From contig JAFGUD010000160.1 in assembly GCA_016938685.1 (NCBI GenBank), positions 1 through 64,000 on the forward strand: DNA of 64,000 nucleotides, in the 5' to 3' direction. The notes under the pieces were generated by a model. It had not been told where the DNA came from. It saw only the letters and a program-made list of their open reading frames with translations, and made no database searches. Shown here in pieces: positions 1 to 64,000 of this stretch (position 1 is its first letter; every line of letters begins with the position of its first letter). The translations under genes were made by a program, and so were the position numbers. Origin of the DNA: Bacteroidales bacterium. Lineage in GTDB: Bacteria > Bacteroidota > Bacteroidia > Bacteroidales > JAFGUD01.

Positions 1-9
1 ATGTGATAA

Positions 10-282
10 TATCTTCCATTTATACCTGTTTTATATGATTTTACAAAGATAATAAAAAACATCGTTATCTTAAACCAGAGCCTAAATTATAGAAAAAAAA
101 GCTTTCAAATAATAAATAATGGCGAGTTATATGATGGTAAGTTTAATAAAAAATTTATTAGCCTAGAGTATGAGATGTCTGAGCCAAATAATACAGTTCC
201 TCTATTTGTGAATGAAAAATATAAGATTTCTTATTATAAAAATTTAAAATATAATATTGTTTCAAAAGGTGTTTGTTTATGA
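10..282 (+). pseudogene. Open-frame remnant, function unknown
   Basis: A frame stays open for about 90 codons and ends in TGA at 280-282. Two stops (TGA, TAA) lie at 4-9 and no ATG occurs before about codon 55, so there is no credible start. The composition (rich in Lys, Asn, Tyr and Ile) is like real coding sequence in this genome. The most likely reading is the 3' end of a gene whose upstream part was lost or frameshifted. I do not recognise the family. A chance open frame in AT-rich DNA is the alternative. Confidence 0.25.
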
Positions 283-295
283 CGTGCCTTGCACT

Positions 296-336
296 ATCCG
301 AATAAAATCGGAAATAATGTTTCCCAATATTCGGAT
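296..336. repeat. Inverted repeat with ATCCGAATA arms
   Basis: ATCCGAATA (296-304) is repeated as TATTCGGAT (328-336) around a 23-base loop. A related short palindrome, TCCCGA-ATA-TCGGGA, lies at 45353-45367 in the other non-coding region. No T-tract follows, so this does not look like a simple terminator. Confidence 0.5.
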
Positions 337-360
337 TCTTTACTAAAAATGGGGCTTTCA

Positions 361-409
361 GAGCTTCATTTATTCCATTTCGCTACGCTCCATTACATAA
401 ATGAAGCTC
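361..409. repeat. Perfect 13-bp inverted repeat
   Basis: GAGCTTCATTTAT (361-373) and its exact complement (397-409) flank a 23-base loop containing the phrase TTCGCTACGCTCC. The hairpin is strong for this AT-rich genome and no gene reads through it. It may be an intergenic palindromic repeat of REP or MITE type, or a hairpin in the RNA downstream of the lost gene at 10-282. Confidence 0.6.
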
Positions 410-417
410 TCAAAGAC

Positions 418-461
418 TGGTATACTTTTGATGAATAAGAGTGGTATACTTTTTATGAATA
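418..461. repeat. Two direct repeats, 24-bp period
   Basis: TGGTATACTTTTGATGAATA (418-437) recurs with one change at 442-461. It lies between the 13-bp palindrome and the 50-bp direct repeat, so the whole segment from 296 to 663 is repeat-derived. Confidence 0.6.
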
Positions 462-466
462 GTAAC

Positions 467-559
467 AGCGATAGCGGTCTCACGAGTTTATGAGTAATGA
501 TTGAATAATTGAACTTAGCGATAGCGGTTTCACGAGTTTACGAGTAATGATTGAATAAT
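467..559. repeat. Two 43-bp direct repeats, 50-bp period
   Basis: Positions 467-509 and 517-559 are near-identical. Both begin AGCGATAGCGGT, contain CACGAGTTTA and end in a TGATTGAATAAT phrase. The junction GAACTTAGCGATAGCGG resembles GAACTTAGCAAAGCAATC at 45325-45342, which suggests a dispersed intergenic family in this genome. Confidence 0.6.
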
Positions 560-576
560 AGAATGATTGAATAATT

Positions 577-663
577 AAAGACTGCCTACTGAGGACTGGA
601 AGACTGGAGCCTGAGGACTGAAAGACTGCCGACTAAGGACTTAGGATTGAAGACTGAATGACT
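577..663. repeat. Heptamer array with words ending in ACT
   Basis: The stretch divides into twelve words of mostly 7 bases, with three of 8, nearly all ending in ACT. Examples are GAGGACT (twice) and GAAGACT. Words are degenerate in their first three positions. The array ends 46 bases before the ATG at 710. Its architecture matches the arrays in the suf operon but with a different word. Confidence 0.6.
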
Positions 664-709
664 GAAAACAGAAACTAATTATGGAATAGATTTTGATAGT
701 TATAAAGTT

Positions 710-1429
710 ATGCCTTACAGAAGATTACCAAATACTGATGCTGCTCGTTTAAAAGCAATGAAAACTGCAATGTTGAGAGCAAATATAGACAGGAAAAACA
801 GTCCTTTGTCTGCTAAAATTGTTTACGAATTACCTTTGTTAATGGCTGAATTTAATCAGGCAGTTCAAGAATATAATGATTCATTTGATTCACAAAAAAA
901 CAATAAAAAAGAGCATAAAATGTTAATGCAGAATTGTAAGCTTTATGTTTCTCATTTTATGCAAGTGATGAATTTTGCTGTTTTACGTGGTGATTTTGAC
1001 AAGTCAATACGCAAATTTTATGACTTACCAGTTAATTCAGCAACATTGCCAACTATTCAAACTGAAAAACAATTGGAAAAGTGGGGTAAAATTTTGGTAG
1101 ATGGAGAACAAAAACGTCAACTAGAAGGTGGCAAACCAATGCAAAACCCTAATTTATCAACACTTATTGGAAGTTACGAAAAATTTATTGATTCTTTTTA
1201 TTTACAAAAAAGTTTACAAAAAAGAACTGCAAATGCTCAGAAAAAACTTGTTCAGATTCGCCCTAAAATAGATGATTTTATAAAACTCCTTTGGGATGAA
1301 ATTGAAGCATTTTTTGAAAAATATCCGCCAATAATCCGTCGGGAAAAGGCAAAATCTTATGGCATAAACTATGTTTATCGCAAAAATGAAGAAAAAATTG
1401 AATTAAACGATTTGTTAAATTTCGGTTAA
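710..1429 (+). CDS. Conserved hypothetical protein, 239 aa
   Basis: This is a basic soluble protein with no signal peptide or membrane segment. It begins MPYRRLPNTDAARLKAMKTA. I associate the RRLPNTD-type N-terminus with small uncharacterised Bacteroidota proteins, from memory only. The middle (about residues 45-100) and the C-terminal third (about 150-215) look helical; the C-terminus carries a Tyr/Arg-rich stretch (about 210-230). It lies directly downstream of the heptamer array and converges on the M23 peptidase gene, with 5 bases between stops. The function is unknown; a nucleic-acid-associated role is only a guess from its charge. Confidence 0.7.
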   Translation: MPYRRLPNTDAARLKAMKTAMLRANIDRKNSPLSAKIVYELPLLMAEFNQAVQEYNDSFDSQKNNKKEHKMLMQNCKLYVSHFMQVMNFAVLRGDFDKSIRKFYDLPVNSATLPTIQTEKQLEKWGKILVDGEQKRQLEGGKPMQNPNLSTLIGSYEKFIDSFYLQKSLQKRTANAQKKLVQIRPKIDDFIKLLWDEIEAFFEKYPPIIRREKAKSYGINYVYRKNEEKIELNDLLNFG

Positions 1430-1434
1430 TAATC

Positions 1435-2376
1435 TTAGTCTAAACTTATTCCTGCTCTGGTCGACTGCTCAAATATTTCACTAAACTGTGACGGAGTTAA
1501 ATCCATAAAAAAGAAAAATATTGGATTTATAGGTTCTCCTTTGTATCTGATTTCGTAGTGTAAATGGGAAACAAGAGATTTTCCGGTAGTTCCAACATAG
1601 CCAATTAAATCTCCACGTTTTACAATTTTGCCGTTATATACCGAAACTTTATCTAAATGATGAAAAACAGTAGTAAAATCTCCACTCTCAATTTCAATTA
1701 CATTTCCAAATTCTCTTTTCCCAACCCCGGATTTAGACACAACACCATCAGCTGTTGCAAATACAGGAGTTCCGCTAGGGGCGTTAAAATCAATTCCTGA
1801 ATGAAAATCGGGAGTATGGTAAACCGGATCTAATCTTTCTCCATATCCATACAATAGTAAATTTAAATTTTGGTTTGGAACGGGCTGAATAGAAGGGATA
1901 TGATTAATATCTTCTTTTTGTTCCTCTAGTATTTTCATTAAGTCTTCAAAACCTTTTTCGGATTCGCTCAGATGATTAAACAATTCACTTACCTTTTTGT
2001 TGTTTTCTTTTGCTAGTTCCTTTGGTTTTTTGTCTTGCATTTCTTGTATAAGTTGGAGCTTTTTGTTTTCAGGAGGAGCTGTTCCAAACATAATTTTGTA
2101 TAACCCATTGTCTTGTTTTTCAAGCAATTGAATGTTTATTTCATTCTGTTTGTATATCGCAATCATTTTATCGTATTCTTGTTCGATAATTTTATTTTGA
2201 TGTTTTAAATTTTTCTCAAAAGGAGTATCGGTAAAATAAGACAAGGCAAGAAAAATTACGATACTTAAAAGTACGATTGCTACAAATTGTGTTAAAACAA
2301 TTTTTAAAATATGGGTTGATTTGCTATCTTTTTGAAAATCAAGATTATCTATATTAAATTTGAATTTTTTTGACAT
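1435..2376 (-). CDS. M23 (LytM) family metallopeptidase
   Basis: A membrane-anchored peptidoglycan endopeptidase or its catalytically inert regulator. One membrane segment lies at about residues 23-48, followed by a periplasmic coiled-coil stretch (about 55-160) and a C-terminal LytM domain. The zinc-ligand motifs are visible: HSGIDF near residue 192 (the HxxxD motif) and HLHYE near 270. Intact motifs favour an active enzyme. The architecture (TM, coiled coil, M23) is the usual one for Bacteroidota cell-wall peptidases tied to division or morphogenesis. The gene stands alone. Confidence 0.88.
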   Translation of the reverse strand: MSKKFKFNIDNLDFQKDSKSTHILKIVLTQFVAIVLLSIVIFLALSYFTDTPFEKNLKHQNKIIEQEYDKMIAIYKQNEINIQLLEKQDNGLYKIMFGTAPPENKKLQLIQEMQDKKPKELAKENNKKVSELFNHLSESEKGFEDLMKILEEQKEDINHIPSIQPVPNQNLNLLLYGYGERLDPVYHTPDFHSGIDFNAPSGTPVFATADGVVSKSGVGKREFGNVIEIESGDFTTVFHHLDKVSVYNGKIVKRGDLIGYVGTTGKSLVSHLHYEIRYKGEPINPIFFFFMDLTPSQFSEIFEQSTRAGISLD

Positions 2377-2433
2377 ATATGAACAAAATATAAGATGTGT
2401 TTTGTGATAAAATTATGCAAATTTACAAAATCA

Positions 2434-3501
2434 TTACAACCTTGGCAAAATGTTTTCCTTAAAATATGTTGTAAAATATAATTCTAGCTTGTTAATTGGT
2501 ATTTTTAAGTAAATATCGCCCGATCTTGTTGCTCCAAAATCTCCTGAGGCAATAGTGAAATAAAAATATTCATTTGTAAAATAGTATAAAGGTTCTAAAT
2601 AAGTTAATTCGTCGGAAGGTATTCCGTTTTTTTGTAGCAGAGCATAAAATTCATCTTTTTTACTTTTTTCAATCACATCAAATAAATGAATCTGCCATTT
2701 TTTTTGATAGTCCCAAATAATGTAAGATTCTGAACTCCAAGTGCTTGCTCCGCCTGTGTAACCGCCAATATAATTAGCAATGCAAATGATATTTCCATCG
2801 TTAAAAATTACTTCCTGATCGTCAAAATCGTACCAATCCATTGCCGAAAATTTAGCATTTTCATCGAAGTATAGTAGCTTTTCAGGTAAAATATTTTCAT
2901 AAAAATAATTCCCGTTTTTGTCTATCTGTTTGAACAGAAAGTTCATTTCCGGGACAATACTAATATCCATATCTTCTAAAATTACGGCAGAAAACCCAAT
3001 TTCATATAAAAAATCAGTGTCTTCAAAAGTAATTGAATAAGTTGTGTCGACAGAAAAATAATCAATTTTTTGAGAAGAACTATAATCAGCAGTAAATATA
3101 AATAAATCAGCTGATTGTGGCGGATAGAATTCTATTTCGGCTGTTTCTGGAGTTATTTTTTTAATAACAAAGCCAATAGAATCGTTTAATCCGTATGCTT
3201 GAACTTGAATATTATTTTTGTCAGTTATTATTCCTGATAAATCATAATACTTATCAGATTCGGTGAACAATAAATAACCTGATAAATAATCCGGTTCCAA
3301 CATTAAACTAAATTTCACTTCTTCTCCGTTATCCCATTTTCCGCTAAGATGAGTATAAAAAACATCGGGAATCGTTGATAATGAGTCATCTGTTGAATTT
3401 TCAATGTCTTTTAACTTGTTGATTTTATTGTTAGATTCTTTACATGAAAAAATCAATATTACAGCAAACACAAAAGATAAAATTATTTTCAGATTTCTCA
3501 T
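2434..3501 (-). CDS. Putative lipoprotein, DUF3298-like C-terminus
   Basis: The N-terminus has a hydrophobic stretch ending in a lipobox-like IFSC with Cys at residue 20, so it is probably an outer-membrane or periplasmic lipoprotein of 355 residues. The C-terminal third contains a GGYTGGAST phrase followed by a long acidic and aromatic region. That phrase resembles the YTGGA motif of DUF3298/RsiV-like domains, an assignment made by eye only. The rest is unrecognised. It sits between the M23 gene and the LRR gene with no clear operon link. Confidence 0.6.
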   Translation of the reverse strand: MRNLKIILSFVFAVILIFSCKESNNKINKLKDIENSTDDSLSTIPDVFYTHLSGKWDNGEEVKFSLMLEPDYLSGYLLFTESDKYYDLSGIITDKNNIQVQAYGLNDSIGFVIKKITPETAEIEFYPPQSADLFIFTADYSSSQKIDYFSVDTTYSITFEDTDFLYEIGFSAVILEDMDISIVPEMNFLFKQIDKNGNYFYENILPEKLLYFDENAKFSAMDWYDFDDQEVIFNDGNIICIANYIGGYTGGASTWSSESYIIWDYQKKWQIHLFDVIEKSKKDEFYALLQKNGIPSDELTYLEPLYYFTNEYFYFTIASGDFGATRSGDIYLKIPINKLELYFTTYFKENILPRL

Positions 3502-3616
3502 TGTAATCAGATTTTAAAGAATTAAAAAAAAGTTGTTTGATGTTATGTCAAATATTTTCAGATTTGAAACATTGTCACTTATAAAATGTAATAACTCAAA
3601 ACAAATAATGTAAAAA

Positions 3617-5086
3617 CTACCAAGCAACTTCTAAACCTTTAATCTGTTTTTTAAGATTATTTATTTCATCTTTAGAAATATTATTACCTTTTATGTATAA
3701 TTTTTCAAGATTTTGGCAAAGATCAATGTTTGGAGGCAGTTTTGTAAGTAAATTATTATCCAATCTGAGTTCTTCCAGTTCGGTAAATTCAATGAAATCA
3801 ATGCCTAGATCAGCAAATTGATTATTAGACAAATACAAATATCTAATTTTATTTAATTTAGTAAATTCTTTGGGTAAAACAGTCAATGAATTGTTTTCTA
3901 AGTTTAATTCTGTCAAAGCAGTAAATTTTTGAATATCGGCTGAAATTTCTGAAATTTGATTATTGGATAAATCAATTGATGTAACAGAAACAAGTTTATA
4001 AAAACTAGCCGGAATTTCATTTATAAAGTTTTTTGAAAGATCAATTTCATCAATAAAAACCAGTTGAGAAATATCATCGGGAATTGTACTTAATTCGTTG
4101 CTGCTCATGTTAAGAGTTCTTAGAGTCATTGTTTTACATAACACATCAGGAATTTGCACAAATTTGTTTTCAGCCAAAATAAGCTGTTGAATCATAGTCA
4201 TTTTGTGAAAACTTTTCGGCAAATCAGTTAACATATTTCCTGTTAAGTCAAACATTTGCAGACGTTTCATTTCCGTAATTTTTTTTGGAATTTCATAAAT
4301 TACATTGTACGACAAATCCAAAAAAGGCAACTTAGTCATTTGTAATAATTCGTCAGGAATTGTGGGAAAAAGATTGTGAGAAAGGTTTAAAATCATTAAA
4401 AAATCTAATTGTTCCAGAGATGTCGGTAATTCTGAAAGCTTATTGTTCGAAAAATCAGCATTTTGTAACATTGCCATATTTCCTAGGTTTTCAGGCAATT
4501 TTTTTAATTCATTACCCCAAGCTGAAATATTCATCAATGATTGGAGATTGCAAATTTCATCGGGTAGTTCCAAAATATCATTTCCACCAATCAACAAATT
4601 TTCAAGTACTACTAAATTTCCAATTTCATGAGGAAGTTGAGTCAATTTATTTTCTTCAATACTCAACATCGCTAGTTTCGTAAGGGTTCCAATTTCGAGA
4701 GGTAAGCTATCTATAAGGTTATTGTTTAAGCTCAAAAAACGAAGATTTTGAAGATGATCAATTTCGGAAGACAAGCTTGTGAGGTTATTATTTTCAATTG
4801 ACAGAATTTGTAAATTAGGCAAATAATAAACTTCTTCAGGGATTTCGCTCAGGTCCTGTTCGTTGAGATTAAGTTTAAATACTTTATTTGGTTCTAATAA
4901 AGCAGAATCCAAATCTGAGTATTCTTTTGTATATGGCAGATAATCAATAGATAAAATGCCAAATTCGTCAAGATATTCATCTTTAACGTTTCCTTTTTTG
5001 TCAAAAAAATCGTAAGGTTGCGAAAAACCTATATTAGAAAAAAAGACAAAAAAGAATAAAAATAATATTGTTCGTATAAATTTCAT
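3617..5086 (-). CDS. Secreted leucine-rich repeat protein
   Basis: This is an exported protein of about 489 residues made almost entirely of LRRs of about 23 residues (LxxLxLxxNxLxxLPxxI), starting near residue 70. A signal peptide follows the internal Met (MKFIRTILF..., ending near GFSQ). I prefer that start (5086) because the ATG at 5104 adds six residues and touches the stop of the upstream gene. LRRs of this LPxxI type mediate protein-protein contacts. No T9SS sorting tail or enzymatic domain is seen. It follows the DUF2807 gene and is probably co-transcribed with it. Confidence 0.85.
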   Translation of the reverse strand: MKFIRTILFLFFFVFFSNIGFSQPYDFFDKKGNVKDEYLDEFGILSIDYLPYTKEYSDLDSALLEPNKVFKLNLNEQDLSEIPEEVYYLPNLQILSIENNNLTSLSSEIDHLQNLRFLSLNNNLIDSLPLEIGTLTKLAMLSIEENKLTQLPHEIGNLVVLENLLIGGNDILELPDEICNLQSLMNISAWGNELKKLPENLGNMAMLQNADFSNNKLSELPTSLEQLDFLMILNLSHNLFPTIPDELLQMTKLPFLDLSYNVIYEIPKKITEMKRLQMFDLTGNMLTDLPKSFHKMTMIQQLILAENKFVQIPDVLCKTMTLRTLNMSSNELSTIPDDISQLVFIDEIDLSKNFINEIPASFYKLVSVTSIDLSNNQISEISADIQKFTALTELNLENNSLTVLPKEFTKLNKIRYLYLSNNQFADLGIDFIEFTELEELRLDNNLLTKLPPNIDLCQNLEKLYIKGNNISKDEINNLKKQIKGLEVAW

Positions 5087-5104
5087 AATAAAATATTTAC
5101 ACAT

Positions 5105-5839
5105 TTAGTTTGCGTCTATTAGTTTTCCACTACTAGTAATAATAGTGTCAATAACAGGATTCCCTTTATAAAAAACGTTGCCTATATCAAAAATTTCAGC
5201 TGTAAGTTCATTTGATACGTTAACTTTTGCATCACCGGAAGAACGTTGTTCTATTTTTGCAAACTGCGAATTTAGTTCAAAAGCGTCGATATAAGTACTT
5301 CCGTGATTTAGGACTTGAAAATATTTACACTCGCCTCCAACTTTTAAGTTTCCGGAAACATTCCACATACTCACAAATAAATGATCTTCGCAAATTACAT
5401 TAAAATCAGCAAAAGCCAATTTACCAAAAGCTCTAAAAGAAAACCTGTGAAATTTCAAAGTGTCGATAGAGTAGAATGTACTGGCGCTATAAAAACTAAG
5501 ATGACTCAATTCGGGAGTTGTAATAAAAATATCTATGTGATTTTCAGAATTTCTAGCAAAGTAACATTTATTGTCGTCGGAAATAACCAAAGCTGTATCG
5601 TTATTTACAATTACATTTTTCAGTAGAGTAGAATTTGTCTTTATTTTTACAGAGTAATTATCTGCTTGTTGCACATACACGTTAAACATATCATAAACAT
5701 GTATGTCGCTAAAAGAGTCAAGTTCTATTGTGATGGAATCTATTTCACCGGCAGATCTTAAACAATCATTTTCACATGAGTTTAATAAAAAGACAAGGAT
5801 AAAAGATATTGAAAAAATGTAAAAAAAAATTGTCTTCAT
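5105..5839 (-). CDS. DUF2807 (GIN-domain) lipoprotein
   Basis: The protein has a lipoprotein signal (LLNSC, Cys at about residue 22), then one domain rich in short beta strands. The segment FSDIHVYDMFNVYVQQ and the later repeats of alternating hydrophobic residues match the head GIN domain (DUF2807), a right-handed beta-helix common in Bacteroidota surface lipoproteins. The role is unknown; adhesin-like naming in databases is not experimentally grounded. It is immediately upstream of the LRR gene in the same direction and may form a two-gene envelope unit with it. Confidence 0.75.
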   Translation of the reverse strand: MKTIFFYIFSISFILVFLLNSCENDCLRSAGEIDSITIELDSFSDIHVYDMFNVYVQQADNYSVKIKTNSTLLKNVIVNNDTALVISDDNKCYFARNSENHIDIFITTPELSHLSFYSASTFYSIDTLKFHRFSFRAFGKLAFADFNVICEDHLFVSMWNVSGNLKVGGECKYFQVLNHGSTYIDAFELNSQFAKIEQRSSGDAKVNVSNELTAEIFDIGNVFYKGNPVIDTIITSSGKLIDAN

Positions 5840-5945
5840 CTGTAGATTATTATTAGCCGGTGCGTCTTAAAATATTTAGTAAAGAATATTTATAATTTAA
5901 AAAAAATGCCCCAAATAGGGCAAATTTAGTTATTGTACGTGTTTT

Positions 5946-6935
5946 TTATTGAGCATTATTTTCTCCTTCTACTAGTTTATATAGTTCTTCTAGATTTGGA
6001 GTAAGAATAATTTCGATTCTTCTGTTTTTTGCTCTTCCGTCAACTGTTGTGTTAGGAGCTATCGGGTAATACATGCTTCTACCGGCAGCCGAAATTCTTT
6101 CAGGTCTTATTCCGTATTTGTCTGTTAATAGTCTGGTAACAGATACCGCACGTGCTGTGCTCAAATCCCAGTTGTCAGTATAGTTTTTATCTTTTGGGTT
6201 TAAAGGAACATTGTCTGTGTGACCTTCAACCGTAATATCAATATTTGGATTTTCGATAAGAATTTTCGACAAAGTACTCAAAGCAGTCATTCCTTTTGGC
6301 TGAATAATAGAACTTCCGGAAGGGAAAAGCAATTTATTCCTCATTGTAATATAAAGTTTACCTTCGCGCATTTCAACAACAACTTCGTCAGATTGATATC
6401 CGGAAAGAGCAACGTCAATAGTACTTTGAACTTGTCTAAGAATTGAGTCTTGCATATAAACAATTTTTTGCAGTCTCATCAGTTCATATTTGTTGGTTGT
6501 TAGTTCTTTAGAGTTGTCAATAGTTTGCTGAAGCAGCATATTATAATTTGACAGTAAAATATTTAAAGAAGAATCTTTTTCGTGATATTTAGACTTATAG
6601 AAAACTTCGCTGTATCTAAGGCTGTCAAGTTGATGTTTTTCTGATTTAGAAACTTTGTATCTTCTGTAATTATCCCACAAAGACAAAAGTACAATTGCAA
6701 CAAGTAACAGAATGAAAAAGTAAAACCATCTTGTGTTTTTACTGGATCTGGCTGCTATTTTTTGTTCCTGTTTTTCTTTTTTGGTGGCAAGTTTTTGTGC
6801 CTTCATTTCAGTCTTCTGAGCTTTTTTTTCTTTGGAGGACAGGTTCTTTTTTTTGGTAATTTGCTTGTTCTTTTCAACTTTATTTAACTCAGGATCTTGA
6901 ACATTTTCCGGATTATTTAAGTTTTCGTTTTCCAT
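5946..6935 (-). CDS. OmpA/MotB-family peptidoglycan-binding protein
   Basis: The order is a Lys/Glu-rich cytoplasmic N-terminus (residues 1-65), one membrane segment (about 68-86), a coiled coil (about 90-180) and a C-terminal OmpA domain (about 200-315). The domain has the typical VEGHTDNVP and RAKNRRIEI motifs that bind meso-diaminopimelate in peptidoglycan. The topology resembles MotB-like proteins more than outer-membrane OmpA, since no barrel is present. No partner MotA/ExbB gene is adjacent. The very basic tail is unusual but consistent with a cytoplasmic anchor. Confidence 0.85.
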   Translation of the reverse strand: MENENLNNPENVQDPELNKVEKNKQITKKKNLSSKEKKAQKTEMKAQKLATKKEKQEQKIAARSSKNTRWFYFFILLLVAIVLLSLWDNYRRYKVSKSEKHQLDSLRYSEVFYKSKYHEKDSSLNILLSNYNMLLQQTIDNSKELTTNKYELMRLQKIVYMQDSILRQVQSTIDVALSGYQSDEVVVEMREGKLYITMRNKLLFPSGSSIIQPKGMTALSTLSKILIENPNIDITVEGHTDNVPLNPKDKNYTDNWDLSTARAVSVTRLLTDKYGIRPERISAAGRSMYYPIAPNTTVDGRAKNRRIEIILTPNLEELYKLVEGENNAQ

Positions 6936-7148
6936 ATTTTTCAGTTAAGGGAATTCAATACATAAGTAAACGCCTGAAAATCAGTTGATATTACTTAAAT
7001 ACTTTAAATTTTTGTGTGTGTTTAATGTGGCTAAAGTAAAAAAAACTTATTTAAAATGAAAAAATAAATATAAATTTAGTTAAGAAAAGTTAGAATTTTG
7101 ATTATAACATTAAACTAAACGTTAAATGAAGAACGGTTTTTTGCAATT

Positions 7149-7181
7149 AAAAAAAGCCTCTTGAATTTTCAAGAGGCTTTT
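7149..7181 (-). terminator. Rho-independent terminator after yajC
   Basis: AAAAGCCTCTTGAA pairs with its complement around a tiny loop. On the minus strand the stem is followed by a run of T (plus-strand A-run at 7149-7155). It lies about 40 bases downstream of the yajC stop and ends the nusB-DUF1573-yajC unit. Confidence 0.75.
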
Positions 7182-7222
7182 GGGTAAAAATAATTTGTTG
7201 AAATTATTTTTATATTTTAAAT

Positions 7223-7567
7223 CTATTTAGCTGCCGGTTGACTTTGCTGATTTGTTATTGTGTCTTGAACAATACTAGCTTTGTCAATTTTAATTCTTAC
7301 ATTTTCAGCAACTTCTAAAAGTACTGTATTATCTTTTATCTGAGCAACTTTTCCGTGTATTCCGCCAACAGTAACAACTTTGCTACCTTCTGCTAATGAT
7401 TCTCTGAATTTTTTCAGTTCTTTTTGTTTTTTGCTTTGTGGACGTATCATAAAGAAATAAAATACTACCATCAAAAGACCTAGCATAATCCACATAGAAT
7501 ACGGGTTTTGAGCTTTTTCGCCAGCTGCCGGTACTCCGTCTAATAAAATAAAGTTTAAGAAATCCAT
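7223..7567 (-). CDS. yajC: Preprotein translocase subunit YajC
   Basis: A small accessory subunit of the SecDF-YajC complex in the inner membrane. It has a single membrane segment at about residues 27-43 followed by the family signature FFMIRPQSKKQKELKKF and a short cytoplasmic domain with GSKVVTVGGIHGKV. At 114 residues it has the usual length. It is the last gene of the nusB-DUF1573-yajC unit, an order common in Bacteroidota, and a strong terminator follows. Confidence 0.93.
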   Translation of the reverse strand: MDFLNFILLDGVPAAGEKAQNPYSMWIMLGLLMVVFYFFMIRPQSKKQKELKKFRESLAEGSKVVTVGGIHGKVAQIKDNTVLLEVAENVRIKIDKASIVQDTITNQQSQPAAK

Positions 7568-7593
7568 TTTAGTTTTTTTTAGTGTTTGTATAA

Positions 7594-8004
7594 TTATTCA
7601 GTTGGTAAATTCACATTACCTTTTACTACTAATTCGTGAGCTTCGGGGTTAGTATTGCACATTACTGTAACAATTTTGTATTGATTACCTCTTTTGCCTG
7701 CCGAATTAAAAGTTACTTTAATAAATCCTTCCGATTGAGGAGCAACAGGTTCTTTTGTATAAGTAGAGGCTGTGCAACCACAAGAAGTATGTACTTCTGA
7801 TATTAACAAAGGTTTATTGCCCGTGTTTTTAAATTTAAAAGTGTAAGTTACTTGCTCACCTTGATCAATTGTCCCAAAATCGAATTCTGTGCTCGAAAAT
7901 TCTACAGTTGTTGAATCGGTTGGGTTAACCTCCAATTTGCTACTACTATTTGAGTTACATGCAAAAATAAGCAGTATCGGTAAAATGTACAAAATTCTTT
8001 TCAT
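7594..8004 (-). CDS. DUF1573 lipoprotein
   Basis: The N-terminus is a lipoprotein signal (LIFAC, Cys at 16). The rest is a single immunoglobulin-like domain with the DUF1573 hallmarks: FDFGTIDQGEQVTYTFKF, then HTSCGCTAS and a late GNQYKIVTV strand. DUF1573 proteins are ubiquitous in Bacteroidota and lie next to yajC or nusB, but their role is unknown; ASH/MSP-like folds bind other proteins. It is 26 bases from yajC and 17 from nusB, so it belongs to one operon. Confidence 0.85.
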   Translation of the reverse strand: MKRILYILPILLIFACNSNSSSKLEVNPTDSTTVEFSSTEFDFGTIDQGEQVTYTFKFKNTGNKPLLISEVHTSCGCTASTYTKEPVAPQSEGFIKVTFNSAGKRGNQYKIVTVMCNTNPEAHELVVKGNVNLPTE

Positions 8005-8021
8005 TTTTTAAATTTTATATA

Positions 8022-8972
8022 CTATTTATCTTTTAATCCTCTGCCGGATTTTTTAATTTTATCTTTTTCTTTCAGGTCTTTAACTATTTTGTCTAAAATT
8101 CCGTTGACAAAGTTAGAACTTTTTTTAGGAATTCCATACCATTTAGCAAGTTCAATATACTCATTAAGAGTTACCTTTATTGGTATTTCATCAAATTCTA
8201 TTAATTCAGTAACGGCTAATTGAAGAATAATTTTATCAATAAACGATATTCTGTCAAAATCCCAATTAACTATATTGTCTTGTACAACAACAGAAAACTC
8301 GTCTTTTTTTAAAATTGACTTATGCAAAAGTTTTAGACCGTATTCTAAATCATCGCTATTTTTGAATTTAAGAAGAAGTTTTTTTGTCATATCATCGCCA
8401 ATCGAAAATTTAGATATCGATTTGGCAATTTTTTTCAAAACATAATCAATACCATCAACCCAGTAGATGCTTTCTTCTTCAAGTGCTGAATATAATGTTT
8501 CGGAGTTGAATAAAAAATCTATGAAAAAAGATTCAATAATATTTTTGTCGGCTTTATATGAATTATCATCAGAAGCAAGATATTCTGTGTAAGCATCAGT
8601 TTTAATAAACTCTTCGTATATTTCTTTTAATAGGTCTGGATCTTTGGTCCATGTATATTTTCTATCTTTTAGATAAAGATTTAGATGGTTGTTTTCTTTT
8701 AATTGAACAATTAATTTGTTGTTGACAAATTTTGTGTTTGGATTAAGATCTAAATCTGTTGGGAGGAACTTCTTTTTTGCTTTTGATAATTTGTTGTCGG
8801 CTAAATCTCTAAGTTCTATAACAAGCAACAATAAAAAAAAATACAAATCATACGCTCTGTCAAAAGCATATTTAAGGTCATTTTCTGCTTCCTGAAGTGA
8901 ACTTAATGCTCCTGAGTAGTAGGCAAACAATGTTTGTAGAACTTTTATTCTAATTATTCTTCGATTAAACAT
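8022..8972 (-). CDS. nusB: Transcription antitermination factor NusB
   Basis: NusB with NusE (S10) binds boxA of rRNA leaders and is part of the antitermination complex. At 316 residues it is the long Bacteroidota form: a helical N-terminal extension (1-160) with MFNRRIIRIKVLQTLFAYY at the start, and the conserved NusB fold at about 225-300 including LNEYIELAKWYG and FVNGILDKI. It opens the nusB-DUF1573-yajC unit. Confidence 0.9.
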   Translation of the reverse strand: MFNRRIIRIKVLQTLFAYYSGALSSLQEAENDLKYAFDRAYDLYFFLLLLVIELRDLADNKLSKAKKKFLPTDLDLNPNTKFVNNKLIVQLKENNHLNLYLKDRKYTWTKDPDLLKEIYEEFIKTDAYTEYLASDDNSYKADKNIIESFFIDFLFNSETLYSALEEESIYWVDGIDYVLKKIAKSISKFSIGDDMTKKLLLKFKNSDDLEYGLKLLHKSILKKDEFSVVVQDNIVNWDFDRISFIDKIILQLAVTELIEFDEIPIKVTLNEYIELAKWYGIPKKSSNFVNGILDKIVKDLKEKDKIKKSGRGLKDK

Positions 8973-9050
8973 ATCCTAATTTTTCTGACGTGCAAAAGTA
9001 ACTATTAATTTGAGAAAAACTTCTTCTTAATATTAAATAAAAGTTAATTC

Positions 9051-9091
9051 TATAAAAAAAAATTACAACTCACATCGTGAATTGTAATTTT
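9051..9091 (-). terminator. Terminator after rpmB-rpmG-DUF4295
   Basis: AAAATTACAA (9059-9068) pairs with TTGTAATTTT (9082-9091). On the minus strand the stem is followed by a run of about nine T. It lies 23 bases beyond the stop of the 52-residue DUF4295 gene and separates that unit from nusB. Confidence 0.7.
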
Positions 9092-9113
9092 AGCTGAAAT
9101 ATTTGTATGAAAA

Positions 9114-9272
9114 TTATTTTAAATTTTTCAATTCTTCTTTAGCTTTTTCAGTGCTCACAATTTTTTCTTTGAACATATAAGCTCCTGTTTTGGGTGATTT
9201 TACCATTTTAATAATTTTAGTAACACCTTTTGCACCTTTTTTCTGAAGTGTAGCAACAACTTTCTTTGCCAT
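9114..9272 (-). CDS. DUF4295 small basic protein
   Basis: A 52-residue Lys-rich protein beginning MAKKVVATLQKKGAKGVTKI, with the conserved phrase KSPKTGAYMFKEKIV. This matches the DUF4295 family, which in Bacteroidota follows the genes for L28 and L33 and is probably a ribosome-associated protein (inference from context and charge). The start lies 22 bases after the rpmG stop. In many Bacteroidota ftsY comes next; here a terminator and nusB follow instead. Confidence 0.85.
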   Translation of the reverse strand: MAKKVVATLQKKGAKGVTKIIKMVKSPKTGAYMFKEKIVSTEKAKEELKNLK

Positions 9273-9294
9273 AATATAGAGTTTTTAGTGTATC

Positions 9295-9483
9295 TTACTT
9301 AATTTCTTTGTGTACAGTATGTTTTTTTAGGTATGGATTATATTTTTTTATTTCCATACGGTCAGTCGTGTTTCTACGGTTTTTGAATGAATAATAACGA
9401 GAAATACCGGGAACATCTGTGTTTTTTTGTTCGGTGCATTCTAAAATAACCTGTATACGATCGCCTTTCTTTTTCTTTGCCAT
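9295..9483 (-). CDS. rpmG: 50S ribosomal protein L33
   Basis: L33 is a small protein of the large subunit near the E site. The 62-residue sequence has the hallmark [20 protein letters not shown] and [12 protein letters not shown]. The zinc-binding cysteines of C+ forms are absent apart from one Cys near the start (ILECTE), so this is a C- type. It is in one transcript with rpmB upstream and DUF4295 downstream. Confidence 0.95.
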
Positions 9484-9503
9484 GGTTCAATTTTTTAAAA
9501 TGA

Positions 9504-9746
9504 TTAATACTTAGCTAAATATCCTTTTAGGACTGCTTTGTCTAATGCTACTTTTAGCCCAACTTTATGAATTGTTCTTAGTCCATTAGCTGATACTTTT
9601 AACGTTATCCAACGATCTTCTTCTGGTAGATAAAACTTTTTATTTAGAATGTTTGGATAAAACTTTCTTTTTGTCTTTTTGTTGGAATGTGAAACATTAT
9701 TCCCAGACATAACATTTTTTCCTGTTATTTGGCAAACTCTTGACAT
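9504..9746 (-). CDS. rpmB: 50S ribosomal protein L28
   Basis: An 80-residue protein starting MSRVCQITGKNVMSGNNVSH, with the typical SHSNKKTKRKFYPNIL motif and a C-terminal LRTIHKVGLKVALDKA. L28 is needed for 70S assembly. It is the first gene of the rpmB-rpmG-DUF4295 unit and has a plausible promoter upstream. Confidence 0.96.
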   Translation of the reverse strand: MSRVCQITGKNVMSGNNVSHSNKKTKRKFYPNILNKKFYLPEEDRWITLKVSANGLRTIHKVGLKVALDKAVLKGYLAKY

Positions 9747-9781
9747 TGTTCTTCTTTTCTGAATTTTTTATAAATCGGGTT

Positions 9782-9814
9782 GCAAAATAAATGATTTGTT
9801 TTTAGAAAATCAAA
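9782..9814 (-). promoter_or_regulatory. Candidate promoter of rpmB operon
   Basis: Read on the minus strand, TTTG (9811-9814) and TATTTTGC (9782-9789) are separated by 21 bases. This is close to the Bacteroidota TTTG / TAnnTTTG consensus, with the -7 box one base short. The rpmB start is 35 bases further on. Confidence 0.4.
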
Positions 9815-9867
9815 TTTTTTTCACTTTTTTTGAAAAGTAATTTTACATCCCTGTTATTTAGCCACAT

Positions 9868-11526
9868 TTAAGCACGATCGCTAATCATAGCATATAGAAA
9901 TTCTTTATTATTTTCAGTTTTGTGTAATTTGTCAATTAAAAACTGCATTGCTTCTAAACTTGTCATTTCTCCAACAACATGTTTTCTTAAAATCCATATT
10001 TTTTGGAGTGTTTCTTTGTCTAAAATAAGATCTTCGCGACGCGTTCCGGAAGCATTTATATCTATAGAAGGGAAAATTCTTCGGTTTGATAATTTGCGAT
10101 CTAATTGAAGTTCCATATTACCTGTTCCTTTAAATTCTTCGAAAATTACTTCGTCCATTTTAGAACCGGTATCTATCAATGCTGTGGCAATTATTGTTAA
10201 AGAACCGCCATTTTCAATATTTCTTGCTGCTCCAAAGAAATTTTTCGGTTTGTGTAGAGCATTTGCTTCAACTCCTCCTGATAAAACTTTTCCTGAAGCA
10301 GGAGAAACGGTATTGTAAGCTCTTGCCAAACGAGTAATAGAATCCAGTAATATTACAACATCATGTCCGCATTCTACTAATCTTTTCGATTTTTCCAAAA
10401 CCATTTCAGCTACTTTTACGTGTCTGTCTGCAGTTTCATCAAAAGTAGAAGAAACAACTTCAGCTTTTACGTTTCTGGCCATGTCGGTAACTTCTTCGGG
10501 GCGCTCATCTATCAAAAGAACTATTAGATAAACTTCCGGATGATTGTCTGCAATTGCGTTTGCGATATCTTTCAGTAATACGGTTTTTCCTGTTTTTGGT
10601 TGGGCTACAATTAGTCCTCTTTGTCCTTTCCCAATAGGTGAAAACATATCAATAAGTCGCATTGAAGTAGTATTGTGTCCGCTTCCTGTTAAATTGAATT
10701 TTTCATCGGGGAAAAGTGGAGTAAGAAAATCAAAAGGAACTCTATCTCTAATATATTCGGGATCTCGTCCACTAATTTTGAAAACTTTAATTAATGGAAA
10801 ATATTTTTCCTGATCTTTAGGTGGTCTAATAGCACCATGTATTACATCACCGGTTTTTAATCCAAATAGTTTTATCTGTGATTGAGAAACATAAATATCG
10901 TCAGGCGAGTTGAAATAATTGTAATCAGAAGAACGCAAAAATCCATATCCTTCAGACATAACTTCTAAAACACCCCAGTTAGCAATTGTTCCAATTTCGT
11001 CAAAAACTCTACTTTGGGTTTGCTTATTCTCTTTTTGGTATGACGGTTTGTTTTCGTATGGTTTTTTCTCAATATTATCACTTCTGTTAGTGATGTTTTT
11101 TTTGTGTTTGTTGAAATCCTTATTTGTTCTGGGAGTGTAATTCTCTGTGTTTTCCTTTTTTGAGGATTTATTTTCTACTGTACTTTCAGCCACTTTTTCA
11201 GCTATTTTTTCAGCTATTTTTTCAGCTATTTTTTCAGTGGATTTTTCTATAGGTTTTTCTGTTGTTTTCTCTACCGAATTCTCTTTCTTTGTGGTTTTGT
11301 CAAAGTTCTTTTCTGGTTTGAAAACTTTTTTAACAGGTTCTTTTTCAACCTTTTTAGTTTTTTTTTCTTCAATATTTTTTGAACTGGAAATTATTGCTTG
11401 TTGATCTAGTATTTTGTATATTAGTTCTTCTTTTTTAAAGGAGGTTACTTTTAGAATATCTAATTCTTTAGCAATTTCTCTCAATTCAACAACGGGCTTG
11501 TTGTTTAACTCTAAAATATCGTACAT
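9868..11526 (-). CDS. rho: Transcription termination factor Rho
   Basis: A hexameric RNA helicase that ends untranslated transcripts. An N-terminal Rho-N helix region (1-45) is followed by a long Lys/Glu-rich linker (about 46-175), the RNA-binding cold-shock-like domain (about 183-265, [17 protein letters not shown]) and the ATPase. Walker A is VAQPKTGKT near residue 310, and RLARAYNTV lies in the Q/R-loop region. At 552 residues it is longer than E. coli Rho (419) because of the linker, which contains a near-perfect tandem EKIA repeat. Large disordered inserts are common in Bacteroidota Rho. Confidence 0.96.
11187..11246 (-). repeat. 12-bp tandem repeat inside rho
   Basis: The unit CAGCTATTTTTT occurs three times exactly, with a diverged copy at each end. 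On the minus strand it encodes EKIA repeats in the disordered linker. The 12-base period keeps the frame, so copy-number change would only lengthen or shorten the linker. Confidence 0.8.
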
Positions 11527-11734
11527 AAAATGTTAAATTTAAATATTGGTTTGCTATTATGAATGTTTGAAGTCAATATAAGTATGAACTATCGCTATGG
11601 TGTAGCATTATAGTTGAAAAATTTTAAAATAAGTGCCATTGGTAATGTCCTAACAAAAGGACTAAATGGTGTGTTTGCGGTGCAATATTAAAAGTAAAAT
11701 ACCAAAACACCAAAAAAAAGTTACTTTTTAAAAA

Positions 11735-12889
11735 TTAATCTTGAAGTTGTTCTAGTTTTATTAAAGCTTCTGCTCTCAATTCATCATCATCTGTACAGCT
11801 CAAAAAGTCAGTATAGTACGAAATCGCATCTTCTTTGTTTTCTAGTTTGTATTGACAAGTTGCCATGTCAAATAGAGTTTCGCAGTTGTAATTGATATAG
11901 TAATACTCCTCAAAGTCTGAAAAAGCAACGTCAAAATTCCCTAATGCAAAATAACTTTTTGCCCGGTATAAAAAGTTATATCCGTCTGTATTATCAATTG
12001 AGATTGCATTGTTTGCGTTTACAATTGCATTGTTGTATAATCTATCTTTATAGTTTAATTCAGCCAAAAATCCGTAAGCAGAACCATAATCACTTTTTAT
12101 TTCAAGAGACTTTTCAAGGTAATAATAAGCAGAATCTCTTTTCCCAAGATTTTCATAAGAATAAGCTGTGTTGTATGCTGCTGAATAATAATCCGAACTA
12201 TTGTTTAAAACAATTAGGTTATGATAAATAGATTTTTTATAATTGTTGTTATTGGCATATATATATCCTAATAGAAAATGACCATCAATATTTTTCGGAT
12301 CGATTTCTAAACTTTTTTCAACATTTTCAATGGCTTCATTTTCCTGGTAATTTTTATAATAAGCCCAACCTGATTTTGTAAGAGCTTCTACAGAATTAGG
12401 TTGATATTCCAAGAATATTTCCAAATAAAATACCGCATCGGGATAATCTTCAAGTTCAAAATTAGAAAAGCCTAAATAATAATATGCAGAATCATAATCG
12501 GATGTTACATCATAAAGTTCTTCAAAACTGCTTTTAGCCGCGTAATAATCTTCGGTCATGAAATTACATTTTCCTTCGAAAAATAGAGCTTCAAAAAAGT
12601 TAGGATTGTAATAATAGGCGTCATAAAAATACCATTTTGCATTTTCATAATCATTAGACAAGTATAAATCCATTCCTTGTTGAAAATAGTCTGCTGCCAT
12701 AAGGCTGTCATCTAATGAAACCTTTTTATCTCCAATGTGTTCAAAAAAATTGCCGATATCTTCGAAAAATTCTTCGACATCCATATCTCCTTCGGGGATT
12801 AAACTATAACCTTTTGCCTTGCCAACAAAATAATAACTAACAACATAACCAAATAATGCGACAAATATTATAGCGAATAATTTTTTCAT
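11735..12889 (-). CDS. TPR-repeat membrane-anchored protein
   Basis: I place the start at the internal Met (MKKLFAIIFVALFGYVVS), giving 384 residues, because the longer frame adds 21 residues with no signal character and covers the likely promoter. A signal anchor or cleavable signal is followed by about nine tetratricopeptide repeats from residue 45 to the end (for example ALTKSGWAYYKNYQENEAIE). TPRs are protein-docking scaffolds. No enzymatic domain is seen and the role is unknown. It is downstream of and parallel to rho, and lies beside the sigma factor gene. Confidence 0.8.
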   Translation of the reverse strand: MKKLFAIIFVALFGYVVSYYFVGKAKGYSLIPEGDMDVEEFFEDIGNFFEHIGDKKVSLDDSLMAADYFQQGMDLYLSNDYENAKWYFYDAYYYNPNFFEALFFEGKCNFMTEDYYAAKSSFEELYDVTSDYDSAYYYLGFSNFELEDYPDAVFYLEIFLEYQPNSVEALTKSGWAYYKNYQENEAIENVEKSLEIDPKNIDGHFLLGYIYANNNNYKKSIYHNLIVLNNSSDYYSAAYNTAYSYENLGKRDSAYYYLEKSLEIKSDYGSAYGFLAELNYKDRLYNNAIVNANNAISIDNTDGYNFLYRAKSYFALGNFDVAFSDFEEYYYINYNCETLFDMATCQYKLENKEDAISYYTDFLSCTDDDELRAEALIKLEQLQD

Positions 12890-12923
12890 TTTGATAATTT
12901 TAGAAGAGCTGGTTTTACGAAAA

Positions 12924-12953
12924 CGAAAGTAACAATTATTCGTATAAAACAAA
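12924..12953 (-). promoter_or_regulatory. Candidate promoter of the TPR gene
   Basis: On the minus strand TTTG (12950-12953) is followed after 18 bases by TACTTTCG (12924-12931), one mismatch from TAnnTTTG. The position supports the shorter TPR-protein start at 12889. Confidence 0.35.
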
Positions 12954-12975
12954 ATTATTTTTGATTAAAGTATGC

Positions 12976-13815
12976 CTAAAATTGTTGAGCATGAGTTTTT
13001 AATTTCCTCATAGCTTTGGTTTTTAGTTGTCTGATACGTTCTCTGGTTAGTCCAAAGTTTTTAGCTATTTCGTCTAAAGTGTATCTATATGGGAAATCAA
13101 TTCCGTAGTACATTTTTACTATTGTCAGATCTCTTTCATTAAGTGTTAATAATAATTGATCTATTTGGTATTTGATGTCATCTTGGTACTTAACATCTTC
13201 GTTTATGGATTCTGAAGAAATTAAATCAATTAATCTGAGTTTTTCATCAGAAGAACTAACTGGTGCTTCAAGATATGCCGGTCTTTCTGAAGATGCTAAA
13301 AGTTCTTTTACAAGTTCTGCATCTATAGACAAAGCATTAGCTATTTCGTGAGTAGTTGGTTCTCGTTCAAATTCTTGCATTAGTTTCACAAACATTTTGT
13401 TAACCTTGTTTGCTGCTCCAACTTTATTTACAGGTAATCTAACAATTCTTGAATTTTCAGCCAAAGCTTGCAATATGGTTTGTCTTATCCACCAAACAGC
13501 ATAAGAAATAAATTTAAAGCCTTTTGTCGAATCAAATCTATTCGCAGCTTTAATAAGACCAATGTTTCCTTCACTAATTAAATCGGGTAAATTTAGCCCT
13601 TGATTTTGATATTGTTTTGCAACTGAAATTACAAATCGTAAATTAGAATTAACTAAATTTTCAAGAGCTTTTGTATCTCCTTTTTTTATTCTGGTAGCCA
13701 AGATCACTTCTTCTTCTGTTGATAACAACTCAATTTTTGAAATATCTTTTAGATATTTGTCTACCGAATCTGTAGTTCGGGAGGTTATTTGTTGTTTGAT
13801 TTTAAGTGTTTTCAT
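12976..13815 (-). CDS. rpoD: Sigma-70 factor, primary RpoD/SigA type
   Basis: A 279-residue sigma factor without region 1.1, as in Bacteroidota housekeeping sigma. It shows region 1.2 (DSVDKYLKDISKIELLSTEEE), region 2 with GLIKAANRFDSTKGFKFISYAVWWIRQTI (core binding and -10 recognition), region 3, and region 4 with the helix-turn-helix GLTRERIRQLKTKAMRKLK. Region 4 carries a divergent DFPYRYTL where I remember the usual Bacteroidota protein having a Cys-Gln-Glu-Met-Thr-Leu-like sequence. It could therefore be a paralogue rather than the sole primary sigma; one copy cannot decide this. Confidence 0.88.
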   Translation of the reverse strand: MKTLKIKQQITSRTTDSVDKYLKDISKIELLSTEEEVILATRIKKGDTKALENLVNSNLRFVISVAKQYQNQGLNLPDLISEGNIGLIKAANRFDSTKGFKFISYAVWWIRQTILQALAENSRIVRLPVNKVGAANKVNKMFVKLMQEFEREPTTHEIANALSIDAELVKELLASSERPAYLEAPVSSSDEKLRLIDLISSESINEDVKYQDDIKYQIDQLLLTLNERDLTIVKMYYGIDFPYRYTLDEIAKNFGLTRERIRQLKTKAMRKLKTHAQQF

Positions 13816-13958
13816 AGCTGTGTAGGTGTTGGTTTCTATAATAGACGTTTTTTTTTCTCTAAAAGTTGCATTTTTTAATTTTTTTTTGTATATTAACAGC
13901 CCTGTGTTCCTAAAAACTATTTTTAACTTCTCTATTTAAAATATTTTAAGTTTTTTTG

Positions 13959-13966
13959 TATCTTTG
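13959..13966 (+). promoter_or_regulatory. -7 box upstream of T9SS cargo gene
   Basis: TATCTTTG fits TAnnTTTG and lies 31 bases before the ATG at 13998. No clear TTTG occurs about 20 bases further upstream, so only the -7 element is supported. Confidence 0.4.
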
Positions 13967-13997
13967 GGCTTATTTTAAAAACTTAAAAAAATAAACT

Positions 13998-16900
13998 ATG
14001 AAAAAAGTTTTTTTGTTATGTATACTGTCGATTTTTGCAGGCATATATAGTATTCAGGGGCAAGATCTTGTGCCGGTTGTAAAAAAAGCCACTTTTTATG
14101 ATTTGTCTATGCCTTTAAGAGATATGGCTCCTGCAGAACATAATGATGCTGTTAAAACCTGGAAGGATGGCGTAGTAGAAAATGAATTTGGTTTTAAAGA
14201 AGTTGTTAATTTTAAGGCGAATGGAACCGATCCAAAAACAGTTCAAATAATTAATGGAGGTAAAGGAACTTCTACTCCAATAATTGATTTTGATGGAACT
14301 GATAATATCTTAGGATATGCTCCACCGGATACAGACGGAGATGTTGGACCAAACCATTATGTTCAAATGGTAAATTGTAATTTGCAAGTTTTTGATAAAT
14401 CTGGGAATTCAGTATACGGACCTGTTGATAATTCTACAATTTGGTCTGGTTTTAATGGTTCTTGGACAGGAACAAATGATGGTGACCCTGTTGTTTTATA
14501 CGATCAAGTTGCAGACAGATGGTTTGTTAGTCAGTTTGCTGTAAACACAGGAGATGGTTCGCAGTGGTTGTTGCTTGCTGTTTCTACAACAGCTGACCCA
14601 ACAAGGTAGTTACTATCGTTATGCTTTTGAATTTGATAATATGCCTGATTATCCACATTTTGGAGTTTGGCCTGATGGTTATTATGTTTCTGTAAATCAA
14701 TTTAGTAGTTCTTTTGAAGGTGCTGGTGTTGCTGCCTTTGAAAGAGATGAAATGCTTAATGGTTTAGCTGCTGAAATGGTGTTTTTCGACATGGGTACTA
14801 ATTATGGAAATTTACTACCTGCAGATTGTGACGGGGCTTTTCCTGCATTAGGTACCCCTAACTATTTTACCTACTTCAATGATGATGCATGGGGTGGAAG
14901 TGATGAGCTTGAAGTTTGGGCATTTGATGTTGACTGGACAAATACTTCTAACTCAACTTTTACCGTTGTAAATTCTATCCCTGTTACCGCTTTTGATTCA
15001 GATATTAATGGTAGTGTAATATCCTATAGCCGAGACAATCTATCTCAACCAGGAACATCGCAAAAACTTCATGTTATGTCTGACAGATTAATGTACAGAC
15101 TTCAATTTAGAGATTTTGGAACATATCAAGCAATGGTTGTTTGTCATACAATAGACGTTGGAGGCGAACGAGCTGGAATGCGTTGGTACGAGTTAAGAAG
15201 AACAACAGGAAATTGGAGCAAATACCAAGAAGGAACTTATGCGCCAGATGATGGTAATAATCGCTGGATGGGAAGCATTGCCATGAATGGAAATGGAGAC
15301 ATTGCCCTTGGATATTCTGTAGTTAGTTCAAGTACTTATCCATCAATTCGTTATACCGGACGATTAGCAACTGACCCACTAAATACAATGACAATAGCTG
15401 AAACAGAAATTATTGCAAGCACATCTTCTCAAACAGGTGTAAACCGTTGGGGTGATTATAGTTGTATGAGTGTAGATCCAGTAAACGATTTAAATTTCTG
15501 GTACACGCAAGAATATACTAGTGGTGGCTGGGATTGGTTAACAAGAATAGCTGCATTTAGCCTTGAAGACTTTGGAGATCCTTCTCTTTCTGCATCAGGT
15601 GTAAGTACATCTCAAATTGACTTATCCTGGACTCAAAACAGTGATGGTGATAATGTTATGGTTGCCTGGTCGGTTGACGGAACTTTTGGTACTCCAATTG
15701 ATGGAACATCTTATTCTGCCGGAAATTCAATTTCAGGAGGTGGCACCGTCTTATATGTTGGTCTACATCTTTCAGCCATACTGTTTTAAATGCAGGAACA
15801 ACTTATTATTACAAAGCTTGGTCTTTAACATCTGCTACTCCAGATTATTCGCCGGGAGTAACTTCTTCTGCTATAACCTTAAAAGACCCTATTTTTTATG
15901 ATGGTTTTGAAGACGACGAAGGTTGGACTTTCAATGGAGAATGGGAAAGAGATGCGCCACAAGGACTTGGTGGAGATCACGGCAGTCCAGACCCTGCTTC
16001 TGCTTTTAATGGTTCAAACGTTCTTGGTTTAGATTTAACAGGTTTAGGAACTTATCTAGGAGATTATGAAGCTGACTTATCAGACCACGAAGAATATGCA
16101 ATTTCCCCTATTATTGATTGTTCTGAATATGAAGATGTTGAAATAGAATTTCAACGATGGTTAGGAATAGAAAGAAGTCAGTATGATAATGCTTATATAG
16201 ATATTTCTACTGATGGCGGCTCATCTTGGACTGAGCTATGGGCAAATGATTATTCTACATCCATGGACGGAGGTGCATGGGAAGAAACTGTTTTTGATGT
16301 ATCGGCTTATGCAGACGGAGAAGCATCTGTTCAATTTAGATTTTCTGTGGGAGAAACTGATGGATCATGGTTATATTGTGGCTGGAATATTGATGATTTT
16401 TATGTTTTTGGAACTTTTGTATCAACCACTCCAATCGCAAATGTATCTTCATCTCCAAGTAGTGGAACTGGTAGTGTAACAGTAAGCTCTAATATGAGTG
16501 GAAATCAAACATTTTATTTAAGAGACAACAGCGGTGGAGCAATTACTGATTGGACTGGTGATGCAACTTCTCACGAATTTACCGGACTTTCTGATGGTAT
16601 ATATAAAGGACAAGTTGAAAAAGACGGAGAACTTTCAGAATTATCAAGCAGTGTAACTCTAACAAATATTACTGCACCATTAGCAGCAACATCTGTCCAA
16701 GCAACTGAAACGGATATTTGCTCTGGTACAGCTACAACTCTTTCTTATACCGGAGGTTCTGGTACTAATTTTAAATGGTATACAGGCTCATGTGGTGGAA
16801 CTTTAGCCGGAACAGGAAACGATTTTTCTGTTTCTCCAACATCAACAACAACTTATTACGGACGTTGGGAGAATGCCTGCGGAGAATCTACATGCGAAAA

Positions 16901-17672
16901 TGTTGAAATTATAGTAAGTAATTTAATTACAGCTGATGCAGGTATAGATATTAATTCTTGCGATGCAACTTTAAATCTAGCTGGAAACGACCCAATTCCA
17001 GGAACTGGTGAGTGGTCTATTATTGGTGGTGCTGGTACAATTACTGATATTAATGACCCAAATACAAATATCACAATTACTACTTCGCCAGTAACTTTTA
17101 GATGGACCATTTATAGTGGAGTTTGTGAAGATTATGATGATGTAACTATTACTTTGTTAGAGGCTACTTCAATAACTTCTCAACCAGTTGACGTAATTGA
17201 TGCTGATTTAGGAACTACTGTTGTATTTACTGTTGTAGCGGCTGGATCAAACTTAATGTATCAATGGTTAAAAGATGACTCTGATATAACCGGAGAAACA
17301 TCTGATACTTATACAATTTCAAATGTAACAGTTGATGATGAAGGAACATACAAAGTTGAAGTTTCAGGCGATTGCGGAGATGTTACCAGCGATGATGCTA
17401 TGTTAACTGTAGTTGCAGATATTACGACAATTGTTGACCTTGGAATGAGTGTTTATCCTAATCCAAGCACCGGACAATTTACTATTGAATTTGATAAAAT
17501 TGAAAGTCCTATGGAAGTAGAATTAACAGATGCAACCGGCCGAATAATTTATTACGGTAACTTGAATGAAAAATTCAATCATCTTAATATTGGTCAACAA
17601 TCATCAGGTGTTTATCTAATGAGAATCTATGATAAAGATTCTAGTAAGATTATGAAAATAATTATCGAATAA
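13998..17672 (+). pseudogene. T9SS-secreted multidomain protein, two frameshifts
   Basis: One gene of about 1224 codons is split by two indels. Frame 1 (13998-14609) starts with a signal peptide and stops at TAG. The homologous reading continues in the next frame from about 14604 to 15762, then returns to the original frame up to 17672. Alignment with the paralogue at 17849 shows DPT-G-S/W-Y conserved across the first break. The second break falls inside an FN3-like domain (GGGTVLYVG then FSHTVLNAGTTYYYKAW). Later parts are a jelly-roll/MAM-like region (from DGFEDDEGWTFNGEW), an Ig-like domain (DDEGTYKVEVSG) and a T9SS type-A sorting tail (VYPNPSTGQFTIEF). The two indels cancel, so the total length is a multiple of three. 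Either a recent pseudogene or sequencing error. Confidence 0.85.
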
Positions 17673-17693
17673 TTTATAGTTATTTGTTTGTTA

Positions 17694-17724
17694 AAAGTCA
17701 CTTTTTTAAAAAGTGGCTTTTTTT
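17694..17724 (+). terminator. Terminator after broken T9SS cargo gene
   Basis: AAAGTCACTTTTT pairs with AAAAAGTGGCTTT (one G-T pair), and a T-run follows to 17724. It begins 22 bases after the stop codon. Confidence 0.8.
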
Positions 17725-17789
17725 ATTTTCTGAAAATTGATGTATTAAATCAATTTATCGAGTGTTTTATTCAATATTGAATCAAATAT

Positions 17790-17822
17790 TTTGATTGTAG
17801 TTTAATAATTTTTGTAATTTTG
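17790..17822 (+). promoter_or_regulatory. Promoter of the second T9SS cargo gene
   Basis: TTTG (17790-17793) is followed after 21 bases by TAATTTTG (17815-17822), an exact TAnnTTTG. The ATG is 27 bases downstream. This is the clearest Bacteroidota-type promoter in the window. Confidence 0.6.
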
Positions 17823-17848
17823 TCGAAATAAAATTTTAAAAAAAATAC

Positions 17849-20059
17849 ATGAAAAAATCAATTTTTATCTTTAGCTTTTTATTCGTGTTTTTCTTTTCAG
17901 GTTTTTCGCAAAACTCTGTAAATTCAAACATGGCTGATATTCAACTAGATGGGGAAACTCATGTTATTAAGTGTTCAGAATTTCACGTTACAGAACCTTT
18001 AATTGAATTAGCGAAAAAAAATCCGGTCATCCCAGAAGAAAGTTTCTCATTTAAACAATTTTCGGACAAAGAAGATATGCCAGTTCAAACTTTTGAGTTT
18101 TCTGCAGAAAACAATGGTTTAGAATATGGAAATGATCCATCAATTGTTCAAAAAGAATACGGAACTATTGCAAATAAAGGAGTGCTTCAATCATGGACAG
18201 GACAATCATCAGGAGTAAGACCTTTTGACCCAACAGGAGCTGCAGGACCTAATCATTATATCCAAATGATAAACGGAAATAATGGATCTATGTACAAAAT
18301 TTGGAGTAAAACCGGTAGTGTTGTTGCAAATGGTTATCTTAGTGATTTTTGGACTTCGAATGATGCATATGGTGATCCGATTGTGTTGTACGATAAAGCG
18401 GCTGATAGATGGTTTTTAGCTGAATTTGACGATGGTTCTAATAATGAAATATATATTGCTATCTCAGCTACAAGCGACCCAACAGGTTCGTGGTACGCTT
18501 ATACTTTTAGCTCTCCTGATTTTCCTGATTATTTAAAATTTTCTGCATGGCAAGATGGTTATTACATGACAGCTAATTATGCTGAAAAAGTATTTGCTTT
18601 TAACAGAGATAAAATGTTAGCAGGAGATGGCTCTGCCGAAGCTGTTTATAGAACATTTTCTCCACCTACAGGAGGTTTTTTTGTTCCTTTAACTGCAGAT
18701 GCTTCTGATGGAGTAATGCCAGGCGATGGGACTCCTTGTTCGATCTTTTCTTATCAGGATAATGCATGGTCGAGTGCGTCAACTGATGCTGTGAATATAT
18801 ATAATGCTTCTGTTACTTGGGGGGCATCTCCAAATATGACTATTACATCGGTTGCAACTCTTCCTACTAATTCTTTTGATGCTTCTTATAATAATAGCTG
18901 GAATGATATTCCTCAACCAACAACAACACAAAAACTTGACGGAATTGGTGGTGCAATGATGTTTCGTGCTCAGTGGAAAACATGGACAGGATATAATACA
19001 GTACTATTGAGTTGGGCAGTAAAAATAAGTTCTTCTCAGAGAGGAATTTTTTGGTGTGAACTTAGACAAGATCAAAGTACAGATGCTTGGTCTATTTATC
19101 AACAAGGTATTTATGCTCCCGGCTCCGAATATTATTGGATGAGCAGTCTTGCAATGAATGATTTGGGTGATATTGCTTTGTGCTACGCAAAAGGCAGCTC
19201 AACAACCTCTATGTCATTAGCTTTTGCAGGACGACATGCTTCTGACCCGCTTGGAACAATGCCAATTCAAGAATTTGTTGTTCAGCAAGGTTCCGGTTAT
19301 CAAAGCAGTCATAACCGTGACGGCGATTATTCTCATACTTGTTTAGACCCAGACGGTGTTACTTTTTGGCATACAGGAGAATATATGAACGCTGTAAATT
19401 CAGTTAGAACAAAAGTATATTCATTTCAATTGCCGGCAGAATGTGAAGAACCAACAACTGTTGCTAGTAATTTTTCAACTTCTTCGATAACAACAGCAAC
19501 CATGACTTTAAATTGGACAAGAGGTGATGGCGATGGAGTTATAGTTATCGCGAAAGAAGGTTCTGCTGTTGATGTAGTTCCAAATATTGGACAAGAATAT
19601 AATGACGTGTCTTATTTTGGATATGGCGATGAAATTGGTGATGGTAATTTTGTAGTTTATGATGGAACAGAATCTAGTGTATCTCTTACGGGGTTAATAG
19701 CCGAAACAACATATTATTTCAGTGTTTTTGAATACAATTCTCCTGATTTTTGTTACAATACAACAGGGCTTACAGGTGATGCAACAACTGCTGCTCCCGC
19801 CGGTATTTTTTCTAATTCTATTGATTTAGGTGTGAAAATTTATCCCAACCCTAGTAACGGAGAATTTGTTATTGATTTTGATTGTTTCACAAATCCTTTG
19901 GAAATTCAACTTACTGATTTAACAGGAAGAATTGTTTATAATGGTTATTTAACCGAAAAATATAATCAAATCAATATTGGAAAACAAGAAGCCGGTGTAT
20001 ATTTATTAAACTTACAAAACAGTAATACTAATGAAATTGTAAAAATTATTATTAAGTAA
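17849..20059 (+). CDS. T9SS-secreted protein, propeller-like plus FN3
   Basis: A 736-residue exported protein. After the signal peptide (ending near SGFSQ), residues about 95-520 form a domain shared with the gene upstream, with the conserved phrases GPNHYIQMINGN, YGDPIVLYDKAADRWFLAEF and NRDGDYS. An FN3-like domain follows (about 530-650, LTGLIAETTYYFSVFEYNS). The C-terminus is a type-A T9SS sorting domain (VKIYPNPSNGEFVIDF, then GVYLLNLQN), which is removed when cargo is anchored at or released from the surface. The catalytic function, if any, is unknown. It has its own promoter and terminator. Confidence 0.85.
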   Translation: MKKSIFIFSFLFVFFFSGFSQNSVNSNMADIQLDGETHVIKCSEFHVTEPLIELAKKNPVIPEESFSFKQFSDKEDMPVQTFEFSAENNGLEYGNDPSIVQKEYGTIANKGVLQSWTGQSSGVRPFDPTGAAGPNHYIQMINGNNGSMYKIWSKTGSVVANGYLSDFWTSNDAYGDPIVLYDKAADRWFLAEFDDGSNNEIYIAISATSDPTGSWYAYTFSSPDFPDYLKFSAWQDGYYMTANYAEKVFAFNRDKMLAGDGSAEAVYRTFSPPTGGFFVPLTADASDGVMPGDGTPCSIFSYQDNAWSSASTDAVNIYNASVTWGASPNMTITSVATLPTNSFDASYNNSWNDIPQPTTTQKLDGIGGAMMFRAQWKTWTGYNTVLLSWAVKISSSQRGIFWCELRQDQSTDAWSIYQQGIYAPGSEYYWMSSLAMNDLGDIALCYAKGSSTTSMSLAFAGRHASDPLGTMPIQEFVVQQGSGYQSSHNRDGDYSHTCLDPDGVTFWHTGEYMNAVNSVRTKVYSFQLPAECEEPTTVASNFSTSSITTATMTLNWTRGDGDGVIVIAKEGSAVDVVPNIGQEYNDVSYFGYGDEIGDGNFVVYDGTESSVSLTGLIAETTYYFSVFEYNSPDFCYNTTGLTGDATTAAPAGIFSNSIDLGVKIYPNPSNGEFVIDFDCFTNPLEIQLTDLTGRIVYNGYLTEKYNQINIGKQEAGVYLLNLQNSNTNEIVKIIIK

Positions 20060-20078
20060 ATTTTTCAAGTTTTTATAG

Positions 20079-20108
20079 AAACCGCTTTTAAACAAAGCGG
20101 TTTTTTTT
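20079..20108 (+). terminator. Terminator after second T9SS cargo gene
   Basis: AACCGCTTT pairs with AAAGCGGTT around a short loop and is followed by a run of eight T. It lies 20 bases after the stop. Confidence 0.88.
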
Positions 20109-20506
20109 GTTTTTTCTGCTCAAATCATTGATAATCAACCAACAAGTCGCCCCTTGGGAAATCAATTAGAATCACTTTTTTCATTTCTCTGAAAAAATGT
20201 GAATAAATAATTTTTAATTATGCAATTTTTTATTAAAATTTGTCAAATTTTATTTACAATAATTAATGTTTAATTAAAAGAGTTTAAAGAGTTTGTTACA
20301 ATTTGATTTTTAACATAAACTGCTATTTATCAGGCTTATAACAAAATTATGTTTTGATTTTTATATTCCTGAAATTTTCAAAAAAACTGCATTTGAAATT
20401 GTGGAATAACATTTGTTTATTGTATGATATAAAATGCTTGTTGTAACTGTTTAATATTTAGGCATTTATACAAAAAAACTTAACTTTTTTTGATTTATAC
20501 TTTACA
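20109..20506. other. AT-rich spacer without a gene
   Basis: About 400 bases hold no credible reading frame on either strand. I see no strong hairpin, no word array and no exact TAnnTTTG box. A promoter for rlmH must lie near its 3' end (a TTTATACTTTAC stretch at about 20491-20502 is a weak candidate). Confidence 0.5.
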
Positions 20507-20971
20507 ATGCGAATAACGTTAGTGCTTATTGGAAAAACGGAAACAGGTTTTGTTTCGGAGGGTATAAAAGAATACGAAAACAGGCTTAAACACTACGTTA
20601 AGTTTGAAATAATTATTCTGCCTGCATTGAAGAAAATAAAAAATCTTTCAATAGAAATGCAGAAAAAAAAGGAATCTGAATTTATTGAATCAAATATAGA
20701 TTTAAAAAGTAACATTGTTCTATTAGATGAGATTGGCAAAGAATACACTTCTTCAGGATATGCTGAATGGCTGAACAAACAAATAAATGCCGGAACTGAC
20801 ATTACATTTGTTGTTGGGGGTGCTTATGGTTTTTCTGATGAAATGCGAAAAAAATATCCCAAAATAGCATTGTCTAAAATGACTTTTTCGCATCAAATGG
20901 TCAGGTTATTCTTTGTGGAGCAGATTTATAGGGCATTTACGATTTTAAAAGGTGAAAATTATCACCACTAA
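20507..20971 (+). CDS. rlmH: 23S rRNA (pseudouridine-1915) methyltransferase RlmH
   Basis: A SPOUT-fold methyltransferase that modifies helix 69 of 23S rRNA on the 70S ribosome. The 154-residue protein has the SAM-binding knot motif DITFVVGGAYGFSDEM and the C-terminal LSKMTFSHQMVRLFFVEQIY with GENYHH, all typical of RlmH. The next gene starts 11 bases on with GTG, so rlmH is probably co-transcribed with the large histidine kinase. Confidence 0.95.
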   Translation: MRITLVLIGKTETGFVSEGIKEYENRLKHYVKFEIIILPALKKIKNLSIEMQKKKESEFIESNIDLKSNIVLLDEIGKEYTSSGYAEWLNKQINAGTDITFVVGGAYGFSDEMRKKYPKIALSKMTFSHQMVRLFFVEQIYRAFTILKGENYHH

Positions 20972-20982
20972 AAATACTTTTT

Positions 20983-23900
20983 GTGAAAAACTACTTAAAA
21001 CAAAATATATTCTTCTTTCTTGCAATATTGCTTTATCTTGCAGGTATACTTACGGATAAATATCAAACTCCGCAACCAAACTCAAATTTGGTTTCAAAAT
21101 TTGAAACCGTTTTGCATGCCAAAGAAAAAGAACTTGTTGCTTTGGTTGATTCTGTAGCCGGTTTGATTGTTGACAACGAAATTGTGTTTGATAATTCGGA
21201 TACTACATTGCTTTCTTCCGAGCAAATGAATGAAATAAAGGACAAAGGTTTTACTATTCTTGTATTTAAAAATGATACCCTGAAATTTTGGACTGATAAT
21301 TACCTAAATATCAATCCGCTATACAGTTCTTTTGACTTCTCCGCTATGGGATTTGAATTGTCAAATTATTTTCTGGAAGTTAGAGAAAAGTCGATGTACG
21401 ATTATAATATTGTTGGGCTTTTTAGAATTAAATCGAATTATTCGATAGAAAATAATTACCTCAAAAGTGAATTTAATAAAGATTTTGATGTTAGTGAAGC
21501 TGTCGATGTTTCATTTATGTTTACTTCAGAATCAATGGTAGTTAAATCTTTTGACAACGAAACCCTTCTTTTTCTTACTTATGGTGATGAATCACATGAT
21601 AACCCGGGTACTTCGTGGCTTTTGAGTATTTTTTATATTCTTAGCTTTCTTTTTCTTATTCAACATGCTAATTATTTGATAAATCAATTTTACAAAAAGA
21701 AAAGGAAGTTTATTTATATTCCTTTGATGCTTCTTTTAGTTGTGGCTGTTAGGGCATTGTTGATTATTTTCAAATTTCCGGTCAATGTTTTTTCTCAGGA
21801 TTTTTTCGACAGTCAATATTTCGCAACCTACGGAATAAATAGCTCTTTGGGTGATTTGATACTGAATTTGATGGTTTATTTTACTTTGGCTTTTCATATC
21901 GCTAAAATGATTTTGTCGCCAAAATTTATAGAATCGCTTTACAAAAAAAATATTCTTAAAACTGTTATTTCAATAATTCTTCTTATTGGTGGTTTTATTG
22001 CGTTTATAATAAACACTGACTTGATTACAAATATTGTCATTAATTCCCAAATTCCATTAAATCTCTACAATTTTCTGGGGCTTAATATTTTCAGCTTTTT
22101 TGCATTTTTCAGCATAATTGCGATTATTATTCTTTCTGTTTTTGTAATTTTTCAGATTTTCGAATTTGCAACAAGTTTACTTAAACAAAATTTAATAATT
22201 TTAGCTACTGTTTTTTCTTATATCGCAGCAACAGGAATAGTTTATTTTATATACAAACAAATAGATTTTATTTCTATTATCTTAATATTAATAACAGTTA
22301 TTGTTGTATTGTTTTACAAAATAAGATCTAAAAAAATTAAACTTTATCATTTCAGTTTCTTGGGTTTTGTTTCTTCAATATTAGTTGCTTATGTTATATT
22401 CGTTTCACTTGATTCTCAAAAAACAGAAAAATATAAGTTAAAAGCGTTTGAAATGGTTAATCAGCGAGATGATATTGGTGAACTTTTGCTCGAAGAAATT
22501 GCCGATAAATTGCATGATGACCAAACTTTGATTGATTATGCCAATAATCCTGATATGCCTGATTTGAATTCTAAAGTAATTGATTATCTGCGCAGAAGAT
22601 ACTTCAAAAGCTATTGGAACAAATATGACATTTCGGTTAATCTTTGTTCAAAAAATGATTCGATTTTCATGAAAGATAATGCTCCATTTAATTGTAATGT
22701 TCATTTTGCAAATATTTTAAAAAATAGTAGCACAAAACTAAATATCAGAAACACTTATTTTATAAATTCGTCTGAATATCGAAATTCATATTTAATTTTT
22801 TCTAATTATCCGGTTGATGATGATTCCGCTACTTTTTATTTTACTCTTTCGCCAAAACTTTATCCTTCGAATATAGGCTATCCCGAACTTCTTTTGAATA
22901 ATTCTGAAGTTGATTTAAAGAAACCTGATTACTCTTTTGCAAACTACAGAAATAATAAATTAGACCAAAAATCCGGGTCTTATAATTATCCTTTGAATGG
23001 AGAAAATTTTTACGCTTCTTCACAAGAAATTAGAATTATTGATGATGAAGAACTTCGTCATCTAGTGTATACTGTTTCAGACGGAGATTATGTTGTCCTT
23101 TCATTTGAAAGACTGACTTTTTGGAATGCAGTTGTGATTTTTTCTTATATTTTCCTTGCTTTTGTTGTTATTATTGCTTTTTACGCTTTGTTTTCAAATA
23201 TATCAATTTCTTTTAAACCCCGAAGCTGGAATTTCAGAACAAAATTAATTTTCTCAATGCTTGGTGTTTTGAGCTTAACTTTTACTGTTATTGGAGTAGT
23301 TACCATTGTTTTAAATATTAATCAATATAATAAAAATCACGAAGAAGAGGTAATAGAAAAGCTTCGCGAAATTAATATTGGTTTGTCGGAAAAATATAAC
23401 CATCTTGATTCAATTACAGTTACGTGGCAGGAAAATGAGTTGAATTATCTTGATATTACATTGCGCAAACTTTCTGAAATGATTGGCTCGGACATCAATT
23501 TATACGATAAAAATGGGCAAATTTTGGCTACTTCTAGACCTGAAATTTATTCAATGCAACTTTCCGGAAAACAAATTAATCCTATTGCTTTTCATGAAAT
23601 AATAAATAATGATGTAGCATTGTTTGTGCATAAGGAAAATATTAGTTCTATGGAATTTACTTCTGCATATTCCCAGCTTTTGAATAAGGAAAACAAATTG
23701 TTAGCGATAATAAATATGCCCTATTTTACAAAACCCGACGCTTTTCAGCAAGAACTCACAAACTTGATTGTAACGATTATCAATATATTTGTTGTTCTTT
23801 TTGTTATTTCAATGATTCTTTCTGTACTTATTTCAGAACAAATTATTTCTCCTTTAATTATTCTTCAAAGCAAATTTAAAAAACTTGAACTTGGTAAAAA

Positions 23901-24696
23901 ATATGAAAAAATAGAATATAAACGCAAAGACGAAATTGGAGAGCTTGTTTCAGAGTACAATAAAATGGTTGAAAAACTTGATGAAAGTATTGCTCTTTTG
24001 TCAAAATCGGAACGGGAAAGCGCTTGGCGCGACATGGCAAAACAAATTGCTCACGAGATAAAAAATCCGCTTACTCCTATGAAACTCAGCATTCAGTTAT
24101 TGTTGCGTTCGTGGGAAAATCAAGATGAAGATTTCGATTATAGGCTTAGGGATATGAGTAATACATTAATTCAACAAATAGAAACATTAAAACGTATTGC
24201 CGAAGAATTTTCCGATTTTGCAAAAATGCCAAAACCTCAGGAACAGGTTATAAACATAGGCGACAAAATAGAACAAATGTCTAAGTTCTATGAAAACACC
24301 GAAAATGTTGATATTGTTGCTAATCTTAATAATTTTAAGAGTATTTTTATTATTGCTGATGATAAACAAATTTCTCGTGCATTTATAAATCTAATAAAAA
24401 ATGCAATTCAAGCTATTCCGGAAGGTGTGAGAGGAAAAATCAACCTGGATTTAGATGTTTATGCCGACAAAGTTCGTATTAAATTTACAGACAATGGTAG
24501 TGGTATTCCCGAAGAGATAAAAGATAAATTATTTTTGCCTAGTTTTACAACTAAATCAAGCGGTATGGGAATTGGGTTGGCTATGGTGCAAAATATTATT
24601 CAAAATGCGAATGGGAAAATTTCTTTCAAATCTGAATTAGGAAAAGGCACAACTTTTACTCTAGAATTTCCTATATACAAGCCTGAAGAAAACTAA
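20983..24696 (+). CDS. Large membrane histidine kinase, NtrY-like
   Basis: A 1237-residue sensor kinase with a GTG start. About ten or more membrane segments cover residues 8-25 and 210-475. A periplasmic domain follows (about 480-735), then two membrane helices (735-800), a second extracytoplasmic loop, a further helix (about 925-955), HAMP (about 955-1010), HisKA with the phospho-acceptor His at 1024 (IAHEIKNPLTPMKLS) and HATPase_c (NLIKNAIQAIPEG, DNGSGIPEE, GMGIGLAMVQNI). The kinase core is NtrY-like, but the many-helix N-terminal module is much longer than classic NtrY. No response regulator is adjacent, so the partner is unknown. Confidence 0.87.
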   Translation: MKNYLKQNIFFFLAILLYLAGILTDKYQTPQPNSNLVSKFETVLHAKEKELVALVDSVAGLIVDNEIVFDNSDTTLLSSEQMNEIKDKGFTILVFKNDTLKFWTDNYLNINPLYSSFDFSAMGFELSNYFLEVREKSMYDYNIVGLFRIKSNYSIENNYLKSEFNKDFDVSEAVDVSFMFTSESMVVKSFDNETLLFLTYGDESHDNPGTSWLLSIFYILSFLFLIQHANYLINQFYKKKRKFIYIPLMLLLVVAVRALLIIFKFPVNVFSQDFFDSQYFATYGINSSLGDLILNLMVYFTLAFHIAKMILSPKFIESLYKKNILKTVISIILLIGGFIAFIINTDLITNIVINSQIPLNLYNFLGLNIFSFFAFFSIIAIIILSVFVIFQIFEFATSLLKQNLIILATVFSYIAATGIVYFIYKQIDFISIILILITVIVVLFYKIRSKKIKLYHFSFLGFVSSILVAYVIFVSLDSQKTEKYKLKAFEMVNQRDDIGELLLEEIADKLHDDQTLIDYANNPDMPDLNSKVIDYLRRRYFKSYWNKYDISVNLCSKNDSIFMKDNAPFNCNVHFANILKNSSTKLNIRNTYFINSSEYRNSYLIFSNYPVDDDSATFYFTLSPKLYPSNIGYPELLLNNSEVDLKKPDYSFANYRNNKLDQKSGSYNYPLNGENFYASSQEIRIIDDEELRHLVYTVSDGDYVVLSFERLTFWNAVVIFSYIFLAFVVIIAFYALFSNISISFKPRSWNFRTKLIFSMLGVLSLTFTVIGVVTIVLNINQYNKNHEEEVIEKLREINIGLSEKYNHLDSITVTWQENELNYLDITLRKLSEMIGSDINLYDKNGQILATSRPEIYSMQLSGKQINPIAFHEIINNDVALFVHKENISSMEFTSAYSQLLNKENKLLAIINMPYFTKPDAFQQELTNLIVTIINIFVVLFVISMILSVLISEQIISPLIILQSKFKKLELGKKYEKIEYKRKDEIGELVSEYNKMVEKLDESIALLSKSERESAWRDMAKQIAHEIKNPLTPMKLSIQLLLRSWENQDEDFDYRLRDMSNTLIQQIETLKRIAEEFSDFAKMPKPQEQVINIGDKIEQMSKFYENTENVDIVANLNNFKSIFIIADDKQISRAFINLIKNAIQAIPEGVRGKINLDLDVYADKVRIKFTDNGSGIPEEIKDKLFLPSFTTKSSGMGIGLAMVQNIIQNANGKISFKSELGKGTTFTLEFPIYKPEEN

Positions 24697-24734
24697 GAAA
24701 AATTGAAAAATTAATACTTGCTTGCACTTTTACC

Positions 24735-25334
24735 TTATTCTGGTTTATTTTTCGGATTCTGTTTTTGTAAATGTTTTTTCTGAGCAATTTTGTTTTTGAC
24801 AAATTCGTAAACAAAATAAATTCCGAATATAATGTAAAACAATCCGCCACTGATGAATGCCCATGCTGCGTCACTCATGAACCAAACAGAATAAAAAACT
24901 AAAAGTGTATAAACAGCAAACATGTAGAACATACTTTTCATGCTTTTTTTCATTTGTTTGTATTGCTGTTCGTTGAATTCAAGTCCACGCATATATCTTT
25001 TGGACATGTTAAGTAAAATATTACTCGGAGTAAATGCGGATATTGCTAGAATAACGCAAGTTAAAACGCCAATTAGAGCAGGTTTGAGCTTAAAAAAAAC
25101 ATCATTGTCAAGGATAATTGAAACAACTCCAAGAGCAATAATAAGAAGAGTGTCAAAAAGAATAAATTTGTCGAATTTTTTATCTTTAATTCGGTAAAAA
25201 ATAAGTTCGCCAATTCCCACAATCACGGCAACAATTAAACCGATTTTTGTTCCCCATATTTCGTCGGCAATAATGAAAACAAACAAGGGAATAAATCCCG
25301 GCAAAAGTTGTAACAGTATTTTTCGTTGGTTCAT
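24735..25334 (-). CDS. Septation protein IspZ/VC0807-like membrane protein
   Basis: A 199-residue integral membrane protein with about six hydrophobic helices and a basic C-terminus. The opening LLPGFIPLFVFIIADEIWGT and the overall layout resemble the IspZ/YciB and VC0807 families of inner-membrane proteins, whose biochemical role is unclear. The assignment is by eye. It converges on the kinase gene (38 bases between stops). Confidence 0.55.
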   Translation of the reverse strand: MNQRKILLQLLPGFIPLFVFIIADEIWGTKIGLIVAVIVGIGELIFYRIKDKKFDKFILFDTLLIIALGVVSIILDNDVFFKLKPALIGVLTCVILAISAFTPSNILLNMSKRYMRGLEFNEQQYKQMKKSMKSMFYMFAVYTLLVFYSVWFMSDAAWAFISGGLFYIIFGIYFVYEFVKNKIAQKKHLQKQNPKNKPE

Positions 25335-25512
25335 TTGCTGTGATTAAAAATCTAAGTTGTGTTAATTTTTTAAATTTTGATTAAAAATGAGATTTAATAA
25401 ATAGAGTGTTTTTTTGCAAATTAAGTGTTTTAGATTTTAATTTGGAAATTTACAGTTCTTATATGTCATTTGTTTTATGACAAAAGTTTTAGTTTGTTTG
25501 TACAAAGAGTTT

Positions 25513-25520
25513 TAGTTTTG
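25513..25520 (+). promoter_or_regulatory. -7 box upstream of kinase/regulator pair
   Basis: TAGTTTTG fits TAnnTTTG exactly. It lies only 11 bases from the annotated ATG, and no TTTG at the usual distance is seen, so its use is uncertain. If used, translation would start from a very short leader or from the Met two codons on. Confidence 0.3.
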
Positions 25521-25531
25521 CGTAATAATTT

Positions 25532-27622
25532 ATGTTGATGAAAGATTTTATTCGAAAAATATATAAACGTTTACGTTTTTTTATACCGGTTTCGTTGGTG
25601 ATTTTGGTAGCTATTTCTATTCTTACATTTCTTTCGGTGAAAAACACTACAAATTCAGTTAATAATCTTTTGGAACGTAGTCTTGACCTTGAAGTTGAGG
25701 CAATTTACAAAATGTTTGAACGGGAGTATAACCTTAAAATTCAGCAAGTTGGCACGCATCTGAAAGTTTTGCATAATAGTTTTTACAGTAGCGATTTTAA
25801 AAACAGCAATGAAATTATTGTCGTTGATGCTGAAAATCAAATAACAAAACAAATACATAAAACTGAAATCAAAAAATGGTACTGGAATAATGAACTTTTA
25901 CTTGAAAATCACGCCCTAGTAGATACTATCAAATATCTTGTTGGCGGTACTGCAACAATTTTTCAAAAAATAGATAGCGGATATCTGAGAATTTCTACAA
26001 ATGTGCAAACTGTTGATAATCAGCGTGCTGTTGGAACTTTTATTCCAAATAATTCTCCCGTAGTTCAAACAATCGAAAAAGGAGGAATTTATTATGGTCG
26101 CGCTTATGTTGTAAGCGATTGGTATATAACTGCTTATGAGCCATTAAGAAATGAATTAAATGAAATAATCGGAATGCTTTATGTTGGTAACAGGGAGAAA
26201 AATCTTGACGATATTCGGGAAATTCTACATCAGATTAAAATCGGAAATAGTGGTTATGTGTTTGCTATGGACACTTCGGGAAACGTCATAATTCATCCTT
26301 CAAAAGAAGGACAAAATTGGGCAGATAGTGCTGTTTTTCAGCAAATAATAAAAGAAAAAAATGGAGCTGTTAAATATTTATGTAGCAGCGATAAATGTCA
26401 TCACTTAATATCGTTCAGATATTTCAAGGAATTTGATTTGATTGTAGCTGCTGAAATTGTTCAGGAAAAAGAAGTAGCGGAAACAAAATCCAGATTAATT
26501 AAAAATTCTGTTTTTACAGCGTTGGTTTCATTGGCAATATTGTCGTTAGTTATTTTTTTATTGACATACAGAAGTTTGCGAAGTTCTTTTAGAAAAATAG
26601 ACAAGACAAAACGTGCTTTGGAAATAAGTGAAACTAAATTTGAAACTTTATTCGATAATAGCAGTGATGAAATTTATGTTTCTAATTTAGATGGTAATTT
26701 TATAGAAATCAACAAAGTAGCTTGTTTAACGCTTGGTTATTCTCGCGATGAACTTTTGACTATGAATTTTTCAGATATTAAAAAGGGAAAATATAGGTCA
26801 ATGCTGATGGACAACATTAACAAAATAAAGGAATTTGGAGAGGCTACTTATGAAAGCGAACATCTTTGCAAAGATGGAAGAATGATTGCAGTAGAAATGA
26901 AAAGTCGTTTGATTAATTATGAAGGCAATGAAGTAATTTTGAGTGTTGCTCGTAATATAGAAGAGCGAAAAGCAATGCAAAAACGTATTATCAGCACAGT
27001 TATTAAAACCGAAGAAAAGGAGCGTAAAAAATTTGCTGCCGATTTGCACGACGAACTTGGTCCGGTTCTTTCCACAATAAAACTTTATAGCGATTTGTTA
27101 AAAACAAAACCAATAGAAGATGAAAAAAGTAAGGAACTAATCAACGATATCGATGGACTAACAGATATGGCAATTTCAACAACCCGTGATTTGCAAAACC
27201 GTATTACGCCAACAATTTTGCACGATTTTGGATTAGCAACTGCTATTGAAGAGTTTAGTAATTATATCAACAAAACAAAATCAATTAAAATTTCCGTTGA
27301 TAGTTCTGAATATAAGGTAATTAGCGAAAGTATTGTTGAAACAATTATTTTTCAGGTGACCAAAGAATTGATTCACAATACATTGAAACATGCAAGTGCA
27401 AGAAATATCAAAATTGAATTGAAAGTACTTAATAATCAGCTGATTTTATATTACAAAGATGACGGAGTTGGTTTTGATTTTGACGAAATGTTGCAAACAA
27501 GTCAGGGGTTGGGTTTAAATAATATTGTCAACAAAGTTAAAACAATTAAGGGAATGTGCGATTTTAACAGCCGTCCTGACAAAGGAATGTTTGTTTTGAT
27601 AACAGTAAAATTAAAAGATTAA
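25532..27622 (+). CDS. Cache-PAS sensor kinase, NarX/HisKA_3 type
   Basis: A 696-residue kinase. Membrane helix about 18-38, a periplasmic Cache_3/Cache_2 ligand domain (about 50-315, with GIYYGRAYVVSDWYITAYEP and GNSGYVFAMDTSGNVIIHP), a second helix (about 328-350), a PAS domain (about 365-485, FDNSSDEIYVSNLDGNFIEI) and a HisKA_3 dimerisation domain with His at 506 (ADLHDELGPVLSTIKLYSDL). HATPase_c ends the protein (DDGVGFDFDEM, GLGLNNI). The ATG could be codon 1 or 3 (MLMKD). The next gene, 2 bases on, is its response regulator. Cache domains of this type sense small molecules such as organic acids; the ligand is unknown. Confidence 0.92.
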   Translation: MLMKDFIRKIYKRLRFFIPVSLVILVAISILTFLSVKNTTNSVNNLLERSLDLEVEAIYKMFEREYNLKIQQVGTHLKVLHNSFYSSDFKNSNEIIVVDAENQITKQIHKTEIKKWYWNNELLLENHALVDTIKYLVGGTATIFQKIDSGYLRISTNVQTVDNQRAVGTFIPNNSPVVQTIEKGGIYYGRAYVVSDWYITAYEPLRNELNEIIGMLYVGNREKNLDDIREILHQIKIGNSGYVFAMDTSGNVIIHPSKEGQNWADSAVFQQIIKEKNGAVKYLCSSDKCHHLISFRYFKEFDLIVAAEIVQEKEVAETKSRLIKNSVFTALVSLAILSLVIFLLTYRSLRSSFRKIDKTKRALEISETKFETLFDNSSDEIYVSNLDGNFIEINKVACLTLGYSRDELLTMNFSDIKKGKYRSMLMDNINKIKEFGEATYESEHLCKDGRMIAVEMKSRLINYEGNEVILSVARNIEERKAMQKRIISTVIKTEEKERKKFAADLHDELGPVLSTIKLYSDLLKTKPIEDEKSKELINDIDGLTDMAISTTRDLQNRITPTILHDFGLATAIEEFSNYINKTKSIKISVDSSEYKVISESIVETIIFQVTKELIHNTLKHASARNIKIELKVLNNQLILYYKDDGVGFDFDEMLQTSQGLGLNNIVNKVKTIKGMCDFNSRPDKGMFVLITVKLKD

Positions 27623-27624
27623 AA

Positions 27625-28263
27625 ATGGAAGTTTATACCGTAATAATAGCAGATGATCACGTTATTTTCCGCAAGGGAATGAAAACAGTTTTGAACGAAA
27701 TTCCTTTTGTGAAAGTTATTGCAGAGGTCTCAAACGGAGTTGAATTGATGAAGTTGATGCGAAAACAAAGTGTTGATATAATTTTTATGGACATAAATAT
27801 GCCCGAAATGAACGGAATTGAAGCGACAAAACAGGTAACTGAAAAATTTCCAAATACTGCCGTGATTGCACTTACTATGCACGAAGAAATTGGATATTTT
27901 AACCAAATGATTGATGCCGGAGCAAATGGTTTCTTGCTCAAAAAAACCACAAAAGAAGAACTAGAAGAGGCTATAAAAACTGTTCTTGAAGGTGAAAATT
28001 ATTATTCAAAAGAATTTGTAAACAGCATGAATATTAACATTCCAAAGAAGAAAAAAGTTGACGTTGATTTATCAAAACGCGAAATTGAAATATTGGAGTT
28101 AATTTGTCGAGGTTACTCAAATGTGGAAATGGCTAAAAAGCTGAATTTAAGTCAAAAAACAATAGATGGACACAGAACCCGTTTACTTGAAAAAACAGGT
28201 GCTAAAAATGCCGCAAATCTCGTAATGTTTGCATTGAAAAATAATCTTGTTGATTTGGGGTAA
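27625..28263 (+). CDS. NarL/FixJ-family response regulator
   Basis: A 212-residue DNA-binding regulator. The receiver domain (1-120) has the acidic pocket DDH (10-12), phospho-acceptor Asp at 56 (FMDINMPEMNG) and Lys in FLLKKTTKEEL. The LuxR-type HTH (about 145-205) has the classic SKREIEILELICRGYSNVEM and SQKTIDGHRTRLLEKTG. It is translationally linked to the kinase gene (stop and start 2 bases apart) and is its expected partner. Targets are unknown; the TonB receptor gene converges on it. Confidence 0.95.
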   Translation: MEVYTVIIADDHVIFRKGMKTVLNEIPFVKVIAEVSNGVELMKLMRKQSVDIIFMDINMPEMNGIEATKQVTEKFPNTAVIALTMHEEIGYFNQMIDAGANGFLLKKTTKEELEEAIKTVLEGENYYSKEFVNSMNINIPKKKKVDVDLSKREIEILELICRGYSNVEMAKKLNLSQKTIDGHRTRLLEKTGAKNAANLVMFALKNNLVDLG

Positions 28264-28282
28264 ATCCAGTGAAATAATTATT

Positions 28283-30463
28283 TTATTTACTCAAAAAAAA
28301 CTCAATTCCCACTTTAAAAGTAAAACCATTTTGAGGAATTACAGCAGTGTAAACTCCTGATTGTTCATATAATCCGCCATGTTCAACGTATTGATTAAGA
28401 ACGTTTTCAAAATTTGCATATATTCTGAAATATTGGCTTAGATTATTCAAGGCAATATTTGCATCAAGGTTGAAATATCCGGGTTGAATATTATTTGGAA
28501 AAATATCTGTATTCATGTTGTACATATTACTAACCCACTTAAATCTAGTTGAAAAAGTAACATGTCTAAATAAGTTTTGAGCAGTAAAACCAGCCCAAAC
28601 TTTGTGCATTGAAATCCTTGGTAGAGCAACTTCTGAACCGTCTTTTTGAATTGAATTTGCGTTTGTGTACGAGTAATACGAATATACGAAAATGTTTTTT
28701 GATATTTTGGTGTTTAAAATAGCATCAATTCCAATAATTTCCTGACTACCAATGTTTTCGTTTCGTAATCCGCTTGTGTAAGTGTCAAAGTATTTATTAT
28801 AAACGGAATCAGTTGGATATTCTGCAAAGAACGAACGTTCAATTAGGTTTGTCATGCTGTTAAAATAAGCTGTTGCGCTTAGATTGATATTTTCTGTAAT
28901 ATTTTGATTTACACTAATTTCATGAGAGCTAACTATTTGATTCTCAAGAACCCATGATGGGTCAGTTTTTTGGATTTCTGTCATTGAAATATTTGCAACA
29001 GTAGGTGCACCCCATTGTTCGTATTGAAAAAACAGCGATGGAGCTTGGAATGCTCTTCCGAATAATATTTTTATTCTTGTTGATTCAAAAGGCATAAGAA
29101 CAAGTCCTAATCGAGGATTGAAAACCCCCTGGTATCTTGTAGAATAATCGTATCTTGCTCCAATTGTAAATTTAGTAAATTTGAACGGAGAATACTCAAA
29201 TTGTCCAAATCCGGCTGTTCGGTTTTCCGTAATTGTTAATTGTTCGTCAATTATTTTTGCATTTTCACCTTCGTATTTGTCTGAATTTCCCAATATTTCA
29301 TCGTTAGCATAGGGAGGAATGCTTGTTGAATATTCGTTGTCAACACCTGCTATGAACTGAAATTTATCCGAAAAAGCCTGATTATAAGTAATTGTCGCAT
29401 GAATGGTATTGTCATTGCCGGTCATGTATTGTTTGTACGTTTCGTTTGCGTCAAAAACAGAAGGAATATTCCATTTGTAATAAAGAGTATTATTGTCTTG
29501 TGTGTGATTTTTATATGTTAAATCAAAATTAAATTCTCCTGCTTTTTTAAAGTTTTTTTTGTAATTTATCCAGACTACATCTGTCGAATTTTTCCATTTG
29601 TTTTCCTTATTGTAAATATATATTTCAGGAATAAAACCAAGAGCATTTCCCTCGTCGAATTGTTTTCTAAAATAATTTACCGAAAAATTTCTGTATTGTG
29701 CTTTAAAAAAAATTGTGTGATCATCAGTTGGTTGTTCAAATTTATTAACAAGTGGCGAAGGATAAGTATTTATCAATCCATAATTGTAAAATGTTTGGTC
29801 ACCATCAATAAAGTTTGGTCCATCAGATTGATACATTCTTGCCATTAAATAAAATGATAAATTTCTATTTACTTTAATTGACGTTTCCAAAGAGCCGTCG
29901 ATAGTATTCATACTACCGTAATTAAAATTTCCGGTAGCATGAAAAGAATGTTCGTCATCTGGTTCATCAAAAATAATATTGATAATACCAGAATAAGCGT
30001 CGGCACCATAAACTGCTGATGCGGGACCATAAATAACCTCAATTCTTTTTGCATATTTTATTGAAATTGAGTTACCTATCGAAATATGTGTTCCGCTGGC
30101 AGGATTTATTTTATGTCCGTTTATAAGTATTAAAAATCTATCATTTCCTTCGACTCCTCTCAAAGAATAAAATTCGCCAAATTGTCCGGCATTTGAAACA
30201 ATGTCAAAACCGGCAACATCTTTAAGTACATCGGATAAATCCTGATAACCTCTGTCGTTGATTTGCTGATGGCTTATTACCTGAATTGAGTTCGGGACAT
30301 TAGAAATGTTTTGGCTGTATCGGCTTACACCTGATACTTCTAAATTCATTAACTGCTCAAGAGACATATCCCATAAACTATCAATATTTGTTTCATCAGG
30401 TTGAGCATAAACGCTCAAAAAGGCACATACCTGTAAACTTAAAATTAAAAGGATTTTTTTCAT
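28283..30463 (-). CDS. TonB-dependent receptor, small-ligand type
   Basis: A 726-residue outer-membrane receptor for TonB-driven uptake. It has a signal peptide (ending near SVYAQ), a short TonB-box region (LEVSGVSRYSQ), a plug domain (about 50-165 with IQVISHQQINDRGYQDLSDV, YGPASAVYGADAYSGIINII) and a 22-strand barrel ending in an aromatic C-terminus (FKVGIEFFLSK). There is no carboxypeptidase-like N-terminal domain, so it is not SusC. The ligand is unknown; the form resembles siderophore, vitamin or metal receptors. It is monocistronic. Confidence 0.9.
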   Translation of the reverse strand: MKKILLILSLQVCAFLSVYAQPDETNIDSLWDMSLEQLMNLEVSGVSRYSQNISNVPNSIQVISHQQINDRGYQDLSDVLKDVAGFDIVSNAGQFGEFYSLRGVEGNDRFLILINGHKINPASGTHISIGNSISIKYAKRIEVIYGPASAVYGADAYSGIINIIFDEPDDEHSFHATGNFNYGSMNTIDGSLETSIKVNRNLSFYLMARMYQSDGPNFIDGDQTFYNYGLINTYPSPLVNKFEQPTDDHTIFFKAQYRNFSVNYFRKQFDEGNALGFIPEIYIYNKENKWKNSTDVVWINYKKNFKKAGEFNFDLTYKNHTQDNNTLYYKWNIPSVFDANETYKQYMTGNDNTIHATITYNQAFSDKFQFIAGVDNEYSTSIPPYANDEILGNSDKYEGENAKIIDEQLTITENRTAGFGQFEYSPFKFTKFTIGARYDYSTRYQGVFNPRLGLVLMPFESTRIKILFGRAFQAPSLFFQYEQWGAPTVANISMTEIQKTDPSWVLENQIVSSHEISVNQNITENINLSATAYFNSMTNLIERSFFAEYPTDSVYNKYFDTYTSGLRNENIGSQEIIGIDAILNTKISKNIFVYSYYSYTNANSIQKDGSEVALPRISMHKVWAGFTAQNLFRHVTFSTRFKWVSNMYNMNTDIFPNNIQPGYFNLDANIALNNLSQYFRIYANFENVLNQYVEHGGLYEQSGVYTAVIPQNGFTFKVGIEFFLSK

Positions 30464-30717
30464 TTCTGCTCTTATTTCATTTTAATAATAACTTTAAATT
30501 ATTGAAAATCACATTGATGTAGTATTTTCATTTGAAAATCAATAGCTTTGTATTACTGATGATTTTTCTGAAATCCTGATTTGATAATCAAAAGTCAACA
30601 TCAAATCTAATTCAAAAAATCATTTTTCAAAAAAAAAGTTAAAAAATGTTTTCAAAAGCAACTTATTTTGATTTGGTCGTGTCTTAATTTTTATTTATTT
30701 TTCTGAAAGAATAGATT

Positions 30718-32541
30718 TTATTTTGTAATAATTTTCATCTCACAATTTTTACAGTCAAATTCAAGTATAAAAGTTTTATTGTCTAATTTTAAATATTTTG
30801 GGTTGATTTTTTCTTTTGGATTTTGGTATGTTGGGCAAAAACCGAGATTATATTTTATGCACAATTTGGTTGTCATTACAACTTTTCGGTCTTCTTTTTT
30901 TGAAATCTCAAAAGCTTGTTCTGTTTTTTCAACTCCATGATTCAAATAAAATTTTTCGGCTAAAGAATTTGATATATTTGCTTTATAGTCAAGTTCTTTT
31001 AAAATGAATTGAGCGTTGTTTTTTTCTATTTTATTTTCTGAAATAATATATTTTGAACCTAACAAAGTGTAGAGTACATCTAATGCTTCTCTTCTTATTT
31101 TATTGAGTTCAGAAATTGGCACAAAATAAATATTGGGTAAGTTGATATTTAGCTTGTTAACTTTAAAAACAGTATTTCCGGTTTTTTGGAGTTGATTTTT
31201 GATATTTTCAACTGCTTTTTGCTCATTATTGGCTGTTTCTTTTTTAAGTTCTAATGTTTTTTCAACCGAATAAACTTCTTCTTCAGTCGAAATTTTCAAA
31301 CTAAAACCTGAATTTGTTTCTGAAAATAAGATGTTTACAAAAATAAATCTACCATTTTCAATTTGGCTGATTTTTTTGTTAAAATCGTGATCATTATTCC
31401 TGAAAATAAGCGTTCCAACACTTATTTGAGCAATATTTTTGGTGTAAATTTTATTGTTTTCTGTTTTATTAACACTAAATCCTATCAATTCTTCATTTTT
31501 ATCAAAAAAGCAAAGTCCGTCACCGTTTATAATTTTTTCTTTTGAATCAATTTCAATGAAATTTTTATCAGATTTTTTGACTCTTCCCAAAGGTTTTCCA
31601 ACTGATTTTGGAGATGTTGAAGTCATTTCAGGTTTCCTTTCGGTCAGAAAATAATCGGTAAATCTGCGATTGAATGTTTTTTCTAAATCGGGTTCAAAAT
31701 CAAAGAAAAACCTGCCTATTGACGACTGTTTAAATTCTTTATTATCGTTAAAAAAATTATCTAAAATCTTTCTATAATAGGCAGTTACATTTTTGACATA
31801 ATTTTGGTCTTTTAATCTACCTTCGATTTTAAAAGATGTAATTCCTGCATTTATCATATCAATAATATTTGCAGAACGATTCATGTCTTTTAGTGAAAGC
31901 AAATGTTTATTTTTCGCCAAAAGTTTGTTGTTTTCGTCATACAAATCATATTTCAGCCGACAAGTTTGTGCACATTCGCCTCTATTTCCGCTTCGTCCAC
32001 CAATGTATGCGCTCATGTAACATTGTCCGCTGTAGCTCACGCATAATGCACCGTGAATAAAGGCTTCCAGCTCAATGTGTGTATTATTGCGGATTTCAGC
32101 AATTTGATGAAGTGACAGTTCTCGAGCAAGAATTGCACGAGTAAAACCTGTTTTTTCATAGAAATTTATTTTCCTAAAATCTATATTATGAGCCTGAGTA
32201 CTTGCGTGGAGTGGGATAGGAGGTAAGTCCATTTCCAAAATTCCAATATCCTGAATGATCAGCGCATCTGCACCGGAATTATAGATTTGATGAATAATTT
32301 TTTCGGCTTCGGCTAATTCTTTTTCGTACAAAATTGTATTTAAAGCAACAAAAACTTTTGAATGGAATTTGTGAGCGTATTTGCAAAGGTTTTCAATGTC
32401 TTGAATTGAGTTTCCAACAACGGCTCTTGCACCAAATTTTGGAGCACCAATATAAACAGCATCTGCGCCGAAATTTATTGCTGTTTTGCCTGATTCTAAG
32501 TTTTTTGCAGGGCTTAATAATTCTAATGTGTTGTTTTTCAA
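30718..32541 (-). CDS. Peptidase U32 family protein, RlhA-like
   Basis: A 607-residue protein of the U32 fold, which in E. coli catalyses RNA hydroxylation (RlhA on 23S rRNA, TrhP on tRNA) rather than proteolysis. The conserved core is at about 1-290: FGADAVYIGAPKFGARA, LEAFIHGALCVSYSGQCYMS and the Cys-rich GGRSGNRGECAQTCRLKYDL, a likely iron-sulfur site. The long C-terminal extension (about 320-600, with CIKYNLGFCPTY and FDCKNCEM near the end) is closer to RlhA in length than to TrhP. The choice between the two is an inference. Confidence 0.8.
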   Translation of the reverse strand: MKNNTLELLSPAKNLESGKTAINFGADAVYIGAPKFGARAVVGNSIQDIENLCKYAHKFHSKVFVALNTILYEKELAEAEKIIHQIYNSGADALIIQDIGILEMDLPPIPLHASTQAHNIDFRKINFYEKTGFTRAILARELSLHQIAEIRNNTHIELEAFIHGALCVSYSGQCYMSAYIGGRSGNRGECAQTCRLKYDLYDENNKLLAKNKHLLSLKDMNRSANIIDMINAGITSFKIEGRLKDQNYVKNVTAYYRKILDNFFNDNKEFKQSSIGRFFFDFEPDLEKTFNRRFTDYFLTERKPEMTSTSPKSVGKPLGRVKKSDKNFIEIDSKEKIINGDGLCFFDKNEELIGFSVNKTENNKIYTKNIAQISVGTLIFRNNDHDFNKKISQIENGRFIFVNILFSETNSGFSLKISTEEEVYSVEKTLELKKETANNEQKAVENIKNQLQKTGNTVFKVNKLNINLPNIYFVPISELNKIRREALDVLYTLLGSKYIISENKIEKNNAQFILKELDYKANISNSLAEKFYLNHGVEKTEQAFEISKKEDRKVVMTTKLCIKYNLGFCPTYQNPKEKINPKYLKLDNKTFILEFDCKNCEMKIITK

Positions 32542-32566
32542 TGTGTTGTTTAAAGCGTTTGTTTTG

Positions 32567-32597
32567 TAAAGATAATATTGGTTAAATATATTTCAAA
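32567..32597 (-). promoter_or_regulatory. Candidate promoter of the U32 gene
   Basis: On the minus strand TTTG (32594-32597) is followed after 19 bases by TATCTTTA (32567-32574), one mismatch from TAnnTTTG. It is 25 bases upstream of the start at 32541. Confidence 0.4.
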
Positions 32598-32603
32598 ACA
32601 TTA

Positions 32604-32634
32604 TTTCAATTGATGTTTATATTTTCTACTTTTG
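32604..32634 (+). promoter_or_regulatory. Candidate promoter of the DUF2231 gene
   Basis: TACTTTTG (32627-32634) fits TAnnTTTG exactly. TTTC (32604-32607), one mismatch from TTTG, lies 19 bases upstream. The ATG follows after 9 bases, so the leader would be very short. It overlaps the divergent U32 promoter region only slightly. Confidence 0.35.
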
Positions 32635-32643
32635 AAATAAAAA

Positions 32644-33072
32644 ATGTTTACATCTGACCACATTCACCCAATGGTAGCGCATTTTCCTGTTGCGCTTATA
32701 ATAGTAGGATTTTTGTTTGAAATTTTTTCATTGTTTTTCAAAAAAGAAGCGTGTTTATCTAAAACAGGATTTTATCTTTTGGAAATTGGTGCTTTGTCAG
32801 TTGTTGTTACCTATTTATCGGGTGTTATTTTTACCGAAGAATTAACCGGACCCGCTCACGAAGTTATGGAAACTCACGAATTGTTTGCCCTTTTAACTAT
32901 GATTACAATGGTTGTAAATGCTTTATTCCGCTTATGGCTTATTTACAAGAAAAAAGAAGAAACAAATTTGAAATGGTTTGCATTTAGTTTGTACGCAATT
33001 TCTACTGTTTTAGTTGGTATAACTGGCTTTTTCGGAGGAACACTTGCTTATAATTATTTGATGACAGTCTAG
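32644..33072 (+). CDS. DUF2231-like membrane protein
   Basis: A 142-residue inner-membrane protein with four hydrophobic helices. The N-terminal SDHIHPMVAHFPVALIIVGF, with its HPxxxHFP motif, is the hallmark of DUF2231 proteins, and a second pair of His (AHEVMETHE) lies in the loop after helix 2. These conserved His may bind haem or metal, which is not proven. It is transcribed away from the U32 gene. Confidence 0.75.
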   Translation: MFTSDHIHPMVAHFPVALIIVGFLFEIFSLFFKKEACLSKTGFYLLEIGALSVVVTYLSGVIFTEELTGPAHEVMETHELFALLTMITMVVNALFRLWLIYKKKEETNLKWFAFSLYAISTVLVGITGFFGGTLAYNYLMTV

Positions 33073-33168
33073 GCTTTTGAAAAATATTTTTGAGTAGTTT
33101 TTTTGTCTGTTTTTCTAAAAATATATGTCTTGAATATTCTAAAATGAATTTTTTAGTTAAAGGTAACA

Positions 33169-33948
33169 ATGAAAAAAATAATCTACATACTGCTGATTTT
33201 GTTTGCATTAGGTTGTCAGACAAAACAAAATGAGACAATTAAGTTTTTGAACGAAGGAGTTGAGAAGAGTAACGTTATAATTGAAGATTTAACTTCTGTA
33301 ATATACTCTAATATTAATGCAAAAACCGAAGAAAATCCCACAAAATTTAAGCAATATTTACAAGTATTTGAGGCAATCAAAGAAAGTCAGAATGAATTGG
33401 AAACGTTTATTTATTCATTTCTTGATACAGAAGAAATTAAACCAATATCAAAAGAAGATAAATTAATAATTTTCAAATTGATTAATAACCATAAGTCATT
33501 ATTAGCTAAAACAATAGATTCTTTGGAACTTGATATTGATGTTGAAAATTATTTTGACTTAGATTTTTTTGAAAAAGGAGGTTTAAATTCAGAAAAGTTG
33601 AATATCATATTAAATAGAACTAATAATGCAACTTACAAAGTTTTGAAATAGATTGACAATAGGTATTTGTTTGATTTTAGTTATCATTTCAATGATATTT
33701 TTGCATATTCTGTTTTAAAAAACAGCCAATCGAAAGTTAATGATTTGCTTGAAGTCAAAATCTATTTAGTTGCTGTTGATACAAATTTAGATTTACACGC
33801 TTTGATTGACAAAAAAGAATATCATAATAAAGTATATATTGATTTTACAAGAGAAATAAAAGAATCAGAAGACCTAAAACTGAAAGGCTATTTATTTCTT
33901 TCCATTTATGATGATACCGTGAAATTTCCTTTTAGTTTTACATTTTAA
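33169..33948 (+). pseudogene. GldM-like lipoprotein with in-frame TAG
   Basis: Two adjacent open stretches (33169-33651 and 33652-33948) are in the same frame and are separated only by TAG at 33649-33651. Together they encode about 259 residues plus the stop. The first part has a lipoprotein signal (LGCQTK) and a helical domain (FEAIKESQNELETFIYSF). The second part (VNDLLEVKIYLVAVDT) aligns with the downstream paralogue (IGETVKAKIYLVARDT). The intact neighbour shows the expected full length, so this is one gene broken by a nonsense change or read through. The helical-then-beta layout recalls GldM of the T9SS motor; this is a tentative resemblance. Confidence 0.75.
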
Positions 33949-33959
33949 AATGCCTGATT

Positions 33960-34832
33960 ATGAAAAAATATTTGATATTCATTGCCGTGTTTTTTGCTGC
34001 ATGTAGTAACAACAAAACAGCTTATTATACAGAACAGTACAAGTCCTATGAAAATTCTATTGACGTACTGAATGAAAATTTAGGTAAAGAATATTGGGAA
34101 TTCAATGAAAATATTTCTGACCACAAAGGACTGGAGGAACATTTGGAAACATTGGACGAAATAAATGAATATTCTGAAAATATTCTTGAAATAATTGACG
34201 AAATTAGAATTGATTTAGCAGGAACAGATAAATTAACAGCCGAAGAAGTAAATAATCTGACTAGAAATTATAAAATTGACGCCAAAGTTTTGGGAGCATT
34301 AAAGTTGGGATTTATGGATTTTGAGAAATTGACAATTAATATTGTTGATGAAAAGAATGAGACACTTCGGGAAAATATTTCAAAAACCCTTGATACAGAA
34401 AGATGGAATGAAATCGAAGGATTAAACGGAGAGGTTGTAAAATCTCAACTTATGTTTGTTGTTCTAGCAAAGCTTTATTTTGATGTTTTGTTAGTGAAAT
34501 ATGATGTTTATAGATGGTTTTTCAGCAGGTTATGTATTACAGATTTTAGATTTAATAAGATTGAACCGGTCATTCTAACTGAAAAATATTCTTATGATAT
34601 TGGAGAAACGGTTAAAGCAAAAATTTATCTTGTAGCGAGAGATACAATGTCTAATCCTTTGATCTATTTTGCAAATGACGAAATTCCATTTGAAAATGGA
34701 GTTGGGATTTACAAAAAGAAAATTACCCAAATCGGCAAAAAAATTGAACATGGAAATGTAGTTATCCAAAACCCGGCAACAGGCGAAGATGTTTTTTATC
34801 CTTTTACGATTGAATACGAAGTTGTAAATTGA
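33960..34832 (+). CDS. GldM-like lipoprotein, paralogue of upstream gene
   Basis: A 290-residue lipoprotein (AACSNN, Cys at about 15). Residues about 20-190 are helical and acidic. The C-terminal 90 residues are beta-rich with KAKIYLVARDTMSNPLIYF and GEDVFYPFTIEYEVVN. It shares its layout and the KIYLVAxDT motif with the interrupted gene 11 bases upstream, so the pair arose by tandem duplication. GldM-type proteins span the T9SS motor, but GldM is a membrane-anchored protein of about 500 residues, so this may only be a distant relative. The role is unknown. Confidence 0.65.
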   Translation: MKKYLIFIAVFFAACSNNKTAYYTEQYKSYENSIDVLNENLGKEYWEFNENISDHKGLEEHLETLDEINEYSENILEIIDEIRIDLAGTDKLTAEEVNNLTRNYKIDAKVLGALKLGFMDFEKLTINIVDEKNETLRENISKTLDTERWNEIEGLNGEVVKSQLMFVVLAKLYFDVLLVKYDVYRWFFSRLCITDFRFNKIEPVILTEKYSYDIGETVKAKIYLVARDTMSNPLIYFANDEIPFENGVGIYKKKITQIGKKIEHGNVVIQNPATGEDVFYPFTIEYEVVN

Positions 34833-34839
34833 AAAAATA

Positions 34840-36714
34840 TTATATTTTTATCCCCCAAATAGTAATGTCATCTGTTTGCATTTGATTTTGTTGCCATTTG
34901 TCAAGATAGTTTTGTAATCTTTCTCTTTGTTCTTTTAGAGGTAATTCTGTAATTTCTTGTAAAATAGAATACAAAGAATTTGAGCCGATTCTTTTTCTGT
35001 CGTTATTATGTTGATCGATATAACCATCAGACGAAAGATAAATTATTGAATCCTTTGCAAGAGTAATTTTTTCGTCTTCAAAAGTAATTTTGTTGTGTTT
35101 TGAAGGAGTACCACCTATACTTTTGCGTTGTCCCTTTAGATGTCCAATTTTTTTTGTTTCAGAGTCGTAATAGATTAATGGTCTTTTGGCTCCACAAAAA
35201 GTAATTTCTTTTTTTACTTGTGTTGTGTCAATTTTACACAAAATAAGATCCATTCCATCAGCATTGGCTGAGTTTTCTTGACTTAAAGAATTGAAAATAG
35301 CCGTATGAAGATGTTCCAATATTTTTGCAGGAGAATGAATATTTTCCAGAATAACTATTTCGTCTAAAATACGACTCCCCATAATACTCATGAATGCTCC
35401 GGGAACACCATGTCCGGTACAGTCAACAGCCGCAATAAAGTACACTTTATCTATTTCAACCAACCAGTAAAAATCGCCGGAAACAATATCTTTGGGTTTG
35501 TAAAGTATGAAATTTTCAAAATAAGTGGAAAATTCGTTAACATTTGGTAAAATTGCTCTCTGAATAGTTCTTGCGTACTCAATACTTTGATTTATCGCTT
35601 CATTTTTTTCGGAAATAATTTCATTTTTAACAAGTAACTCATCTTTTTGAGCTAAAATTTCATCTCGATGTTGTTGTAATTCCTCGTTTTTTTCTCTGAT
35701 TTCTTGCTCTGCAATTTTTTGGGGTGTAATATCTGTTTCTACAATTACAAGTTTTAGTACTTCCTTTTTTTCATCAAGTACAGGCGTAACAGTCGATTGA
35801 ACCCATATTTTGGAGTCATCTTTTAGCTCAAAAAAAGATTGATAAGTGACACTTTGTTTTTCTTCGATACACTGAATAAATTTATCTTTGTTTACTGAGC
35901 ATTCTAATAATGTTGGGCAAATATTTTGGAATTCTTCCAAGGTGTATTTTAGCATTTTTGTGAAACCTTTGTTTACCCATTCTATTTTTGTGTCTTTGTC
36001 GGTTATTATAATGCTGTTATCCGTTTCACTTGCAGCAACAGAAAGTTGGCGTAATTCGAGGTTTGTTTTAGCTAGAATTTCTGCTTGTGTTTGAATTTCT
36101 TCTTTTTGTTGTAATGTTTCTTCAAGATATTCAGTTTTTTCTTTATCTGCCATAATAAAGGCATTGAATGTACTGCTTCTAACATATTCAAAAATAAATG
36201 CAAGTGTTGAAGTGGCTAAGTATGTAATAATAAAACGTTCATGTAAATCTTTTGGGTAAAAAGTTAAGTTTGTAATATTTAAGTTAAAAAAAACAATTAC
36301 AACAATTAATAAAGCGAAAACAAAGAATAATCCTTTTTTGTTACCTAATGTGAAAAAGACCAGAAGTGGGTATAAATAAAACCAAAATAATCCTGTTGTT
36401 GTTTCTCCAATTTTGACTAATAATGCAATTTCTAACAAAAACATTAAAAAAACTACAAATAAGGAAGCCGATTCAATGTTTTTTTTTATTTGAAAAACCA
36501 CTAAATTAACAATAGTAAGTGACATAAAGCTACCTACCACAACAGAATATGAAAGCTTATGTTTTATAATACCTCCAATGAAAAAGTAAAGTAAAGACGA
36601 AATTCCGACAAGGCTAAAAAGGTTGATAACCATAGCCTTACGAATTTTGCTTTCAAAAAAACTACCTTCCTGATTAGCAGTAATAAAACGATTGAATAAA
36701 CTTCTTTCTTTCAC
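34840..36714 (-). CDS. PAS-SpoIIE serine phosphatase, membrane bound
   Basis: A 624-residue protein with a GTG start at 36714 preceded by AGGAG (7 bases away), a rare Shine-Dalgarno in this genome. About six membrane helices (28-185) are followed by a coiled coil (about 190-225), a PAS domain (about 228-335 with FTKMLKYTLEEFQNICPTLL), a second coiled coil (340-385) and a PP2C/SpoIIE domain. Phosphatase metal-binding motifs are visible: VSGDFYWLVEID, DCTGHGVPGAFMSIMG and YLSSDGYIDQHN. Such proteins dephosphorylate anti-sigma antagonists or act in stress signalling. The substrate is unknown. Confidence 0.9.
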   Translation of the reverse strand: MKERSLFNRFITANQEGSFFESKIRKAMVINLFSLVGISSLLYFFIGGIIKHKLSYSVVVGSFMSLTIVNLVVFQIKKNIESASLFVVFLMFLLEIALLVKIGETTTGLFWFYLYPLLVFFTLGNKKGLFFVFALLIVVIVFFNLNITNLTFYPKDLHERFIITYLATSTLAFIFEYVRSSTFNAFIMADKEKTEYLEETLQQKEEIQTQAEILAKTNLELRQLSVAASETDNSIIITDKDTKIEWVNKGFTKMLKYTLEEFQNICPTLLECSVNKDKFIQCIEEKQSVTYQSFFELKDDSKIWVQSTVTPVLDEKKEVLKLVIVETDITPQKIAEQEIREKNEELQQHRDEILAQKDELLVKNEIISEKNEAINQSIEYARTIQRAILPNVNEFSTYFENFILYKPKDIVSGDFYWLVEIDKVYFIAAVDCTGHGVPGAFMSIMGSRILDEIVILENIHSPAKILEHLHTAIFNSLSQENSANADGMDLILCKIDTTQVKKEITFCGAKRPLIYYDSETKKIGHLKGQRKSIGGTPSKHNKITFEDEKITLAKDSIIYLSSDGYIDQHNNDRKRIGSNSLYSILQEITELPLKEQRERLQNYLDKWQQNQMQTDDITIWGIKI

Positions 36715-36831
36715 CTTCTGTCTCCTTTAAATTAAGCCTTAAAACTACAAAAATTTCTCCAAAAAAACAAGATGTTCAAAAAAAACTCTTTTATTTTGCT
36801 TTTTTGAAATTAAAGGCTTTAATTTGCAGGA

Positions 36832-36854
36832 CTATTTAGATTTGTTCTAAATAG
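36832..36854. promoter_or_regulatory. Palindromic operator candidate upstream of suf
   Basis: CTATTTAGA (36832-36840) and TCTAAATAG (36846-36854) form a perfect 9-bp inverted repeat with a 5-base spacer. It lies 125 bases before the sufB ATG and 118 bases before the divergent SpoIIE gene. Size and symmetry suit a dimeric repressor; an iron or redox regulator of the Fur or Rrf2 class would fit suf, but no family can be assigned from this alone. Confidence 0.45.
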
Positions 36855-36978
36855 CATAAATGGAATTAATTGATTGATTATTAGCGGCTTTAGTCCATAA
36901 ACTCTTTTTCTTTTAGTTCTTTAATTTTCAAAAAAACTTCTAAATTGTCTAATTGAAAAATTGACAAATAATATTACT

Positions 36979-38424
36979 ATGAATGATTCAAAACAAATAA
37001 TTGACGATTTACAAAATAAAAAATACGAGGCTGGTTTTGTTACTGATATCGAACAAGATGTTTTTCCCGTAGGTTTAGATGAAGATGTTATCAGAAAATT
37101 ATCAGCAATAAAAGGTGAACCTGAATGGTTTCTTGATTCTCGGTTAAAGGCTTTTAGGTACTGGCAAAAAATGAAAATGCCGAATTGGTCTTATTTGAAT
37201 ATGCCTAAGATTGATTTTCAGGCTATTAGCTATTATGCTGCTCCTAAAAATATACCAAAATATAACAGTCTTGATGAAGTTGATCCTGAATTGATTGAAA
37301 CATACAAAAAATTGGGTATTCCGCTCGAAGAACAAAAAATTCTTGCAGGAGTCGCAGTAGATGTTGTTTTTGACAGTACTTCGGTTCATACAACTTTTAG
37401 AAAAACTCTTGAAGAAAAAGGAATTATTTTTTGTTCAATTTCTGATGCGATAAAAGAATATCCTGAGTTGGTTAAAAAATATATAGGTTCTGTTATTCCT
37501 TACACTGATAACTATATTTCTGCTCTTAATGCAGCGGTATTTTCTGATGGCTCTTTTGTTTATATTCCAAAAGGTGTTCGTTGTCCTATTGAACTTTCAA
37601 CTTATTTTAGAATAAATGCTGCAAATACTGGTCAGTTTGAACGTACCTTAATTGTTGCCGACGAAGACAGTTATGTAAGTTATCTTGAAGGTTGTACAGC
37701 TCCTCAACGTGATGAAAATCAGTTTCATGCTGCTGTTGTTGAACTTGTTGCCATGAAAAACGCAGAGATTAAATATTCTACTGTTCAAAACTGGTATCCG
37801 GGGGATAAAAATGGGAAAGGAGGTATTTACAATCTCGTTGTAAAACGTGGAATGTGCAAAGGTGATAATTCGAAAATTTTCTGGACACAAGTAGAAACCG
37901 GTTCTGCAATAACATGGAAATACCCCAGTACAATTCTTCGTGGAGATAATACTTTGAGCGAATTTTATTCTGTTGCTGTAACCAATAATTATCAGCAAGC
38001 AGACACAGGTTCAAAAATGATCCATCTTGGTAAAAATTCAAGAAGTAGAATTGTTTCTAAAGGAATTTCAATTGGGAATAGTCAAAACAGTTATCGAGGG
38101 TTGGTTGACATTAAAAAAACTGCCGAAAATGCTAAAAATCACACACAATGTGACTCTTTGTTAATAGGCGACAAATGCGGTGCTCATACTTTCCCGTATA
38201 TTCAGGTTGATAATCAAACAGCAACTCTGGAACACGAAGCAACTACAACTAAAATAGCAGAAGATCAGATATTTTATTGCCAACAACGTGGACTTGATCC
38301 GGAAAAAGCTGTGGCGCTTATTGTTAATGGTTTTGCTCGTGAAGTAATGAGCAAACTACCAATGGAATTTGCCGCTGAAGCAAAAAAATTGTTAGAGATT
38401 ACACTAGAAGGAAGCGTGGGGTAG
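36979..38424 (+). CDS. sufB: Fe-S cluster assembly scaffold SufB
   Basis: The SufB half of the SufBC2D scaffold on which iron-sulfur clusters form. I start it at the ATG ([10 protein letters not shown], 481 residues) rather than an in-frame TTG 18 bases upstream. Signature stretches: [60 protein letters not shown] and the C-terminal [20 protein letters not shown]. It opens the suf operon; a four-helix protein gene lies between it and sufC. Confidence 0.96.
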
Positions 38425-38487
38425 TGAACAATGAACAATTTACAGAGAACAATGAACAATTTACAAATAATAAATAACAAATAGCAA
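38425..38487. repeat. Heptamer array after sufB (TGAACAA)
   Basis: Nine contiguous 7-base words begin directly after the sufB stop codon. TGAACAA occurs three times; related words are TTTACAA and ATAACAA. A 19-bp unit is thereby repeated exactly at 38426-38444 and 38447-38465. The reverse complement of the word, TTGTTCA, begins the array at 38937 on the far side of the next gene. Confidence 0.75.
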
Positions 38488-38492
38488 TATAA

Positions 38493-38834
38493 ATGGAAAA
38501 TATATTGAAAAATAAGAGTTTTTTGTTTGCTGTAAGAATTGTAAATATGTCAAAATATCTTAGAGAAAATAATAATGAATTTGTATTAACTAAACAGATT
38601 TTGAGAGCAGGTACTTCAATTGGAGCAATGGTGAGGGAATCAGAATACGCTGAGAGTAAACAAGATTTTATTCATAAATTAAATATTGCCCTAAAAGAAG
38701 CTATTGAAACAGAATATTGGTTAGAATTGCTTTTTGCAACTGATTACATTGATGAAAACCTTGTAAATTCTTTAAAAATGGATAATAAAGAATTAATTAA
38801 AATGTTGATTTCAAGTATAAAAACAACAAAATAA
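38493..38834 (+). CDS. Four-helix bundle (S23/IVP family) protein
   Basis: A 113-residue all-helical protein with the family phrases RAGTSIGAMVRESEYAESKQ and FIHKLNIALKEAIETEYWLEL. S23-type proteins were first found inside intervening sequences of 23S rRNA genes and are related in fold to the Avd proteins of diversity-generating retroelements; their function is unknown. Its position between sufB and sufC is unusual, since those genes are normally adjacent. Inverted heptamer arrays flank it, suggesting it entered the operon as a small insert. Confidence 0.82.
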   Translation: MENILKNKSFLFAVRIVNMSKYLRENNNEFVLTKQILRAGTSIGAMVRESEYAESKQDFIHKLNIALKEAIETEYWLELLFATDYIDENLVNSLKMDNKELIKMLISSIKTTK

Positions 38835-38899
38835 AGTATAAAAAATAATTTTAATATGTGCTTTGATAAATTATTGGATTAAAAAGAATGAATTGTTAG

Positions 38900-38917
38900 C
38901 TATTGCTACTGCAATAG
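38900..38917. repeat. 7-bp palindromic hairpin before sufC
   Basis: CTATTGC and GCAATAG are separated by TACT. This small hairpin lies in the spacer between the four-helix gene and sufC. No T-run follows, so it does not look like a terminator. Confidence 0.5.
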
Positions 38918-38936
38918 TATCGTTAATTCAAAAGGA

Positions 38937-38964
38937 TTGTTCACTGTACATTGTTAATTGTTAA
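38937..38964. repeat. Heptamer array before sufC (TTGTTCA)
   Basis: Four 7-base words (TTGTTCA, one variant, then TTGTTAA twice) end 11 bases before the sufC ATG. TTGTTCA is the exact reverse complement of TGAACAA in the array at 38425, so the four-helix gene is bounded by inverted arrays. Confidence 0.65.
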
Positions 38965-38975
38965 TTAAATAAATT

Positions 38976-39731
38976 ATGTTAAGTATAAAAAATTTACATG
39001 CCGAAATAGACGGCAAAGAAATATTAAAAGGAATTAATCTGGAAGTAAAACCGGGTGAAATTCACGCAATTATGGGACCTAATGGTTCCGGTAAAAGCAC
39101 TTTGGCATCGGTTTTAGCCGGAAGGGAACTTTTTAATGTAACTAAAGGAGAAGTTCTTTTTGAAGGTAAAAATTTATTGGATTTAAGTCCCGAAGAACGT
39201 TCAAGAGAAGGCGTTTTTTTAGCTTTTCAATATCCGGTTGAAATTCCTGGAGTTAGTATTATTAATTTTCTTAAAGCTGCTTTGGAAGAACACAGAAAAC
39301 ACAGAGGATTAGAGCCACTTAGTGCCGGTGAATTTCTTAAGTTAATGAAAGAAAAAATTCAACTTGTTGAGTTTGATACAAAATTGCAGAATCGAGCAGT
39401 AAATGAAGGCTTTTCAGGAGGAGAAAAGAAGAAAAACGAGATTTTGCAAATGGCTTTTTTAGAACCAAAATTTGCTGTGCTTGACGAAACTGATTCCGGT
39501 TTAGATATTGACGCTCTCAGAATAGTTGCGAATGGCGTAAATAAGCTTAAAAATAAAGATAATTCGTTTTTGGTTATTACTCATTATCAGCGACTTTTAG
39601 ATTATATTGTTCCTGATATTGTTCATGTTCTTTACAATGGTCAGATTGTTAAAACAGGCGACAAAACTCTTGCTTACGAATTAGAAGAAAAGGGCTACGA
39701 CTGGATTAAAAAAGAAGTAAATAATAAGTAG
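38976..39731 (+). CDS. sufC: Fe-S assembly ATPase SufC
   Basis: The ABC-type ATPase of the SufBC2D complex. It is a 251-residue soluble subunit with Walker [10 protein letters not shown] (about 34-42), Q-loop [10 protein letters not shown], signature [10 protein letters not shown] and Walker [15 protein letters not shown] with the D-loop. ATP binding drives rearrangement of the SufB-SufD core. The next gene, sufD, follows after an unusual 172-base spacer filled largely with an octamer array. Confidence 0.97.
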
Positions 39732-39772
39732 TCGAGTTATCGAGTAGCTAGTTGATTTGTCCGGTTTAGTAG

Positions 39773-39892
39773 ACACTATAACTCGAAAACTCGAAAACTC
39801 GAAAACACGATAACTCGAAAACACGATAACTCGAAAACACGATAACTCGAAAACACGATAACTTGATAACTCGAATACACGATAACTTACAA
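39773..39892. repeat. Octamer tandem array between sufC and sufD
   Basis: Fifteen consecutive 8-base words fill 120 bases. The two main words, ACTCGAAA and ACACGATA, alternate over most of the array, giving a 16-base higher-order period; three ACTCGAAA copies stand together near the 5' end. The array stops 11 bases before the sufD ATG. An inverted phrase, CGAGTTATCGAG, lies just after the sufC stop (39733-39744). Confidence 0.9.
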
Positions 39893-39903
39893 CTAAATTT
39901 AAA

Positions 39904-41256
39904 ATGAGCATATTAAAATCAAAATATTTAACCAAAGAAGATTTTGTTGAAATATATAAAAACAACGGCAATGCTTTAGCAGGTGAAACTGTTAAACAAT
40001 CGGCGTTTGATTATATTCAGGATAATGATTTACCAACTACAAAACTAGAAAATTGGAGAAAAACAGATATTACGCCGTTGCTTAAGCACAGATTTGAATA
40101 TGGCAAAGAGGTTGACTTAGATGAAATTGTTCTTACAATGTACAATTTAACAGGACAATCAGCAAATATTCTGGTTTTTGTAAATGGACATTTTATACCT
40201 AAATTTTCAAGAATTACCGAAAAAGAAGATGTTTTTATTTTTGATAATATAGCAAATGTCAAAAAAAATCAGCCTGAATATTTCCAAAAATATTTTAATA
40301 AAACCGAAGCACATTCAGCAAATATTTTTTCGGCATTAAATACTGCTTATGCCCCAAATGGAGCTTTTGTTGCTATAAAGAAAAACTCTGTTGTTCAAAA
40401 TCCTGTGCATATTTATCATTTTTCCGATGGAGATAATCAAAAAGTTACATCTTTGATGAGAAATTTGATAGTGGCAGAATGTGGAGCAAAAGCACATATT
40501 GTTTTTAGCTTTCATCCACTTTCAAATGATTATATTTATACAAATGTTGTGAATGAGGTGTTTACAGAAGCAAATTCATACATTGATTTGAATATTTTTC
40601 AGGGCGAAGGCGATGATGCTTTTCAAACAAATCTGACAAAAGTTCATCAGGAAACAGGAAGCAGTTTTTATGCAAATACTTTTACCCTTTGTGGTCATTT
40701 AGTTAGAAACGACATTTTGGTAAAAATCAACGGTGAAAATTGTCACACAGAACTCAACGGATTATATATGCCAGACCGCGAGCAACATTTTGATAATACT
40801 TTGTACGTTGATCATCACGTTGGTCATTCAAGTAGCAAGCAATTTTATCGCGGAATTATGGAAAATAACGCAACTGCAGTATTTTTTGGTCAAAGTTATA
40901 TCAATAAAGACGCAATAAAGTCTGATATTCAACAAACTAATAATAATATTTTACTTTCTCAACATTCAAAAATTCATTCAAAACCACAATTGATAATTCA
41001 CAATGATGATGTTTCTGCAACACACGGTTCAACGGTCGGACAGCTTGACCAGGAAGCATTATTTTACATGAGAAGTCGTGGAATTGGACAAAAACGTGCA
41101 AAAGTTCTTCTTTTGAATGCTTTTGCAGAAGAAGTAATTAACAAAGTACAAATTGAAAAACTTAGGTTGTATTATCAATTTCTGGTTGAAAAAAGATTAA
41201 CAGGAGATAAAATTGAAATGCAGTGTACTAAACTCGGTGAATGCAGAGGATGTTAA
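39904..41256 (+). CDS. sufD: Fe-S assembly scaffold SufD
   Basis: SufD pairs with SufB in the scaffold complex and helps iron entry. The 450-residue protein shows the conserved C-terminal SufBD core: GENCHTELNGLYMPDREQHF, DNTLYVDHHVGHSSSKQFYR, DVSATHGSTVGQLDQEALFY and MRSRGI. The N-terminal half is divergent, as usual. The C-terminus ends in a short Cys-rich tail (MQCTKLGECRGC), which is unusual to my knowledge for SufD and could bind a metal. Confidence 0.95.
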   Translation: MSILKSKYLTKEDFVEIYKNNGNALAGETVKQSAFDYIQDNDLPTTKLENWRKTDITPLLKHRFEYGKEVDLDEIVLTMYNLTGQSANILVFVNGHFIPKFSRITEKEDVFIFDNIANVKKNQPEYFQKYFNKTEAHSANIFSALNTAYAPNGAFVAIKKNSVVQNPVHIYHFSDGDNQKVTSLMRNLIVAECGAKAHIVFSFHPLSNDYIYTNVVNEVFTEANSYIDLNIFQGEGDDAFQTNLTKVHQETGSSFYANTFTLCGHLVRNDILVKINGENCHTELNGLYMPDREQHFDNTLYVDHHVGHSSSKQFYRGIMENNATAVFFGQSYINKDAIKSDIQQTNNNILLSQHSKIHSKPQLIIHNDDVSATHGSTVGQLDQEALFYMRSRGIGQKRAKVLLLNAFAEEVINKVQIEKLRLYYQFLVEKRLTGDKIEMQCTKLGECRGC

Positions 41257-41266
41257 TGAGTTTCAT

Positions 41267-41292
41267 GTTGAAAGTTATAAAGTTGAAAGTTA
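41267..41292. repeat. Short heptamer repeat abutting the sufS start
   Basis: GTTGAAAGTTA occurs at 41267-41277 and again at 41282-41292, and the second copy ends exactly where the sufS ATG begins. It can be read as TTGAAAG words spaced by 7-8 bases, in the manner of the other arrays in this operon. Confidence 0.55.
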
Positions 41293-42510
41293 ATGATTAA
41301 CATTGATAAAATAAGAGCGGATTTTCCGATTTTGAGCGAAAAAGTTTACGGAAAAGATTTGGTTTATTTTGATAACGGTGCTACAACTCATAAACCACAG
41401 GTAGTTATTGATGCTGTTAGCGATTTTTATGCAAAATATAATTCTAATATTCATCGAGGAAGCTACTATTTGAGCAATATTTCTACTCAAATGTACGAAA
41501 ATGCACGTCAGAAAGTGCAGAAATTCATAAATGCTAAAAGTGAAAAAGAAGTAATTTTCACTAAAGGAACAACCGAAGGTTTAAATCTAATTGCTTCATC
41601 TTTTGGAAGTTTATTGCATAAAGGCGATGAAATTATAATTTCAACAATGGAACATCATGCTAACATTGTTCCCTGGCAAATGTTGAGAGACAGAGTTGGT
41701 ATTGATTTAAAAATTATCCCTTTGGTTGATGATTTTCAGCTTGATTTAGAGGCTTTTGCAAATTTAATTACTGAAAAAACTAAGCTTGTTTCTGTTGTTC
41801 ATGTCTCAAATACGTTAGGAGTAGTAAATCCGATTGAAAAAATAATAGAAATTGCTCATTATAAAGGTGTTCCAGTATTGATTGATGCTGCGCAATCTAT
41901 TCAACATAAAAAAATTGATGTTCAAGAACTTGATTGTGAGTTTCTTGTGTTTTCGGGGCATAAAATTTATGCCGAAACCGGAATTGGAGTTTTGTACGGA
42001 AAACAGGAATGGCTTGAAAAACTGCCGCCTTATCAGGGTGGGGGAGACATGATAAAAGATGTGAGTTTTGAAAAAACAGAATTTGCTGATTTGCCATTTA
42101 AATTTGAAGCCGGAACAACTAATTTTGTTGGAGCTCATAGTATTGCTGTAGCAATAGATTATCTTGAAAATATCGGATTAGACAAAATAGAAGAATATGA
42201 GCGTAAATTGTACGATTACGCTTATGAAAAACTTAGCAAAATAGAAGATATTGAATTATATGCAACTTCAAAATCAAACAGAATAAGCGCAATTTCTTTC
42301 AATGTAAAAGGAGTTCATCACTTTGACATTGGTTCTATGCTTGATAAATTTGGCATTGCTGTTAGAACAGGTACGCATTGCACACAGCCGTTGGTGAATA
42401 GTATAGGCATACAAGGAACTGTAAGAGCAAGTTTTTCATTTTATAATACTTTCAAAGAAATAGATTATTTTATTGAAATTTTACCGAGAGTAATAAATAT
42501 GTTTAAATAA
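41293..42510 (+). CDS. sufS: Cysteine desulfurase SufS
   Basis: A PLP enzyme that takes sulfur from cysteine and passes it as persulfide to SufE. The 405-residue class-V aminotransferase fold has the PLP lysine at about 224 (SGHKIYAETGIGVLYG), His in STMEHHANIVPW and catalytic Cys at about 363 (RTGTHCTQP). SufE follows 62 bases on, giving the normal sulfur relay pair. Confidence 0.97.
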   Translation: MINIDKIRADFPILSEKVYGKDLVYFDNGATTHKPQVVIDAVSDFYAKYNSNIHRGSYYLSNISTQMYENARQKVQKFINAKSEKEVIFTKGTTEGLNLIASSFGSLLHKGDEIIISTMEHHANIVPWQMLRDRVGIDLKIIPLVDDFQLDLEAFANLITEKTKLVSVVHVSNTLGVVNPIEKIIEIAHYKGVPVLIDAAQSIQHKKIDVQELDCEFLVFSGHKIYAETGIGVLYGKQEWLEKLPPYQGGGDMIKDVSFEKTEFADLPFKFEAGTTNFVGAHSIAVAIDYLENIGLDKIEEYERKLYDYAYEKLSKIEDIELYATSKSNRISAISFNVKGVHHFDIGSMLDKFGIAVRTGTHCTQPLVNSIGIQGTVRASFSFYNTFKEIDYFIEILPRVINMFK

Positions 42511-42511
42511 C

Positions 42512-42572
42512 TTTTTATCCTTTAAACATTTGTTAGATTTTAAAGCGTTGAAAAGAAAAAAAAAGATAAAAA
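42512..42572. repeat. Nested inverted repeats before sufE
   Basis: TTTTTATC (42512-42519) pairs with GATAAAAA (42565-42572), which touches the sufE ATG. Inside it CTTTAAA (42520-42526) pairs with TTTAAAG (42539-42545). The spacer mRNA could fold back and occlude the start region. AT-only composition makes chance pairing possible. Confidence 0.35.
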
Positions 42573-42992
42573 ATGCAAACAATTACAGAAATACAAAACG
42601 AAATAATCGAGGAGTTCTCAATGTTTGAGGAATGGATGGATAAATACGAATACGTAATTGATTTAGGAAAAGGAATTGAAACTCTTTCGGAAGATTTGAA
42701 GAAAGATGAGTTTTTAATAAAAGGTTGTCAATCAAGAGTTTGGCTTGTACCTAAATATGAAGATGAAAAAATAATTTTTTCAGCAGACAGCGATGCAATT
42801 ATAACAAAAGGTATAGCAAGTCTTGTTATTCGAGTGTTTAGCAATAGAACTCCTGATGAAATTATAAATGCTGATATATTTTTTGTTGATAAAATTGGTT
42901 TAGCACAAAATCTATCGCCAACAAGAGCAAATGGATTAGCGTCTATGATAGATAAAATAAAGCATTACGCCACTTTAGGAGCTAAGAACTAA
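42573..42992 (+). CDS. sufE: Sulfur acceptor SufE
   Basis: SufE takes persulfide sulfur from SufS and hands it to SufB. The 139-residue protein has the active-site Cys at 52 (IKGCQSRVW) and the conserved C-terminal NLSPTRANGLASMIDKIKHY. The last codons and the TAA stop are themselves part of the following heptamer array. Confidence 0.95.
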   Translation: MQTITEIQNEIIEEFSMFEEWMDKYEYVIDLGKGIETLSEDLKKDEFLIKGCQSRVWLVPKYEDEKIIFSADSDAIITKGIASLVIRVFSNRTPDEIINADIFFVDKIGLAQNLSPTRANGLASMIDKIKHYATLGAKN

Positions 42993-43037
42993 GAGTTAAG
43001 AACTAAGAATTATTAATTATTAACTAGTAATTGAATT
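42983..43037. repeat. Heptamer array overlapping the sufE stop
   Basis: Eight 7-base words run from the last codons of sufE to the sufT start. Words are TAAGAAC-like first, then TATTAAT- and TAGTAAT-like. The sufE stop codon TAA is the first three bases of the second word, so the array has invaded, or grown out of, the end of the reading frame. Confidence 0.65.
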
Positions 43038-43355
43038 ATGAGTGAAGATTTTTTTAAATTAGAAACAGAAATAATAAACGCATTAAAAGAGGTTTACGAC
43101 CCTGAAATACCAGTTAATGTGTACGATTTAGGACTTATATACAACATAGATATAGATGACGAAAATAATGTTGAATTAACAATGACATTAACAGCTCCAA
43201 ACTGCCCTATTGCTGACCAAATATTATTTGAAATTCAGGCAAAAATAGAGGAAGTTGCTGACACTAATAATGTAAAAGTTAATCTGGTTTTCGATCCTCC
43301 TTGGAGTATGGAAATGATGTCGGAAGAAGCTAAATTGGAACTTGGTTATATGTAG
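43038..43355 (+). CDS. sufT: MIP18/DUF59 Fe-S maturation protein SufT
   Basis: A 105-residue DUF59 protein that helps Fe-S insertion or carrier maturation and is often the last gene of suf operons. Motifs: EVYDPEIPVNVYDLGLIYNI, LTAPNCPIADQ (conserved Cys) and VFDPPWSMEMMSEEAK. It closes the suf operon; no clear terminator follows. Confidence 0.92.
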   Translation: MSEDFFKLETEIINALKEVYDPEIPVNVYDLGLIYNIDIDDENNVELTMTLTAPNCPIADQILFEIQAKIEEVADTNNVKVNLVFDPPWSMEMMSEEAKLELGYM

Positions 43356-43415
43356 ATTTATTGCAAATATTGAATTTGGATAATAAAATTAGTATTTTTG
43401 TAAAAAGTTTACCTT

Positions 43416-43655
43416 ATGAATGAAGAAGTTACATATCAAAAAATTCTTGATGCATTGGCAAAAGTGCCGGTAAAAAGATTGAGCAGGGTTTATGATTTAA
43501 TTCGTTATGAATCAGTAGAAAATGATAAAAACAAGGAATCTATTCTTCAATTTGCCGGTTCATGGAATGAATTTTCAGATTCTGAGTTAGAAGATTTTTT
43601 GGGAAAGATTCAAGAAAACAGAAAAGAGATATTTGAAAGAAACATTGAGTTATGA
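43416..43655 (+). CDS. VapB-like antitoxin of a PIN toxin pair
   Basis: A 79-residue acidic protein whose C-terminal segment (ILQFAGSWNEFSDSELEDFL) resembles the toxin-binding tails of small antitoxins paired with PIN-domain toxins. The fold of the N-terminal half (a helical DNA-binding or dimerisation region) is not recognised. The stop overlaps the toxin start by four bases (ATGA), so the pair is translationally coupled. The 60-base gap to sufT suggests an independent insertion. Confidence 0.75.
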   Translation: MNEEVTYQKILDALAKVPVKRLSRVYDLIRYESVENDKNKESILQFAGSWNEFSDSELEDFLGKIQENRKEIFERNIEL

Positions 43656-44056
43656 AAAAAGCTTTAATTGATACTGATATAATTTCATATTTTTTAAAAG
43701 ATAATACAACCGTTGTCAGACATGTCGAAAATTATTTGAATGAGTTTGAAGTGTTAAATATTAGTATTGTTACATATTATGAAATTTTAAATGGCTTGAT
43801 GTTTAAAGATGCGAAAAAACAACTTGAAAGTTTTAAAAATTTTGCCAAGAATTGTAACATTATAAATCTAAGCCCAAAATCAGTTCATATTTCAGCCGAA
43901 ATTTATTCAAATTTAAGAAGAACAGGTCAAGTAATTTCTCATACAGATGTCTTGATTGCAGGAATTGCTATTGTAAATGATTTAACCCTTATTACAAATA
44001 ATATAAGTCATTTTAGTAGAATTTCAGAGTTGAATGTTGATAATTGGAATAAATAG
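43652..44056 (+). CDS. PIN-domain (VapC family) ribonuclease toxin
   Basis: A 134-residue PIN-domain protein. Acidic metal-binding residues are visible: Asp in ALIDTDIISYFLK (N-terminal), Glu in YYEILNGLM, Asp in SHTDVLIAGIAI and the conserved C-terminal LITNNISHFSRI. VapC toxins cleave tRNA or rRNA and are held inactive by the upstream antitoxin. The MFS gene begins only 3 bases after the stop, an odd tight linkage. Confidence 0.9.
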   Translation: MKKALIDTDIISYFLKDNTTVVRHVENYLNEFEVLNISIVTYYEILNGLMFKDAKKQLESFKNFAKNCNIINLSPKSVHISAEIYSNLRRTGQVISHTDVLIAGIAIVNDLTLITNNISHFSRISELNVDNWNK

Positions 44057-44059
44057 TTC

Positions 44060-45235
44060 ATGCCCAAACTACTAAAAGATCGCCGTTTATACGTAATTTT
44101 TGGAATAACTTTAATCGCTGTAATGGGTGTAGCAAGCCTTTCTCCGGCTTTCCCGATAATTGCAAAGACTCTTAATTTGGACAAAACTCATGTTGGGTTT
44201 TTGATAAGTGTGTTTACTTTGCCTGGAATTTTTCTTGCTCCTGTTGCCGGTATTTTAGCCGATAGATTTGGTAGAAAAACTGTTCTTGTTCCTTCTCTTT
44301 TTCTTTTTGCACTAGCCGGATTTGCATGTTTTTTTACCCGCGATTTTAAAATTCTTCTTCTTTTAAGATTTTTTCAGGGAGTTGGTGCCGCATCGCTTGG
44401 TTCGTTGAATGTAACTCTTGTAGGCGATTTTTTTAAGGGAAAAGACCGACCTGCTGCAATGGGTTACAACGCTAGCGTACTTAGTTTATCAACAGCTTCT
44501 TATCCACTAATTGGCGGACTTCTTGCAGGAATTGCTTGGTATTTTCCTTTTTTGTTGCCATTAGTGGCTATTCCGATTGGTTTAGTCGTTATTTTTGGCA
44601 TAAAGGAGCCTGAATTAAACAAAACTCCAAACTTTTTTGTATATCTAAAAGCTGCCGGAAAAAGTATTATGAGAAAAGAGGTTCTCGGGCTTTTTATTCT
44701 TAGTATTCTTACATTTATAATCTTGTACGGAGCATTTTTAACTTATATACCTTTCCTTTTAGATGCCAATTTTGATTTATCTCCACAGAAAATAGGAATA
44801 TTTTTGTCACTTAGTTCGTTTTCAACTGCTATAATGGCAACTCAAGTTGGAAAACTGACAAATAAATTCGGAAGTGTAAACTTGTTGAAAGTTGCGTTTT
44901 TTTTGTATATGGTTGTTGTTTTGTTGATTCCGAATATTCATAATTTGTACGCTTTGGCTTTCCCTATTGTGATTTTTGGAGCAGCACAAGCTCTTAATAT
45001 TCCTAGCTTACAAACACTTTTAACAAATCTTGCTCCCGACGACCAACGAGCAATTTTTATGTCAACCAACGGAATGGTTCTTAGAATCGGGCAAACATTA
45101 GGTCCGCCTGTAATAGGAATTGGATTTACAATCGGTAAAATTGAAGGTGTTTATTATATGGCTGCTATTGTTGCTGTTGTAGGAATTGGAGTAATATTTT
45201 CATTGCTGAATAAAGTTGCAAAACCTGAATATTAG
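44060..45235 (+). CDS. Major facilitator superfamily transporter
   Basis: A 391-residue inner-membrane transporter with twelve hydrophobic helices. The loop 2-3 signature LADRFGRKTVLVPS and the segment RFFQGVGAASLGSLNVTLVGDFF typify drug/proton antiporter-like MFS members (12-TMS). Substrate and direction cannot be read from the sequence. It is the last gene of the plus-strand run that begins at sufB and may be co-transcribed with vapBC. Confidence 0.88.
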   Translation: MPKLLKDRRLYVIFGITLIAVMGVASLSPAFPIIAKTLNLDKTHVGFLISVFTLPGIFLAPVAGILADRFGRKTVLVPSLFLFALAGFACFFTRDFKILLLLRFFQGVGAASLGSLNVTLVGDFFKGKDRPAAMGYNASVLSLSTASYPLIGGLLAGIAWYFPFLLPLVAIPIGLVVIFGIKEPELNKTPNFFVYLKAAGKSIMRKEVLGLFILSILTFIILYGAFLTYIPFLLDANFDLSPQKIGIFLSLSSFSTAIMATQVGKLTNKFGSVNLLKVAFFLYMVVVLLIPNIHNLYALAFPIVIFGAAQALNIPSLQTLLTNLAPDDQRAIFMSTNGMVLRIGQTLGPPVIGIGFTIGKIEGVYYMAAIVAVVGIGVIFSLLNKVAKPEY

Positions 45236-45510
45236 AATTTAATTTGTTTATAATTATTGGAAAAGTATTATTGTTTTATTTGCCTAAGTTATTGTAAAAT
45301 GGTTTTTTTTTGAAACACACAATGGAACTTAGCAAAGCAATCTCACAGTCTGTCCCGAATATCGGGAAACAAAGATAGTAATGATAATACTTATTCTTTG
45401 GGGATTAGTGTTTTTGTAGCAAAAAATTAAAACAGACATGATATTTAAGGATAAATCAGTCAAAATTCAACTGTTCGAAAAAATAGGACAATTTTAAAAA
45501 GATATTTATA
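45236..45510. other. Non-coding repeat-like spacer
   Basis: No credible gene lies here. GAACTTAGCAAAGCAATCTC at 45325-45344 resembles the repeat phrase at 511-530, and a short palindrome (TCCCGA-ATA-TCGGGA) lies at 45353-45367. The stretch is probably part of the same decayed insertion region as the Bro-N pseudogene that follows. Confidence 0.4.
45353..45367. repeat. 6-bp palindrome with ATA spacer
   Basis: TCCCGA (45353-45358) and TCGGGA (45362-45367) flank ATA. It resembles the ATCCGAATA inverted repeat at 296-336 in base composition and position (downstream of a gene remnant in a repeat-rich spacer). Confidence 0.4.
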
Positions 45511-45886
45511 ATGGATAAGCAAAATAGCATTAAACTATTCACCGATAAACGTGTACGCGTACATTGGGATAATGATGTTGAAAAATGGTTTTTTTCAGTG
45601 ATTGATGTAATTGAGTTTTAACAGATAGTCCTCGTCCAAGAAAATATTGGAATGCTCTTAAAACAAAGCTGAAAGCGGAAGGAAGTGAGTTGTCCCAAAA
45701 TGTGGGACAACTGAAAATGCAATCTTCTGATGGTAAATATTACAAAACCGATGTTGCTGATACAGAGACACTTTTGCGTCTAATTCAATCAATTCCATCG
45801 CCAAAGGCAGAGCCAATACTTTTTTAGAAAATAAAAAGAAAAATGAACTTGAAAATCCTGAAATAGATGAAGAAATAAAAGATTAG
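45511..45886 (+). pseudogene. Bro-N/phage-antirepressor-type gene, decayed
   Basis: The remnant starts MDKQNSIKLFTDKRVRVHWD and reads WFFSVIDVIEF before a stop at about 45618. Shifting one frame gives LTDSPRPRKYWNALKTKLKA and SSDGKYYKTDVADTETLLRL, ending in QSIPSPKAEP and then a stop at 45825-45827. These phrases are hallmarks of the Bro-N family of phage antirepressor-like proteins, which should continue for another 100-200 residues. A last scrap (45840-45886) reads NELENPEIDEEIKD in a third frame. At least two frameshifts and a 3' deletion make it a pseudogene. Confidence 0.8.
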
Positions 45887-46044
45887 AAAATATAAAATTA
45901 CAGATTATTTAAGTTTGCATAAAGAATGAAAAAAGTTGAATTAGGTTGATAAAACCTGATAATCTTCGTTATAAATTAAATTTTGTTTAATATTGTAACG
46001 TCAAAATTATTTACTTTGCACTTTAACCTTTGAACTTATAAAAA

Positions 46045-46353
46045 ATGGCAAAAGAAAAAACAAATTTGAACTCAATGGTCGTAGGTTTGATTCCGGGCTT
46101 AATTGTACCGTTATTAACCTCTTTTTTGTTTTATGCTTCACAAGATATGTATGGTGTTCAGACTTATGGTGGCTTTTTAAGATATGCAATTTCTTATGGC
46201 GTTGTATCTCAGGTTTTAAGTGTTTCTTTGTTAGGCAATTTAGGCGTTTTCTTTTTGTTCATTTGGACAAACCGAAACAAATCTGCCAGAGGAGTAATTC
46301 TTGCCACATTTATCTACGGATTGTTTATTTTGATTTATAAATTCTTTTTGTAA
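46045..46353 (+). CDS. Small three-helix membrane protein, unknown
   Basis: A 102-residue protein with three membrane helices (about 12-30, 45-72 and 83-101) and the motif FIWTNRNKSARGVILA in the loop before the last helix. I associate this form with conserved hypothetical proteins of Bacteroidota from memory only; no function can be inferred. It starts MAKEKTNLNSMVVGLIPG. The downstream spacer to the convergent FecCD gene is made almost entirely of word arrays. Confidence 0.6.
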   Translation: MAKEKTNLNSMVVGLIPGLIVPLLTSFLFYASQDMYGVQTYGGFLRYAISYGVVSQVLSVSLLGNLGVFFLFIWTNRNKSARGVILATFIYGLFILIYKFFL

Positions 46354-46358
46354 AAATT

Positions 46359-46414
46359 TTACAATCTGTCAATCTTTCAATGTGTAAATCTGTCAATCGG
46401 AGAATATCTCAATC
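46359..46414. repeat. Octamer array (TGTCAATC)
   Basis: Seven 8-base words follow the membrane-protein stop by 5 bases. TGTCAATC occurs twice exactly, with variants such as TTTCAATG and TCTCAATC. It is one of two arrays filling the 133-base spacer before the fecD stop. Confidence 0.6.
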
Positions 46415-46451
46415 ATTATTTACTTAACTATTAATCTTTGCTTACTAATAA

Positions 46452-46493
46452 TTAACTATTAATTATTAACCATTAATTATTAGTTATTAGTTG
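46452..46493. repeat. Heptamer array overlapping the FecCD stop
   Basis: Six 7-base words of the type TTAATTA, TTAGTTA. The last word, TTAGTTG, contains the complement of the TAA stop codon of the minus-strand permease gene (46487-46489) and reaches into its last sense codon. The sufE-sufT array behaves the same way. Confidence 0.6.
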
Positions 46494-47488
46494 AATTTTT
46501 TGTTCCTGAAAATCACCCAAATTATTATTGGAATGCCCAAAATAGCTGTAATTGAGTTTATTGGAATTATTTGAGACTCGAAAGAGTGGGAGAGTGCATC
46601 GCTCAAAAGCATTATTATTGCACCTATTAGTGCCGAAAAAATTACTAAATGTAAGTGTTTAGAGGTTTTGAAAATTATTCTTGCCAAATGTGGAATTGCA
46701 ATTCCGATAAATCCAATTGGACCGCAAAAAGCTGTTGCTATTCCTGTCATTAAACCTGTAATTACAAATATCGAAAGTCTAAGAAGTTTTACATTAACGC
46801 CCAAAGTTTGAGCATTTTCATCACCAAGATAAAGAGAGTCGAAAAATTTTGACAAAATAACAGCGACCAAAGAAGGTATTAAAATCATTAAGGCAAAATA
46901 CCAAAGTTGTTCATTCTGAACAGCATCAAGGCTTCCCATTGTCCAAATTACAAATTTTTTGAGCATTGGAGCTGCGCTGAAATATTGCATCAGGTTTACA
47001 AGTGCGCCAATTCCGCTTCCAAGCATAACTCCAATTATCAAAATTGTAAGAGAATCGTTGATTTTGATAGAAATAAGTAGGATAAGTAAAAGAATTAAAC
47101 CGGCTCCCAAAATTCCTGCAATTGCAATAGAAAAACTCCCCGGAAGTGCTGTAAAACCAAGAAAACTAAGTCCTAATAAAAGCACAGCAACACCAAGACT
47201 TGCACCAGAGCTTATCCCAAAGATGTATGGACCAGCTAAAGGGTTTTTGAAAAGAGTTTGTAAAAGTAATCCACTGATTGGTAACGCAATACCAACAAGA
47301 ATTGCTGTAAAAACACGTGGAAGGCGTAATTCGGAAATGATAAAAAAATCATCAGTATTGGAACTTTTGTTAAATAAAACTTCCAACACATGAGAAATTG
47401 AAAAGTTCAGGCTACCGGAACTAAGGTCTAAAATGAAAGCAAATAGCAGAATAATAATTAAAATAAAAATCGCCCAAGTTCGTTTCAC
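46487..47488 (-). CDS. FecCD/BtuC-family ABC transporter permease
   Basis: A 333-residue permease of iron-siderophore, haem or cobalamin importers. About ten helices are predicted. Family signatures: LRLPRVFTAILVGIALPISG, GPYIFGISSGASLG, FVIWTMGSLDAV and the coupling-helix region GPIGFIGIAIPHLARII. The substrate-binding protein and ATPase normally encoded beside it are absent from the window, so it is an orphan permease or works with genes elsewhere. A 52-residue membrane peptide gene precedes it by 6 bases. Confidence 0.9.
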   Translation of the reverse strand: MKRTWAIFILIIILLFAFILDLSSGSLNFSISHVLEVLFNKSSNTDDFFIISELRLPRVFTAILVGIALPISGLLLQTLFKNPLAGPYIFGISSGASLGVAVLLLGLSFLGFTALPGSFSIAIAGILGAGLILLLILLISIKINDSLTILIIGVMLGSGIGALVNLMQYFSAAPMLKKFVIWTMGSLDAVQNEQLWYFALMILIPSLVAVILSKFFDSLYLGDENAQTLGVNVKLLRLSIFVITGLMTGIATAFCGPIGFIGIAIPHLARIIFKTSKHLHLVIFSALIGAIIMLLSDALSHSFESQIIPINSITAILGIPIIIWVIFRNKKFN

Positions 47489-47494
47489 GCCAAA

Positions 47495-47653
47495 TTATTT
47501 AAAAACAACAAATGAAAAAAATGCGTAAACTGCTATAAAAACAATGAATAAAAAAACATACCAGCCGAATTTAGTATTCTTTTTAACTCCTTTTTTTTCT
47601 TTTTGACCTGTTTTTGATTTAAAAACGTGGTCGTATTGATTTGAGTTCTCCAT
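47495..47653 (-). CDS. 52-aa single-helix membrane peptide
   Basis: A short reading frame MENSNQYDHVFKSKTGQKEK with a Lys-rich cytoplasmic half and a single C-terminal membrane helix (about 30-50, GWYVFLFIVFIAVYAFFSFV). The stop lies 6 bases before the permease start, and charge and helix placement suit a real N-in membrane peptide. A competing open frame over the same DNA (47533-47733) lacks a sensible product. Possible roles are a small accessory subunit of the permease or an unrelated peptide; unknown. Confidence 0.6.
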   Translation of the reverse strand: MENSNQYDHVFKSKTGQKEKKGVKKNTKFGWYVFLFIVFIAVYAFFSFVVFK

Positions 47654-47717
47654 AATTCCTTTTTTTGTAAAAATAAGAAATATTTTGTTCTAAAAAAGTT
47701 TATTTGATGAACAAAAG

Positions 47718-47750
47718 TAAAAATTCTCTCCAAAAAGGAGAGAATTTTTA
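47718..47750 (-). terminator. Terminator after alpha-2-macroglobulin gene
   Basis: AAAATTCTCTCC pairs with GGAGAGAATTTT around a 5-base loop. On the minus strand the stem is followed by TTTTTACTTTT. The hairpin is nearly symmetric, so it may also work on the plus strand, but no plus-strand gene ends here. Confidence 0.65.
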
Positions 47751-47881
47751 GGGAAAAATTTAAAATTTAAAAATCTATTTATTTATTTTAATGTTTAATG
47801 TATGTTATTTATTCTTAGTTATTTATGTGGCTGATTTGACTCTGTAAAAAGCTTGAAAATTAATAAATTTGCAATTATTTC

Positions 47882-50800
47882 CTAATCCTCTAAAATCTTA
47901 ATATGAGTACCAGCTTCCCAATCTTTAAACTCGTTTGTGTAGTACAAATAACAGGAACTTGCACGAGAAGTATAATTCCCTGCAATGTCGGCTTTTAGGT
48001 CAAGTTTTAGGTGACGTTGTTCATTTGGTTCCATTCCAACGTAATAAATTACAAGTTTTCCGTCAAAGATTTCGTAGTAATCCCACGAATTTTTCTCCGA
48101 AAGTTCTTTTAATTGCCATGGTTGAAGACTCAAACCTGCCGGAATGCCTATTTCTGCTGTTGTCATTGGGATTCCTTTTGTAGATTTATTTTCAATAATA
48201 ATGTTCATTCTTACATTGTCCCCAACTTTTACAGTTTCGCTTTCAAGATTTGTTATTAAATCTACTTTGCAATTTTCACTTGGTGTAAACTTTAAGCTAT
48301 TCCATTCAAAATCAAATGAGTAAGGAATATCATCATTGGAAACAAAGCTGATTTCAATGTTTTGTTTTCCTTTTCCAGTGATATATTCTTTCATGTCTAT
48401 TGAAAATGAATTTAAGTCTTCGAAAGCTATTTTTTTATCAATTGTTTTGCCATTAATTACTATTCTTAATGTAATATCTTCTTTCGTTTTTTTGTACAGT
48501 TTGCTGTATTCTGTCAAAGCTGAAAGTGCCAAAACAGTGGCTTGAGTGCTACCAAAATTTCCAAATGTTCTGTTTTGTTGAATAAATAGTATTGTTTTTT
48601 GAATTTGTTCACTGTTTTTAATGTCTTGTTTTAAAAGAGCTAATAAGTACAACGAAGCAGTTTCAACTTTTAGGCTGATACCTGTAGAATTAGTAATTGA
48701 CGGTTCAATCGAAATAGAATTGAAATCTTTTTTATCAAGTAATTCGGTAATTTCATCTACAAGTTCGTTTGCAATATTTTGTTTGTTCAGATAAAATGCT
48801 GTATTTGCCATCAATCCAAGTCTGTATGGGTCTTTTGATTTTAAAGCCTCTTCTTTTGCCAACAAAAATTCTTTTTCCATGTCAAACATTCCACATTTTG
48901 ACAAAGCGTACAAAACATAAGCATTTACAACGCTTTGATTTGCAAGCCACGAATGGTAGCTATTTGTAGAAAAAGCAAAATTTCCTTTTCCGTCTTTTCT
49001 GCTCAATAGCCATTCTTTTGTTCTTTTAAGCATATTTCCATCAACTCCCTGATAAACATTTTGCATTTCGGTAAATTCCATAATTCCCATTGCTGTAAGC
49101 CCTTCGTGTGCCGGGGTATGACCAAACCATTCAAATCCATTTTCAGAGGTTTCAAAAGTTATCAGTCTTTTGTATCCTTGATCTATGTAGTCAAGTGCTT
49201 TCTTTTCAATGTCAGGTTTTGATTGTCCGGTTTCTTTCAAAAGACTTAAAGCCAGAATGTTAGGATAAGTGCTCATAGAAGTTTGTTCAAAGCAGCCTCC
49301 CGGTTGTCTGAACATTCCTTCAACTCCGGCGGTTATGTCATCTAAAACATTTGCATAAATATTAAAACTTCCGTCAAAGCTGTTTTCAACGGGCTGATTT
49401 ATATCAAAAGTAAAACTAATTGATTTAGAGGAACTTGAAAATGATTCTTTTACAGGAAATCCTTTGGGATAAATTGTTAAATTGTAGTTGAGTTCTTCTA
49501 CATGATTTTCGCTGACAAAGTGAATTTTTATGTTTTCTTCTCCTGCAACCGGCAATGCTCTGAATGAAAATAATTCTTTTAACGAAGAGTTCGCTTTTAC
49601 TGTCACTTCAATTTCAGTGACAGAAATTGCCATAAGATTTTTAGAATGTTGAATAACTATTTTCCCTGTAATATCAGTTTGTGTTGAATTATTTATCACA
49701 ACCGGAACCGACATTGTGTCGTTGTAACTTAGTTCATAAGGAACTTTGGTTTGAATATTTACGGGTTTAATAATGCTCAAATTTTGTTCTGAACGACCAA
49801 TATCGCCATTTCCTGAAATTCCTTCGGTTATTATTTTGAATGTACTGACTTCATCGGGGCAATAAATAGAAACAATTGCTTTTCCGTTTTCGTCAGTTTG
49901 AACATTAGCATTCCAATAAACAGTTGCGTTTCTGTCGCGTGTTTCGTTTTGTTGTCTCCAATATTCTTTTGTGTTGTAGGTTTCAACCTGATTTGTATTG
50001 TTATTACTAATTGTAAAAAGTGAATTTAGATATAATTTTTGATATCTGTTTTTTTTGTAAATATAAGAATTGCCATAAGTTGAGCTATTGGTATTGATAA
50101 TAATAACACCATTTGCAGCTCTGTTTCCGTAAAATGCAGTAGCTTCTGGTCCTTCTATTATATAAACTGAACTAATATTTGATGGATTTACTCTTTCTAA
50201 AATAGGGTCATTAATGTCTGTAACATAACTAATTGGAACTCCGTCAACTATATAAAGTGGCGAATTTGTATTAAAAGAAGAATATCCTCGCATAACAATA
50301 TTTGTGCTAGAACCAACACTTCCGGAAGCATTGCTAATATTCACTCCTGAAACTTTTCCAGAAAGGGCATTTAACGAAGACAACCGCTCTCCTGAAATAT
50401 CTTGAACAGCATATCCGAGAGACTTTGCATCTTTTTTTATACCAAGTCCAGTAATAACAACTTCTGATATGTTTTCTCCTTGCATTTCGTCATCAAAATT
50501 GTCAATTAAATCAGGATTGTCGTTGCTGATTATTAGTTGTTCAGCAATTTTAGTCTCAGAATTGTTTTTGGCTAAATCTACAACCTCTAGTTTATTTGGG
50601 TCAACTTGCTGATCTAAAGTTTCATTATTAGAATTAGTACTATTTGGTTTTGTGTTTTCGTTGTAATCTCCTTGTATTTTATGAGAAGTAATAATTTGCA
50701 CATTGTCTGCAAAATTTACATTTAAAAGAGCATCGTCAGGCAGTTCATTTGTTGAAATCTCTCTGATATAAAATGATTTTGGAGAAAGTCTGTTCGATTT

Positions 50801-52621
50801 TGCTACTAATTGTATATTTGAAGTAGGATCTACATTTGTAAAAATAAAATATCCGTCATCTGTGGTTGTTAGTTGTGCCGCTCTTTGTTGGTTATTTAAT
50901 TCAAAAAGCCAAACTTCTGCTTTTATTCCTTTTTGATTGGTTTTTAATACTTGTCCGGCTATCGTTCTGTTTGTTTCCGCTTGAAATTTAACTATTGGTT
51001 GTTCGTTCAAAATTTCTTTCCAAGTAAATCGTCTCCAACCGTGTGTCATAAGCACAAAATCAAGGGCTTTTTCTGCTTTTTCTTCTTCTTTATCAAAATA
51101 AAAAGATGGTTCATAAATTTTCCCTTTAACCTCAGAACTCATTAAAAACCAGGATAGTATGTTATCTTGTTTGTCGTCAGCAAAAGTTATGTTTTTATCG
51201 TCAATAATTGCAAGTGACAGGTTTGCACTTACCGGCTTATTGTTTGAAGTGGTAATAATTTCAATATCAGTTAGTTCGTCTTTTGCAAATTTGTCTTTTT
51301 TTAGTTTAATTTCTACATTCATTGGCGAAATTTCACCGTAATATATCAAACGTTCGCATTCGGGAGTTCCTGCTGCATTGAAAAGAGTAATTCGTACTAT
51401 TCCGTCAGAAAAATTGTTGCATGGAATAGAAATTTTATTGTTCCCTGCTTTTAAATCAACTCTTTCAATGTATTTTAATGAGTCCCTGATTGTGGCAACC
51501 AAAAAAGTAATTTCTTTGTTTGTTGAGTAAATATTTAAGTTTACTTTTTTATTTTTTGTATTTAGATATGATAGAACAAAACCCGAATTTAGCGACTTGG
51601 GTAATAAAAAAACAGTGTCTAGTTTGTGCGGTTTTGTAATTTGAGCTTTGTATTGAACATTTTTTTGTGGCGTAAAACTAAAAGCTCCCATTCCTTGATG
51701 AAAACTCTGAAAATCAGCTACAATTTTATTGTTTTCGTCTAATATAACTCCCTCAATATCAGCCGGTAATCCGAATTCATTTAGTGCTTCAAAAGCAATT
51801 TTGTTTTCAGCATTAGCAACAATGTAGCCTCCTTCAGGAAAAAATGCTAAATCAATATTGTTCAGCACAATAGGTATAGAACGGCTTATAGATTCGTTTT
51901 GTTCGTTATATTTAATCTGTATGTTTAATAAACCATCGTTTGTGTTTAGATTTTCTGGCAGTTTAAATTTTACGTCAAGTTTTCCTTCGCTATCTGTTGT
52001 TAGAGTTTGTTCATCAATCAATTTATTGTTAATGAGTATTTTAGCAGTAACCGGATAATCCGAAATAGCTTCATTTTTTAGGTTTTTTATACTTAAATCA
52101 GCCACAACTTTTGAGCCGGGACCATAAGCTTCTTTGTCAAAATCAACTTTTAATAAAACATTTGGCATTACAACTTTTTGAATAATTAGTTCTTTTTCAA
52201 AAAAGTCATCGTTAGCAAAATTTTTCATCCAGTTTGTATAAGCTTTAATTTTATACATTCCGCCTTTAAATGATTGACCAATAGTGAAATATCCATTAGC
52301 AACACCTTTATTTATGCTAAGAGTTTTTTTCTCGATAACACTTCCTTTTGGGTCAATAAGTTCAATATAAACCATGTTGCTAACAGGATTTAATTTATTT
52401 GTAATCCCATTTGCTAAATAAACTTTATAAAATATATTATCATCTTGCTGATAAAGTGTTTTATCAATGTGTAAATAAATTTTTTCGGGTGTTTTAGCTG
52501 TATTATAGACAGTAAGATTGTTAGAAAGTCTTTCGGGAAATGTTTGTGCATTCGCCGAAAATGCAATTAACGATAATATAAAAAATATTATCCCTGTTTT
52601 TAAGGTAGTTTTTCTTTTCAT
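47882..52621 (-). CDS. Alpha-2-macroglobulin with internal SusC-type plug
   Basis: A 1579-residue exported protein (signal peptide ending SANAQ). Order: MG2 domain (about 40-130, KIYLHIDKTLYQQDD), more macroglobulin-like domains to about 560, a carboxypeptidase-regulatory-like domain (about 575-665), then a TonB plug domain (about 715-845) with SEVVITGLGIKKDAKSLGYA, GKVSGVNISNASGSVGSSTN, PLYIVDGVPISYV and YGNRAANGVIIINT. The A2M core then follows (about 870-960) with the thioester domain GCFEQTSMSTYPN near residue 1107. A2Ms trap proteases by a reactive thioester; CxEQ is intact. The plug is the form seen in SusC/RagA. It lies 18 bases downstream of the plugless barrel gene and ends at a terminator. 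Confidence 0.9.
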   Translation of the reverse strand: MKRKTTLKTGIIFFILSLIAFSANAQTFPERLSNNLTVYNTAKTPEKIYLHIDKTLYQQDDNIFYKVYLANGITNKLNPVSNMVYIELIDPKGSVIEKKTLSINKGVANGYFTIGQSFKGGMYKIKAYTNWMKNFANDDFFEKELIIQKVVMPNVLLKVDFDKEAYGPGSKVVADLSIKNLKNEAISDYPVTAKILINNKLIDEQTLTTDSEGKLDVKFKLPENLNTNDGLLNIQIKYNEQNESISRSIPIVLNNIDLAFFPEGGYIVANAENKIAFEALNEFGLPADIEGVILDENNKIVADFQSFHQGMGAFSFTPQKNVQYKAQITKPHKLDTVFLLPKSLNSGFVLSYLNTKNKKVNLNIYSTNKEITFLVATIRDSLKYIERVDLKAGNNKISIPCNNFSDGIVRITLFNAAGTPECERLIYYGEISPMNVEIKLKKDKFAKDELTDIEIITTSNNKPVSANLSLAIIDDKNITFADDKQDNILSWFLMSSEVKGKIYEPSFYFDKEEEKAEKALDFVLMTHGWRRFTWKEILNEQPIVKFQAETNRTIAGQVLKTNQKGIKAEVWLFELNNQQRAAQLTTTDDGYFIFTNVDPTSNIQLVAKSNRLSPKSFYIREISTNELPDDALLNVNFADNVQIITSHKIQGDYNENTKPNSTNSNNETLDQQVDPNKLEVVDLAKNNSETKIAEQLIISNDNPDLIDNFDDEMQGENISEVVITGLGIKKDAKSLGYAVQDISGERLSSLNALSGKVSGVNISNASGSVGSSTNIVMRGYSSFNTNSPLYIVDGVPISYVTDINDPILERVNPSNISSVYIIEGPEATAFYGNRAANGVIIINTNSSTYGNSYIYKKNRYQKLYLNSLFTISNNNTNQVETYNTKEYWRQQNETRDRNATVYWNANVQTDENGKAIVSIYCPDEVSTFKIITEGISGNGDIGRSEQNLSIIKPVNIQTKVPYELSYNDTMSVPVVINNSTQTDITGKIVIQHSKNLMAISVTEIEVTVKANSSLKELFSFRALPVAGEENIKIHFVSENHVEELNYNLTIYPKGFPVKESFSSSSKSISFTFDINQPVENSFDGSFNIYANVLDDITAGVEGMFRQPGGCFEQTSMSTYPNILALSLLKETGQSKPDIEKKALDYIDQGYKRLITFETSENGFEWFGHTPAHEGLTAMGIMEFTEMQNVYQGVDGNMLKRTKEWLLSRKDGKGNFAFSTNSYHSWLANQSVVNAYVLYALSKCGMFDMEKEFLLAKEEALKSKDPYRLGLMANTAFYLNKQNIANELVDEITELLDKKDFNSISIEPSITNSTGISLKVETASLYLLALLKQDIKNSEQIQKTILFIQQNRTFGNFGSTQATVLALSALTEYSKLYKKTKEDITLRIVINGKTIDKKIAFEDLNSFSIDMKEYITGKGKQNIEISFVSNDDIPYSFDFEWNSLKFTPSENCKVDLITNLESETVKVGDNVRMNIIIENKSTKGIPMTTAEIGIPAGLSLQPWQLKELSEKNSWDYYEIFDGKLVIYYVGMEPNEQRHLKLDLKADIAGNYTSRASSCYLYYTNEFKDWEAGTHIKILED

Positions 52622-52639
52622 AATAGAAGGTTTTTTGGG

Positions 52640-55351
52640 TTAAAATCGTATGCTGAGTGAAGTTCCGTATGATTTAAGTGCCGGAATATTAAATAAATCA
52701 ATTGCTTGAGTTGTCTGATAACCAAATAAAGCCGTTTGTGGGTCAACTCCGCTGTAAGGTGTAAATAGCAATAAGTTTTGTGCCCACACAGATAATGAAA
52801 CCTCAAAATTTCTGATTTTAGTTATTTTATATTTTAAAGAAATTTCTTTTAGTCTAAACCATGTTGCATCTTCAATTGCTGCTTCTGCAACGCCGCTATA
52901 TCCGTACATTTGCCAGAAATATTGGTCAACTATAACAGGTTTAGTATTAATTTCGCTGTTTTGTGTAACTCCTTCAAAAACATATTCTGTTTGGTCTCTT
53001 AAATCGGCTGATTCTTGTGATGTTCCGTAATAGTTTTGCACATTTTTGGTTCCGTTCCAAACATCGCCTCCTTTTTTGTATTCTAAGTTCACATTTAAAC
53101 TTAAATTTCTTATAGTAATTCCGGAATTCAGGTTTAATATCCAGTCCGGTGTTGGGTCTCCAATTACAGACATCTGATAATCTACTAATGGAAAGCCATA
53201 AGATGAAATTATTTTATTTCCCTCAGAATCTTTCAGGAAACTTGAGCCAACAATTGCTCCAATTGCTTGTCCTTCAATCAGGTTAAGAGAAATATCTGAA
53301 AATCCGGCGTACGGAATTCTATCAATATTTGAGTATATTTGAGTTACTTCTGTTCTTGGTTTGTTAAAAATTAGGTCTATATAAAATTTGGAACTTTTAA
53401 TAGAAAATTCGTTTGAAACTTTAATTTCAAGATTTTGTTCTGTATAATCTGCAACATTTTTTAATATAAAGTTACTCTCTAGTACCGGAAAAATGGAGTT
53501 TTTGTGTTTGCTTATTTTATAATTAACATTTAGATTTAAATCATATCGATTTCCGTAATAATCTGTTTTAAAACCAAAATCTAGCCTTTTTGCTGTTTCG
53601 GGAAGAATGTTTTCAGAAATAGTTGGGTAATAAATTTCTTTAAATGAATCAAAATTGCTACTGTTATAGAGTAAGGTGTTAAAATACAAATTTTGAATAT
53701 GTATCGGATATTCTGTAACAATTTCTGAATACCTTGTATATAAAGTGAAAATTCTGTAATTTAATCCAATAAGACCAGAAGGTGAAAAATAGATTTTTTG
53801 AGAATTAAGTGTGTTTGAAGAATAAGTAGAAGCGTTGGTTTCAAGCATAAGAAAAGTTTTTTTGAGAAATTCATAATTAAACTCATTATTAAAAATAAGT
53901 TCGTTTGTATTTCTTTTATTTTCGATATTCCAACTATTTATGTAAGAATTCAAATTGTTTTTTGAATCGTTATAATTAAAAACATAAGTTAATTTACTAT
54001 TGAGTTGAGTATCTCTGTACCGACTAGTTCTTTTGCGATAATAGCTACTTGCATGGAAGGATAAACTAGTGTTAAAAAAGAAATGGTTTTGCGATGATTC
54101 TCTTTTTAGGTATTCGTCAATCGGGTAATTGCTATATCCGGAGTTTTTTTCGTCAATTGTTCGGTCAAAAGCAAATAAATTATACATATCTAATCCACTA
54201 TAATCTCGAGTGTAAAATTTTAAACTTCCTCCAAATTGTCTGTACTTGTTGTAATCATAGCTGTCGTTGACTATTTTGTAAGGATTTTTTGCGTCAGGAT
54301 AATATGCCGAATAATTGGTATTATTATTATTAAAATTAACCGGAGTTGTCATTACAGATTGCACCAGCCTTGAATAATTGGCGCCGTTTTCAGGAAAAAT
54401 TATTCTATTATCTGATAAAAAACTAGAAAAATCAATGATTCCAATTCTTACATTGTTATTGTTAATTGCAAAATTATAATTGTTGTTACTTTTGTTTGTA
54501 TTTGGCACAATTCCAAATATATAGTCATTTTTGTAGCTGAAAATAAAATCGCGATTTGCTAATTTTGTAGAAAATCTGAATGAATTCTTTAAACTGTAAC
54601 CTGTGTCAAAAAAATCATAAGGATTGTATATTTCACTTGCCGAAAGTGTATTTACATTACTTCCAAAACTATACTTAGAAGAAATATCGTAAACCGAGTT
54701 AATTCCCTGGCTGTAAGTTTTTTGTAGTACGGGGAGTTTATTTGGTAGATTAACGGCAAAAGAAGAATTATAATCAATAGAGAATTTTTTCAGGTAAAAT
54801 CTGTCTGTCTCTATTAAATATTCTTTTGATTTTTTATCAAAATAAATATTGTTGATATTAGAATTAAAATAGTTGTAATTACTGGAATGTCCATTGTTGT
54901 AGTATTCAACAGCGTCAATTGGTAAACCCCATATACTTATAGTATTATTTATTTTCTGGATCTTTGAGTCATAACCAATATTTGTCATTTCCGCATGTCC
55001 AATGTTTTTTTCGGGAGTTGTTTTTTCTGTGTTTTTATCCAAATACGGAGTAACAGTTACTTTTGTCACAGGAGAATTTATTGTAACAGAATAGCAGATA
55101 CTATTCCAGTAATAATATATTATACTACCTGGTTGTACATTTACTTTGTAGTGACCATTGCTTTTTGTGTTAAATGATTCTTTGTGTTGATTATTATAAT
55201 AAACATAAATCCATACATTTTCAGCTGGATTTCCTCTGTAATCAGTTAGATAGCCTTCTACGGTAATAGTATTCGCTTCTTGATTTTGGGCTGTAACTAT
55301 TTTTGATGTGAATAAAAAAACTAAAAAAATCAATAGTAGAGTTTTCTTCAT
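52640..55351 (-). CDS. SusC-like barrel lacking a plug domain
   Basis: About 903 residues when started at the internal Met (MKKTLLLIFLVFLF...); the longer frame adds 18 residues without signal character. A signal peptide and a carboxypeptidase-regulatory-like domain (about 30-118) are followed by a short poorly conserved stretch (about 120-190) where a SusC protein has its plug of about 120 residues. From about 195 it matches SusC barrels: IDYNSSFAVNLPNKLPVLQK then YSQG, later IGDPTPDWILNLNSGI, YKKGGDVWNGTKNV, WFRLKEISLKYKI and an aromatic C-terminus (GTSLSIRF). No SusD gene is adjacent. Its partner is probably the plug-bearing A2M 18 bases downstream. Confidence 0.85.
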   Translation of the reverse strand: MKKTLLLIFLVFLFTSKIVTAQNQEANTITVEGYLTDYRGNPAENVWIYVYYNNQHKESFNTKSNGHYKVNVQPGSIIYYYWNSICYSVTINSPVTKVTVTPYLDKNTEKTTPEKNIGHAEMTNIGYDSKIQKINNTISIWGLPIDAVEYYNNGHSSNYNYFNSNINNIYFDKKSKEYLIETDRFYLKKFSIDYNSSFAVNLPNKLPVLQKTYSQGINSVYDISSKYSFGSNVNTLSASEIYNPYDFFDTGYSLKNSFRFSTKLANRDFIFSYKNDYIFGIVPNTNKSNNNYNFAINNNNVRIGIIDFSSFLSDNRIIFPENGANYSRLVQSVMTTPVNFNNNNTNYSAYYPDAKNPYKIVNDSYDYNKYRQFGGSLKFYTRDYSGLDMYNLFAFDRTIDEKNSGYSNYPIDEYLKRESSQNHFFFNTSLSFHASSYYRKRTSRYRDTQLNSKLTYVFNYNDSKNNLNSYINSWNIENKRNTNELIFNNEFNYEFLKKTFLMLETNASTYSSNTLNSQKIYFSPSGLIGLNYRIFTLYTRYSEIVTEYPIHIQNLYFNTLLYNSSNFDSFKEIYYPTISENILPETAKRLDFGFKTDYYGNRYDLNLNVNYKISKHKNSIFPVLESNFILKNVADYTEQNLEIKVSNEFSIKSSKFYIDLIFNKPRTEVTQIYSNIDRIPYAGFSDISLNLIEGQAIGAIVGSSFLKDSEGNKIISSYGFPLVDYQMSVIGDPTPDWILNLNSGITIRNLSLNVNLEYKKGGDVWNGTKNVQNYYGTSQESADLRDQTEYVFEGVTQNSEINTKPVIVDQYFWQMYGYSGVAEAAIEDATWFRLKEISLKYKITKIRNFEVSLSVWAQNLLLFTPYSGVDPQTALFGYQTTQAIDLFNIPALKSYGTSLSIRF

Positions 55352-55577
55352 AATTATTGGTTTTGGGGTTCTTAAAAGTTTGTGTGAAAATATAAAAAAA
55401 TGCAATGAAATGCGTAAAAGTTTTCCTTAATATAACTTAATAAAGTCTTAAAAATGGTTAATACGTATAATAAACAATCGGAAAGTTGTTTTGTAAATAA
55501 ATTTGCGTCTAAATATAAAGGACAGGAAACATTCGATTTGCTTTCAAAAGAGAGTGTATGTATTACCCAGATGGCTA

Positions 55578-56672
55578 CTAAAATCTATAACTCAATGAAA
55601 AAATATGTGAATAAAGAGCAATTGATTGGTTGGCAACATCAGTGAGAGCATAATCGAGGTAAAATCCATGAAAAATAAGTCCAAGTCCAATGCTTGGCAC
55701 AAAATCAAGGCTATTTTCTTTGAAATATTCTTCTCCTTCGGCAACATTATTTCTAAAATCAGGAATAAGTTGAAAATTATTCACACCGGCGCGAATAAAA
55801 ACAGCTTTTTTGTAGTTAAATTCAAACCCTGCTTGCGGATAAATACTAATTGGATTAAAACTTAAAAGAGCGTTCCTTTCTCCGTCAAAAGTAAAATTAA
55901 TATCAATTTCGCCTTGAAGTCCTGTATTATCAGAAAATTTAAAATATCTACCAACGCCTGAGTTTAAAATCGGCATAGCAATTTCCAGATTGTTTTTTGG
56001 AAGTTCGTTTCCGGTTTCTTCAAAAACAATTCTCATTTGATCGCTTATGTTGTAGAACCAAGCTGTAAATCCGGTTGTTGCGTTAGTTAGGTTGGCTCCA
56101 AAATTCCATTTGTTTAGTTTATATTGAACACCAGCATCAAGAGCAAAACCGTAGGCAGTAGCAAATTCGCCTTGATTTCTAAAAATAATTTTTGCATTTG
56201 CTCCGTAACTTAACCCATCAATATTCGATTTTTTGCCAAAAGAAGCCAAAAGAGCATAATCAGCAACAGAAAAAAGTTCAATTCTATCGTAATCTATGTT
56301 TCCATTTTCGTCGTATAGATATAATGTGTTCTGAATATCATCAACACCAAGTCTTATTAAAGAAACCGCAACGCCTGTACTATCATTAAGTTTGTATGAA
56401 AAACCGGCATAGTCATATTTTGCTATTCCTGCAAAATATTCAGAGTGCATCAACGAAGCCTGAAATTTGCTTTGCAAATTATTCAAACCTGCCGGATTAT
56501 AGTAAGAAGCAGAAAAATCATTAACATTTGCTACAACACTATTTCCGAGCGAAATGTTTTTAGCACTCACGCCAATTGTAAGATAATCATTGCTGTATTT
56601 AAGAATCTGAGCATTAAGATTACTTAAAAGCATTAAAAAGAATATAGTAATTGCTGAAAAAATCTTTATCAT
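55578..56672 (-). CDS. PorV/PorQ-like outer-membrane protein
   Basis: A 364-residue exported beta-barrel protein. Signal peptide (ending near SNLNAQ), then GVSAKNISLGNSVVANVNDF and SASYYNPAGLNNL, which are hallmarks of the PorV/PorQ group. PorV shuttles or anchors T9SS cargo and PorQ assists PorZ; this copy is shorter than PorV and resembles PorQ more in length, but the assignment stays open. It lies upstream of and parallel to the barrel-A2M pair, 226 bases away, so a functional link is possible but not shown. Two T9SS cargo genes elsewhere in the window fit an active T9SS. Confidence 0.75.
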   Translation of the reverse strand: MIKIFSAITIFFLMLLSNLNAQILKYSNDYLTIGVSAKNISLGNSVVANVNDFSASYYNPAGLNNLQSKFQASLMHSEYFAGIAKYDYAGFSYKLNDSTGVAVSLIRLGVDDIQNTLYLYDENGNIDYDRIELFSVADYALLASFGKKSNIDGLSYGANAKIIFRNQGEFATAYGFALDAGVQYKLNKWNFGANLTNATTGFTAWFYNISDQMRIVFEETGNELPKNNLEIAMPILNSGVGRYFKFSDNTGLQGEIDINFTFDGERNALLSFNPISIYPQAGFEFNYKKAVFIRAGVNNFQLIPDFRNNVAEGEEYFKENSLDFVPSIGLGLIFHGFYLDYALTDVANQSIALYSHIFSLSYRF

Positions 56673-56776
56673 ATCGTGATTTTTCTTTTCTTTGTTATTA
56701 AAAATAATGGCTGTAAAGTTTATTTTTTAAAAACTTAACAAACTCAATTGAATAAAACGCTCAAAAATATAAAAAA

Positions 56777-57496
56777 TTGAACAAGATTATTATTCCAAAT
56801 GCAGTAACATCACTTAACATTATAAGTGGAACCTTGGCAATATTGGTTTCTTTAAGATATCCAGAGTATTTATATGTTGCATCAATTTTAGTTTTTTTAG
56901 CATCTGTGTTCGATTTTTTCGACGGATTTCTTGCTCGTTTGCTTAATGCTCAGTCGGAATTCGGCAAACAAATGGATTCTCTTTCAGATTTAGTTAGTTT
57001 TGGATTAGCACCAACTTTTATAATGTTCAATTTAATTCAAAATGCCACAACAAATCCTTATTTGCCGTATATTTCATTTATTATTGTAGTTTTGTCTGCT
57101 ATAAGATTGGCAATTTTTAATATCACAAACCAAAAAGATTCTTTTAATGGACTTCCAACACCGGCACTTGCAATTTTTGTTGTTTCGATTCCTTTAATTT
57201 TAAAATTTCCTCAAATATCTCACATAATTAATATAGACTCTGTTTTTATTTTTGAAAACCTTTGGATTTTGATATCTTCTACATTGATACTAAGTATATT
57301 ACTTGTAACAAATATTAAAATGCTTTCTTTGAAGTTCAAAAATTTTAAATTTCAGGAGAATAGAATAAGGTATATATTGCTGATAATTAGTGTTTTATTG
57401 CTTATTGTGTTTGTATGGTTAGCTATCCCATTTATTATTATTGTGTATATATTTTTGTCTGTATTAGAATTTAACCAAAAAAAACAAAAAAAATAG
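56777..57496 (+). CDS. pssA: CDP-diacylglycerol-serine O-phosphatidyltransferase
   Basis: A membrane enzyme that makes phosphatidylserine, the precursor of phosphatidylethanolamine, from CDP-diacylglycerol and serine. The CDP-alcohol phosphotransferase motif is intact: DFFDGFLARLL, then FGKQMDSLSD (D-G-x2-A-R-x8-G-x3-D-x3-D). About eight helices follow over 239 residues. The start codon is TTG, which gives the expected N-terminus MNKIIIPNAVTSLN; no upstream ATG fits. Confidence 0.92.
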   Translation: MNKIIIPNAVTSLNIISGTLAILVSLRYPEYLYVASILVFLASVFDFFDGFLARLLNAQSEFGKQMDSLSDLVSFGLAPTFIMFNLIQNATTNPYLPYISFIIVVLSAIRLAIFNITNQKDSFNGLPTPALAIFVVSIPLILKFPQISHIINIDSVFIFENLWILISSTLILSILLVTNIKMLSLKFKNFKFQENRIRYILLIISVLLLIVFVWLAIPFIIIVYIFLSVLEFNQKKQKK

Positions 57497-57503
57497 GAAA
57501 AAG

Positions 57504-57535
57504 TTTGGAAAATTGCTTTTTAAAATTTATCTTTA
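57504..57535 (+). promoter_or_regulatory. Candidate promoter of xerC-hpf
   Basis: TTTG (57504-57507) is followed after 20 bases by TATCTTTA (57528-57535), one mismatch from TAnnTTTG. The xerC ATG is 28 bases downstream. Confidence 0.45.
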
Positions 57536-57563
57536 TGGTACTTTTAAAAGACAAAACTACTAG

Positions 57564-58427
57564 ATGATTAAGGGCTTTGAAAAATATTTATTGTTAGAGA
57601 AACGATTTTCAAAACATACAGTTACAGCATATATAAAAGATTTGAAACAATTTTACGAATTTGCTCAAATTACTGAAAATGAAGTTGTCGAAACTCACCA
57701 TGTTATTAGAGGTTGGATTGTTAGTATGCTTGACAATGGAATTACAAATCGAACAATAAATAGAAAGATTTCTAGTCTAAAAACCTTTTATCGCTATCTA
57801 AAAAGACAAAATCTAGTCAAAAATAGTCCATTAGAAAAAATAATTTCCCCTAAAACAAGTAAAGATTTACCTGAATTTGTACAAGAAACAGATTTTGATA
57901 GCCTAGATGAGCTTTTTGGAGACGATTTTTCCGGTATACGAGATAGAGTCATATTTGAAATGTTATATCTTACAGGAATGAGAAGAGCAGAATTAGTTTC
58001 TCTACACAATTCTCAAATAGATATGTCAAACAGACAGGTAAAAGTAATAGGAAAAAGACAAAAAGAGCGCTTAATTCCTCTAACTGACTATATGGCAAAT
58101 CTTATCTTAAAATATATAAATAAAAAAGAAGAATTAGAAGAATTCGATAAATTGGCATTTATTTTGACAGACAAAGGAAAACCTGCTTACGATAAATTTA
58201 TTTATCGGGTAGTACAAAAATATCTAACTCAATTGACTTCTTTAAACAAAAGGAGTCCACATGTTCTGAGACATACATTTGCTACACATTTATTAAATAA
58301 TGGGGCTGATTTGAATGCAATAAAAGAACTATTAGGGCATGCAAATCTTTCAGCAACACAAGTGTACACTCATAACAGCTTTGAGAAATTAAACAATATC
58401 TATAAACAAGCTCATCCCCGAGCATAA
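57564..58427 (+). CDS. xerC: Tyrosine recombinase XerC/XerD
   Basis: A 287-residue chromosome-dimer-resolution recombinase. The N-terminal SAM-like DNA-binding domain (1-100) is followed by the catalytic domain with Arg near 140 (TGMRRAEL), HVLRHTFATHL, GHANLSATQVY and nucleophile Tyr at 268 (VYTHNS). Its position next to hpf and upstream of the tuf cluster is common in Bacteroidota, where it is called XerC; XerD cannot be excluded by sequence alone. Confidence 0.93.
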   Translation: MIKGFEKYLLLEKRFSKHTVTAYIKDLKQFYEFAQITENEVVETHHVIRGWIVSMLDNGITNRTINRKISSLKTFYRYLKRQNLVKNSPLEKIISPKTSKDLPEFVQETDFDSLDELFGDDFSGIRDRVIFEMLYLTGMRRAELVSLHNSQIDMSNRQVKVIGKRQKERLIPLTDYMANLILKYINKKEELEEFDKLAFILTDKGKPAYDKFIYRVVQKYLTQLTSLNKRSPHVLRHTFATHLLNNGADLNAIKELLGHANLSATQVYTHNSFEKLNNIYKQAHPRA

Positions 58428-58440
58428 AAACGGAGGTATT

Positions 58441-58749
58441 ATGGAAGTAAAAATCACTTCAATTCATTTTAATGCAGATCAAAAATTGGAAGATTACATT
58501 ACCGAAAAAGTAGACAAATTAACTCAATTTGACGAAGAATTATTGAGTACAGAAGTTAACTTGTCATTAGAAAAACCCGTTGGAAAGAACTTTGATAGTA
58601 AAGTTGTAAAAATAAAAGTTAAAACTAAAGGTGTCGACTACTTTGCTGAAAAAAAAGCAGACACTTTTGAAACCGCTGCAAATGAGGCTATTGACGCGGT
58701 TGAAATTCAAGTTAAAAAACGAAAAGAAAAAATATCGAAAAAAAAGTAG
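58441..58749 (+). CDS. hpf: Ribosome hibernation-promoting factor (short HPF/RaiA)
   Basis: A 102-residue short-form HPF that binds the 30S A/P site and inactivates ribosomes in stationary phase. Typical phrases: ITSIHFNADQKLEDYITEKV and YFAEKKADTFETAANEAIDA. There is no long-HPF dimerisation domain. A strong Shine-Dalgarno (GGAGG at 58432-58436) precedes the ATG, which is unusual in this genome and suggests high or specially timed translation. xerC ends 13 bases upstream. Confidence 0.93.
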   Translation: MEVKITSIHFNADQKLEDYITEKVDKLTQFDEELLSTEVNLSLEKPVGKNFDSKVVKIKVKTKGVDYFAEKKADTFETAANEAIDAVEIQVKKRKEKISKKK

Positions 58750-58756
58750 GATTTTT

Positions 58757-58786
58757 TTTGTAGATAAAAATTTTGTTATACATTTG
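58757..58786 (+). promoter_or_regulatory. Promoter of tRNA cluster
   Basis: TTTG (58757-58760) and TACATTTG (58779-58786), an exact TAnnTTTG, are 18 bases apart. The first tRNA begins 53 bases after the -7 box. The box abuts a stem-loop (58787-58825), discussed separately. Confidence 0.5.
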
Positions 58787-58825
58787 CACACCGAATTGAG
58801 ACAATAAAAACTCTTGTTCGGTGTG
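58787..58825 (+). terminator. Strong hairpin between hpf and tRNA cluster
   Basis: CACACCGAA (58787-58795) and TTCGGTGTG (58817-58825) form a 9-bp stem, followed by TTCTTTTATTTATT. It looks like a terminator for the xerC-hpf transcript. It directly abuts the tRNA promoter -7 box, so it could instead be the 5' hairpin of the tRNA precursor. These alternatives cannot be separated by reading. Confidence 0.6.
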
Positions 58826-58839
58826 TTCTTTTATTTATT

Positions 58840-58912
58840 GCCGATGTAGCTCAGTTGGTAGAGCAGCTGATTTGTAATCAGCCGGTCGGCGGTTCGAGTC
58901 CGTTCATCGGCT
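58840..58912 (+). tRNA. tRNA-Thr (anticodon TGT)
   Basis: A cloverleaf with acceptor stem GCCGATG/CATCGGC, D-arm AGCTCAGTTGGTAGAGC, anticodon stem CTGAT-TTGTAAT-type loop with anticodon TGT, and T-arm GGTTCGAGTCC-type. CCA is not encoded. Confidence 0.95.
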
Positions 58913-58925
58913 CTAGTTTTAGCTT

Positions 58926-59008
58926 GGGGAGGTACCGAAGCGGTCAAACGGGGCAGACTGTAAATCTGTTGGCAAATGCCTTCGTAGGTTCGAGTCCTAC
59001 CCTCCCCA
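58926..59008 (+). tRNA. tRNA-Tyr (anticodon GTA)
   Basis: The acceptor stem GGGGAGG/CCTCCCC, a long variable arm typical of tRNA-Tyr, and the anticodon loop CTGTAAA with GTA. It is 83 bases long, without encoded CCA. Confidence 0.95.
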
Positions 59009-59021
59009 CTTTTTTCATCAG

Positions 59022-59095
<74 letters not shown>

Positions 59096-59117
59096 TTTTT
59101 TTTTATAAAGCTTTCTT

Positions 59118-59189
<72 letters not shown>

Positions 59190-59238
59190 TTACTAAATTT
59201 TAAACAGAATATTTCACATAATTAAACTCATATCAACT

Positions 59239-60429
59239 ATGGCTAAAGAAAAATTTGATCGTTCCAAACCTCACGTTAATATTGGTACTATTGGTCACGT
59301 AGACCATGGTAAAACTACTCTTACTGCAGCTATCACTAAAATATTAGCTGAAAAAGGTTTATCAGTTTTCCGCGATTTTGATTCTATTGATAACGCTCCG
59401 GAAGAAAAAGAAAGAGGTATTACTATCAATACTGCTCACGTTGAATATTCAACTGCTAATAGACATTACGCTCACGTTGACTGTCCTGGTCACGCTGACT
59501 ACGTTAAAAATATGGTTACTGGTGCTGCCCAAATGGACGGTGCTATTCTTGTTGTTGCTGCAACTGATGGTCCTATGCCACAAACTCGTGAGCATATCTT
59601 ACTTGCTCGTCAGGTAAACGTTCCTAAAGTTGTTGTTTTTATGAACAAAGTAGACTTAGTAGACGACGAAGAACTTCTTGAATTAGTTGAAATGGAAGTT
59701 CGTGATTTGCTTAGTTTTTATGAATATGATGGAGATAACGCTCCTGTTATTGCTGGTTCTGCTCTTGGTGGCTTGAACGGTGAACCTGAATGGGTTGAAA
59801 AAGTAATGGAACTTATGGATGCTGTTGATGAATTTATTCCACTTCCTGCTAGAGACGTAGATAAACCATTCTTGATGCCTGTTGAAGATGTATTCTCAAT
59901 TACTGGTCGTGGTACTGTTGCTACTGGTAGAATTGAAACAGGTACTGTTCACACTGGAGATCCAGTTGAAATCGTTGGTCTTACAAAAGATGCTGCTATG
60001 AAATCTGTATGTACCGGAGTCGAAATGTTCCGTAAGATATTAGATGATGGACAAGCTGGAGATAACGTTGGTTTACTTCTTAGAGGTATCGATAAAGAAG
60101 CAATTAAAAGAGGTATGGTTATTGCTAAACCTGGTTCTATTAAACCACATACAAAATTCAAAGCTGAGGTTTATATATTGAAAAAAGAAGAAGGTGGACG
60201 TCACACTCCATTTCACAATAATTATCGTCCACAATTTTATGTTCGTACACTTGATGTTACTGGTGAAATTGTTCTTCCGGAAGGAGTTGAAATGGTAATG
60301 CCTGGTGATAACTTGACAATCGAAGTTAATTTGATTTATCCTGTTGCTATCAACCAAGGTCTTCGTTTCGCAATTCGTGAAGGTGGACGTACAGTTGGTG
60401 CAGGTCAGGTAACTGAAATATTGGAATAA
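59239..60429 (+). CDS. tuf: Elongation factor Tu
   Basis: A 396-residue GTPase delivering aminoacyl-tRNA to the ribosome. G-domain motifs: G1 [10 protein letters not shown]2 [13 protein letters not shown]3 DCPGHADY, G4 NKVD and SAL. Domain 2 ([10 protein letters not shown]) and domain 3 ([15 protein letters not shown]) follow. Codon use is more biased than its neighbours (many GGT, GTT, CGT), as expected for a highly expressed gene. It sits after four tRNA genes and probably shares their transcript. Confidence 0.99.
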
Positions 60430-60453
60430 TTATTCTATAAAAGATAATAGTAG

Positions 60454-60477
60454 AAGGGGCTTATAATAAGCCCCTTT
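60454..60477 (+). terminator. Terminator after tuf
   Basis: AAGGGGCTTA pairs with TAAGCCCCTT around a short loop. The T-tract is short and interrupted (TTTAATTA), so termination may be partial, letting some transcripts run into tRNA-Trp and secE. Confidence 0.65.
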
Positions 60478-60485
60478 AATTACAC

Positions 60486-60558
60486 AGGGGTGTAGCTCAG
60501 TTGGCAGAGCACTGGTCTCCAAAACCAGGTGTCGGGCGTTCGAGTCGCTCCACCCCTG
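60486..60558 (+). tRNA. tRNA-Trp (anticodon CCA)
   Basis: Acceptor stem AGGGGTG/CACCCCT, D-arm AGCTCAGTTGGCAGAGC, anticodon stem CTGGT/ACCAG with CCA and T-arm TTCGAGT. It is 73 bases long and lies 15 bases before secE, the conserved order. Confidence 0.95.
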
Positions 60559-60573
60559 CAAAATTTGTTACGC

Positions 60574-60768
60574 ATGAAGAAGTTTTTCTTATACATTAAA
60601 GATGTGTACAGAGAATTATCTCAAAAAGTTTCTTGGCCTCATTGGCAAGAACTACAAAACAGCGCAGTTATTGTAATGGTTGCTTCCTTTATAATCGCAC
60701 TAGTAGTGTTTTTATTAGACCTGACTTTCAGCGGTGTAATGAAATTCGTTTATGGTCTTTTTTATTAA
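60574..60768 (+). CDS. secE: Preprotein translocase subunit SecE
   Basis: The 64-residue small subunit of the SecYEG channel, with one membrane helix (about 32-55, AVIVMVASFIIALVVFLLDL) preceded by ELSQKVSWPHWQEL, the SecE signature. I start it at MKKFFLYIKD; the longer frame overlaps the tRNA-Trp gene. Confidence 0.95.
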   Translation: MKKFFLYIKDVYRELSQKVSWPHWQELQNSAVIVMVASFIIALVVFLLDLTFSGVMKFVYGLFY

Positions 60769-60787
60769 TTAAAATTTAGCTTTTATA

Positions 60788-61339
60788 ATGGGCGACATAG
60801 AGAAAAAGTGGTATGTACTAAGAGCAATCAGCGGCAAGGAGAAAAAAGTTAAAGAGTACATTGAAAACGAAATTAAAGCTTTGAATCTTGAAGATTACAT
60901 CTCACAGATTGTAATCCCAACTGAAAAAGTTTTTCAAATTCGTAATGGAAAAAAAATAAGTAAAGAGAGAAATTATTATCCTGGGTATGTTATTATTGAA
61001 GCAGCTCTGGTTGGTGAAATTCCTCACATTCTTATTAACATTCCTAATGTTATTAGCTTTGTTGGTGCTGATAAAGGCAAAACCCCTGTTCCTCTTCGCT
61101 CAGAAGAAGTTAAACAAATCTTGGGTATAGTAGATAAACTTCAAGACTCTGAAGAACAATTGACTCAGCCGTTCTTTTTAGGTGAAGAGGTGAAGGTTAT
61201 CGATGGACCCTTTAGTGATTTTATTGGAGTTATTGAAGAAGTAAACGATGAAAAGAAAAAATTAAAAGTAATGGTGAAAATTTTCGGAAGAAAGGCTCCT
61301 TTAGAATTAAAATTTTCACAAGTTGAAAAACAATTTTAG
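60788..61339 (+). CDS. nusG: Transcription termination/antitermination factor NusG
   Basis: NusG binds RNA polymerase through its NGN domain (1-125, [44 protein letters not shown]) and contacts S10 or Rho through a KOW domain (about 125-183, [20 protein letters not shown]). It follows secE by 19 bases. Confidence 0.97.
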
Positions 61340-61353
61340 CAAAATTATTAACA

Positions 61354-61791
61354 ATGGCAAAAGAAATAGTTGGCTTAATTAAGTTACAGATAAAAGGAGG
61401 CTTGGCTAACCCATCGCCACCTGTTGGACCAGCATTGGGTTCTAAAGGTGTAAACATTATGGAGTTCTGTAAGCAGTTTAATGCTAGAACCCAAAACTAT
61501 CAAGGACAGTTGATTCCGGTAGTTATCTCTGTTTACAAAGATAAGTCTTTTGATTTTATAACAAAAGCTCCACCTGTGTCGGCACAATTAAAACAAGTTG
61601 CAAAAATCAAATCTGGTTCTGCAACATCGAATGTTTTGAAAGTCGCCAAAATCTCTTGGGAACAAGTGAGACAGATAGCTGAGTCTAAAATTCAGGACAT
61701 GAATGCTTTTACAGTTGAATCAGCAATGTCAATGATTGCAGGTACTGCTAGAAGTATGGGTATTAAAGTTGAAGGCAAACGTCCTTTTTAG
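61354..61791 (+). CDS. rplK: 50S ribosomal protein L11
   Basis: L11 forms the base of the L7/L12 stalk with the GTPase centre RNA. The 145-residue protein shows [38 protein letters not shown] and [14 protein letters not shown]. It follows nusG by 14 bases. Confidence 0.98.
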
Positions 61792-61819
61792 TTAAAAACA
61801 GAAAAATTTCTAATCTATT

Positions 61820-62518
61820 ATGGCTGCAAAACTTACGAAAAATAGAAAAAATGTAATAGAGAAAATCGACAAAGAACGCCTTTATGACTTAAACGAAGCA
61901 GTTAAAATTATAAAAGAGGTGACTACTACTAAGTTTGATGCATCTATTGATCTTGACGTTCGATTAGGTGTCGACCCAAGAAAAGCAAATCAGATGGTAC
62001 GTGGTACTATTACTTTGCCTCACGGTGTCGGTAAAGAAAAAAAGGTTCTTGTTCTTTGTACTCCAGATAAAGAAGCTGAAGCAAAAGCAGCCGGAGCTGA
62101 TTATGCCGGACTCGATGATTATATTAAACAAATTCAAGACGGTTGGTTAGATTTTGACGCAGTTGTGGCTATGCCTCAGGTTATGCCGCAAGTTGGTAAA
62201 GTAGCAAGAGTTTTAGGGCCTCGTGGCCTTATGCCAAATCCTAAAACAGGTACTGTTACTCCTAATATTGCTGACACAGTTACTGAAATCAAAAAAGGTA
62301 AGGTAGCTTTCAAAGTCGACAAATACGGAATAATTCATCTTTCAGTTGGAAGAGTGTCTTTTACAGAAGATAAATTGTTCGACAATATTAGCGAGTTTGT
62401 TACACTTGTTAATAAACTAAAACCAACGGCATCAAAAGGTACTTATGTTAAAAGTTTGTACATATCATCAACAATGAGTCCAAGTATCGCAGTAGATGCA
62501 AAATCTATAAAACGCTAA
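61820..62518 (+). CDS. rplA: 50S ribosomal protein L1
   Basis: L1 shapes the E-site stalk and in many bacteria represses its own operon. The 232-residue protein has FDASIDLDVRLGVDPRKANQ, MVRGTITLPHGVGK, LGPRGLMPNPKTGTVT and YVKSLYISSTMSPSIAVD. I see no obvious L1-binding mimic in the short leader between rplK and rplA. Confidence 0.98.
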   Translation: MAAKLTKNRKNVIEKIDKERLYDLNEAVKIIKEVTTTKFDASIDLDVRLGVDPRKANQMVRGTITLPHGVGKEKKVLVLCTPDKEAEAKAAGADYAGLDDYIKQIQDGWLDFDAVVAMPQVMPQVGKVARVLGPRGLMPNPKTGTVTPNIADTVTEIKKGKVAFKVDKYGIIHLSVGRVSFTEDKLFDNISEFVTLVNKLKPTASKGTYVKSLYISSTMSPSIAVDAKSIKR

Positions 62519-62530
62519 CATTTAAAAGTT

Positions 62531-63049
62531 ATGACAAAAGAAGAAAAAACAAGGATAATTGAGGATTTAGCTCAACAGCTAAATGAAACTCCTCATTTTT
62601 ATTTGACAGATGCTTCGGGATTAAATGCTGCGGATACCTCTGCATTAAGAAGATTGTGCTTCAATAATAACATCAAATTGGTTGTTGTGAAAAACACCTT
62701 GCTTAGTAAGGCGTTTGACAAAATTGATAAAGAAGTTGAGGAATTGAAGCCTGCATTAAAACAACCTACAGCAATTATGTTTTCTGAGGTTGGTAACGCA
62801 CCGGCAAAACTTATCAAAGATTTTCGTTCTAAAAATGGTGAAAAACCATTATTAAAAGCTGCTTACGTTGAAGAATCAATTTATTTCGGCGACAATCAGC
62901 TTGAGGCATTAGTTAACGTTAAGTCGAAAGACGAATTATTGGGAGATTTAATTGCATTATTAAAATCACCAATTAATACCGTTATGTCTCAATTGAGCTC
63001 TGGAAAAAATCTTTTGGCTGGATTAACAAAAGCATTATCCGAAAGATAA
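62531..63049 (+). CDS. rplJ: 50S ribosomal protein L10
   Basis: L10 anchors L7/L12 dimers at the stalk. The 172-residue protein starts MTKEEKTRIIEDLAQQLNET, with LRRLCFNNNIKLVVVKNTLL and a helical C-terminal tail for L12 binding. It starts 12 bases after rplA, leaving no room for a separate autoregulatory leader. Confidence 0.97.
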   Translation: MTKEEKTRIIEDLAQQLNETPHFYLTDASGLNAADTSALRRLCFNNNIKLVVVKNTLLSKAFDKIDKEVEELKPALKQPTAIMFSEVGNAPAKLIKDFRSKNGEKPLLKAAYVEESIYFGDNQLEALVNVKSKDELLGDLIALLKSPINTVMSQLSSGKNLLAGLTKALSER

Positions 63050-63092
63050 AAAAAATCATTTATTTAAAAAAACTTACTAAATTCATATCAAA

Positions 63093-63461
63093 ATGGCAGA
63101 TTTAAAAGCATTAGCAGAACAACTTGTTAACTTAACAGTTAAAGAAGTAAACGAATTAGCTGACATATTAAAAGAAGAATACGGAATTGAACCAGCAGCA
63201 GCAGCAGTAGCAGTAGCAGCAGGACCAGCAGCAGTAGAAGCTGAAGAGCAAACCGAATTTGACGTTATTCTTCAAGAAGCTGGTGGACAAAAACTTAAAG
63301 TTGTTAAAGCAGTTAAAGAATTATTAAGCATTGGACTAAAAGAAGCTAAGGAATTAGTTGATTCTGCGCCTGCACCTTTGAAAGAAAAAGTTTCTAAAGA
63401 AGAAGCTGAAGCATTAAAAACTCAATTAGAAGAGCTTGAAGCTAAAGTAGAAGTTAAATAA
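63093..63461 (+). CDS. rplL: 50S ribosomal protein L7/L12
   Basis: The multicopy stalk protein that recruits translation GTPases. The 122-residue acidic protein has the N-terminal dimerisation helix, an Ala-rich hinge ([20 protein letters not shown]) and the C-terminal domain [20 protein letters not shown]. It precedes rpoB. Confidence 0.98.
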
Positions 63462-63478
63462 TTACATATTTTATTTAT

Positions 63479-63500
63479 TCTTTGCTGTTTTTAGTAAAGA
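63479..63500 (+). promoter_or_regulatory. Hairpin just after rplL
   Basis: TCTTTGCT pairs with AGTAAAGA (one G-T pair) around GTTTTT. It is followed by GCCTAA...TTAGGGC, a second weak stem. Together they lie directly after the rplL stop, where ribosomal operons often carry a processing or attenuation site. Confidence 0.4.
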
Positions 63501-63612
63501 GCCTAAAATTAGGGCAATAAAAATTTTGTGTAATTAATGAGCTATGCTCAATGTTTTCTACTTTAAAATCAAAGTTCTGAGTATGATAGCTTTAAATTAA
63601 CATCAACAAAAT

Positions 63613-63648
63613 AGGTTTAGTAGCTTTAACTGGCGCTAAACCTTTTTG
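63613..63648 (+). terminator. Terminator-like hairpin between rplL and rpoB
   Basis: AGGTTTAG (63613-63620) pairs with CTAAACCT (63636-63643), and TTTTG follows. It could be a partial terminator that reduces rpoB expression relative to the ribosomal proteins, as attenuation does in E. coli. The T-run is short. Confidence 0.5.
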
Positions 63649-63685
63649 TCGTTTTAAAAAATCAAACCGAAAAAACTCCAATTCG

Positions 63686-64000
63686 ATGCACGAAAGTAAA
63701 CGTATAAGTTTCTCTTCGCAAAAGAATCAACTGGATTATCCTGATTTTCTTGAAATACAAGTAAAATCTTTTGCGGAATTTTTTCAACTAAATTCTACTC
63801 CTGAACAAAGAAAAATTGAAGGTTTGTATGATGTTTTCACCGAAAACTTCCCTATTACAGATACTAGAAATAACTTTGTTTTGGAATTTCTCGATTACTC
63901 TTTAGATCCTCCAAGATATACTATCGAAGAGTGTTTAGAAAGAGGATTGAGCTTTAGTGTAGCATTAAAATCAAAATTAAAATTATATTGCACGGATCCT
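63686..64000 (+). CDS. rpoB: RNA polymerase beta subunit RpoB (N-terminal part)
   Basis: The first 105 codons of the beta subunit, cut by the window end. The N-terminus [20 protein letters not shown] is followed by [36 protein letters not shown] and [20 protein letters not shown], which is characteristic RpoB sequence. The ATG at 63686 is the only sensible start; no start codon appears in the preceding ten in-frame codons. Confidence 0.96.

Follow-up and report, generated by a model that had tools for sequence, protein, structure and literature searches.

A probable split SusC-type transporter in Bacteroidota whose plug domain is carried by an alpha-2-macroglobulin

In the window (the whole 64,000-nt stretch of a Bacteroidales contig analysed here), two neighbouring genes probably encode a split SusC-type TonB-dependent transporter, in which the barrel is one protein and the plug is supplied in trans by an alpha-2-macroglobulin (A2M). 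Both genes lie on the minus strand, as do the features within them given below. The plugless barrel gene (52640-55351, 903 aa), recognised from HMM, ortholog and structure evidence, is the upstream member, and the A2M gene with an inserted SusC plug (47882-52621, 1579 aa), recognised with Pfam and NCBIfam, follows after a gap of 18 nt. The coordinates, gene order, strand and gap reported in an initial annotation were all correct when rechecked on the sequence. Together the pair encodes a TonB box, a plug and a barrel, with no SusD lipoprotein lid adjacent; the earlier remark that SusD is absent nearby was borne out, with three SusD matches in the genome itself and none on the contig of the pair. 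The adjacent genes in the window were the barrel gene, a PorV2-like gene and a FecCD gene. Upstream of the pair, 55578-56672 encodes a PorV2-type protein (NF052325), a putative type IX sorting protein, which is not conserved next to the pair elsewhere.

The 903-aa protein was confirmed to be a SusC-type barrel without TonB box and plug, its fold being that of the predicted structure. It starts with a signal peptide (residues 1-21, 55289-55351; sequence, structure and orthologs), whose cleavage exposes Q22, a residue invariant in 34 orthologs. This is followed by a CarboxypepD_reg-like N-terminal sandwich (29-90, 55082-55267; AlphaFold fold, with a Pfam match in orthologs L081 and L082), a disordered linker in place of the SusC TonB box and plug (95-169, 54845-55069; pLDDT <50 and no plug by HMM), and a 22-strand barrel (190-902, 52646-54784; AlphaFold and Foldseek). 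The sandwich, the disordered stretch and 22 long transmembrane strands, counted from the strand list, were predicted by AlphaFold on 34 orthologs (mean pLDDT 81), and the best Foldseek match of the predicted barrel was SusC BT2264 (E ~1e-39, TM 0.66). The barrel protein itself had no Pfam or NCBIfam match above cut-off: it did not match TIGR04056 (cut-off 368 bits), and its orthologs scored 152-173 bits; the family was placed through the orthologs and the predicted structure. The carboxypeptidase-like N-domain and the missing plug had both been described in the initial annotation, and both descriptions were upheld.

The A2M protein carries a type I signal peptide with Q26 exposed and no lipobox (residues 1-25, 52547-52621; sequence and orthologs), an MG2 domain (47-130, 52232-52483; Pfam 2.9e-14) and a CarboxypepD_reg-like domain with a sub-threshold Pfam match (553-614, 50780-50965). 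Next come linker 1, which is fast-evolving, disordered and a candidate for the remaining bait (615-713, 50483-50779; structure prediction and conservation), the TonB box region ENISEVVITGLG (716-727, 50441-50476; sequence, orthologs and conservation), the SusC-type plug domain (728-847, 50081-50440, with the PF07715 match at 50105-50404; Pfam, NCBIfam and solved match) and linker 2 (848-895, 49937-50080; structure prediction and conservation). The C-terminal part contains the PF00207 A2M domain (900-988, 49658-49924; Pfam 2.6e-11), the TED domain (1089-1372, 48506-49357; Pfam 1.6e-31) with the thioester motif GCFEQ (1109-1113, 49283-49297), kept in all 34 plug-A2Ms listed, and a receptor-binding/MG8-like domain (1486-1564, 47930-48166; Pfam). 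With MG2, PF00207 and TED above the Pfam cut-offs and GCFEQ as the CXEQ thioester, the domains are those of a Type I A2M; the PBP1c operon gene of that type was not found at the pair.

The plug within the A2M, which had been noticed earlier beside MG2 and GCFEQ, was recovered by PF07715 (residues 740-839, 2.2e-12) and by TIGR04056, positions 76-258 of which matched residues 716-906 (3.2e-38), while the SusC signature TIGR04057 was below its cut-off. The best solved match of residues 715-847 was SusC BT_2264 (1.4e-23), the same SusC that was the top Foldseek match of the barrel. In AlphaFold, the isolated A2M middle piece folded poorly (mean 57, with a confidence of ~30-60 for the plug), and the plug fold was therefore assigned from sequence. 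The TonB box was present in the plug-A2Ms listed.

By profile matching, the two proteins were shown to be complementary parts of one SusC model. At the ortholog locus L081, the barrel covered TIGR04056 positions 213-981, all after the plug, in addition to a CarbopepD_reg_2 match, and the neighbouring A2M covered positions 75-224, with almost no overlap. The segment missing from the barrel (TIGR04056 ~75-224) is, at this level, exactly the segment carried by the A2M. With an HMM built from ordinary SusC plugs only, the A2M plugs scored a median of 114 bits, compared with ≤4.5 bits in the 34 paired barrels even when run unfiltered, which rules out a sub-threshold plug hidden in the barrel; Pfam (PF07715) and the predicted structure likewise gave no plug in the barrel chain.

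Within the A2M, the plug had been placed between macroglobulin domains. This stood and could be refined: by domain order, the plug appears to sit at the A2M bait-region position, with a TonB box (ISEVVITGLG) ahead of it. In the alignment with plug-less orthologs, the plug, the TonB box and the two disordered, variable linkers span the interval from MG6/CarboxypepD to PF00207, where the plug-less A2M relatives have a charged low-complexity stretch. The bait assignment draws on the E. coli A2M, in which untethering of the disordered bait region triggers the thioester (PMC4498604). Mean pairwise identity in the interval was 14% for the linker before the TonB box (the least conserved part), 38% for the plug and 56.6% for the TonB box, which is among the most conserved parts. 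This conservation suggests that TonB may still pull the plug.

The relatives of the A2M were gathered with its C-terminal 695 residues (query A1), which are free of plug or barrel information, from named genomes, 393 genomes of the order and 395 genomes of the phylum, and duplicates were removed. At the strict cut-off, the family was found in 16 of the 393 genomes of the order and 5 of the 395 of the phylum. A plugless barrel lay directly upstream on the same strand in all 36 distinct plug-bearing full-length A2Ms with a readable upstream region (33 and 3 from separate search sets), and the median gap was 4 nt in the 33 pairs covered by this statistic. Beside the plug-less A2Ms, no plugless barrel was found in 41 distinct cases, each with at least 3 kb upstream (Fisher p ~1e-22 for 36/36 vs 0/41, shared ancestry uncorrected), nor did a six-frame search near them reveal a missed or frameshifted barrel. 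In a few cases no barrel was visible beside a plug-bearing A2M, and these genes begin at or near a contig end. Since the same arrangement recurs at 36 distinct loci, an assembly artefact or local gene fusion was ruled out. No further conserved neighbour or third operon member was present among the surveyed loci.

The distribution of the pair is widespread yet patchy, covering Bacteroidales, Marinilabiliales, Cytophagales and Flavobacteriaceae. The carriers include Psychroserpens, Winogradskyella, Aquimarina, Dokdonia, Pustulibacterium, Tenacibaculum, Chryseolinea, Cesiribacter, Nafulsella, Xanthocytophaga, Labilibacter and Plebeiobacterium, and a search of a plasmid collection gave distant matches only.

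The pairing is an old one that has been strictly maintained, and it did not arise repeatedly. The paired barrels group in a single clade (SH-aLRT 100), separate from every plug-bearing SusC sampled. Only three changes of the plug label are required on the A2M tree, and the barrel was absent with the plug in both independent contrasts; with only three label changes and two contrasts, the independent events are few. At least two lineages (a large plug-less clade and a Saprospiraceae group) have neither plug nor barrel, which fits an old plug that was later lost, the barrel being absent in each case; the direction is read from a midpoint root. The distances of barrels and A2Ms correlated (r 0.88-0.93), and the plug-barrel partial r fell from 0.33 (p 0.001) for raw distances to 0.28 (p 0.03) once distances were corrected and to 0.15 (p 0.08) when both A2M halves served as controls; in this mirror-tree test, the signal of plug-barrel coevolution beyond shared ancestry was weak and depended on the control. 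The plug tree was poorly resolved and does not show whether a single SusC gave rise to both plug and barrel.

In plug-less lineages, the bait interval contains TonB-box-like LNEVVV stretches and an extra CarboxypepD domain. At L183 (595-5079), the bait interval of the A2M consists of CarboxypepD, a TonB box and the first half of a plug only, and the plug-less A2Ms at L103, L123 and L178 have a TonB C-terminal domain (PF03544) there. The TonB-box-like stretches, the extra CarboxypepD, the truncated plug and PF03544 are possibly traces.

Plugs were also found in related proteins without a barrel. In TED-less MG-plug proteins of 780-950 aa (e.g., L089, L090 and L093-L097), the plug occupies the bait position, and the adjacent genes include no plugless barrel; these plugs are for the most part truncated, beginning at model position ~30-67 and scoring 37-72 bits, and most are without a TonB box. 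Such stand-alone proteins were rejected as further split receptors, there being no plugless partner barrel beside them. A distant 1981-aa A2M on plasmid pAT2 of Aureibacter tunicatorum (L195, 4425-10370) likewise carries its plug at the bait position, again with no plugless barrel adjacent. A plug in an A2M-like protein alone therefore does not imply a split receptor. The split receptor proposed in the initial annotation is partly supported: for the full-length thioester A2Ms, neither of the two findings named there as refuting it was made, with no plug detected in the barrel and the contrast of 36/36 vs 0/41, but the proposal does not extend to the TED-less MG-plug proteins and the Aureibacter A2M. 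At L098, a 223-aa protein (9003-9674) whose C-terminal part is a plug and which lacks a barrel adjoins an MG protein.

The sister of the paired barrels is a 1623-aa protein (L088, 7408-12279, G021:C58) with CarboxypepD, VIT, VWA, TonB box, plug and barrel in one chain. Like the pair, this VIT-VWA-SusC fusion has an inhibitor-like module directly before the TonB box and plug, and a related barrel; unlike the pair, it is a single polypeptide in which VIT-VWA replaces the A2M. Its neighbours encode a GldM-domain protein, CarboxypepD proteins and, as judged by eye, FecR-like and sigma-factor-like proteins. VIT-VWA proteins of ~800 aa (L198-L205 and further matches) are common in Bacteroidales and, by eye, mostly end in TonB_C; those at L197 and L206 diverge at their ends, and that at L207 has a sorting-signal-like tail. 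A2M and VIT-VWA (inhibitor-heavy-chain-like) are components of animal protease inhibitors. Two kinds of inhibitor-like protein thus share the same pair of TonB-facing module types (TonB box-plug and TonB_C).

In an ordinary TonB-dependent receptor, both ends of the plug face the periplasm, so that a periplasmic A2M holding a plug by its two ends poses no topological obstacle to insertion of that plug into a barrel. Given the type I signal peptide and the missing lipobox, the A2M is likely periplasmic, and its plug would insert from the periplasm into the partner barrel, with the A2M body hanging beneath the pore and closing it. Such physical docking of the A2M plug in the partner barrel is likely, and a pore plugged in trans with the A2M below is the most economical model. 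Because the TonB box travels with the plug, it is plausible that TonB would bind the box and pull the plug, by which the pore would open and the bait segment would be strained. With less certainty, proteases or other proteins that enter through the pore, or periplasmic ones, might cut the flanking linkers, free the plug/bait tether and fire the thioester trap; the outcome would be an outer-membrane-anchored, TonB-linked protease trap. A coupling of the pair to protease trapping is a real possibility that falls short of probable. The fuller scheme of a TonB-powered protease trap, with proton-motive force acting through TonB on the bait, pore opening and covalent trapping as one event, and the grafting of TonB-facing modules onto A2M and VIT-VWA proteins as a wider habit of Bacteroidota, is a less probable, speculative reading.

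The plug-barrel pair could also be no more than an outer-membrane anchor for the A2M, with no transport and TonB incidental. Known bacterial A2Ms need membrane anchoring, ECAM having an inner-membrane anchor (PMC4498604) and MagD being anchored by MagB (PMC5764988), and a tether would suit plug-A2Ms that have neither an obvious lipobox nor a SusD lid. However, the kept and highly conserved TonB box is needless for a passive anchor, and a complete 22-strand barrel is costly for this purpose compared with a lipid, which makes a pure tether rather unlikely. A nutrient or peptide importer, with the A2M as a periplasmic cargo acceptor or cage and not a defence protein, is clearly unlikely: although SusC/RagA relatives import glycans and peptides, and the thioester/TED could capture cargo covalently, conserved uptake genes, whether for SusD, enzymes or other components, are missing next to the pair.

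The barrel-less plugs of the TED-less MG proteins and the Aureibacter A2M, the few independent changes and the weak coevolution could be read as signs that the A2M plug is a structural or regulatory domain acting outside the neighbouring barrel, the association being inherited linkage. This is improbable, as most TED-less plugs are truncated, the scores being 37-72 bits compared with the median of 114, the barrel is without precisely the plug part in every pair, and plug and barrel are absent together. The initial annotation had also raised export of the A2M through the barrel, by which the A2M or part of it would reach the cell surface. A precedent exists in Myxococcus, where the TonB-dependent Oar is reported to be needed for export of the PopC protease (PMC6434023). 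In the present case, such an export route found no support and is highly improbable: the signal peptide of the A2M is of type I, no surface-sorting family was matched, and export of the carrier would take the plug along, whereas a usable TonB box must stay in the periplasm.

Under the preferred reading, a split transporter with the plug in trans, the pair would physically connect bacterial A2Ms with both the outer membrane and a source of energy, and would explain a folded domain within a bait region. How the plug is inserted and removed is a long-standing question, and the role of bacterial A2Ms is still debated; a conserved natural split with the plug in trans would allow plug insertion and removal to be studied directly. 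Plug and barrel of TonB-dependent transporters normally form one chain. In the open-access literature, no description was found of split plug/barrel receptors or of an A2M combined with SusC/TonB.

Compared with SusC/RagA (TIGR04056; BT2264, BT1763 and RagA), the pair has the same barrel fold, CarboxypepD-like N-domain, TonB box and plug sequence, but its plug and TonB box are in a separate polypeptide, SusD is absent and the barrel is below the TIGR04056 cut-off. The plug-A2M shares MG2, PF00207, a TED with CXEQ thioester and a C-terminal MG domain with the Type I A2Ms (E. coli ECAM/YfhM and Salmonella SaA2M), while its bait position is occupied by a SusC plug and TonB box, no lipid anchor was seen, and the partner gene encodes a barrel and not PBP1c (PMC5764988). 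Like the Type II A2M MagD of the Pseudomonas aeruginosa mag operon, it would be periplasmic with an operon-encoded partner (PMC5764988); MagD, in contrast, has no thioester and has an inner-membrane partner, and the paper on it makes no mention of TonB. The inner membrane is where known A2Ms are anchored (PMC4498604, PMC5764988), whereas the barrel described here would hold its A2M at the outer membrane.
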